From the IMG/VR virus record IMGVR_UViG_3300023117_000052, positions 1-34,370 of that record: 34,370 bases of DNA. The stretch is one strand, 5' to 3'. Numbering within the stretch: position 1 is the stretch's first letter; every line of letters begins with the position of its first letter. The notes beneath the pieces are model-generated. The model did not search any database, was not told the DNA's origin, and saw only the letters and a program-made list of their open reading frames with translations. A program made the translations under genes and the position numbers. The stretch is from a virus. Shown here in pieces: positions 1 through 34,370 of the stretch.

Positions 1-624
1 AGTGGTGTAACTTTTAATGAAAGTAAAATTTTATCTAATAATTTTAGGGTTAATGGAACACTCGATTATATGATATTCGGAGATGCAAGTGCCAATAAAG
101 TAGGAATATTTGAAGGTAGTCCAAGTGCAGAACTTGATGTGGTAGGAGATACAGAGTTGAATGGTGATTTAGAGGTAAATGGTGAGGTTACTTGGAGTGA
201 GAGAGCGTTAGGAAGGATTAACTCAAATAACACAACTACAGACAGTGACGCTACACCAGACCTCGTTGTATTAGACGAAAGTATTATAAGTATAAACACT
301 ACGAACGATGTCACCGCCAGTAATTATAGCATTACTGTGGATAATACAGGTTATTATCAAATCAGCATTAGCGGAATTATGTATGGGTCAGGAGCAGGAG
401 TCAGAGGAGTAGTTTATTTAGCCATAGGTGGTACTCCGGTTAATATTGATGAAAGTGATGATTTGGCACATGAAGGTGATGACCATATGAGTCACGAAGC
501 TACATTTTATATGCAATTAACTGCTGGACAAGTTTTGACGTTAGAAATTGACAGAACAACCGCTTCAGGTTCTATGACTATAGACGAACCTTCTTTAGAA
601 ATAGTTAGATTAATGGGATATTAA
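1..624 (+). CDS. Tail fibre / receptor-binding protein, C-terminal part (5' truncated)
   Basis: The frame is open from base 1 with no start, so this is the 3' end of a gene cut by the window edge. The first third repeats the fibre motif PSAELDVVGDTELNGDLEVNG-like seen at the other window end (PSAKLDVNGDVEI, near 34150). The last ~120 residues alternate short hydrophobic strands (NTGYYQISISGIMYG, VYLAIGGTPV, TFYMQL, LTLEID, LEIVRLMGY), a pattern like C1q/TNF jelly-roll tips on phage fibres. It probably forms the trimeric host-binding tip. It is likely the C-terminus of the gene starting at 33344 if the genome is circular; that link is inference. The fold call is by eye only. Confidence 0.6.
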   Translation, partial: SGVTFNESKILSNNFRVNGTLDYMIFGDASANKVGIFEGSPSAELDVVGDTELNGDLEVNGEVTWSERALGRINSNNTTTDSDATPDLVVLDESIISINTTNDVTASNYSITVDNTGYYQISISGIMYGSGAGVRGVVYLAIGGTPVNIDESDDLAHEGDDHMSHEATFYMQLTAGQVLTLEIDRTTASGSMTIDEPSLEIVRLMGY

Positions 625-633
625 AACAATAAT

Positions 634-858
634 ATGATACGAGTAAAGACATCTTATGACAACAGACAAGGCTTCATTAAACTTGATTTCAGCGCAGTAG
701 ACATCTGTTCTGATGACAAAGTAGCGGAAGCACTTGAGATGCTATTAGAGACAGTCTCAGAGTCCTTTATGGAGCAAATACAGACAATAAAGGGAAGTGG
801 TAATTTCCTATGTCCTGACGAAGAAATTAATTATGGAAATGATATAATAAAACAATAA
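634..858 (+). CDS. Small hypothetical protein, 74 aa
   Basis: I do not recognise this protein. It starts 9 bases after the fibre stop, ends 7 bases before the next start, and is acidic with a central helix-forming stretch (VAEALEMLLETVSESFMEQIQ). It has no signal peptide or membrane segment. Tight spacing on the same strand suggests co-transcription with the fibre gene. A fibre-assembly helper is possible from position alone, but nothing in the sequence shows it. Confidence 0.6.
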   Translation: MIRVKTSYDNRQGFIKLDFSAVDICSDDKVAEALEMLLETVSESFMEQIQTIKGSGNFLCPDEEINYGNDIIKQ

Positions 859-865
859 TTATACA

Positions 866-1261
866 ATGAAAACAATAATGACACTTATGGCATTTGCATT
901 CTGCTTATCAATGAATGCACAACAGGATAGCACTATTATTCTTGAAGTGCCTATTAAAGAAGCTATTAATAGTGAGCAATTTGCTAAGTACACGAGGTCT
1001 CAGCATTCGCATTTATACGAAGATGTTGCGGAGATGAAATTCACGAGAAGAGGAAAGGCGTTCTTGCTATCTGAGGCTGATACAAACGTGGTTTGGAAAC
1101 CTGCCTTTGATGTGTGTTCTACTTGCTTTGAATTAAAATACAGAAAGTATTATATAAAGTTTTGGGACAAAGAGATACCAGTCATGGATAGCTTGGGCAA
1201 TGTCATTGATTACAAGTTCAAGTCAGGCTTTGAGATAGTGGCAAGACCGAAGAGGAAATAA
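866..1261 (+). CDS. Secreted hypothetical protein, 131 aa, with Sec signal peptide
   Basis: The N-terminus (MKTIMTLMAFAFCLSMNAQ) is a short basic n-region plus hydrophobic core ending in NAQ, a typical Bacteroidota signal peptidase I site, so the mature protein should reach the periplasm or beyond. The mature part has a CSTC pair near residues 84-87 and ends in a basic tail (ARPKRK). The family is not recognised. It lies between fibre-linked genes and a membrane/coiled-coil gene, and could be an envelope-acting factor for lysis or superinfection exclusion; this is inference from the signal peptide and position. Confidence 0.6.
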   Translation: MKTIMTLMAFAFCLSMNAQQDSTIILEVPIKEAINSEQFAKYTRSQHSHLYEDVAEMKFTRRGKAFLLSEADTNVVWKPAFDVCSTCFELKYRKYYIKFWDKEIPVMDSLGNVIDYKFKSGFEIVARPKRK

Positions 1262-1264
1262 GTA

Positions 1265-1606
1265 ATGATAGACACTATACTTGCATTCACTTTTCCGCCT
1301 GATAGTATCAGCTTACTAAGTGGGGTTGATATGTCTGATGGCATAAGCGTAGCATTGCTGATAGGCTTTGTCGGGCAGTTATTGTGGTATATTAGAGGTC
1401 AGATAGAAAATACGAGTAAAGAGCAAAAGGGTGGTTTCGACAATGAGAGAAAGCTATACGAAGCAAGGATAGATGAATTAAAGGAACAAAATAATAAACT
1501 GGAGGAGTCTAAGAATCAAATAAATTCAGAGCTTATACGCTTCATCAAGTCTATAAATTATGTTCCAAAACGTAAAATATCTAATGATGGAAGTTGTAAA
1601 GAATAG
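1265..1606 (+). CDS. Single-pass membrane protein with coiled coil, 113 aa
   Basis: Residues ~27-44 (ISVALLIGFVGQLLWYI) form one membrane segment. Residues ~55-97 are charged and heptad-like (KLYEARIDELKEQNNKLEES), predicting a coiled coil. Membrane anchor plus coil resembles an inner-membrane spanin, and the preceding gene encodes a secreted protein. However, the positive charge just after the membrane segment argues for a cytoplasmic C-terminus, which is wrong for a spanin. It starts 3 bases after the previous stop. The family is not recognised and the role is open. Confidence 0.5.
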   Translation: MIDTILAFTFPPDSISLLSGVDMSDGISVALLIGFVGQLLWYIRGQIENTSKEQKGGFDNERKLYEARIDELKEQNNKLEESKNQINSELIRFIKSINYVPKRKISNDGSCKE

Positions 1607-1754
1607 CGTTTACGACAAGGCATTAGTGAGGATAAGGAAAGGGTGCAATAAAATACTTAGCACCAAAAGTGCAGTTATTACCGAAGAAGCAATAGAGGTC
1701 ATTGAGGTAATAACACAGATTTGCCAACAGAAGCTACAAGTAGAAAATAGTTAG
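1587..1754 (+). CDS. Small basic hypothetical protein, 55 aa
   Basis: It overlaps the end of the previous gene by 20 bases in another frame. The start is unclear: ATG codons lie at 1560, 1584 and 1587, and I chose 1587 because it gives the smallest overlap. The product has a basic N-terminal half (KALVRIRKGCNKIL) and a helical C-terminus (ITEEAIEVIEVITQICQQ). No family is recognised. It is the last small gene before the exonuclease gene. Confidence 0.45.
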   Translation: MEVVKNSVYDKALVRIRKGCNKILSTKSAVITEEAIEVIEVITQICQQKLQVENS

Positions 1755-1793
1755 GTCGTTTGACGCTATATTTTATTAATTAAAAATGATGTT

Positions 1794-2861
1794 TTGGAAG
1801 TAAAAATCGGAAGCATTGCTAAGTCATATATGAGGCTTTATCCCAATATGTCTAACCTTGAATTAGCAAAGAAGATTAATAAAGAGAATCCTGAATTATA
1901 CTCAGATAAAGATACTCTTAAATCTATTGACAATATACGAGGAGTTATAAGGTATTACAAAGGACAAAACGGGGACAAGAACAGAGCTCAAACTGGGCAT
2001 TTGAAGAAAGACTACTACGACCATAAGGATAGGTGCAACGAGATAGCGAGGAATAAAATACTTGGCAGGAATGACAAATACACCCCTGCTAAAATTCTGA
2101 TTTTCGATATAGAGACAAGCCCTATGATGGCTTACGTTTGGAGGTTATGGAAGCAGAATGTAAGCTATAAGAATCAGTTAATATCTGATAGCTGGATGAT
2201 GCTAACTTGGTCAGCTAAGTGGCTTTTTGAGGACAAAGTGATGGCAGACAAGATAACGCCTGATGAGATAAAGAGGGAGGATGACAAGCGTGTTATTTCG
2301 TCTCTGTGCGCTTTAATTGAGGAGGCGGACATAATAGTAGGACATAATAGTAGAAAGTTCGACATAAGACAAATAAATGCTCGTAGGCTAAAGCATGACT
2401 TGCCTCCAATGTTACCGTTTGAACACATAGATACTTACAGGGCGTCTAAGACGGCTTTTGACTTACCCAGCCATTCCCTTGACTACTTAGCCAAGTATTT
2501 AGGCGTAGGGCGTAAGATGGAAACTGGAGGTTTTGAGTTATGGAGGGATTGTATGGAGGGTAAACAGGAGGCGATAGATAAAATGGAGGCTTATAACATA
2601 CAGGACGTAAAGATACAAGAGGAGGTCTACTTAAAGCTACGACCTTACATTAAGGGGCATCCAAACATAGGCTTCTATGTAGAGGATAATGTCCATGTCT
2701 GTCCTAAGTGTGGGTCAGACGATATACATTGGGAGGGAACGTATAGGACTTATATGAACGAATACGACACTTTTAGATGTAATGATTGTGGCTCTATTGG
2801 ACGTTCACGGTTAAGCTCATTAACTACCGAACAAAGACGATTCCTAACCAAAGGACTGTAA
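1794..2861 (+). CDS. DEDD-type 3'-5' exonuclease (RNase H-like) with N-terminal helical domain and C-terminal zinc ribbon
   Basis: Residues ~1-65 (LAKKINKENPELYSDKDT...VIRYYKGQNGDKNR) look like a helix-turn-helix domain. Residues ~100-285 carry the three exonuclease motifs of DnaQ/PolB-type enzymes: FDIETSP (D105, E107), GHNSRKFD (184-190) and YNIQD (Y267, D271). A C-terminal zinc ribbon has C303, C306, C329 and C332. It probably degrades or proofreads DNA in phage replication or recombination; no polymerase domain is present. The chosen start is TTG at 1794. The nearby ATGs (1786, 1789) are out of frame and stop after five residues; ATG 1830 would cut into the helical domain. A strong terminator follows. 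Confidence 0.75.
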   Translation: MEVKIGSIAKSYMRLYPNMSNLELAKKINKENPELYSDKDTLKSIDNIRGVIRYYKGQNGDKNRAQTGHLKKDYYDHKDRCNEIARNKILGRNDKYTPAKILIFDIETSPMMAYVWRLWKQNVSYKNQLISDSWMMLTWSAKWLFEDKVMADKITPDEIKREDDKRVISSLCALIEEADIIVGHNSRKFDIRQINARRLKHDLPPMLPFEHIDTYRASKTAFDLPSHSLDYLAKYLGVGRKMETGGFELWRDCMEGKQEAIDKMEAYNIQDVKIQEEVYLKLRPYIKGHPNIGFYVEDNVHVCPKCGSDDIHWEGTYRTYMNEYDTFRCNDCGSIGRSRLSSLTTEQRRFLTKGL

Positions 2862-2886
2862 AAAAAATATCTGCATATCATTTTTT

Positions 2887-2919
2887 AACCCCTATGGGCG
2901 TATGCTCGTGGGGGTTTTT
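2887..2919 (+). terminator. Intrinsic terminator after the exonuclease gene
   Basis: Outer arms AACCCC (2887-2892) and GGGGTT (2911-2916) enclose an inner stem GGGC/GCTC (2896-2899 with 2904-2907, one G-T pair) and the loop GTAT, followed by a T run. It lies 25 bases after the exonuclease stop and just before the early promoter, so it probably separates the late and early transcription units. Confidence 0.8.
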
Positions 2920-2935
2920 GCTTTTAATTAATAAA

Positions 2936-2970
2936 TGTGTTTTTTTATTTAAAATAAATATTTATATTTG
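2936..2970 (+). promoter_or_regulatory. Candidate early promoter, Bacteroidota type
   Basis: The exact -7 box TATATTTG lies at 2963-2970 (consensus TAnnTTTG). A weak -33 match TGTG lies at 2936-2939, 23 bases upstream. It sits between a terminator and the first gene of the recombination block, in very AT-rich DNA, giving a leader of about 30 bases. Confidence 0.65.
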
Positions 2971-3008
2971 TAAGGTATTTAATTATTAACTAAACAAAAA
3001 CAAATAAC

Positions 3009-3206
3009 ATGAAAGAAAATTATTCAAATTACCCCAGTTACGAGGAAATGGTTGAGGACGCCCTTGCCTATATGGATGATGTAATGATTAGAGAAAAGGA
3101 CGTAGTTGCTGAGGATGGAAAAATCCTTGTAGAGTTTCAAGTTTGGGGTCAGCCTAAAGGAGAGCTTGAAGAACAAATATTAACTTACTTTATATGCCCT
3201 GAATAA
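3009..3206 (+). CDS. Small acidic hypothetical protein, 65 aa; first early gene
   Basis: This is the first gene after the early promoter. It is acidic (YEEMVEDALAYMDDVMIREKD), with no membrane segment or known motif. Early position and acidity fit a host-takeover or DNA-mimic type protein, but nothing specific supports either. The start is the ATG 38 bases after the -7 box. Confidence 0.6.
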   Translation: MKENYSNYPSYEEMVEDALAYMDDVMIREKDVVAEDGKILVEFQVWGQPKGELEEQILTYFICPE

Positions 3207-3228
3207 TAGGGTTATCAAAACTGACAAA

Positions 3229-3399
3229 ATGAAAAAATTAAGCATGATAGAAACGATAGAAGAAGCTATTGCCTTTGGAGAAAAGTCAATGCTAACATCA
3301 TTACTCATTGACGGTCTAAAGTATGTGCAAGAAGACCCAACTATTAGCGGATTGGATTTATTAAACAAACTAAAAAACATTCAAGATGAAAAAAATTAA
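3229..3399 (+). CDS. Small hypothetical protein, 56 aa
   Basis: The ATG at 3229 opens a 56-codon frame (MKKLSMIETIEEA...) ending at 3399, overlapping the next gene start by 14 bases. Composition is helical, with alternating hydrophobic and charged residues (LLIDGLKYVQEDPTISGLDL). It fills an otherwise empty 180-base gap in a tightly packed block, which supports it as real. The function is unknown. Confidence 0.55.
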   Translation: MKKLSMIETIEEAIAFGEKSMLTSLLIDGLKYVQEDPTISGLDLLNKLKNIQDEKN

Positions 3400-3910
3400 C
3401 ATTAAGGGAACTGACTACGTTCCAGTATCAGAGAGAATCAAAGAATTTAGGAGCAAGTATCCTGAGTTCCAACTGGTGAGCGAGATAGTATCACTTACAG
3501 AAACGGAGGTTATCTTTAAAGCATCTGTAATTAAAGATGGCGTGGCAGTAGCAGTAGGTCATGCGATGGAGGTAAAGGGCAGCACGTTTATCAATAAGAC
3601 ATCTCATATCGAAAATGCAGAAACGTCTGCTTGGGGTCGCTCATTGGCTTGTTTTGGAATTTTAGACGAGTCCGTAGCAAGTTATGAAGAGGTAGCTAAT
3701 GCACAGGCTCAACAGTCTAAACAAGCGGAGACATTTAAGAAGGATGACAACAACATACCTGCGGATGTATTCCAAAAGGTAGGATTAAAGCTCGAGGCGG
3801 TTGATAACCTTGAAATGCTAAAGACGGCATATAAGGAATGCGAAGATGACATCAAGAAATACCCGCAAGTAAAGGCATTGTTTACGGCTAAGAAAATACT
3901 ATTAAAATGA
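3386..3910 (+). CDS. Putative phage ssDNA-annealing / recombination protein
   Basis: The N-terminal ~105 residues hold beta-rich segments (VSLTETEVIFKASVIKDGVA) and the signature NAETSAWGRSLACFGI, recalling phage proteins found beside YqaJ exonucleases and loosely the Rad52/ERF-like annealing group. The C-terminal ~60 residues are helical (LKTAYKECEDDIKKYPQVKALF), possibly for partner contact. Its stop overlaps the start of the YqaJ-type exonuclease (ATGA) and SSB follows, the usual make-up of a phage two-component recombinase. The annealing role is inferred mainly from this context; the family assignment is tentative. Confidence 0.5.
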   Translation: MKKINIKGTDYVPVSERIKEFRSKYPEFQLVSEIVSLTETEVIFKASVIKDGVAVAVGHAMEVKGSTFINKTSHIENAETSAWGRSLACFGILDESVASYEEVANAQAQQSKQAETFKKDDNNIPADVFQKVGLKLEAVDNLEMLKTAYKECEDDIKKYPQVKALFTAKKILLK

Positions 3911-4659
3911 TGAGCAGACCATTAGGAAGTATCGGTGCAAGTAGCATCGGTACTTTATTTACCAAGCAAGAACTAAAAGCTAAGTCAGCACAGTCTAAAG
4001 CACTTGAGTTGGCAGAGGAGTTGATAAACGGAGAGCGCAGAGACATTACTACTATTGCTATGCAGCATGGTATATTTAACGAGGAGGAGGCTTTTAACCT
4101 ATGCGTTAAGCCGAATTGGGAGAATGCCAAATATCAATCCAGCGAATCCATACACATACAGGGCGAGCTATACGCTACTCCTGACGTGGTAGTACCTGAA
4201 GAGTGCGTAATAGACATTAAATGCCCATATACGATAGATAGTTTTTTTAAGAACTTTGAGAGCGTATCAAAGAATTATTTAGCGCAGTTACAATGTCAAA
4301 TGTTGGCAACGGAATTACCAAAAGGAATTTTATTATTTTACCTTACAAGTACAAGGATAGACGAGTATGGCAATAAGATAGAATATGACATTCCTATTCA
4401 GGATAGGGTTAAATTGATAGAGATTCCAAGAGATGAGGAAATGTGCGGAGAGATAATAACGAGGGTGGATGGATTGATGGAGATGCGAGATACTATTTAC
4501 AAGTACCTTTGTGATGCGGATTTAGTTGGTGATGTAGAGTTTTTCGATTTGCATAAATACAACAAAGTTACACGCTATAAGGACAAGTCAAACCTATTGG
4601 CTTGGGGTGGTAAGCTGGTGCGCAATGCAGGAACGTATTATACAATAGAGCCGAAATAA
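3907..4659 (+). CDS. YqaJ-type recombination exonuclease (PD-(D/E)XK fold)
   Basis: Visible motifs in order: acidic GIFNEEEAF (E59-E61), the catalytic pair TPD (D93) and VIDIKCP (D103, K105), and YLAQLQCQM (Y124, Q127, Q129), matching the viral recombinase/lambda exonuclease family. At 250 aa it has the usual length. It would resect double-stranded DNA 5'-3' to leave 3' overhangs for the annealing protein encoded just upstream, whose stop it overlaps. SSB follows. The start is ATG 3907; a second ATG follows directly at 3910. Confidence 0.85.
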   Translation: MMSRPLGSIGASSIGTLFTKQELKAKSAQSKALELAEELINGERRDITTIAMQHGIFNEEEAFNLCVKPNWENAKYQSSESIHIQGELYATPDVVVPEECVIDIKCPYTIDSFFKNFESVSKNYLAQLQCQMLATELPKGILLFYLTSTRIDEYGNKIEYDIPIQDRVKLIEIPRDEEMCGEIITRVDGLMEMRDTIYKYLCDADLVGDVEFFDLHKYNKVTRYKDKSNLLAWGGKLVRNAGTYYTIEPK

Positions 4660-4681
4660 TTAATTAATTAAATAATTAGAT

Positions 4682-5056
4682 ATGTATCAAAAAGTAATTT
4701 TAGTAGGAAACTTGGGCAAAGACCCTGAGACGGTGGCTACGGATAAAGCCAAAATAATTAAATTTCCTTTGGCAACTAATGAGAGCTGGAAGAACAATGC
4801 TGGAGAGTGGGAGCAAAAAGCAACTTGGCATAATGTTGTTATGTTTACCAAGTATGACGGTCAGGGCGATAATTTAAGTAAAGGTGCTAAGGTGTTTGTT
4901 GAAGGTAAGATTTCTAACTCAAGTTATGAGGATAAGGACGGTGTTACGAAGTACAAAAGCGAGATAGTGGCGCAGAGAGTTAGTATTTTGTCATCAGACG
5001 AAATATCAAAAACTGAAACGGTAGCCAGTAACGAGGTTATAGACCTACCGTTTTAA
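4682..5056 (+). CDS. ssb: Single-stranded DNA-binding protein
   Basis: The 124 aa product is one OB fold: the opening MYQKVILVGNLGKDPE is the classic SSB start, followed by FPLATNESW, TWHNVVMF and GAKVFVEGKI. A short linker leads to the tip EVIDLPF, matching the acidic-aromatic SSB tail (DDIPF in E. coli) that recruits partner enzymes. It would coat single-stranded DNA in replication and recombination. It follows the exonuclease after a 22-base AT-only spacer. Confidence 0.95.
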   Translation: MYQKVILVGNLGKDPETVATDKAKIIKFPLATNESWKNNAGEWEQKATWHNVVMFTKYDGQGDNLSKGAKVFVEGKISNSSYEDKDGVTKYKSEIVAQRVSILSSDEISKTETVASNEVIDLPF

Positions 5057-5068
5057 CTTAACTTTTTC

Positions 5069-5137
5069 ATGATGTTTGTTTTATGGTGGGGGCTTACGTC
5101 CCCGCCAGTTTTAAAAAAAAAGATATGGATACAATAA
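5069..5137 (+). CDS. Possible 22-aa hydrophobic peptide
   Basis: The ATG at 5069 (second ATG at 5072) opens a 22-codon frame (MMFVLWWGLTSPPVL...) with a hydrophobic front and basic end, overlapping the start of the next gene. The same bases form a GC-rich hairpin, so the frame may be a by-product of that structure. Low support. Confidence 0.2.
   Translation: MMFVLWWGLTSPPVLKKKIWIQ
5084..5113 (+). terminator. GC-rich hairpin after ssb, terminator or leader structure
   Basis: Arms 5084-5093 and 5098-5107 pair over 10 bp (two G-T pairs) around the tetraloop TTAC, followed by GTTTT and then an A run leading into the next ATG at 5125. Such a GC-rich stem is unusual here. The short T run suggests a weak terminator or a leader element that limits read-through from ssb. 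Confidence 0.5.
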
Positions 5138-5328
5138 TATTTAAAGATGGAAAGCCATTGGCTATAAAGTCGCCTAAGTGGAATGACTTGCACTCATATC
5201 ACAGTCTTAGTGATGAGGAGAGGAGACAATTAATTAGGAAGGATTTATTCGAGTATAAACTTCAAGAGGAGCAAGATGACATTTATTTTAATAATTTAAA
5301 AAAAAGACTAAATGGAATACGGCAGTAA
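5125..5328 (+). CDS. Small charged hypothetical protein, 67 aa
   Basis: I chose ATG 5125 (MDTIIFKDGKPLAIK...) because an upstream in-frame ATG at 5083 would run through the hairpin. The product is charged and helical, with LSDEERRQLIRKDLFEYKLQEEQDD, and has no membrane segment. The family is not recognised. Its end overlaps the next gene by 17 bases, indicating translational coupling. Confidence 0.55.
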   Translation: MDTIIFKDGKPLAIKSPKWNDLHSYHSLSDEERRQLIRKDLFEYKLQEEQDDIYFNNLKKRLNGIRQ

Positions 5329-5950
5329 ATGCACGGCAAAGGGATGCCGCAACGTACATTATGCTCTTGGTTTTTGTAAAAAGCATTACGCAGAAATAAG
5401 GCACTATGGGCATTTAAAAAATGACCCAACTTGTGTAGTATCTGATGACCGTCCAAAATGTAAGGCAGATGGTTGCGAGCGTTTAAAATATGCTAAGGGG
5501 TATTGTATGAAGCATTATCAGAGGGTTAGATTGTATGGCCATATTAATTATAGCCGAAAAGCGCATAAAAAAAGAACTGCAACTTTTATTAAATGTAAGA
5601 CTAAGGGGTGTAAAAATAATAATTATATCAAAGGTTATTGTAAGAAGCATTGCGTGGACGTAATACCTGAAAATACAATTTATGTAAGTAAGAATAAAAA
5701 TGGGATTGGGGAATTAGATATAGAAGTAAAAGGATGTTTTGTCAAATATACAAATGGAGGTTTATTTAAGGACGATACTGGTAATTATTGGATGCGGATG
5801 GATAATGGCATATACAAAATTATTGACTTAGTAGTAAGGGATAAGAAAGCTAAAATATTTGAATCAACAGACATTTTATCACACGAGAAAAGGGTTGCTT
5901 ACGACAAGTATATTCCTAAGATTTATTCAACAAAATCATTAAGGCAATGA
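5312..5950 (+). CDS. Triple zinc-knuckle (CCCH) protein, 212 aa
   Basis: Three N-terminal repeats of C-x4-C-x10-C-x2-H are visible at about residues 7-26, 50-69 and 94-113 (for example GFCKKHY, GYCMKHY, GYCKKHC), the first two followed by a basic YGH patch. Similar knuckles precede HNH nucleases and DNA-binding domains in other phages. The C-terminal ~90 residues (GELDIEVKGCFVKYTNGG...YWMRMDNGIYKI) lack a recognisable HNH signature and resemble a small beta-rich domain. Probably nucleic-acid binding; catalytic activity cannot be claimed. AT-rich compared with nearby structural genes. Confidence 0.55.
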   Translation: MEYGSKCTAKGCRNVHYALGFCKKHYAEIRHYGHLKNDPTCVVSDDRPKCKADGCERLKYAKGYCMKHYQRVRLYGHINYSRKAHKKRTATFIKCKTKGCKNNNYIKGYCKKHCVDVIPENTIYVSKNKNGIGELDIEVKGCFVKYTNGGLFKDDTGNYWMRMDNGIYKIIDLVVRDKKAKIFESTDILSHEKRVAYDKYIPKIYSTKSLRQ

Positions 5951-6102
5951 TGGAGGTAATAAGGCACGTTTTGGGCTTGTGTGGTGAGCCTCACCCTAAT
6001 TTACTCTTGGTCGGTGGCTCTGCTATTTTTAGCATCAGATATTTTTTATTTGTAATTAATGGATATATTCGTTCACGAATTAAGGAAGATAAGAATGGAT
6101 AG
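5947..6102 (+). CDS. Short membrane protein with LGLCGE-HPN motif, 51 aa
   Basis: ATG 5947 (or 5950) overlaps the previous stop as ATGA and opens a frame reading MMEVIRHVLGLCGEPHPN, then a hydrophobic stretch (LLLVGGSAIFSIRYFLFVI) and a basic tail. I recall the LGLCGE-HPN motif from short membrane proteins of Bacteroidota phages and mobile elements, which supports the gene, but the recall is not checked. It runs 8 bases into the chosen start of the replication gene. Function unknown. Confidence 0.6.
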   Translation: MMEVIRHVLGLCGEPHPNLLLVGGSAIFSIRYFLFVINGYIRSRIKEDKNG

Positions 6103-6739
6103 AGACTTTAAAGGAGTATGGATTCCAAGACAGATATGGCTATCAAAGGATTTAACTTTACAAGAAAAGGTGTTTTTTGTTGAGATTAACAGTCTGAATA
6201 ATGAACAGGGGTGCTATGCTAATAATAGCTACTTTGCAGAGTTCTTTAATTTAAGCAAGACGAGGGTCAGCCTTGTAATTAAAAGCCTGATTGATAAGGG
6301 TTATATTTCAAGTGAAATAGTGTATAAGCAAGGCACAAAACAGATAGAAAAAAGAGTGCTTAGAGTCATTGACCCCTATTTAACAAAAGTTAAAGACCCC
6401 TATTTAAGTAATGTTAAATACCCTATTTACGAAAAGTTAAAGGATAATAATACAGTTAATAATACAATTATTAATAATAAAAAAACAAGCAAAAAGGGAG
6501 AACGCTTTGAGCAATTTTGGAACACATATGGCAAGAAGGTGGACAAAAAGAAGGCACGGGAGCAATGGATAAAATTAAGCGAAGATGACATCAGGCAACT
6601 ATTTTATAAATTAGAGGGGTGGCTAAAGAGCCATCCTGAATTAAAGTACCGACCGCATCCGATGAGATGGCTAAGGGATAGACGCTGGGAGGATGAAATA
6701 GAGCAAAGTAAGACATCAAATAGTATTAAATACCTATAA
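6095..6739 (+). CDS. Replication initiator with winged-helix domain (lambda O-like role)
   Basis: Residues ~5-75 form a winged helix (FKGVWIPRQIWLSKDLTLQE...NLSKTRVSLVIKSLIDKGYI), typical of phage replication initiators or replisome organisers. A linker at ~93-137 has octapeptide repeats (DPYLTKVK, DPYLSNVK, YPIYEKLK) and an Asn-rich stretch. The C-terminal region (FEQFWNTYGKKVDKKKAREQW...HPMRWLRDRRWEDE) is the conserved end of these proteins. I prefer ATG 6095 over 6059 because 6059 overlaps the upstream gene by 44 bases and adds no domain. The linker DNA holds iteron-like repeats; DnaB follows. Binding to those repeats is inferred. Confidence 0.7.
   Translation: MDRDFKGVWIPRQIWLSKDLTLQEKVFFVEINSLNNEQGCYANNSYFAEFFNLSKTRVSLVIKSLIDKGYISSEIVYKQGTKQIEKRVLRVIDPYLTKVKDPYLSNVKYPIYEKLKDNNTVNNTIINNKKTSKKGERFEQFWNTYGKKVDKKKAREQWIKLSEDDIRQLFYKLEGWLKSHPELKYRPHPMRWLRDRRWEDEIEQSKTSNSIKYL
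6371..6441 (+). repeat. Three iteron-like direct repeats inside the replication gene (candidate ori)
   Basis: Copies lie at 6371-6394, 6395-6418 and 6419-6441, each with a core CCCTATTTA and an end GTTAAA. The third copy is one base shorter, which moves the shared DNA words into another reading frame: the protein changes from DPYL-type to YPIY-type octapeptides while the DNA words persist. This suggests selection on DNA, as for the iterons within lambda O. Confidence 0.6.
6442..6495. other. AT-rich stretch with 12-mer repeats, candidate DNA unwinding element
   Basis: Immediately downstream of the iteron-like repeats lie three AT-rich 12-mers at 6445-6456, 6457-6468 (TAATAATACA shared) and 6469-6480 (a variant), then an A run. 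Iterons followed by an AT-rich segment is the lambda ori arrangement. Confidence 0.5.
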
Positions 6740-6760
6740 AATCAATTTTAAGGGCATTTA

Positions 6761-6775
6761 CGCTTGATTTAAGCG
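6761..6775. promoter_or_regulatory. Small perfect dyad in the gap before dnaB
   Basis: CGCTT (6761-6765) and AAGCG (6771-6775) flank a 5-base spacer in the 100-base AT-rich gap between the replication gene and dnaB. It may be an operator or a small RNA hairpin. No clear promoter box is seen beside it. Confidence 0.3.
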
Positions 6776-6839
6776 ACTTTAAATAAAAAGTTATACCAAT
6801 ACACCAAAAATAAAATTAAACGCATTAGAAACGATTTAA

Positions 6840-8183
6840 ATGGATAAAGCAAAAACAGAAGGAATACGATTTGTGGAGAGGTCATTACTTGGGACGCTTG
6901 TTCTGAAGCCATCGCTTTACATAAACAATGAGAAGATTTTGTCTATTGCGTTATTCTCATCAGAAAAAAACAGGAAGCTATTTAAGATAATTACCGACTT
7001 GTATAGTAAAGATGAGGAAATAGATTACAATTTGTTAAGCAACCGAGTAGCGCAGGACATAGGCATAGATTATAAGACGCTGGATAGTAACTACCTTGCA
7101 ATGGCAGACTCGTCAAAATTTGACGATTACTTAAAAGAGGTGGTAGAGTATTCCAAGAAAAGCACATTAAGTAAGGCAATAACAGAGGCGAAGGATGGAC
7201 TGTTGGCAGATGAGCCAAGTGATATTATTAAAGCAAGGCTAATGACATCTCTTCAGGATAATGAAATAGAAGATGCTCAAACATTTCACGTATCAGAGTA
7301 CATTAAAGATACGATGGATAGCGTTTACAAGGCCATGAAGTCTAATGGGTTGAGTGGAATAACTACTGGCATAACTAAGTTAAATGAGAGGAACGGGGGT
7401 TGGCAGGGTGGTGATGTTACAATTATAGCGGCACGAGCTGGGCTTGGTAAAACGACTATGGCAATGAATTTGGCATTAACGGCAGCGAGAGAAGGCAACC
7501 CAGTAGCAGTATTTAGTCTTGAGATGGGTGGAGAGCAACTATTGTTATTGTTGGCGGAGATAATAACTGGCGTAGAGACGGAAGACATAAGGGGAGGAAG
7601 AATAAACGAAGACCAAGTAAAAGCGATTGAGGAGGCTATGACTGAGGTTACTAAATTGCCTTTATTTTTAATTGGTGGCGCAAGACCGATAGAGGAAATA
7701 ATTACAAAAATTAGATTTTTGAATAAGAGGGTAAACCTTAAAATGGTGCTTGTTGATTATCTCCAGCTCATACAAAGTGGCAAAAGAATGAGTAATAGGA
7801 ATGCCGAAGTTGAACACGTTTCAAGGCAACTCAAATTAATTGCTATGCCTAATGAGTGTAATTTATCTATGATAGTATTAAGCCAGTTAAATAGAGGTTT
7901 AGAATCGAGAGCCGATAAAAGACCTATGTTATCAGACTTAAGGGATTCGGGAGCAATAGAGCAGGATGCAGATATGGTGTTGATGTTATACCGTGAAAAT
8001 TACTACGACCATGAATGCACGGACAATACAACGGAATTGGCGGTTATGAAGAATAGGTTTGGCAAGACGGGAGTAATAAGGCTTACTTACGTTAGCCGCA
8101 AGTATGTAGATTGGGAGGGAGATATAAACCAAAACTATGACCCTGATAGATATACGGAGTCAGGTGAAGATATACCATTTTAA
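6840..8183 (+). CDS. dnaB: Replicative DNA helicase, DnaB family
   Basis: The 447 aa length is usual for DnaB. Residues ~1-140 are the N-terminal helical domain; the RecA-like core has Walker A ARAGLGKT (198-205), FSLEMG, Walker B VLVDYLQL (303-310) and SQLNRGLESRADKRP...LRDSGAIEQDAD. It would unwind DNA at the phage fork, loaded at the origin within the preceding gene. The C-terminus ESGEDIPF resembles an SSB tail tip, which is unusual for a helicase. The AT-rich IbrAB-like cassette follows. Confidence 0.93.
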   Translation: MDKAKTEGIRFVERSLLGTLVLKPSLYINNEKILSIALFSSEKNRKLFKIITDLYSKDEEIDYNLLSNRVAQDIGIDYKTLDSNYLAMADSSKFDDYLKEVVEYSKKSTLSKAITEAKDGLLADEPSDIIKARLMTSLQDNEIEDAQTFHVSEYIKDTMDSVYKAMKSNGLSGITTGITKLNERNGGWQGGDVTIIAARAGLGKTTMAMNLALTAAREGNPVAVFSLEMGGEQLLLLLAEIITGVETEDIRGGRINEDQVKAIEEAMTEVTKLPLFLIGGARPIEEIITKIRFLNKRVNLKMVLVDYLQLIQSGKRMSNRNAEVEHVSRQLKLIAMPNECNLSMIVLSQLNRGLESRADKRPMLSDLRDSGAIEQDADMVLMLYRENYYDHECTDNTTELAVMKNRFGKTGVIRLTYVSRKYVDWEGDINQNYDPDRYTESGEDIPF

Positions 8184-8243
8184 TTAGTGTATATTTTTTT
8201 TATAAAAACAAAACACTTATTTTTAAATAAAAATACAAATGCA

Positions 8244-9374
8244 ATGAACGAAACAAAAGAAATGATTTTATGTGATTTATCTAAATGTTGTGACTTTGAT
8301 TCTAAAGTGGATTACATTAATAATCTTAGGAAGTTTTTACATGAAAATTCTCCTTTTAAGGACAATCCTGTCGATTATGTTGAATGGGTAAAGTCAGAGA
8401 GGGTTGTTGCTAATGATTATAATCCAAATAAGGTAGCACCACCAGAAATGCAACTTTTAGAGGTGTCTATTGTGAATGATGGGTATACTCAACCGATTGT
8501 AACTTTTCCTCAAGATGATAAAATTGAAGTAGTCGATGGTTTTCACCGTTCAAGGGTAGGTAAAGAATCAATAATAGTGAAAGACAGAGTTAAAGGATAT
8601 TTGCCAATAGTAGGAATTCGAAAAGAGAAGCAAGGCAAAAAAGAAAGGATTGCTTCAACAATTAGGCACAACAGAGCAAGAGGAAAACATCAAGTATCTG
8701 CCATGTCTGAAATAGTTATAGAGTTAAAAAATAGAAATTGGGCAAACAAAAGGATTGCAAGAGAATTGGGGATGGATGAAGATGAGATTTTAAGACTATG
8801 TCAAGTGTCTGGATTAGAGGGGATGTTTCAAGACAAAGATTTTAATAAAGCGTGGGTTGTTCAAGGGTATGCCAATGAAGAATATGATGAAATAACAGAT
8901 GATATTGATGAAGAAGATTTTGATTTAGTTAGAATACCAAAAGAGAGTGATGAAAATAGGATATATCACACATTTGATAAGTGGGAGGCAGTCGATTATG
9001 GTTTTTTTGAAGAGTCTCATAAAACATTAACTCCTATTCAATGTGAATATAAATACAAAGAACTGCTTACTAATTTAAGTGAATTTGAAAGAATTTTGGA
9101 TAAAGTATTGAATGAATGGAAGTATAGTTGTGAACACAATTTGACTAACAGTTCTATGAATAGAATTGCGTGGTTAGGTCAGGCTGCGGTCTGCTACAAG
9201 TACAATGTTCCTTCTAAATATTCAGGCGGTTGGTCTTTATTGACAAAAGATGAGCAAAAAGCAGCTAATTTAATTGCGTTTAAATATTTAAATAAGTGGT
9301 TATTGTCTATGAATATGAGTGAACTTGATTTAAGTGATGCAATTCAAGAAGATAGACAAGTGGAATTATATTAA
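8244..9374 (+). CDS. IbrB-like ParB-domain protein, 376 aa
   Basis: Residues ~52-102 form a ParB/sulfiredoxin-type fold (NPNKVAPPEMQLLEVSI...QPIVTF...VVDGFHR). Residues ~139-150 are the basic segment RHNRARGKHQ, and ~165-200 a helix-turn-helix (NKRIARELGMDEDEILRL). After an acidic linker, a C-terminal domain contains CEHNLTNSSMNRIAWLGQAA and W-rich segments that I associate with IbrB-like phage proteins. IbrB works with IbrA, encoded 13 bases downstream, in a pair named for control of immunoglobulin-binding proteins in E. coli; the biochemistry is unresolved. An upstream GTG at 8187 was not used because its extension looks like leader. Markedly AT-rich. Confidence 0.75.
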   Translation: MNETKEMILCDLSKCCDFDSKVDYINNLRKFLHENSPFKDNPVDYVEWVKSERVVANDYNPNKVAPPEMQLLEVSIVNDGYTQPIVTFPQDDKIEVVDGFHRSRVGKESIIVKDRVKGYLPIVGIRKEKQGKKERIASTIRHNRARGKHQVSAMSEIVIELKNRNWANKRIARELGMDEDEILRLCQVSGLEGMFQDKDFNKAWVVQGYANEEYDEITDDIDEEDFDLVRIPKESDENRIYHTFDKWEAVDYGFFEESHKTLTPIQCEYKYKELLTNLSEFERILDKVLNEWKYSCEHNLTNSSMNRIAWLGQAAVCYKYNVPSKYSGGWSLLTKDEQKAANLIAFKYLNKWLLSMNMSELDLSDAIQEDRQVELY

Positions 9375-9387
9375 TAAAAAAAATAGC

Positions 9388-10635
9388 ATGAAAAAATATA
9401 TTAATAAAAGCGTATTAAAGGCATCTCAAGAAAGAATATCTTCAGTTTTTGATGATTTTGAAAAAATTTATGTATCGTTTAGTGGAGGCAAAGACAGTAC
9501 GGTAATGCTACATTTGGTAATGTCTGAAGCTATTAAGAGAAACAGAAAAGTCGGTGTTTTAATAATAGATTTAGAGGCTCAATATTCGGACACTATAACC
9601 CATATAAATAATTGTATTGATTTGTATGAATCGCACATTGACCTTCATTGGTTTTGTGGGGAATTGTTACTTAGAAATGCGGTTTCCAATTTTGAGCCAA
9701 AATGGGTTTGTTGGGATGAAGATAAAAAGGATTTATGGGTTCGTGAAAAACCATCAAGGTCTTCTGATTTGTCTCAATATGATTTTTATATTCCTAAAAT
9801 GGAATTTGAAGAGTTGATGGTTATATTTGGCGATTGGTATTCTGAGGGTAAAAAAACTGCTGCATTTATTGGCATAAGGTCAGATGAATCTTTACACAGA
9901 TATAGAGCAATAGTTTCTGAAAAAAATGGACTAATGCACAATGGATTTAGGTGGACAACAAAAGTTTCGTCATCACTTTATAATGCGTATCCCTTATATG
10001 ATTGGAAAACTGAAGACGTTTGGGTTTATTTGGGTAAAAACAAACATTTGCCATCAAATCCAATTTATTCAAAAATGTCATTAGCGGGAGTTCCAATTTC
10101 TTCTCAAAGATTGTGTCAACCGTATGGAGATGACCAGAAAAAGGGCTTATGGCTTTATCACTTGTTAGAACCAGATACTTGGAGTAAGCTATTGGCTCGT
10201 GTTTCTGGTGTAAATAGCGGTGCATTATATGTCAATGAGTCTGGTTCTATAAATGGCAACAGATTTGTTACAAAACCAGAAAATATGAGTTGGCAAGAGT
10301 ATACTAATTTTTTATTATCTACAATGCCAAAAATTACTCAAGATAATTACAAGTTAAGATTTAAGAAATTTATAGTTGGTTGGAAAAAAAGAGGATATGA
10401 TAAAATACCTGACGAGGCTCCACACAATTTAGAGGTTAAATGTTGGGCTCCTTCATGGAAGAGGATGTCTCGTTGCATATTAAGAAACGATTTTTACTGC
10501 AAAGGTCTTGGACAAACACAACCAAAGTCAGAGGCATATGAAAAGTTTAAATCAATAAAATATAATAATAAATTAAAAGAAAAGATAAAAAAAGACAATC
10601 AAGTAGATTCGGCAATTCAATTAGAAATAACATAA
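9388..10635 (+). CDS. IbrA-like PAPS-reductase-family protein (DUF3440 type), 415 aa
   Basis: The PP-loop YVSFSGGKDSTVM (residues ~28-40) marks the PAPS reductase/ATP pyrophosphatase fold. The signatures GIRSDESLHRYRAI and YPLYDWKTEDVWVY are those of IbrA/DUF3440 proteins. C-terminal cysteines (RLCQPYG, KCWAPSW, RCILRNDFYCKG) could bind metal or sulfur. Sulfonucleotide or nucleotide-dependent sulfur chemistry is possible, as in the DndC relatives, but the substrate is unknown. It pairs with the upstream ParB-like gene. ATG 9388 was chosen over 9334, which would overlap that gene by 41 bases. AT-rich (14 G/C of 60 at 10321-10380). Confidence 0.8.
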   Translation: MKKYINKSVLKASQERISSVFDDFEKIYVSFSGGKDSTVMLHLVMSEAIKRNRKVGVLIIDLEAQYSDTITHINNCIDLYESHIDLHWFCGELLLRNAVSNFEPKWVCWDEDKKDLWVREKPSRSSDLSQYDFYIPKMEFEELMVIFGDWYSEGKKTAAFIGIRSDESLHRYRAIVSEKNGLMHNGFRWTTKVSSSLYNAYPLYDWKTEDVWVYLGKNKHLPSNPIYSKMSLAGVPISSQRLCQPYGDDQKKGLWLYHLLEPDTWSKLLARVSGVNSGALYVNESGSINGNRFVTKPENMSWQEYTNFLLSTMPKITQDNYKLRFKKFIVGWKKRGYDKIPDEAPHNLEVKCWAPSWKRMSRCILRNDFYCKGLGQTQPKSEAYEKFKSIKYNNKLKEKIKKDNQVDSAIQLEIT

Positions 10636-10647
10636 AATACCATTTTT

Positions 10648-10734
10648 ATGACATCCGTTATTATTAACTACGGAGCAAGTGGCATTGTCCTAAACGTAGG
10701 CAGTGCTGCTTTTAAAAAAGAAGATGAACCCTAA
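10648..10734 (+). CDS. Possible 28-aa peptide overlapping the ninG start
   Basis: The ATG at 10648 opens a 28-codon frame (MTSVIINYGASGIVLNVG...) ending at 10734, which overlaps the next gene by 11 bases. It is hydrophobic, then charged. The same DNA forms a long hairpin, so coding and RNA structure compete as explanations. Confidence 0.3.
   Translation: MTSVIINYGASGIVLNVGSAAFKKEDEP
10677..10711 (+). terminator. Long hairpin directly upstream of ninG
   Basis: Arms 10677-10687 and 10701-10711 pair over 11 bp (including G-T pairs). After one bulged T (10688), CCTA (10689-10692) pairs with TAGG (10697-10700) around the loop AACG. Only a few T follow, then an A run and the ATG at 10724. It may end transcription of the IbrAB cassette or act as a translational leader for ninG. 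Confidence 0.5.
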
Positions 10735-11392
10735 GAAGATAAAGACATATACTTGCCGAATTTGTAAGTCTAAGTACGAAAGGATGATGGGGCAGACGTA
10801 TATTAAGTGGTGTTCTGATAAATGTCAAGATGCTTACATAAAAAAAACAGTAGAGAAGGTAAGAGAGGAGCAAAAAAGAAAAAAGCGTAAAGAGTGGCGA
10901 GAGCAAAAGCAAAAGTATAGAGCAGAGTTAGGAATAAGTGTAGACCATTTGCAGAAGGCTATAAATAAGATAGTCAGGAAACTGGATGAGAATGAGCCTT
11001 GTATAGTGTTTCCAGCATTGCCAATAGACCCATCCACGAAACAGGCGGGGCATAGCTTTAGTAGGTCAAGGAAACCACATTTGAAGTATCTTTTGTTAAA
11101 TATACATGGGGAGTCGGAAAGGAGCAACGGAGACCAAAACATAACAGATGAGGTGCGTGTAAGGGCAGTAGCTGACAGGTATGGCGATGAGGTATTAGAG
11201 TGGTTATATTGGGCAGATACGCATAACAGACCACTGAAGCTAACGCAACAGGATAAGAACGAAGCTATTAAAGAAGCAAGAAAGATACATAGGGAGTTAG
11301 AGCAAGGCGCAGAATATACAAGGTCTTATATTGACGCAAGACTGCGGTTATATAAGCTACCTGAAGACTATTTAAAACAAAATAAGATATAA
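10724..11392 (+). CDS. ninG: NinG/Rap-like recombination nuclease, 222 aa
   Basis: An N-terminal zinc knuckle (CRICKSKYERM...WCSDKC) is followed by a basic coiled region (EEQKRKKRKEWREQKQK) and the NinG core (LQKAINKIVRKLDENEPC...QAGHSFSRSRKPHLKYL...NIHG). Lambda NinG (Rap) assists recombination by processing branched DNA. The second zinc site is degenerate: the usual CISC reads CIVF and the CxxCN after HG reads ESERSN. ATG 10724 was chosen over 10703, which lies in the hairpin tail. Its place after helicase genes matches the lambda-like nin position. Confidence 0.75.
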   Translation: MNPKKIKTYTCRICKSKYERMMGQTYIKWCSDKCQDAYIKKTVEKVREEQKRKKRKEWREQKQKYRAELGISVDHLQKAINKIVRKLDENEPCIVFPALPIDPSTKQAGHSFSRSRKPHLKYLLLNIHGESERSNGDQNITDEVRVRAVADRYGDEVLEWLYWADTHNRPLKLTQQDKNEAIKEARKIHRELEQGAEYTRSYIDARLRLYKLPEDYLKQNKI

Positions 11393-11393
11393 A

Positions 11394-11591
11394 ATGATAA
11401 AGGACGTATTCGCAAAAATAATGGAGACAATAATTACTGGTCTGAAAGAATATGACGAAGAGGAACTTAATTATAGATACGCAAGGATAGGAGGTGCGCT
11501 TGTATTATTCCAAGAGCAAACGCTGGTAATGTGGGGAGAAGATGATAACTGTAATGAAGTGGAGTGGTTTGAAACCATAAATCTGAACTGA
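11394..11591 (+). CDS. Small hypothetical protein, 65 aa
   Basis: It begins one base after the ninG stop and its stop (TGA) overlaps the next ATG, so it is translated within the same transcript. Acidic overall, with YDEEELNYRYARIGGAL and LVMWGEDDNCNEVEWFE. No family recognised, no membrane segment. Confidence 0.6.
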   Translation: MIKDVFAKIMETIITGLKEYDEEELNYRYARIGGALVLFQEQTLVMWGEDDNCNEVEWFETINLN

Positions 11592-11782
11592 TGCGAGTTT
11601 GGGAAAATCAAAAGACTATCAAGGAATTTACTCCAGCATCAAAGCAGAGGTTTTGCTGGGCGGTATGCCATAACTGTAAGCGCAGATGGTCAGAGACAAA
11701 TACCAAGATGGTGCATATGATATACACCAATAAGACACTATACATATGTGATGACTGCGTGGATGAGGTTAAGTTGATTTAA
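11591..11782 (+). CDS. Small zinc-ribbon protein, 63 aa
   Basis: Cysteines are arranged as CHNC near residues 26-29 and CDDC near 53-56, separated by about 23 residues, giving a four-Cys zinc ribbon, with an extra C at 22. The N-terminal part is basic. Such ribbons in phages often bind nucleic acid or RNA polymerase, but no specific role is visible. Its ATG overlaps the previous stop. Confidence 0.6.
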   Translation: MRVWENQKTIKEFTPASKQRFCWAVCHNCKRRWSETNTKMVHMIYTNKTLYICDDCVDEVKLI

Positions 11783-11810
11783 TTTATAATAAAATAAAAT
11801 AGTATTTTTG
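11778..11810 (+). promoter_or_regulatory. Candidate promoter, Bacteroidota type
   Basis: TATTTTTG (11803-11810) fits TAnnTTTG. A near -33 box TTTA lies at 11778-11781 with a 21-base spacer. It could drive the small-gene block from 11873 onward. Confidence 0.5.
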
Positions 11811-11811
11811 T

Positions 11812-11886
11812 ATGATAGTATTTAGCATAATGTGTGCCATATTATTTATTATATGGATTCAACTTGATAGCCATGATGGTTTATAG
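11812..11886 (+). CDS. Possible 24-aa membrane peptide
   Basis: The ATG at 11812 opens MIVFSIMCAILFIIWIQLDSHDGL, one membrane-length helix with an acidic end. It begins one base after the candidate promoter box, so that promoter could not express it; transcription would have to come from upstream. Weak support. Confidence 0.3.
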   Translation: MIVFSIMCAILFIIWIQLDSHDGL

Positions 11887-11968
11887 ATACGAGCCTCCAT
11901 TGAGTGAAGAGATGCAACTGTTATTTGTAGATTTTTGGAATAAGAAGGTATGGCATTTTGCCAATTAA
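11873..11968 (+). CDS. Possible small protein, 31 aa
   Basis: ATG 11873 (or 11876) opens MMVYRYEPPLSEEMQLLFVD and continues to a TAA at 11966. It overlaps the preceding short frame by 14 bases and ends 19 bases before the next gene, filling the gap. The product is short with aromatic residues (DFWNKKVWHF). Family unknown. Confidence 0.4.
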   Translation: MMVYRYEPPLSEEMQLLFVDFWNKKVWHFAN

Positions 11969-11987
11969 ATTAAAAGACTAAAGTAAG

Positions 11988-12185
11988 ATGAAAAGAGATT
12001 TGAACGATTTTATACCTGAGGTAACTGTCCTAAGCGTTGAGGAATTTAGGCGTAGGTACAACATTAAAAAGACAAACCCTGCTATTGGATATGATATGAG
12101 GCAGGCAAAGGTAGACTGGTGCCAGCCCGACAGGGATAGGTTTTTGATACTTACCGAAAAGACACGAAATTATTATAACATTTAA
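11988..12185 (+). CDS. Small basic hypothetical protein, 65 aa
   Basis: Charged, with LSVEEFRRRYNIKKTNPAIGYDMRQAKVDW and a single Cys. No membrane segment or zinc motif. It sits in a run of short same-strand genes with 10-20 base spacers. The sequence looks like a compact helical protein; no family is recognised. Confidence 0.55.
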   Translation: MKRDLNDFIPEVTVLSVEEFRRRYNIKKTNPAIGYDMRQAKVDWCQPDRDRFLILTEKTRNYYNI

Positions 12186-12195
12186 AACTATTAGA

Positions 12196-12504
12196 ATGAG
12201 AATTATTATAACATTTATTTTAATGACCCTTTTTGGGGGAGTTCTTTTTAGCCAACAGAAGCAACCCGAATACAAGCCATTGCCTGAGATGACCATTGAT
12301 GCTAATGCACAGGTAGAGATAGTTTATGCAGTAGCAGAGGTGCAAAGGGTTATACCCATTGTGGCAAGTGATACTACTGGCGTTGGCATTACTGCGGAGA
12401 CAAAGTTTTTTATAAGGACAGAGACTGTGCTTGATACCATTGCAGTACCAAGATTCTTTTTCTTTGATAAGAAGAGCGGGGAAAAGATATACTTTAAGCC
12501 ATGA
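12196..12504 (+). CDS. Secreted hypothetical protein, 102 aa, with Sec signal peptide
   Basis: MRIIITFILMTLFGGVLFSQ is a clear signal peptide ending in the Bacteroidota-style SQ cut. The mature part (~82 aa) starts QKQPEYKPLPEMTIDANAQ and is beta-rich with no cysteine. It should be periplasmic or surface-exposed. An early or middle gene for a small exported protein is typical of superinfection-exclusion factors, but that is inference. Its stop overlaps the next ATG (ATGA). Confidence 0.6.
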   Translation: MRIIITFILMTLFGGVLFSQQKQPEYKPLPEMTIDANAQVEIVYAVAEVQRVIPIVASDTTGVGITAETKFFIRTETVLDTIAVPRFFFFDKKSGEKIYFKP

Positions 12505-12671
12505 GAGAGATAATCAAGCTATCGGCAATCTGCAATAACTGTGGATGCCCTGACATGGAAGAAAGGCATGACCATTATTGGTGTGATTTGTGTGGGAATG
12601 AGCAGCCGAGACGATTAACTCTTCAAGAAGCCATGCGAGAGGCAGTCAATAAAATAAAACTGGATATGTAA
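12501..12671 (+). CDS. Small zinc-ribbon protein, 56 aa
   Basis: ATG 12501 overlaps the previous stop. The product has CNNCGC (residues 11-16) and CDLC (28-31), a compact four-Cys zinc ribbon with HDH between, followed by a helical tail (LTLQEAMREAVNKIKLDM). This is the second short zinc-ribbon gene in the block. Probably nucleic-acid or protein binding; role unknown. Confidence 0.6.
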   Translation: MREIIKLSAICNNCGCPDMEERHDHYWCDLCGNEQPRRLTLQEAMREAVNKIKLDM

Positions 12672-12689
12672 CTAAATAAAGCAGATTAA

Positions 12690-12788
12690 ATGAAGATGAA
12701 AGAAGATAATAGTTTTTATTTAGGCATGGTGGTAGGAGCTATTGTCTCTTTAATTGGTGTTGTATCTGCAATTATGTATAATATTTAA
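12690..12788 (+). CDS. Small single-pass membrane protein, 32 aa
   Basis: The ATG at 12690 gives MKMKEDNSFYLGMVVGAIVSL and continues hydrophobic to residue ~29, then ends in YNI. One transmembrane helix with a charged N-terminus. Spacing to neighbours and the terminator just after its stop support a real gene. Function unknown. Confidence 0.5.
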   Translation: MKMKEDNSFYLGMVVGAIVSLIGVVSAIMYNI

Positions 12789-12812
12789 ATTAATATAATC
12801 TCAGTGTTGGTT

Positions 12813-12838
12813 AGGGGGTAACTCCCCTTCCCTTTTTA
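12813..12838 (+). terminator. Intrinsic terminator
   Basis: AGGGGG (12813-12818) pairs with TCCCCT (12823-12828; the innermost pair is G-T) around the loop TAAC, followed by TCCC and a T5 run. It lies 25 bases after the membrane-peptide gene and would close the small-gene transcript that begins upstream. Confidence 0.65.
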
Positions 12839-12935
12839 TTTATAAGTTATTTTATACGTATATTTATTAAAAATTAAGAACATCAAATTTGCAAGACAAA
12901 CATTAAGGGAACTGATTTTTATTGCTTTATGTGTT

Positions 12936-13199
12936 ATGGTGTGGTATATGGTATCTCGCTTACTTGTTGGGTGCAGTAAAGATGATTTTAAAGTCGAAAC
13001 ATCTACCCAGTATAAGGCGATAGACCATGACTTTGCTATTGAGGTTGTAAACGTAGATGAGACAACGATACAGGTAAAAATGATATGGAATGAGATAAGC
13101 CCTGATGATGTTACTTGCAAGACGTTCTTATTAGACAGAAGGATATTAGAGCAATACGAAATATGTCAGAGGTGTCCTAATAATTGTGATGACGAATAA
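12936..13199 (+). CDS. Putative lipoprotein, 87 aa (start uncertain)
   Basis: From ATG 12936 the product reads MVWYMVSRLLVGC-SKDD, with a lipobox (LVGC), so it may be a lipid-anchored envelope protein. The frame stays open upstream without ATG. An ATT at 12873 would add KNIKFARQTLRELIFIALCV, a basic segment then a hydrophobic core, which looks like a truer signal peptide. The mature part ends with several cysteines (CQRCPNNC). It follows a terminator; weak promoter-like boxes lie at 12859-12866 and 12884-12891. Superinfection exclusion is possible; family unknown. Confidence 0.5.
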   Translation: MVWYMVSRLLVGCSKDDFKVETSTQYKAIDHDFAIEVVNVDETTIQVKMIWNEISPDDVTCKTFLLDRRILEQYEICQRCPNNCDDE

Positions 13200-13335
13200 A
13201 CAAAGAGAGCAAAAGCACAGGCAGATGAGAAGCCATTTGTCGGGCGCAGTATTACATAGCTACAATAAAGACTATGAGCGGACTATGGAGGAAATAAAAA
13301 AGGCAGCTATTATATTAAAGAAACTATTGGAATGA
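13189..13335 (+). CDS. Small basic hypothetical protein, 48 aa
   Basis: The ATG at 13189 overlaps the lipoprotein gene end by 11 bases, and the stop overlaps the next ATG. The product is basic and helical (MTNKQREQKHRQMRSHLSG, then MEEIKKAAIILKKLLE). Double coupling to both neighbours supports it. Function unknown; nucleic-acid binding is possible from its charge. Confidence 0.55.
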   Translation: MTNKQREQKHRQMRSHLSGAVLHSYNKDYERTMEEIKKAAIILKKLLE

Positions 13336-13715
13336 AGTACCAGTATAACGATACATGGACTTACGACCTTGAATTTGGTCAGCTTGAGGGTGAGGAGTAC
13401 ATTGTAAAAATGATGTCAGGCTCTAAGGTAGAGGTAAAGGCAGATAGGATGACATTAGATACAGGCAACCTTTATTTCGAGTATGAGTGTAGAGGAAAGC
13501 TATCGGGTATATCAACAACAAAGGCAGACTATCTGTGCTATAAAGTAAGCGACTGGATGGTACTAACTTTTGAGGTGGTTAAACTAAAGGAGGCATTAAA
13601 AGTATTAGTAAAGAATGGTAAAGCTAAGATGGGGGTAAAGGGTGGAGATGATAAAGCATCAAGGGGCATACTGGTAAAGATTGACAAACTATTAAAAGCA
13701 ATAAACGATGTTTAA
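13332..13715 (+). CDS. Putative PD-(D/E)XK-like nuclease, 127 aa
   Basis: The stretch ADRMTLDTGNLYFEYECRGK followed by SGISTTKADYLCYKV resembles small phage PD-(D/E)XK endonucleases, where an acidic residue before TGN and the E-x-E/K strand form the active site (here D43, E50, E52 with R/K following). The exact catalytic triad is not certain. Resolution of branched DNA before packaging would suit its place just upstream of the terminase genes. The start overlaps the previous stop. Confidence 0.45.
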   Translation: MKYQYNDTWTYDLEFGQLEGEEYIVKMMSGSKVEVKADRMTLDTGNLYFEYECRGKLSGISTTKADYLCYKVSDWMVLTFEVVKLKEALKVLVKNGKAKMGVKGGDDKASRGILVKIDKLLKAINDV

Positions 13716-13854
13716 AGGAAAGGTAATACAGATGTTAAGCGAGATGTTGGAGAATGGAGACATACAGGTGGAAGTCATACCAACCGAGACGGGTATAGAA
13801 AAGACAGAGGTCAATATCTACATCGAGGGTAAAAAGTATCGAGTAACTAAATAA
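13708..13854 (+). CDS. Small hypothetical protein, 48 aa
   Basis: ATG 13708 overlaps the previous gene by 8 bases. The product is MFKGKVIQMLSEMLENGDIQ followed by two beta-like strands (VEVIPTETG and KTEVNIYIEG). No known motif. It belongs to the chain of overlapping short genes before the terminase. Confidence 0.5.
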   Translation: MFKGKVIQMLSEMLENGDIQVEVIPTETGIEKTEVNIYIEGKKYRVTK

Positions 13855-13861
13855 AAGAACT

Positions 13862-14032
13862 ATGACAGTAAAAGAGATGTTAATAACGAAACAAGTCTTG
13901 GAAGCAGAAGTACAAGAGTTGCTATCTGAATTTATAGCAGACACGGGAGTAAGAGCCGCAGGGATGACAATAAAGACAACTGAGATAAATGGGCGTGAAA
14001 CTATTGTAGATGTGAACGTATTAATAAAGTAA
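13862..14032 (+). CDS. Small hypothetical protein, 56 aa
   Basis: ATG 13862 opens MTVKEMLITKQVLEAEVQEL and continues with IADTGVRAAGMTIKTTEI. A helix then two strands; no cysteine or membrane segment. It ends 10 bases before the small terminase gene. Its helix-then-strands layout resembles the preceding 48-aa product, but no real sequence similarity is visible. Confidence 0.5.
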   Translation: MTVKEMLITKQVLEAEVQELLSEFIADTGVRAAGMTIKTTEINGRETIVDVNVLIK

Positions 14033-14042
14033 ATGTACAATT

Positions 14043-14525
14043 ATGCCAAAGAGGGGTAAGGGACAACCAAAGAAAATAGAATCACCTGAGAAGATGTGGG
14101 AGTATTTCCAGCAGTATGCTGATGAGAAAAAAAATAACCCCAAGTACGATAATAAAGCAAACCTAAAGACGGGTGAGATTATACCCGTACCAAGAGAGCT
14201 CCCTTTGTCGTGGAATGGCTTTAGCGTGTGGCTTTTTATGAATGGGATTGCTTGTAGTATAAGGCATTATAGGTATAATTTAAATAACGGTTATAATGAT
14301 TTCTTAGATATCGTACAGACAATAGACCATATCATCTATGAGGATAAATTTTCGGGAGCATCAGCGGGGGTTTACAATAGTTCAATTATTGCTCGTGATT
14401 TGGGGCTGGTAGATAAGCAGGAGGTAAGTGCTAAGGTAAAGTCTGAGGTAAGCGATTTGACAGATGAGCAAATAGAGGAGCGCATAAAGAAACTTAGGAG
14501 CTTCCCTGACAAGGAGGATGAATAG
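14043..14525 (+). CDS. terS: Terminase small subunit
   Basis: The N-terminus GKGQPKKIESPEKMWEYFQQY and the later NSSIIARDLGLVDKQE are characteristic of phage DNA-packaging small subunits. It would recognise the phage DNA and hand it to the large subunit. Length (160 aa) is normal. Its end overlaps the large-subunit gene by 8 bases, the standard terS-terL arrangement. The acidic C-terminus (DLTDEQIEERIKKL...FPDKEDE) may contact TerL. Confidence 0.85.
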   Translation: MPKRGKGQPKKIESPEKMWEYFQQYADEKKNNPKYDNKANLKTGEIIPVPRELPLSWNGFSVWLFMNGIACSIRHYRYNLNNGYNDFLDIVQTIDHIIYEDKFSGASAGVYNSSIIARDLGLVDKQEVSAKVKSEVSDLTDEQIEERIKKLRSFPDKEDE

Positions 14526-15942
14526 AATACAAGAAGCATACGAGTTAGAGCGTGAGTTAATGAGAAGGAAGGCGAGTAATGATTTACTTGCCTTTACCTA
14601 TTTTAACAACCCATCATATGAGGCAGCGTGGGTACATCGACAGGTAGCTAATAAGCTCAATGAATTTATATTTAATGAAGATGCTACTAAACTTATGCTA
14701 TTTGTTCCACCCCAGCATGGTAAGAGCGAGTTAGCCTCAAGGAACTTACCTGCTTTTGCATTAGGCATAAACCCTGACCTTAAAATAGCTGGATGTAGTT
14801 ACTCGATAGACTTAGCACGTTCATTTAACAGGGATGTTCAGCGTATCATTGACGGGGAGCATTATCACAAGGTGTTCCCAAACACTAAGCTAAACAGTAA
14901 AAATGTTGCATCAGACAGTAGGGGTACATTCTTGAGGAATACAGAGGAGTTTGAGGTAGTGGGCAAAAAGGGGTATTATAAGTCGGTAGGTGTAATGGGT
15001 GGATTATCTGGTAGGACAGTAGACCTTGCCATTATTGATGACCCCATTAAAGACGCTATGGAGGCAAATAGTGAGGTTTATAGGAATAGGGTGTGGGAGT
15101 GGTATTTGAACGTGTTAGAGACGAGGCTACACAACAAATCGAAGGTTTTACTTATTATGACCCGATGGCATGAGGACGATTTGGCTGGGAGGTTATTAGA
15201 GCATCAGTCTGATAAGTGGGTAGTAGTTAAATACCCAGCAATAAAAGACACTATAAATGATAATGACCCAAGAGAGATAGGAGAAGCGTTATGGTCTGAA
15301 AGGCATAGTTTGGAGAAGTTGTCATCATTAAGGGCTATGTCAGAGCGTACGTTTCAGAGCCTTTACCAGCAGAACCCTACGAATCCTGATGGTAACATCT
15401 TAAAGCGTGAGTGGTTTGAGTATGTAGAATCAATACAGTCGTCTGTAACTTGCGATATGTGGATTGATGGTGCTTATACTAAAGACACTAAAAATGACCC
15501 AACAGGGATAATGATAACGTCATTTAAGGGCAATACGTTGTACATACATTACTGCGAGAATGCTTATATGGAATTGCCTGAACTGTTGAGGCGAGTTCCT
15601 GAATTAGCGAAGCGATATAATTTTAATGGCAGGTCAAGAATATACATAGAGCCTAAAGCATCGGGTAAGTCGCTGGTTCAGATGTTGCGTAAAGAGACAA
15701 GGCTTAATCCTATCGAGATAAAGAGCAAACTGGTACAACAAGGCAAGGAGGCGAGAGCGCATACGGCAGCTCCGAGATTTGAGAGTGGTGCTATTAAAAT
15801 ACAGTCGGGGATATGGAATACATTATTTGAGGAGCAGTTATGTGGATTTCCGAATGTTAAGCACGATGAATTTATAGACCTTGTAGGTTATGCGTGTAAT
15901 AGATATTTCCAGCGAGGGGGTGCAAGGGTTAGGGTTAGATAA
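14518..15942 (+). CDS. terL: Terminase large subunit (packaging ATPase and nuclease)
   Basis: 474 aa. Walker A is FVPPQHGKSELASR (~62-75) and Walker B is LAIIDDP (~170-176), followed by the coupling region TRWHEDDLAGRLLEHQSDKW. The RNase H-like nuclease domain begins at about residue 315 (MWIDGAYTKDTKNDPTG), with IYIEPKASGKSL and DEFIDLVGY further on. The protein packages DNA into proheads and cuts it. Overlap with terS supports the start. Confidence 0.93.
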   Translation: MNRIQEAYELERELMRRKASNDLLAFTYFNNPSYEAAWVHRQVANKLNEFIFNEDATKLMLFVPPQHGKSELASRNLPAFALGINPDLKIAGCSYSIDLARSFNRDVQRIIDGEHYHKVFPNTKLNSKNVASDSRGTFLRNTEEFEVVGKKGYYKSVGVMGGLSGRTVDLAIIDDPIKDAMEANSEVYRNRVWEWYLNVLETRLHNKSKVLLIMTRWHEDDLAGRLLEHQSDKWVVVKYPAIKDTINDNDPREIGEALWSERHSLEKLSSLRAMSERTFQSLYQQNPTNPDGNILKREWFEYVESIQSSVTCDMWIDGAYTKDTKNDPTGIMITSFKGNTLYIHYCENAYMELPELLRRVPELAKRYNFNGRSRIYIEPKASGKSLVQMLRKETRLNPIEIKSKLVQQGKEARAHTAAPRFESGAIKIQSGIWNTLFEEQLCGFPNVKHDEFIDLVGYACNRYFQRGGARVRVR

Positions 15943-15983
15943 ATTCAACTATTTAAAATATATTAGTTTTATATATTTACATT

Positions 15984-16178
15984 ATGGAGCAAGAGACAAT
16001 AACTGAGGTAAAGCTAACCGAATTTGATTTGATAGAGATGATTGGTAGGTTATTATCTGAATCCGTTGTTGTTGGGGATAGTGATAATTTGCATTATAGA
16101 GCTATAATAGATAACCCAGCGCATAGGCGTCAATTAGAAAGCCGTGTGATGGATTTAATTGCTAAGATTGAGATATAA
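15984..16178 (+). CDS. Small acidic hypothetical protein, 64 aa
   Basis: Helical and acidic (EVKLTEFDLIEMIGRLLSESVVV), ending LESRVMDLIAKIEI. No motif recognised. A near promoter box (TATATTTA, 15972-15979) lies just upstream and a terminator downstream, so it may be a unit of its own or the end of the terminase transcript. Confidence 0.5.
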   Translation: MEQETITEVKLTEFDLIEMIGRLLSESVVVGDSDNLHYRAIIDNPAHRRQLESRVMDLIAKIEI

Positions 16179-16225
16179 ATAGAGTTAGAGTTTTTTCATG
16201 TTTGTTTTTTTAGTTATTGAATAGT

Positions 16226-16252
16226 AAAGGAGGTCAAAAGCCTCCTTTTTTT
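16226..16252 (+). terminator. Intrinsic terminator, perfect 8-bp stem
   Basis: AAAGGAGG (16226-16233) pairs perfectly with CCTCCTTT (16241-16248) around a 7-base loop, with a T7 run (16246-16252). It lies between the terminase block and the capsid block. A TTG-started frame running through it is not counted as coding. Confidence 0.8.
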
Positions 16253-16324
16253 ATATCTCTCTTATTAATGTTTACAGTTTTGTCCTTTTTCTATATCAGA
16301 GTAAACAATTTAAAAATATCAGCT

Positions 16325-16429
16325 ATGCCCAAAATAAAGTTAAACAAGATAAGTAAGGTAATTAAGTTTATAAAGAAGGTCTTTAAGTCCAATAAAGACC
16401 CCAAGTCAGCATATACGAAAGATATTTGA
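16325..16429 (+). CDS. Small highly basic protein, 34 aa
   Basis: ATG 16325 opens MPKIKLNKISKVIKFIKKVF and ends ...YTKDI at a TGA inside the -33 region of the late promoter. The helix is amphipathic and lysine-rich, reminiscent of DNA-binding or membrane-active peptides. It sits between a terminator and a promoter, so how it is transcribed is unclear. An earlier in-frame ATG (16267) would add a hydrophobic segment. Confidence 0.4.
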   Translation: MPKIKLNKISKVIKFIKKVFKSNKDPKSAYTKDI

Positions 16430-16457
16430 TATATGTAAACTATTTTTAATATATTTG
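16425..16457 (+). promoter_or_regulatory. Strong late promoter, TTTG-N21-TATATTTG
   Basis: A perfect -33 TTTG (16425-16428), a 21-base spacer and an exact -7 TATATTTG (16450-16457) match the Bacteroidota sigma factor consensus. The leader to the ATG at 16522 is about 55-60 bases. This is the best promoter in the window and stands before the virion genes. Confidence 0.8.
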
Positions 16458-16521
16458 CGTTATTATCTTAATAAGCCGTAAGGGTAAGGCTAATTGTTTT
16501 TATTAACCAAAATATATCAAA

Positions 16522-17163
16522 ATGATTTGTTCTTGTCCTATTCCTACTGCGATTGGAAATTTAACTGCGCCTGATTGTATCGAAAACATTGGAACTGTTG
16601 GAAAGTTGGCTTTTCAAAGATTTAGAGATTCTTCGGGAACATCTTTGGCATTAAACAATTCAATAATAGCAGACGATAACCCAAACATTTTGGCTACATG
16701 GGCTTCTGCTAAAGCATTATTGGATGACTCTAAAGTAACTGTTCTGCCTACATATCTTCATAACGTAGAGTGGACAGGAGGTGACGCAAGACAATACGGC
16801 GGAGGTGATGAGACGTTTGCTGGTGCGCCTGTTATACTTGGTGAGGAGTTTATGACTATGAGTGCCGACCTAATTCAAGTACCACAATCACTAATTCAAG
16901 AATTAAAGGCTTACAGATGTGAGGCTAACTTGGGTGTGTATTTGATTATGGATAATGGTAACATTGTTGGTGTTGTTGATGACTTGTCTTCACCTACAGT
17001 ATTTAAGCCGTTTCCAATTAGTGGTCTTCACATCAGCTCTAAAGTGCCGGGAAAAAGGTCTGCGCCTGATATGAATAAGCTATCATTCCAAGTATTGGAA
17101 GATTGGTCGGATTACTTACACGTAGTAACTCCAAGTGATTTTGAAGCATTGATTGAACTATAA
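16522..17163 (+). CDS. Putative abundant virion protein (tail-tube candidate), 213 aa
   Basis: It begins MICSCPIPTAIGNLTAPDC and carries TVGKLAFQRFRD, TYGGG-like DARQYGGGDET and QVPQSLIQELKAYRCEANLGV, which I associate with a structural protein of Bacteroidota siphophages, perhaps the major tail protein. It is beta-rich. It is first behind the strong late promoter, which fits an abundant product. Placing a tail-tube gene before the portal is unusual, so a capsid accessory protein is an alternative. No family name can be given with confidence. Confidence 0.45.
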   Translation: MICSCPIPTAIGNLTAPDCIENIGTVGKLAFQRFRDSSGTSLALNNSIIADDNPNILATWASAKALLDDSKVTVLPTYLHNVEWTGGDARQYGGGDETFAGAPVILGEEFMTMSADLIQVPQSLIQELKAYRCEANLGVYLIMDNGNIVGVVDDLSSPTVFKPFPISGLHISSKVPGKRSAPDMNKLSFQVLEDWSDYLHVVTPSDFEALIEL

Positions 17164-17171
17164 TTAGAAGT

Positions 17172-17345
17172 ATGGCAAAGCAAGTAAGACTGTACCACCC
17201 AGCTTGGGAGAAAGAAGGTAGATTATTTGATAAAGACCATGCGGAGCGCATATTAGCTATGGCGACTCCAAACACTAAAATAAGTTCAAAACAATATGCT
17301 GGAGAAAAGCGACATAAGAGAGATTCTTCAGAGGAAGAAGAATAG
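17172..17345 (+). CDS. Small charged protein, 57 aa, overlapping portal start
   Basis: ATG 17172 opens MAKQVRLYHPAWEKEGRLFD and ends in a basic stretch then an acidic tail (KRHKRDSSEEEE). Its last 50 bases overlap the portal gene in another frame. It begins 8 bases after the previous stop and fills the gap completely, which supports it as coding. Function unknown. Confidence 0.55.
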   Translation: MAKQVRLYHPAWEKEGRLFDKDHAERILAMATPNTKISSKQYAGEKRHKRDSSEEEE

Positions 17346-19182
17346 TCAAGTCCTTGAAGCTGCGGAGCAGGAGAGTAGGCTTAGATTTCATACTGACAAC
17401 ATAAAGGAAGGAGGTGTAATGATTAATAGTTACGCCTCCAAGTTCCTTGATTCTGTCCGTAAGATATTGCCTAAAGATAAATACAACGTCTTTAGAAGTC
17501 TATTCAAATATCCTCTTATATCTTGTCGCTTAACCGATGAAATATATTCCCACCTACATAAGATAAAGGACGGCATAGACCCAGTAAGGGATATACGCTT
17601 TACCAACGAGGCATTCCTTGAGGATGCTTTAATGTATTTAAAGAAAAGCGGCATATCACATTGCTTAGATTATGATGCGTGGCATAGAATGAAGACCCAA
17701 ATTAATTCTATTGTGGTCGTTGATATGCCAACTGAACAGATAGGCAATAGACCAAGCCCTTATTATTACCATGTAGATATAACAAGGCTTTTAGCTTGGG
17801 ATGAGTATAATGGCTATTTTAAGTACGTTATCTTTGAGTCGTCTGACGATACCATTACTGTTATTGACGATAATAGTTATTGCGTTTATGTTTATAAGGG
17901 CGATGAGGTAGGTGAGTTAATAAGCGAGAGTAGGCACGATTTAGGACGTTGCCCTGTGCGTTGGTTTTGGAGCGATAAAATTAATGCCGATAGTATCGTT
18001 GCTAAGCATCCATTAAGCCTTTACTTGGAGACGTTGGATTGGTACTTGATGTACTCAGTAATGAAACGCAATTTAGACCTATATGCGCCTTATACTATTT
18101 ACTGGGGTTATCAAACAGACTGTGATTATCAGGATGCTTTTCAGCGTGTATGCGATGGTGGTTACTTAGTCAATGAGGAACGTATGCACCTTGTCGATAG
18201 TGATGGCGGTTTATTGGCGTGTCCTAAATGCAATTCAAGGATAACTGGTGTTGGTACATTTGTTGAAGTTCCAGCTCCTATGAATGGAGAAGCACCGCTA
18301 AGCCCTCCAGTTGGTAAGATAGATATTGATAAGAATGCCGTTGAGCATAATAGCGCAGAGGTAGATAGGTTGGCAAGGGAGATATTTAAGGGCGTAACGG
18401 GTAACGAGTACGGCGTTAGCAATACTAAGGCGATGAATGAGGTACAGGTCATGTCTTTATTTGAGAGTGCCGAGCAAGTATTGTTATCGTTGCAGAAGAA
18501 CTTTGAGCATTTAGAGGAGTGGGTATTATCTACTGTATTGGAGTTAAGGTATGGTAGTGCATTTGATAGCGTTTATATTAGTTATGGTACGAGCCATTAT
18601 ATTTTAACGCCATCTGTTATATTGGAGGCTTATCATAATGGCATAAAAAACAACTTGCCTGACTTTATGCTGGATATGATACAAGAGAAGTATTTACAGG
18701 CTAAGTTTAAGAACAATCCCCAGGGATATAATAGAGCTTATATTTTAAGCCAATTAGAGCCGTTTAAACATTTGAGCAAAGACCAAGTATTGCAGATGTA
18801 TAAAGACGGAGTTATATCATACGAGGAGTACGTTTTAAAGGTCAATTTTAGTAGCCTTGTAGATAGGTTTGAGCGTGAGGTTATCCCTGTTGAGGTATAT
18901 TGCAGAGATAAAGATTTTGCAACGTGCATTAATGAGATAAAAGGTGCTTTGATTGGTTATATCGAAATTCCTTTTCAAAACGAGGACGAGAGTCAATTAA
19001 AAGACATTGCCAATACGGTTGGTGGTATTCAAGGCGTTGTTGGCATTATGGGGAGTATATCACGGGGTGAACTTGCAATAAATAGTGCAAAGAATATATT
19101 AAAGACATTTTATGGAATGACTGATGATTTAGCAGATAAAATGTTAGAGGGCAACGATATAAATATAAACGATATTGATTAA
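17296..19182 (+). CDS. Portal protein
   Basis: The 628 aa product begins MLEKSDIREILQRKKNSQVL and continues RLRFHTDN, as in Bacteroidota siphophage portals. Later segments include YHVDITRLLAWDEYNG, the middle DRLAREIFKGVTGNEYGVSN, and a long helical C-terminus (KDQVLQMYKDGVISYEEYVL). A CPKC pair at about residue 312 is unusual. As a dodecamer it would form the DNA channel at one capsid vertex and dock TerL. It lies between terL and the scaffold/capsid genes, the expected place. ATG 17296 keeps the conserved N-terminus despite the 50-base overlap. Confidence 0.7.
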   Translation: MLEKSDIREILQRKKNSQVLEAAEQESRLRFHTDNIKEGGVMINSYASKFLDSVRKILPKDKYNVFRSLFKYPLISCRLTDEIYSHLHKIKDGIDPVRDIRFTNEAFLEDALMYLKKSGISHCLDYDAWHRMKTQINSIVVVDMPTEQIGNRPSPYYYHVDITRLLAWDEYNGYFKYVIFESSDDTITVIDDNSYCVYVYKGDEVGELISESRHDLGRCPVRWFWSDKINADSIVAKHPLSLYLETLDWYLMYSVMKRNLDLYAPYTIYWGYQTDCDYQDAFQRVCDGGYLVNEERMHLVDSDGGLLACPKCNSRITGVGTFVEVPAPMNGEAPLSPPVGKIDIDKNAVEHNSAEVDRLAREIFKGVTGNEYGVSNTKAMNEVQVMSLFESAEQVLLSLQKNFEHLEEWVLSTVLELRYGSAFDSVYISYGTSHYILTPSVILEAYHNGIKNNLPDFMLDMIQEKYLQAKFKNNPQGYNRAYILSQLEPFKHLSKDQVLQMYKDGVISYEEYVLKVNFSSLVDRFEREVIPVEVYCRDKDFATCINEIKGALIGYIEIPFQNEDESQLKDIANTVGGIQGVVGIMGSISRGELAINSAKNILKTFYGMTDDLADKMLEGNDININDID

Positions 19183-19208
19183 ATTTACATATAATAAAAA
19201 ATTATAAT

Positions 19209-19568
19209 ATGGCACAAGGTAGAAAGACAACATTAGAGCCTAAAGCAGAAACGCCAAAGGTAGAAAAGCCAAAGGTTCAAAAAGCTAAAGACAATACTGT
19301 TAGGCTTACCATACGCAGGGTAGGTGCTGATGAGTTGGGCAACTTATTATATAAGGAGCAAAGGTGGACTGGCGTTATTCAGGAATATAAGCAACTGCTT
19401 GGTATGGGGTATCCAAGAAATGGGCGTGGTGGTTCATTTATGGTTTACTCTGACTTTGTAATTGTATCTGAGGACAACATTCCTGATGGATGTCCTACTG
19501 AAAAGCAATTCAATGAGGAAAGAGCCAAGAGAGACGAAGCATTTAATAAATTATACAATAAAGGGTAA
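19209..19568 (+). CDS. Hypothetical capsid-region protein, 119 aa
   Basis: A lysine/proline-rich N-terminus (KAETPKVEKPKVQKAKD) leads into a small domain (VRLTIRRVGADELGNLLY) and a charged helical end (EERAKRDEAFNKLYNKG). It lies between the portal and scaffold-like genes, ends 3 bases before the next start, and may be a head-assembly or decoration protein. Family not recognised. Confidence 0.5.
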   Translation: MAQGRKTTLEPKAETPKVEKPKVQKAKDNTVRLTIRRVGADELGNLLYKEQRWTGVIQEYKQLLGMGYPRNGRGGSFMVYSDFVIVSEDNIPDGCPTEKQFNEERAKRDEAFNKLYNKG

Positions 19569-19571
19569 GGT

Positions 19572-20489
19572 ATGTTAAACAAGGAACTATTAAAGACGAT
19601 TGAAGGCTTAACTGATGAGCAAATAGGCAAGATAGAGGAGTTGTCAAAGAATGATGAGAACTCTGTAATAGCTGCAAAGCTAAGGGAAGTGCATGATAGG
19701 TATGATGCCGACATTAAGCAAGTAACTGGCATTGACAAACCATTAACGGAGAAGTCATATGACTTTATGAAACGAGTGTTAAGCGAGTATAAGACACAGG
19801 GCGAAGCACCTAATGAGTTGCAAGGTCAGGTAGAGGAGTTAAAGGCGCAGAACAAAGAATTGACTGCGAAGATGAAAGATGGTGCAAGTGATGATGTGTT
19901 AAAGCAAAAGCTGACCGATAGCGAAACGCTAATTAGTAAACTGCGTGAGGATTTAAGGAATCAACAGAAGACGCATGAGCAGAGCTTATTAGAGAAAGAG
20001 CATGAATTGTCAAACTTTAAATTGACATCTATTCAAGATGCTTCTGATAGAGACTTGGTGTTTAAGTCTGATTTAGATAAAAAGACATTGTCTTATCATA
20101 AGCAAGGGGCAAGGCAAGAGGCTATGCAGACGGGCAAACCCGAAATTGCAGACGTGGATGGTCGTACGGCTATTATCTTCAGAGATGAAAATGGGCAGAT
20201 AATTACTGATGATAATAACTTGAGAAAGCCCCTAACGTATGCAGATAGATATAAAAGTCTATTATCACCTGTTCTTGATGTAAGTTCTACCGTAAGTGGT
20301 ACGGGCGCAAAAGGTGTTAATGGAAAGCCTTTACTCGGTGGCGGTAATTGGTCCACTAAAGTAGAGGCAACAAAGGCTATCTCTAAAGAACTTATCGAGA
20401 ATGGGTATTCGGTAGGGACGTCAGAGTATGAGTCTAAATTGACGGAGATGTATCAAGCGCATAACGTCAAAGATTTGCCCCTCAGATAA
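19572..20489 (+). CDS. Putative capsid scaffolding protein, 305 aa
   Basis: Residues ~1-160 are helical and highly charged, with a coiled coil (EELKAQNKELTAKMKD; KLREDLRNQQKTHEQSLLEK). The C-terminal half is more compact, with a Gly-rich linker (GTGAKGVNGKPLLGGGNW). Coiled-coil content and location immediately upstream of the capsid gene are typical for phage scaffolds, which template the shell and then leave. A start by a T-rich or protease motif is not seen, so a separate protease is not claimed. Confidence 0.6.
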   Translation: MLNKELLKTIEGLTDEQIGKIEELSKNDENSVIAAKLREVHDRYDADIKQVTGIDKPLTEKSYDFMKRVLSEYKTQGEAPNELQGQVEELKAQNKELTAKMKDGASDDVLKQKLTDSETLISKLREDLRNQQKTHEQSLLEKEHELSNFKLTSIQDASDRDLVFKSDLDKKTLSYHKQGARQEAMQTGKPEIADVDGRTAIIFRDENGQIITDDNNLRKPLTYADRYKSLLSPVLDVSSTVSGTGAKGVNGKPLLGGGNWSTKVEATKAISKELIENGYSVGTSEYESKLTEMYQAHNVKDLPLR

Positions 20490-20574
20490 TGATTTGAGGC
20501 GCATACAACGTATTTATTGTTAGTGGTAATGGGTAACTCCACAAATTATTTTTTAACCTTTTAAAGCTACAAAA

Positions 20575-21624
20575 ATGAGTTTATTAGCAACAAGGGTTCA
20601 AGAGTTACGTCTTCAGAGCCCTAACATTGACAGGTTTACCAATAGAGCATCAAGATACGGTGCATTGGATGCCTTTATTACATCTAATAATGATGCCATG
20701 AGTATCGTTACTCCTGAGATGATAAATCAGGTGGCGGGTACTGCTGGTAGAGATGTAAAAATACCAGTATTTGATAGTGAATCAGTATCTATTGGTTCTA
20801 CACGTTCTGTAACTATTGCAGATAGTCAAAACACATCTGCTCTACTTACTTTGAGTTCTACTGTTTACTCTTGGGGGTTCACAGTTACTCCATCGGAGTA
20901 TCTTAACTCGGACACTCAGGCTCAAGCTGACTTTAACAGAAAGTACCTAAAGTACATTTATAAGTTTGCTGACACGCTTGATACTGCTTGTCTTACATCG
21001 TTGAATACGAATAAGACGCAAGTATGGGGAGATTACCTTGAGTACACAGACCCTACGACTACATCTGATGTCGTTCCTGCTGCTTTGGCTGACAAAGACA
21101 ACATCCTTAGTGATTTGTCTGTAATGATGAAAGCCAATGACTACTACGGAGTGCCATACAGGGTAGTTGGTAACACAGGTCTTGAAGCTATCTTGAGACA
21201 ACAAGAGAAGTACGGTCAATTCAATGAGCAAAATAAAGCTATTGAGTGGGCTGACAAGACTTTCCACTTCACTAACAACCAAGCGAATGCGCTTAATAAG
21301 ATTGCTACGGGGTACATCGTTAATCCGGGTTCTCTTGGTATGTTGTTCAAGCACGAGCCTGACGCAGTCATTGGTTCTGTATTGCCTGACGGTACAGAGT
21401 GGGGTATGATTACTGACGACTTTACTGGTGTGCCTATTTCTACTTATACTTACTTTGGTGCAAGAGATGCTTCAAGTATTTCAGGTGCTGCAACTGCTCA
21501 TTTGACAAGAGCGGCAACCGAGTACTATGGTTTCTCTGCTGAGGTAATTAACGTAGTTGCATACATTGACGATTTAACAACTGTTGCTTCACCTATTATG
21601 AAGTTTGACGTAGCTAATTCGTAA
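20575..21624 (+). CDS. Major capsid protein (HK97-fold candidate)
   Basis: At 349 aa it has typical length. Features: an N-terminal helix (ATRVQELRLQSPNIDRF), EMINQVAGTAGRDVKIPVFD, the central domain (SWGFTVTPSEYLNSDTQAQ) and a C-terminal beta region ending IDDLTTVASPIMKFDVAN. It follows the scaffold-like gene and precedes a strong terminator, as for abundant capsid genes. Codons are enriched in C-ending forms compared with neighbours (for example TAC, GAC), consistent with high expression. The 85-base leader 20490-20574 has no clear promoter. Confidence 0.75.
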   Translation: MSLLATRVQELRLQSPNIDRFTNRASRYGALDAFITSNNDAMSIVTPEMINQVAGTAGRDVKIPVFDSESVSIGSTRSVTIADSQNTSALLTLSSTVYSWGFTVTPSEYLNSDTQAQADFNRKYLKYIYKFADTLDTACLTSLNTNKTQVWGDYLEYTDPTTTSDVVPAALADKDNILSDLSVMMKANDYYGVPYRVVGNTGLEAILRQQEKYGQFNEQNKAIEWADKTFHFTNNQANALNKIATGYIVNPGSLGMLFKHEPDAVIGSVLPDGTEWGMITDDFTGVPISTYTYFGARDASSISGAATAHLTRAATEYYGFSAEVINVVAYIDDLTTVASPIMKFDVANS

Positions 21625-21655
21625 AATCGTTTCGTTCTACATAGTTGCTTAATTT

Positions 21656-21687
21656 GGGGGAGTGGGGATTTCCCTACTCCCTTTTTT
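21656..21687 (+). terminator. Strong terminator after the capsid gene
   Basis: Arms 21658-21667 and 21672-21681 pair over 10 bp (one G-T pair) around the loop ATTT, with a T6 run (21682-21687). With the downstream tail genes lacking a clear promoter, partial read-through would set capsid-to-tail ratios. Confidence 0.85.
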
Positions 21688-21700
21688 AAATAAATAAGAG

Positions 21701-22957
21701 ATGGATTATTCAAGTATAGTAAATGCTTTTCTGCCGAAGATAGGATGGAGGCAAAACCTAAACCCAAGCGGTACACAGTTGGTGGACTTATTTACAAGTA
21801 CATCAGGGCTTTACTATAATGAGGTACATCCATTGCTGACGTTTAACAACCTTGAGGCATTATGTTTTGATGACTCAGATATTACCTATCCAACGTATAG
21901 CGGGGCAACTGAATATAGTTTTGGCGATATAGTAAAGGAGTCGGGAGTGGATTATATCTATATCAACCAGACGGCAAGTACAGGCAATACGCCTCCTAAT
22001 GCAACGTATTGGAGAAAGTATGAGGTACTGACAGAAACTCTAAGAAGAGAGACAGAAGCTGGTATCGTAAAAGCTATTAAAGATTGGTTTGGCTCTAAGA
22101 AGATGTTTAACACATCTAATAATCTATTAGAGTACGAGTATATGATACAAGCGAGTGGCAACGTAACGGATACGAATAGCAATGAGGGTAAGATTCGATT
22201 TATAGAGATAACTCCTTTGAATAGTAGGAGCTTAAAGTATGAGCCATTGCAGATAGGCTTACAGTTTGATAGTGTAGATACTATTCCTATTAAGATTTAC
22301 AAGTCGGGACAAAAGGCGGCTATTGATACGCAGAGCCTCAGTTACACTAATGCTGGTTCTATGCAATGGTTTGACCTTGACGTAGAGTTTGAGGCTGGTT
22401 TCAGGTATTGGCTAACGTATGACGAGAGTGCTATTGCGGGTACACAGAGTATCAATGGAACGAGGGATTACGAGTACAAGAATAGGGGCAGCAGGTATTC
22501 CTCTAATGAGTTCTTTCCTTTAGGTGGTTTTTATAAGGCAGTAGCAGGATACCAAACAGAGGGCAATAGCGAACTATGGGACTTATCTAAAAATACATAC
22601 ATCCTTGATAATAATTACGGCATAAACATTAAGTCTCGGGTAGTGTGTGATTATACGCAATTCATTATAGACCAAGCAGACGTATTCTACCCAGCTATTA
22701 TGCTGAGCGTTGGTATGTATATGCTGCGTAAGTTTGCTTTTAACCCTGAGGCGGTAGTTGATAGGTATGAGAGTAATTTGCGTAAAGAGGATATACTTTA
22801 TGAGATTGATGGCGATAGTCAAGGTGATAGCGGAAGTAATAGGCGACTAAGTAAACAATATGAGAGAGCAATAAAGAGCATACAATTTGACACAAGTGGC
22901 ATTGATGAGATATGCTTACCATGTAAGCGGAGGGGATTGAAGTATAGAACGACATAA
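21701..22957 (+). CDS. Head-tail connector-like protein with carbohydrate-binding-like module, 418 aa
   Basis: Located just after the capsid gene, where head completion proteins are encoded. Residues ~67-107 (ATEYSFGDIVKESGVDYIYI, then NATYWRKYE) match the pattern of CBM5/12 chitin-binding-like modules: Y..GD.V...G..Y...P.....W. The remainder is beta-rich in the middle and helical at ~325-400. The C-terminus has a CLPC pair. Probable structural role in the neck; the module is likely surface-exposed. The family name is not known to me. Confidence 0.5.
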   Translation: MDYSSIVNAFLPKIGWRQNLNPSGTQLVDLFTSTSGLYYNEVHPLLTFNNLEALCFDDSDITYPTYSGATEYSFGDIVKESGVDYIYINQTASTGNTPPNATYWRKYEVLTETLRRETEAGIVKAIKDWFGSKKMFNTSNNLLEYEYMIQASGNVTDTNSNEGKIRFIEITPLNSRSLKYEPLQIGLQFDSVDTIPIKIYKSGQKAAIDTQSLSYTNAGSMQWFDLDVEFEAGFRYWLTYDESAIAGTQSINGTRDYEYKNRGSRYSSNEFFPLGGFYKAVAGYQTEGNSELWDLSKNTYILDNNYGINIKSRVVCDYTQFIIDQADVFYPAIMLSVGMYMLRKFAFNPEAVVDRYESNLRKEDILYEIDGDSQGDSGSNRRLSKQYERAIKSIQFDTSGIDEICLPCKRRGLKYRTT

Positions 22958-22976
22958 TAAAAAAAAATGATAGCAG

Positions 22977-23423
22977 ATGTCCAATCCTATAAGAGATATA
23001 GTCAAGAAAATAAGACAGATAAGAAAAAAACTTGATGCCATTATTATTGATGCCGTCAAGGAGAATGAGAATATAGTCATTGACTTAAACACATCTCAAT
23101 TATTTAAAGGTAAGGAGAGTACGGGCGAAGCTATTGCGCCGCCGTATAGACCTATGACCATATCTATTAAAGCATCAAAAGGACAACCAACCAACAGGGT
23201 AACGTTAAAAGACGAAGGCGATTTTTATAGAGGGTTCTTCGTCAATTATGGTAATGATTGGTTTGCGTTAGGTAGTGATGACGAGAAGGCGTTAAAGCTG
23301 GAAAGGAAGTACGGTGCTGACATTTATGGATTAACGCAAGAGAGCATAGATGAGTTAAGTGAATATATCAAAGAGGATGTAGAGAAGTTTCTTGAAGAAG
23401 AGTTTATGAAATTAGTTAATTGA
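22977..23423 (+). CDS. Putative neck / tail-completion protein, 148 aa
   Basis: Basic N-terminal helix (RDIVKKIRQIRKKLD), a middle with APPYRPMTISIKASKGQPT and FVNYGNDWFALGSDD, and the C-terminus IYGLTQESIDELSEYIKED. The latter resembles small phage head-tail joining or virion morphogenesis proteins. It stands between the connector-like gene and a tail-terminator-like gene, which suits that role. Start is ATG 22977; another ATG at 22967 is out of frame and stops early. Confidence 0.45.
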   Translation: MSNPIRDIVKKIRQIRKKLDAIIIDAVKENENIVIDLNTSQLFKGKESTGEAIAPPYRPMTISIKASKGQPTNRVTLKDEGDFYRGFFVNYGNDWFALGSDDEKALKLERKYGADIYGLTQESIDELSEYIKEDVEKFLEEEFMKLVN

Positions 23424-23446
23424 GGTGCAACTGTAACAGTATAAGT

Positions 23447-24016
23447 ATGGCAATACCAAGTAAGATAGAATCAAGGTTATTAGATACGGCGTGTGATTTA
23501 ATTGCGTCTAAGATGAGTTCACGGGTCAGTTGGTTAGATAACTCATATGGCAAAATTGAGGTCTTTAGAGAGGGTGCAGGACGTGATGAGGTGGTATTCC
23601 CTGCTATCTATGATGGAGGCAAGACGGGTCGCAGTATGATAAACTTAATGCCTGATAAAGACTTGGGTAATTTTATGTTTATCAGGGCGAGTGAGAGCCA
23701 TGATACACGCATAAGCGGTAACGTAATATTTATAGAGTGTGATATTGATTTAGTGTTTTGGTTTAACTACAAAAAGGTATATCCATCAGACCATCAAAAT
23801 AGGACGATAGAGAATATAAAGTATGATGTATTAATGGAATTAAAAAAGGGTGTGCCTAACGTTCAGCTTGAGTGGGAAGAACTTACTGTATCTGTAAGCG
23901 AGGCTGATATTTATGGTGATTATACCCTAACGGATAAAGACAAGGGGTATTTGAAGCGACCCTATGGAGCGATTATGATAACGACAAAAATATACTATTC
24001 GGAATTATGCGACTAA
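23447..24016 (+). CDS. Putative tail-terminator-like protein, 189 aa
   Basis: I chose ATG 23447 (MAIPSKIESRLLDTACDLIA); an upstream TTG at 23420 only adds a Cys-rich stretch. Beta-strand patterns (VVFPAIYDGG; VIFIECDIDLVFWFNY) are followed by helices (IENIKYDVLMELKKGV). The place between neck and chaperone genes suggests a tail terminator that caps the tube. Ends overlapping the next gene by 10 bases. Family match not certain. Confidence 0.45.
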   Translation: MAIPSKIESRLLDTACDLIASKMSSRVSWLDNSYGKIEVFREGAGRDEVVFPAIYDGGKTGRSMINLMPDKDLGNFMFIRASESHDTRISGNVIFIECDIDLVFWFNYKKVYPSDHQNRTIENIKYDVLMELKKGVPNVQLEWEELTVSVSEADIYGDYTLTDKDKGYLKRPYGAIMITTKIYYSELCD

Positions 24017-24762
24017 ATGTAAATGGAAATATTGTACGTCTGTGGGACTCCATTGAGGAGATGCCCATAACAAGGTATCAGGACTTTAATAAATACCTTA
24101 TGATTGATAGTGGTATAGGAAGTGATACAGAAGATGTGATTAAACATACTGTAACATTAGAGCGATTTATAACGGAAAAAAAGCAACCCCAAGCGTTAAA
24201 GGAATTGGCTAATATGAGGCAAAATATGATGTTCATACTTGCTGGCATAAACCCTAAGCATGATGCCTTTGCGCAACTGGTAAGGGAATTGAATGGCAAG
24301 AAGTATGACGGTGCATTGACAAGGGATGACATAGAGGAGATAAAAGAGGAGTTAGATAAAACGGGTATGTCATTCAAGAAGATGGCAGCTACGTTGGATG
24401 AAGTAAAAAAAAAATTAGACGTAGAGTTCGAGGTTTATTTTCCCGAGACAGTAAATAACGTAACTCTTATAGACTATTTTACAAGGCTAAAGAGGTTTGC
24501 CATATTGATAGCACAAAAGGTACAAGGAGTTAAAGATATTGATGGCGATATTGACAAGATAGAGAAAAGTATAATAGATAGTTACGAGCCAAAGATTTAT
24601 AGCGGTGATTCAGGGTTAGAGGTAACGCATACGACTAATTTTAACGAGACGAGCTTAGCATTGAGTCAAAGGTTTAATAAAGACCCTGACAAATTAACTG
24701 TATTAAAGTTTTATCAGTTGGTAGAGCTTGTAAAACAACAAAACAAGAATAATGGCAATTAA
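24007..24762 (+). CDS. Putative tail assembly chaperone, 251 aa
   Basis: It lies immediately before the tape measure gene, the usual position for chaperones that coat the tape measure. Helical and charged, with SIEEMPITRYQDFNKYL at the start (typical of such phage proteins) and KFYQLVELVKQQNKN at the end. Codons 133-136 contain an A10 run where slippage would truncate the product, a possible two-form arrangement. It overlaps both neighbours by about 10 bases. Confidence 0.55.
   Translation: MRLNVNGNIVRLWDSIEEMPITRYQDFNKYLMIDSGIGSDTEDVIKHTVTLERFITEKKQPQALKELANMRQNMMFILAGINPKHDAFAQLVRELNGKKYDGALTRDDIEEIKEELDKTGMSFKKMAATLDEVKKKLDVEFEVYFPETVNNVTLIDYFTRLKRFAILIAQKVQGVKDIDGDIDKIEKSIIDSYEPKIYSGDSGLEVTHTTNFNETSLALSQRFNKDPDKLTVLKFYQLVELVKQQNKNNGN
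24405..24414 (+). other. A10 slippery run in the tail-chaperone candidate
   Basis: GTA-AAA-AAA-AAA-TTA in the zero frame. A -1 slip gives 14 more codons and a stop (about 150 aa); a +1 slip stops at once (TAG at 24416). Tail chaperones often use slippage to make two products; here the zero frame is the long form. Confidence 0.35.
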
Positions 24763-27610
24763 GACATCACAGTTAATCCAAGACGATAACTTAGAAGCCT
24801 TAGAGGATAAGTTAAAGAAGTTGGCTAAGACTTATCAGGATGAGATGGATAAGATGATAAAGAAGGCTAAGGAGTTTGAGGAGACGATGAAGAATTTTAA
24901 TCCTGCGGGTGGTAATGAGCAGCGTCAGGGGGTTAAGGACATGACTGTTGATATAAAGAAGCTATATCAAGAATATGAACAACTAAATGCTAAAAATTTA
25001 GATAATGTCAAGAGGCTTGAGGCGCTAAAGATGGCGAAGCAGAAGGTAAGGAGGGAGCAAAAGTTAGAGATAAAGGAAAATGCAGCCGCAGAGGGTTCGT
25101 ACGACCAACTGTCGGCTAAGTACGCTAAGATGAAGATGGAACTAAATGCTATGTCTAAGGCGCAGAGATTGGGTACTAAGGAAGGGCGTAGAATGGAGAA
25201 ACAAGCCAAGAAGATATACGAGGAGATGGATAAATTCCAAAAGGCTACGGGCAAATCCCAACTTAGCGTAGGTAGGTACGGTGATGCTATTAAAGGTCTT
25301 GGAGGGAAGATGGCTGGTATGCTCGGTATTGCTGGTGGTGTAATAGGTGTAGTAGTTGGTTTGTTTAATGCTTTTAAGCGTTCAGAGAAGGGCGCACAGT
25401 TTATGACAAAGGTTACGGGCGCATTAAATGGCACTATGTCTGTATTAAGTGATTTGACGGTTGATTTGTCTGAATACTTAGTTAATGCCTTTAATAACCC
25501 TAAACAGGCATTGCAAGACTTTGGAAAACTACTATTAGACCAAGTAGTAAACCGAGTAAAGGCGAGTGTAGAGTTAGTTGGAGCATTAGGTAATGTATTA
25601 TTATCAGCGTTAAAATTAGATAAAAATGGCGTTAATCAGGCTTTGAGTGATGCTGGGGAAGCACTTCTGAAAATGGGTACTGGGTTGGATGATGAAGGAA
25701 TTGAGAATTTTGCCGAAGCGATAGGTAATACTGCTGGCAAGGTAGAAGACCTTAGCAATCAGTTTATAAAACTTGAGGAAAGCCGCAGGGATATACGCAA
25801 GGAGAATGCTGGGCTGATAACTCAGATAGAAACCTTAAGGCAAGAGGAGGAGTTACTACAAGCACAGTCGGCTAATACCATCAGGTCGGAGCAAGAGAGG
25901 CAGGATGCTATTAAAGAAAGTATGAAGATTTCGGAACAGAGAATAGGGTTAGAGAAGCAGATAGCACAAAACAATCTTAAGTTAATTGATGACGAGATAG
26001 CGATAAGAAGAAAAAATGGCGAGGATGTATTAGACCTCCTTGAGCAGAGGGCAACGGCAGCAGCAGAGGTTATTAGGATAAACGGTGAATTAGCGAAGAC
26101 AGAAGAAGAGAACTCGCAAAAGTCATTAGAGCTTGAGCAAGAGAATACGGAGTTTAGGTTAGATGTTATCCGTGATGGCTTTGATAGGATAAAGACGATT
26201 AACGAAAGGAGGGTTGCCGATGAATCAAAGTCATTTGATGAGCGGAGGGCTATCCTTGAGGAAACGAATAGATTAAGCGATAAGGCATATAATGACCAAA
26301 TAAAGGTTATTGAGGATTTTATAGGGCAAACGATAGACGGCAACGACTTGGTAAATACAAGTGATTCTGAAGTGTTGGCGCAAAAGATAGAAAGTTTCGC
26401 CACTACTAAAGAGATGGAGAAGCAGTTATTTGATGCGGTTAGGGATAGACAACAGGCTAACCAAGACTTGGCTGATTCCACAAAGGAATTAAATGAGGCA
26501 GAGAATGATTATAACAAGACTTTAGCTGATAGGGGGTTGCGAGAATTAGAGACGGCACAACAAGCTGCAATACTGAGGATGCAGAGAGAAAAAAAGTCAG
26601 AGGAAGATATTGAGCGATTTAAATTATTAAGCGACCAAAAGATACTACAATATAAATTAGATAATTTAGATAAAGAGAACGAGTATCAAAGAATTTTATT
26701 AGAAGAGCAGTTAGCATACACTAAAGACCAATTAAAAGAACTTGGCGAAGGTAAAGAGTCTAAGACCATTTGGGATATGGCGGGGATTGACTTGAGCCCC
26801 GAAGGTCAAAAGCTATTAGAGAAAGGATTAAGTACTGCACTAAGTAACATACAGAATTTCACGCAGAAAAGCGTTGAATTAGCTAATCAGCGAGTACAGG
26901 CGGCGCAGAATGAGGTAGCAGAGGCGCAGAGGAACTTGCAGACGGAGATACAATTAAGAAATCAAGGGTTTGCATCTAACGTAGACCAAGCGAGGAAAGA
27001 CCTTGAGTTAGCAAAAAGTAAAGAGGAACAGGCATTAGCGCAGAGGCGTAAAGCACAACAACAACAGATATTACTTGATACGGCGTTACAAGCGAGTAAC
27101 CTTATTACCGCAGTTACGGAGATATGGAAAAGTGAGATACCTTTTTTCTTAAAGCTACCCGCCATTGCTACTATGTTCGGTTCGTTCGTTGCAAGTAAAG
27201 CAAAAGCATTTGCATTGACTAAAGAAGAATTTGCCGAAGGTGGTCTTGAAATTATAGGCGGTGGTAGGCATGGTAGCGGCAGAGATACGCTTGTAGGTAT
27301 TAGTGGCAATAGGGCTCAATTTGCTGAACAGGGCGAAGCAAGAATGATACTATCACGGAGGGCAACGGCTAAATATAAAAAGGAGCTGCAACCATTATTT
27401 GAATCATTGAGCAGGGGTACTTTTGAGAATGACTACCTACTAAGGGCAAATAGTCAAATACCTGTATTTAGCGTAACCAATAAAACGGATATGAGTAAGG
27501 CGGAGAGGGAACTTGAAGCTATAAGGAAGCAAGGTGAGGAGCAAGTGTATTACCTGAATGGCAAGAAAATAATTAAGCGCAATAATAGACTAATAAGAAA
27601 GAATGTATAG
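24752..27610 (+). CDS. Tape measure protein, 952 aa
   Basis: Long and mostly helical, with extensive coiled coil (LEALEDKLKKLAKTYQDEMD at the N-terminus; ~330-730 and ~790-830). Hydrophobic segment at ~185-207 (GMLGIAGGVIGVVVGLFNAF), another near ~800-815. It sets the tail length and passes to the cell envelope during DNA entry. By the usual ~0.15 nm per residue the tail would be about 140 nm. The C-terminal part carries FAEGGLEIIGGGRHGSGRDT. It follows the chaperone candidate and overlaps the next gene by 8 bases. Confidence 0.85.
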   Translation: MAIKTSQLIQDDNLEALEDKLKKLAKTYQDEMDKMIKKAKEFEETMKNFNPAGGNEQRQGVKDMTVDIKKLYQEYEQLNAKNLDNVKRLEALKMAKQKVRREQKLEIKENAAAEGSYDQLSAKYAKMKMELNAMSKAQRLGTKEGRRMEKQAKKIYEEMDKFQKATGKSQLSVGRYGDAIKGLGGKMAGMLGIAGGVIGVVVGLFNAFKRSEKGAQFMTKVTGALNGTMSVLSDLTVDLSEYLVNAFNNPKQALQDFGKLLLDQVVNRVKASVELVGALGNVLLSALKLDKNGVNQALSDAGEALLKMGTGLDDEGIENFAEAIGNTAGKVEDLSNQFIKLEESRRDIRKENAGLITQIETLRQEEELLQAQSANTIRSEQERQDAIKESMKISEQRIGLEKQIAQNNLKLIDDEIAIRRKNGEDVLDLLEQRATAAAEVIRINGELAKTEEENSQKSLELEQENTEFRLDVIRDGFDRIKTINERRVADESKSFDERRAILEETNRLSDKAYNDQIKVIEDFIGQTIDGNDLVNTSDSEVLAQKIESFATTKEMEKQLFDAVRDRQQANQDLADSTKELNEAENDYNKTLADRGLRELETAQQAAILRMQREKKSEEDIERFKLLSDQKILQYKLDNLDKENEYQRILLEEQLAYTKDQLKELGEGKESKTIWDMAGIDLSPEGQKLLEKGLSTALSNIQNFTQKSVELANQRVQAAQNEVAEAQRNLQTEIQLRNQGFASNVDQARKDLELAKSKEEQALAQRRKAQQQQILLDTALQASNLITAVTEIWKSEIPFFLKLPAIATMFGSFVASKAKAFALTKEEFAEGGLEIIGGGRHGSGRDTLVGISGNRAQFAEQGEARMILSRRATAKYKKELQPLFESLSRGTFENDYLLRANSQIPVFSVTNKTDMSKAERELEAIRKQGEEQVYYLNGKKIIKRNNRLIRKNV

Positions 27611-30113
27611 GTTTTATCTTGACATATTTAATACAACGAAGCAAGTATATCCTAAATTTGAAAAGACGGCTATTACGTCCAGTAGGGAATCAGAGCAATT
27701 CTTTTTGCGTAAGAAGTTTCCTAAGTTTCAATTTATAGGCGAGGACTTTGACTTTATAAATAATGGTAGCATCTATTATGAATATACGTTAAGATGGGAG
27801 AAGTGGGACGATGGAGAATATAGGGAGATTTTGAGGGGTACGTTTACTAAGGCTAAATGCTCAGAGATAGATGAGGACTTAAAGATAATAGAGGTAGAGC
27901 CAAAAGTAGAGGATAGATATACAAAACTGCTTGAGTTTGCTGATGTAGAGTATGACTTTCTAAAGTATAATCCATCTATATCTTCGGTGCAATATAGCCG
28001 AAAGCCTATAATACAAGTCTATGTGCTGGGTTCAAATAAGATAACAAACATCTTAAAGGACAGGTCATGGGAGCAGGAGTGTACGGTGGTTAATGATAGT
28101 CAAGTTACGGGAATTGTAACTGCTAACCAAGTATTAGTAAACGACTACTATTTTGGCGATACTCCAATTTTAAAGGCTTATGTTACAGGAGTTGGTGCTG
28201 GTGTTACCCCTAACGTAACAGGTCAATATACTGATGAGTATTTTAATACCAATAGAAATGCTTTTAAGAATGGTATTTATAGGATAGTATCTTATGGTCT
28301 ATATGATAGCAATGGTCAAATTAATGGGTCTGATGTTGATTTAATGCGAGGCTGGTATTCTTTTGTACTTACGTCAGGGACTTTAGACGATACAGACTTT
28401 GATTCTTCTTGGGATTTTCCTTTGTCTATTGGTGGAACAACTACGCTTAAATATGTGGGCAAGTTTGGTTCTAATTACTATTTTAAGAGCTTAACTCAAC
28501 AAGTAGATATAAGCCTAAGTGGGACAATGACTCATAATGCTAACGCAAATAACACGAGTAGTAAGAGCTTTACAAGGGTCGATATATCACAAAGGGCGTT
28601 CCGTTGGGCAATATACAATACGGCATCAAGCGAGTATGTTTTTATTGCTCCTATGTTTGAGAACTTAAACGAGAATCCCACATATAATAAAGCGACAACC
28701 TTTACCAAAGCAACTAAGAATGGTACAAGTGGTTATATTATAGATACAAGCACCCAAGTAAGACTATTCCAAGCCGAGATATACGCAAGGACGCTTTATA
28801 ATCCAAATATAGACATAGGCGTAGCGGATGCAGACCAAAAGGTAGTACCTGAAGAAGATATTATACCTAATTCACCTAATTATACGCTTGTAGAGCCTCT
28901 TAATTTAACGGATGCACAATTATTTATGTCTGACAATAATAGTGCGACAGAGGACATTTATGGCAGGATAAGTAATGATGCTTTATATTTTGCTGGGAAT
29001 TATTTTAATGAGGTAATTCCTATTTCGGGCAATGATGCTATCCCTATAAATCTTGGTCAATGGACGGAGGCATCTACATGGTTTGAACATACTGCTGCAA
29101 CAAATGCCATACAAGCAAATACGGAGACTATATTATTGAGACACGCATATAAGTTAAGCGATGTTATAGATGTCTTATTGGAACAGATAGACAGTACGGT
29201 AACGCATGGCGGCACAAGTGCGGTGAGCGACTTTCTTTACGGAGTTTCCAACTCTATAAGGGGTACACAAAGGGAAGTATTTATTACGCCTAAGAGTAAT
29301 ATAATAACGGCTAATTACGATACTCCAGCTACCAAGTCTGTCATTACTTTTAATTCAATTTTAAACCTATTGCGCAATGTCTATAATTGTTACATAGATA
29401 TTGATGAGGATAATAAGTTGATAATAGAGCACGTACAGTATTTTATGAATGGTAGGACTTACACAGGTACTAATACGAGTATTGATTTAACAACCGTTTT
29501 TAATCCGAGAACGGGTAAGGCGATAACCAGTCAAACGAATAAGTATAGCTACGAGCAACAAGAGATACCGCAATTTATAGAGATAAAATGGCTTGATGAG
29601 ACGAGTGATGACTTTGATGGGGAGTACATAGAGTGCTTAGATAATTTTGTTCAGAAGGGGTTAATAGACTCCCGCTCGGCTGATAAATTTACGTCTGATA
29701 TTGATTATATTGGGATTAACTCCAACGAGATAAGTAAGGCTGGATTTGTTCTTTTTGAGGCTACTTTAACGGGAGGTATTTATACGATAGTAGAGCCTAC
29801 GATAACAGTAAATGGAAGGAATAAGACGATGCAGAACGGATATTTGTCTGTTCCATACTTACAAGAGACATTTATGATATACAATGCGCCATCTAATACG
29901 ATGAGTATTAACGGAGGCACACACGACATAAGCGTAGATGGTGGCTCATTAAAAAGGAATAAAATACAAGAATTAGAACTGCCTAATGTGCTTTATGTCG
30001 ATGAGCAAAGACTAATTACTACATCATTGGGTAGCGGTCTTGTCGTTGATAAAGAGGACACTACTGATGACGGAACTTTAAAAATAAAGATAGAGCATGA
30101 TACCGAATTATAA
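27603..30113 (+). CDS. Distal tail / baseplate protein, 836 aa
   Basis: First large gene after the tape measure, where distal tail proteins are encoded. The N-terminus reads MYRFYLDIFNTTKQVYPKF, then EYTLRWEKWDDGEYREILRG and IEVEPKVEDRYTKLLEF. The rest is beta-rich, with Asn/Thr-rich loops (~180-330) that may be an exposed insertion. A Dit- or hub-like role is likely. No peptidase motif is seen. Overlaps the tape measure and the next gene. Confidence 0.55.
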   Translation: MYRFYLDIFNTTKQVYPKFEKTAITSSRESEQFFLRKKFPKFQFIGEDFDFINNGSIYYEYTLRWEKWDDGEYREILRGTFTKAKCSEIDEDLKIIEVEPKVEDRYTKLLEFADVEYDFLKYNPSISSVQYSRKPIIQVYVLGSNKITNILKDRSWEQECTVVNDSQVTGIVTANQVLVNDYYFGDTPILKAYVTGVGAGVTPNVTGQYTDEYFNTNRNAFKNGIYRIVSYGLYDSNGQINGSDVDLMRGWYSFVLTSGTLDDTDFDSSWDFPLSIGGTTTLKYVGKFGSNYYFKSLTQQVDISLSGTMTHNANANNTSSKSFTRVDISQRAFRWAIYNTASSEYVFIAPMFENLNENPTYNKATTFTKATKNGTSGYIIDTSTQVRLFQAEIYARTLYNPNIDIGVADADQKVVPEEDIIPNSPNYTLVEPLNLTDAQLFMSDNNSATEDIYGRISNDALYFAGNYFNEVIPISGNDAIPINLGQWTEASTWFEHTAATNAIQANTETILLRHAYKLSDVIDVLLEQIDSTVTHGGTSAVSDFLYGVSNSIRGTQREVFITPKSNIITANYDTPATKSVITFNSILNLLRNVYNCYIDIDEDNKLIIEHVQYFMNGRTYTGTNTSIDLTTVFNPRTGKAITSQTNKYSYEQQEIPQFIEIKWLDETSDDFDGEYIECLDNFVQKGLIDSRSADKFTSDIDYIGINSNEISKAGFVLFEATLTGGIYTIVEPTITVNGRNKTMQNGYLSVPYLQETFMIYNAPSNTMSINGGTHDISVDGGSLKRNKIQELELPNVLYVDEQRLITTSLGSGLVVDKEDTTDDGTLKIKIEHDTEL

Positions 30114-31932
30114 CATATTAAAGTTTCAGAAAGAGACAAGTCTACTTTATACCAATAGAGAGTACAGTTTCTCTGTGCCTAAGATAATTGCTGAACAACG
30201 GAAAATACCACCTTTCCAAGTCATACGCCAACAGTTAGTCAATTCACCTATTACCAAGTTTGAGCTAACGAGATGCGAGACTGGTACAACCATTGATATT
30301 TTAAGCGAGATGAATGCGGCTGGGCTATCTATTCAAGAGGGCGGAGAGATAGAGAATTATGACTCTACATCTTTGGTAGTGCAGTCTGCCGATGATAATA
30401 AGTGTGCATGGTCGCAGTCAATAGGCGGCTCATTTACAAAGTTTAGATTTTTGAGATGCTGGATGTACTGCGATGACATAGACAACATACCTACGCAATT
30501 TAGGGCGAGGATACTGGATGCCTACGGAGGTACACAGATGGCAGAGAGTGCAATAGTAACTATATCACCCAAATACAAGCAGTCATTCTCTATAATGTTC
30601 GATTTTGGGAGTGTTTACGATAATAGCGTTTTATTAGATAACCTTTACTTGGAAGTTGCCGCAGATGGCGTATGGTCGCCTTATGGTAAAGATGTGTATT
30701 CAGGACAAACTATGAAGCACACGACATACACAGGCACAGAGGACACTACTGACTATGCTACTGTATCGGGAACTGATGCAGCCAGTGATACTTATTCTTG
30801 GCGAGTAGTAGGGACTAAGTACGGAGGTAATTATGATGTCATTGTAAATGACGGTACTGCCATTGACTTATATTTGGATAAGGGTACATACTCTATTGAA
30901 ATGAGCGATGGCATTAATACTTGGTATAGCGAGAAGTTTATAATTATGGACTATATCCATGATAAGATTAAGCTAACGTATTGGCACAATAACGATTTAT
31001 CCTTACCTAATAACTTAGGTACTATGCGTTATTACGATGGCTATAAAAATGAGTTAATACTGATGGCTAAGGTGAGAAGCCCTGAGTATTTAGTTGAAAA
31101 AGAAGTGATAGAGAAGAACTTGGAGCAACTAACAATATCTTCATCTTCGAGTAAAAGGTATCAATTTAAGTTTTTAGCCTCAGAGTATATGCTTGACGCT
31201 ATACGCCTAATAGACTTGCATCATAATATACAGATGGAGTATGAGGGTAAACTTATTACGGTTCAGGACTTTGCTTTTAATATAGAGGGATGGGACGAGA
31301 AGGGCTATTATGCTTATTGTAAGATAGAGTTTACCGAGCAAGACATGGTAACGACAAGCGGTTCCGCAAGTCCTGACGGAACGTATATCCCTCAAGAAGT
31401 GCTGGATATTACATTCCCTACTGAAATTGACATAGATGCTATTGGTTACGATTATGAGACTGATGAGGAGATATTGGAGGCTGATAGATTGACTTATAGT
31501 ACAAAGGTTGCTTCTAAGTATGTCATTGTGAACAATGCAGGGACGAGAACGCTATGGGAGTGGTCGGGTTCACTACCATTAACGCAAATAATAATGACGG
31601 CATACGATGTAGTCAAGTTAGAGGACAGTACTGGAGAGACCTATTACTACAATAGTGCGGGTTCACTTGTTACAGATTCAGAGATAGTAACGGTAACAAA
31701 TACTGGAGGCTTTACAAGGAATGTAACTGGTAGGACGTTTAAGACGGCTTACGTTCAAGTGGAATATGAGTTGGCTGGAAGCACATTTGTTATGTCCCCT
31801 GTATCTGATGGCTTAGAGTTTATAAATAATGGTATAGACATAGACCCTGCTGGTGGCATAGTACAGTTTAGGCTTCATGTCTTTGGCAAGGACAAGACGT
31901 TTAGCGTTAGTCCGTGGAAAGCGAATGTTTAA
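30097..31932 (+). CDS. Tail tip / baseplate protein, 611 aa
   Basis: Begins MIPNYNILKFQKETSLLYTN and continues with beta-rich modules. A middle portion (~235-290) has Ig-like or carbohydrate-binding-like strands (SWRVVGTKYGGNYDVIVND; GTYSIEMSDGINTWYSEKF). A later conserved-looking region is FLASEYMLDAIRLIDLHHNI, leading to GWDEKGYYAYCKIEFTEQD. It is placed between the distal tail and lysis genes and probably forms the tip holding fibres. It overlaps the preceding gene by 17 bases. Family unknown. Confidence 0.5.
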   Translation: MIPNYNILKFQKETSLLYTNREYSFSVPKIIAEQRKIPPFQVIRQQLVNSPITKFELTRCETGTTIDILSEMNAAGLSIQEGGEIENYDSTSLVVQSADDNKCAWSQSIGGSFTKFRFLRCWMYCDDIDNIPTQFRARILDAYGGTQMAESAIVTISPKYKQSFSIMFDFGSVYDNSVLLDNLYLEVAADGVWSPYGKDVYSGQTMKHTTYTGTEDTTDYATVSGTDAASDTYSWRVVGTKYGGNYDVIVNDGTAIDLYLDKGTYSIEMSDGINTWYSEKFIIMDYIHDKIKLTYWHNNDLSLPNNLGTMRYYDGYKNELILMAKVRSPEYLVEKEVIEKNLEQLTISSSSSKRYQFKFLASEYMLDAIRLIDLHHNIQMEYEGKLITVQDFAFNIEGWDEKGYYAYCKIEFTEQDMVTTSGSASPDGTYIPQEVLDITFPTEIDIDAIGYDYETDEEILEADRLTYSTKVASKYVIVNNAGTRTLWEWSGSLPLTQIIMTAYDVVKLEDSTGETYYYNSAGSLVTDSEIVTVTNTGGFTRNVTGRTFKTAYVQVEYELAGSTFVMSPVSDGLEFINNGIDIDPAGGIVQFRLHVFGKDKTFSVSPWKANV

Positions 31933-31952
31933 CAATTTAAAATAGATTTACG

Positions 31953-32177
31953 ATGAATGAAAAGACAAAAAGTTTAGTAAGACATATCCTGACTGCGCTT
32001 GGCACGTTGGTAGGGGTTATAGGTCTTGAGCATATTACGGGACTGATTACTTATGTACTTGAGAATTTAGATTCTGTATGGGAGGCTATTTTGACAATAG
32101 TTGGTTTTGGTACTGCTATTTTTGGCTTTATTAAAGATGCTGAGAGGCATGAAAAGAGAGACGCAGCAAACGAGTGA
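31953..32177 (+). CDS. Holin-like membrane protein, 74 aa
   Basis: Two hydrophobic segments (~10-34, LTALGTLVGVIGLEHITGLI; ~42-61, EAILTIVGFGTAIFGFI) with a short loop and a charged C-terminus (KDAERHEKRDAANE). Size and layout match small phage holins, which make pores to release or activate the lysin. It overlaps the following gene by 4 bases, the usual holin-lysin pairing. Confidence 0.6.
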   Translation: MNEKTKSLVRHILTALGTLVGVIGLEHITGLITYVLENLDSVWEAILTIVGFGTAIFGFIKDAERHEKRDAANE

Positions 32178-32608
32178 AAGAGTTATTATTGTATAGAACG
32201 CAATTTATGCAGGACAGTATAGCTGGACTTTTGATTGTAATAGATAGAGATGACAAGGGTAGGGCAAGTGTTGTTTTTTCTTGCTCTACTCTTGAACTTG
32301 ACTATGATAATAATAAGCGCAACGCATCGTCTATACCAGCAGGTTTTTATTCAATGACTTTTGAGTATAGCAATAAGTTTGAGCGCAACTTATGGGAACT
32401 TAAAGGAGTTCCAAACCGTGCGGAGATTAAAATTCATGCCGCTAACTATTATAGACAGTTGCAGGGGTGTATAGGTATAGGCAAGGACTTAATAGATTTA
32501 GATGGCGATGGGCAATATGATTTAACAAATAGTGCGGAGACGTTAGAGGAGTTTCATTGTGTGATGTCGCCTAATTATAGAAGCAAGATAAGAGTTATAA
32601 GCGTATGA
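32174..32608 (+). CDS. DUF5675-family protein, candidate lysis enzyme, 144 aa
   Basis: The order of segments (FMQDSIAGLLIVID, FSCSTLELDYDNNKRNASSI, PAGFYSMTFEYSNKF, LKGVPNRAEIKIHAANY, QGCIGIG) matches the DUF5675 family found in phage lysis regions. The IHAxNY...QGCI part resembles L,D-transpeptidase-type HxxN...GC active sites, here H93 and C103. Starting 4 bases within the holin-like gene suggests a wall-lytic role; direct evidence is lacking for the family as far as I know. The start is GTG 32174, inside the previous stop region. Confidence 0.6.
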   Translation: MKELLLYRTQFMQDSIAGLLIVIDRDDKGRASVVFSCSTLELDYDNNKRNASSIPAGFYSMTFEYSNKFERNLWELKGVPNRAEIKIHAANYYRQLQGCIGIGKDLIDLDGDGQYDLTNSAETLEEFHCVMSPNYRSKIRVISV

Positions 32609-32865
32609 AATATAATGAGTTAAGAGTAAAGAGTGTTTTTGTAGAGGCTAAGATAGATACAGCTAAGAAGGAACAGATACCAGTAGTACCTTACTTGGAG
32701 TTAGTGGCATTTATTATGAGCGTAGCAATGGAGCTATTATTTAAGAAGGATGAGCAAACGGGGAAAATGGTTTATGACAAAGTAAAGTGGTGGCAGTTGT
32801 CAAGACTGTTTGCTATTGTAAAGGCATTGACAGATATAGTAAAAAGAGCAATTAAAGTAATATGA
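32605..32865 (+). CDS. Small hypothetical protein, 86 aa, with membrane-prone segment
   Basis: Overlaps both neighbours by 4 bases (ATGA type). The middle (VPYLELVAFIMSVAMELLF) is a weak membrane segment and the C-terminus is a basic amphipathic helix (LFAIVKALTDIVKRAIKVI). Placement in the lysis block suggests an accessory lysis or membrane role, for example a pinholin or antiholin partner; no family recognised. Confidence 0.5.
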   Translation: MKYNELRVKSVFVEAKIDTAKKEQIPVVPYLELVAFIMSVAMELLFKKDEQTGKMVYDKVKWWQLSRLFAIVKALTDIVKRAIKVI

Positions 32866-33338
32866 CAACTTACAAGACATCGTATATTAATTCAGGAGGT
32901 AAGATAGAGCAGATTATAGTAACAGATACCAATGATACTAATTGCAACTTTCTATCAAGGACGGCAACCAATAGAGACTTAGACCCTATTGATGTTGATT
33001 CTTTTGAGCAAACTAAATTAACATCACAAAGTAAAACTGTCTGTTTGCTCAATAACCCTACGGCAGCAGAGCCTACTTGTGTAGAGTGGACGGTATCAGC
33101 TACTGATAAGGCTAATGCTTATTTGGAGATGCCATCAGGCGAGGACTTGCTTGATGACGATGCAGATATGAAGTGCTATGCTTCTGTATATCATAACGGT
33201 AGATACTACCATTTAGATAATGCTTTACCAAGAGATACCTATTCTTGCGATAGGGTGAGCAGTCCCAATAGGATTAACTTTGCTGCTGGAGTTCTTAGAG
33301 AGGGGTTAAAAGCTATTTTAGTAATTATGCCAAACTAA
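32862..33338 (+). CDS. Hypothetical protein between lysis block and fibre gene, 158 aa
   Basis: Beta-rich (TTYKTSYINSGGKIEQIIVT; VEWTVSATDKANAYLEMPSG), with five cysteines and an acidic middle (EDLLDDDADMK). No signal peptide. Ends 5 bases before the fibre start. May be a fibre-associated or virion protein. Family not recognised. Confidence 0.5.
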   Translation: MTTYKTSYINSGGKIEQIIVTDTNDTNCNFLSRTATNRDLDPIDVDSFEQTKLTSQSKTVCLLNNPTAAEPTCVEWTVSATDKANAYLEMPSGEDLLDDDADMKCYASVYHNGRYYHLDNALPRDTYSCDRVSSPNRINFAAGVLREGLKAILVIMPN

Positions 33339-33343
33339 GTGAA

Positions 33344-34370
33344 ATGAGAAAAATAATACTACTTTTTTTATTGTTATGTAGCGGATTGTTGAATGCTCAA
33401 ATTTCTTTATCTGAAATCCAAGACACTGTTGGCAAGGGTTACGTTCCAATAACCGACTACGACCCTTCTTTGGCTACCTACATCCAAAAGTATATGCTGC
33501 TTCAAGACTACTTACAAGACAGTATTAGTTGGGGAGGAATAACGGCATTGAATCTTTACCAAGTATTGACCAATGGTAACGATGCAGGAGGCTTAGATGC
33601 TATCAATTTCGCAGAGGTAGAAGCCGATGAATTTATTGGCGATTTAAGAGGCGCAGTTCTGTTTAAAGCACAGGCAGGAGAAACATTAGCAAAAGGTGAT
33701 GTCGTTTATGTCTCAGGCATTTCAGGGAATACGACAATAGTCTCTAAGGCAGATGCCGATGATGCTGCTAAGATGCCTGCCTTTGGGGTAGTGGCAGTTG
33801 CAGCCAATTCAGGCAATCCTGTTGATATTTATACCTTTGGCACACTATCAAATTTAAATACATTAGCATTTTCTTTAGGTGATATATTATACGTCTCCAC
33901 GACTGCTGGTCAATTAACTGCAACTCCTCCAACTGGGGAATCAGCGTTAATACAAAATATAGCAAAAGTAACGAGGGTAGATAATTCTGCGGGTTCGATA
34001 AAAATATCAGGCGCAGGAAGGACTAATGCTACCCCTAACTTAAATACAGGTAGACTATTCGTGGGTAATGCCTCGAACCAAGCGGTAGCAGATGGGACTA
34101 TGTATGTTGATATAGCGAATAGTAGGGTGGGTATTGGAACGTCATTACCTTCAGCAAAACTTGACGTAAACGGAGACGTAGAGATAGCAACAGTACCAAC
34201 GGAGAATACAGATAACATTTTAACTTATGGTTCAACAGGATTGGTAAGTCAAAGAACACTTGCAGACATCACCGCAGAAATAGTGGCAGACCCAAGTTTA
34301 GATTTGGAGCAAGTTCTTACTAATGGCAATGATGCCAACGGTCAAAATGCCTTTGGATTTAACGCTATTT
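33344..34370 (+). CDS. Tail fibre-like protein, N-terminal part (3' truncated), with Sec signal peptide
   Basis: The first residues MRKIILLFLLLCSGLLNAQ form a textbook Sec signal peptide ending in NAQ. A middle region (LFKAQAGETLAKGDVVYVSG; FSLGDILYVSTTAGQLTA) resembles beta-rich fibre domains. Then comes the Bacteroidota fibre motif VGIGTSLPSAKLDVNGDVEI, and the phrase QVLTNGNDA occurs twice (about residues 72 and 328). Open to the window end. If the genome is circular it continues into the gene at 1-624, though joining the two ends directly would be out of frame (TAG), so some bases are missing or the join differs. Confidence 0.65.
   Translation, partial: MRKIILLFLLLCSGLLNAQISLSEIQDTVGKGYVPITDYDPSLATYIQKYMLLQDYLQDSISWGGITALNLYQVLTNGNDAGGLDAINFAEVEADEFIGDLRGAVLFKAQAGETLAKGDVVYVSGISGNTTIVSKADADDAAKMPAFGVVAVAANSGNPVDIYTFGTLSNLNTLAFSLGDILYVSTTAGQLTATPPTGESALIQNIAKVTRVDNSAGSIKISGAGRTNATPNLNTGRLFVGNASNQAVADGTMYVDIANSRVGIGTSLPSAKLDVNGDVEIATVPTENTDNILTYGSTGLVSQRTLADITAEIVADPSLDLEQVLTNGNDANGQNAFGFNAI

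Follow-up and report, generated by a model that had tools for sequence, protein, structure and literature searches.

A phage-borne ibrB-ibrA cassette with a separable third component occupies a swappable slot between dnaB and ninG and may encode a DNA-targeting modification complex

The window analysed here is a 34,370-bp virus record of IMG/VR with a phage gene order, which runs from an exonuclease subunit, a YqaJ-type exonuclease, an SSB-like protein, a replication initiator and a DnaB-like helicase through a two-gene cassette to NinG, the small and large terminases, the portal, virion proteins and the tape measure. Its large terminase is nearest to those of one faecal phage and two Flavobacterium phages (40-44% identity), and its host is probably a member of the Bacteroidota. 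The cassette consists of ibrB in a long form (8244..9374, + strand, 376 aa), where a ParB-type domain and an HTH are fused to a C-terminal helical domain, and ibrA (9388..10635, + strand, 415 aa), which encodes a PP-loop protein of the PAPS-reductase fold (SGGKDS, residues 32-37) with a DUF3440 extension. Both reading frames are intact, with GTG frames opening upstream at 8187 for ibrB and at 9334 for ibrA, and 13 bp separate the two genes. An earlier note on this DNA had described two adjacent AT-rich genes resembling E. coli IbrB/IbrA, and this description holds: both genes have the corresponding profile matches, the protein motifs it quoted are present in the translations, and its G+C counts (14, 14 and 26 of 60) are exact. 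The 2,467-bp cassette has a G+C content of 31.7%, against a mean of 38.2% (sd 1.3%, minimum 34.5%) in 541 stretches of cassette length taken elsewhere in the window, and ibrB (0.325) and ibrA (0.322) rank lowest when genes with 150 codons or more are compared, the other genes having a mean of 0.389 and a minimum of 0.335.

IbrA matches Pfam DUF3440 (PF11922) with E=3e-33 and 115.4 bits (cut-off 25), PAPS_reduct with E=3e-18 and 66.8 bits (cut-off 22.5) and phrog_2302 with E=2e-85. When its AF2 model (pTM 0.81, built from an alignment of 47 phage homologues) was searched with Foldseek, it matched CysH, CysD and FAD synthase, which share the PAPS-reductase/ATP-sulfurylase/FAD-synthase fold. Enzymes with a PP-loop and this fold use ATP to activate their substrate, and a cysteine frequently relays sulfur in them. 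The PP-loop GKDS is found in all 15 of 15 diverse IbrA sequences, with one variant carrying Ala for the first Gly, and D-x-E-A, G-x-R-x-x-E-S and YDW-like motifs are kept across the same set. Close relatives share four near-invariant cysteines (C90, C108, C243 and C371), among which only C371, within NDxxCKxLG, holds across the wider family (14/15 lineages); because of this a family-wide Fe-S cluster is unlikely. The conservation of C371 throughout the family, as judged from these alignments, appears to be a new point of this analysis.

Assignment of IbrA to a known enzyme family was not supported by the cut-offs of those families. IbrA scored 28.2 bits against the 290.4 required for DndC (TIGR03183) and 36 against the 154 of the CysH equivalog (NCBIfam), the CysD family cut-off was likewise missed widely, and its matches to DndC and BrxP in defence models stayed below family level. 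The C-terminal motif of CysH is ECGLH, and it is absent from the IbrA translation. These results bear on the possibility that ibrA is a viral cysH, an auxiliary metabolic gene for sulfur assimilation. The PAPS-reductase fold speaks for it, as does the PHROG class of the IbrA family, 'moron, auxiliary metabolic gene and host takeover'. With the failed equivalog cut-off, the missing ECGLH and a near-obligate ParB-fold partner on the other side, we consider it very improbable. Phage copies of IbrA have been reported as PAPS-reductase metabolic genes (PMC11318856), and it is routine for IbrA-type genes to be classed among auxiliary metabolic genes of the PAPS reductase kind (phrog_2302, phrog_424), a practice that may inflate reports of viral cysH. 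Modification of RNA or nucleotides, such as tRNA thiolation or altered dNTPs, which would change translation or the nucleotide pool during infection, has a slim chance as well: the fold is common to TtuA, NcsA and TilS/MesJ, but matches to these are weaker than to CysH, and both the ParB-HTH partner and the DNA-replication neighbourhood argue against it.

The N-terminal part of IbrB (residues 1-230; 8244..8933, + strand) is predicted to adopt a ParB/Noc/KorB fold with an HTH. IbrB matches the ParB-like family phrog_2159 with E=3.7e-66, while its 16 bits miss the Pfam ParB_N cut-off of 26.3, which a chromosome or plasmid partition ParB would be expected to reach. Thus the profile matches expected in the earlier note were obtained for DUF3440, PAPS_reduct and a ParB-like family, and failed for Pfam ParB_N itself. 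The motifs NPN, DGxTxP, DGfHR and RHNRARG are invariant in alignments made from 57 close homologues and from 15 diverse ones. A search of the full AF2 model (mean pLDDT 84.7, alignment of 57 phage homologues) with Foldseek returned Noc, KorB and ParB as best PDB matches, with probability 1.00 and all falling on the ParB part, so that IbrB is, by its predicted fold, a putative clamp-type DNA binder. The genes around ibrB are a DnaB-like gene, ibrA and ninG, and ibrA adjoins an IbrB-type gene in 107 of 109 related loci. With E=9e-7 the ParB region further resembles the N-terminal part of phrog_498, a family of DNA methyltransferases 633 positions long.

These folds also suit the main rival to the reading that we favour below, namely that the proteins regulate transcription without modifying DNA. 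IbrB would then be a KorB/Noc-like clamp and IbrA an ATP or PAPS sensor, together switching phage or host genes. In its favour, IbrA and IbrB are annotated as 'co-activators of prophage gene expression', KorB, which with Noc is the closest fold of IbrB, is a repressor, and the chromosomal E. coli pair ybdNM adjoins a LysR regulator (PMC9068703). However, the strict conservation of the PP-loop and C371 over sequences of ~30-40% identity implies catalysis beyond sensing, and the presence of the pair on 604 plasmids and in many unrelated phages does not suggest one fixed regulon. We regard regulation of this kind as somewhat unlikely, though a serious contender.

The remainder of IbrB, residues 237-376 (8952..9371, + strand), carries the motifs HTxxKWE, SCEHxLTN, NRIAWLGQA and RQxELY, and we named this extra C-terminal domain IbrC. 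The earlier note had mentioned an extra domain behind the ParB fold and HTH, and this was borne out (phrog_2159 at E=4e-66 for the ParB-like part, and a confident all-helical AF2 model for residues ~236-376); it is itself a third, separable component, which the note had overlooked. The domain forms a family of its own that matches nothing in Pfam, PHROG or the PDB, where a sequence-profile search gave chance-level matches only. IbrC is fused to IbrB in all 109 distinct viral loci examined, a sample biased by having been drawn from the best matches to the window. In seven other phages and phage-like contigs it is a standalone gene of ~115-170 aa within the ibrA/ibrB cluster: Microcystis phage Mwe-JY13, Pseudomonas phage Amjad_SA, Pseudoalteromonas phage XCL1123, Mycobacterium phage Gaia, the MAG contigs L244 and L245, and contig L246. 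The standalone versions match the IbrC HMM with E values of 4e-13 to 6e-55 and keep H-x4-WE-like, S-x-E and N-(R/H)-x-AW-(I/L/V)-G-(Q/H)-A motifs. That this virus-enriched component is joined to IbrB in one branch and stands alone in another suggests that IbrA, IbrB and IbrC act as one complex.

A pattern-limited scan found IbrC in 559 viral stretches and only six times within 84,980 prokaryote species genomes. One of those six is an IMG/VR record too (L081/L242), and three others adjoin phage-type replication or recombination genes. None of 72,556 plasmids carries IbrC, although 604 of them carry an IbrA relative, so by these counts IbrC appears nearly confined to viruses. Whole-record searches did not find it in the E. 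coli phage PhiR5_2, in Streptococcus, Lactobacillus, Fusobacterium, Flavobacterium and Bacillus carriers of IbrA, or in several others, which makes IbrC specific to a branch. Beside the standalone IbrC genes of L246, Gaia and XCL1123 there are also small proteins of 81-102 aa (L246:8347-8592, L253:8856-9146 and L254:8520-8828) that resemble approximately the last 75 conserved residues of IbrA (profile positions ~324-398), without C371. They represent a possible fourth component.

The surroundings of the cassette were compared with six viral contigs whose DnaB is 89-100% identical to the window copy. Contig L002 (DnaB 100%) comes from the same phage and has the cassette, and L166 is identical to the window but stops inside dnaB. 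In the four others, L162, L163, L164 and L165, ibrB and ibrA were not found. The comparison with these sister phages defines a cargo slot (8184..10651, no strand assigned) between the dnaB-like helicase gene on the left (6840..8183, + strand, DnaB named from its sequence, 89-97% identical in sister phages) and the ninG-like nuclease gene on the right (10724..11392, + strand, Pfam NinG E=7e-19, 92-94% identical). The slot is empty in L164 (DnaB 89%), where ~0.1 kb separates the dnaB stop from the NinG start, and in L163 and L165 (DnaB 96-97%) it holds an SF2 helicase, a MazG-like protein and an N6/N4 DNA methyltransferase; L162 has the same helicase start before the contig ends. In L165 a second methyltransferase, which matches the other half of phrog_498, and an AdoMet-decarboxylase-like gene are added. 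The latter (L165:4770-5039, Pfam E=2e-12) overlaps a DNA methyltransferase gene, and its product might act in SAM depletion or in a DNA modification linked to polyamines.

The cassette is bounded on the left within ~25 bp of the dnaB stop, and on the right it ends directly ahead of an intergenic element (10652..10720, + strand) that is conserved and has two predicted hairpins. This element precedes ninG in L163, L164 and L165 whatever the cargo, with the second methyltransferase and AdoMet-decarboxylase-like genes of L165 inserted between it and ninG, and 66 of 88 window bases are invariant in four phages. Its consensus fold has -18.2 kcal/mol, without compensatory changes; nothing in Rfam matched it up to E=1, and a known RNA element was rejected.

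The cassette thus appears to be swappable cargo between dnaB and ninG, the swap being seen in one slot of one phage group, and the simplest reading of the comparison is that the lineage of the window phage gained or swapped it. As to the recent gain proposed in the earlier note, close relatives lack both genes, which supports a gain by this lineage, whereas the composition on which the note had relied does not serve as its support. In their synonymous codons ibrB and ibrA resemble the rest of the phage (z of +1.2 and +1.7, neither below zero), and for this reason we rejected composition alone as proof of gain. The alternative cargo in sister phages is also AT-rich (G+C 0.27-0.34), so low G+C marks the cargo of this slot. 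A swappable slot that adjoins replication genes and is shared with methyltransferases would also suit counter-defence, where the complex leaves DNA unmarked and, by binding or inhibition, blocks or misleads a restriction, phosphorothioation or nucleotide-depletion system of the host, and the near confinement of IbrC to phages fits such a role. Plasmids commonly carry IbrA and IbrB without IbrC, chromosomes have them too, and the catalytic motifs are invariant, for which reasons we find counter-defence improbable.

Relatives of IbrA were found in 216 phage records and 604 plasmids, and the phage records with IbrB number 218, with near-identical host lists. In unrelated phages, 79 other loci encode an IbrA 64-78% and an IbrB 52-66% identical to those of the window. 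Forty-seven of the 79 share no other window gene within the fetched stretch, and those shared by the rest are common replication and recombination genes, mostly below 50% identity, from which it follows that ibrB-ibrA moves between phages. The occurrence of the pair in phages is known: it has been annotated in Flavobacterium phages (PMC4541368), glacier phages (PMC4490671) and Heimdallarchaeal viruses (PMC8813620), while IbrC, the cassette swap and the family-wide C371 are new here. A literature search whose scope left out preprints (bioRxiv included) and most subscription journals returned annotation and speculation only, with no paper on the biochemistry of the IbrA/IbrB pair and no description of IbrC, the IbrB-IbrC fusion or the methyltransferase swap. 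Across hundreds of phages and plasmids these proteins go by three labels that contradict one another: prophage co-activator, partition protein and sulfur metabolism.

Among known systems, E. coli IbrA/IbrB (YbdN/YbdM of K-12) likewise combine adjacent DUF3440 PAPS-reductase-fold and ParB-HTH genes; compared with the window, IbrA is 40% identical and the core of IbrB 52%. They differ in gene order, the window having ibrB first, and in being a two-component system with a short IbrB of ~200 aa; the window IbrB of 376 aa includes IbrC, which is encoded nowhere in the PhiR5_2 genome. Mwe-JY13 has the same three units in the same order, all conserved (IbrA 57% identity), but there IbrB and IbrC are separate genes. 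Its products are labelled ParB/sulfiredoxin, ParB/sulfiredoxin and PAPS sulfotransferase, the second ParB/sulfiredoxin label being given to an IbrC that matches no Pfam or PHROG family. DndC, SspD and BrxP with the ParB-like DndB resemble the cassette in pairing a PAPS-reductase fold with a ParB-superfamily partner (PMC10853773, PMC12839542), and the DUF3440 extension and IbrC are not known to have a counterpart in Dnd. DndD, DndE and a cysteine desulfurase were absent from the window ORFs searched, which are part of all its ORFs. The phrog_498 phage methyltransferases also couple a ParB-like N-terminal part to a DNA-modifying enzyme, with a methyltransferase where the window has a PP-loop enzyme.

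The reading that we favour, at a probability of about 0.42, is of a DNA-targeting modification complex that the phage encodes in this cassette. The intact PP-loop and predicted fold of IbrA are consistent with it, as are its below-family matches to DndC and BrxP, both of which act in DNA phosphorothioation, the modelled DNA-clamp fold of IbrB and the apparent kinship of its ParB region with the N-terminal part of phrog_498 methyltransferases. The cassette sits among replication and recombination genes, and in sister phages its slot seems to hold N6/N4 DNA methyltransferases with a helicase, or nothing, which makes DNA the first substrate candidate and suggests that the cassette may act on phage DNA. 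Overlaps with modification genes elsewhere point the same way: the IbrA gene of Bacillus phage 031MP004 directly overlaps a phrog_11826 methyltransferase gene, ibrA of Arthrobacter phage Laroye does so via an intervening ParB gene, and a ParB-like gene overlaps a queuine tRNA-ribosyltransferase gene in Fusobacterium phage phiFN37. The missed DndC, CysH and CysD cut-offs count against this reading, as do the absence of DndD, DndE and a cysteine desulfurase from the window ORFs searched and the restriction of the swap to one slot of one phage group. So does genetic work on E. coli ibrAB, the only such work on the pair known to us, which reportedly found transcriptional activation.

In such a modification complex IbrB would bind or load on phage DNA via its ParB-type domain and HTH and recruit IbrA, a PP-loop ATPase that would adenylate a DNA group or a donor and transfer an atom or group, possibly sulfur, via C371; transfer of sulfur would here need a host desulfurase. 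IbrC would be an obligate partner in its branch, either as a scaffold or as a relay of sulfur or substrate through its invariant Cys-Glu-His-Asn-Arg residues. The resulting mark could keep host nucleases away from the phage genome, or it could prevent a repressor from binding, and phage genes would then be expressed more strongly. A prophage was found to be activated when phosphorothioation weakened the binding of its repressor (PMC8569181), and hence a DNA mark could also explain the prophage co-activator label. If true, part of the literature on viral cysH as an auxiliary metabolic gene describes DNA modification or regulation and not sulfur assimilation. A bolder proposal, which we put forward tentatively and with less confidence, is that IbrA, IbrB and IbrC form a three-part modification machine unlike Dnd, Ssp and the methyltransferases, interchangeable with methyltransferase cargo and including many viral 'PAPS reductase' genes.

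If IbrBA stood in for DNA methyltransferases generally, records that carry it should contain fewer of them; such mutual exclusion across viral records was not supported, which counts against the modification reading. Any of three methyltransferase families occurred in 13/50 IbrBA records and 13/42 controls (26% vs 31%, p=0.65), and the N6_N4 family alone in 4/50 and 8/42 (p=0.13), in a weak test whose 42 controls were matched by terminase and not by host and whose records are unequally complete.

Other genes were noted near ibrA in several elements. In Lactobacillus, Streptococcus and Paenibacillus elements a SNF2-type helicase gene immediately precedes ibrA, with an overlap in the Lactobacillus and Paenibacillus cases, and in the Fusobacterium phage it lies downstream of IbrB; these helicases (L263:3833-5002, L264:3836-5005, L267:5599-7011 and L255:8153-9349) are homologous. 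Such a helicase is present in only 4/109 long-IbrB loci, and we rejected it as a fixed fourth partner. The ParB-like/queuine-transferase locus of phiFN37 (L255:10745-13054) includes a queuosine precursor transporter too and lies 3 kb from IbrAB. In an archaeal plasmid of Natrinema, IbrA and IbrB are immediately followed by another PP-loop protein, which is divergent (L269:8904-9809, IbrA HMM E=2e-9). In the window itself, the product of 5312-5950 has three tandem Cys/His repeats (e.g. CTAKGCRNVHYALGFCKKHY) and matches phage HNH-family profiles, and may be a zinc-binding DNA protein.
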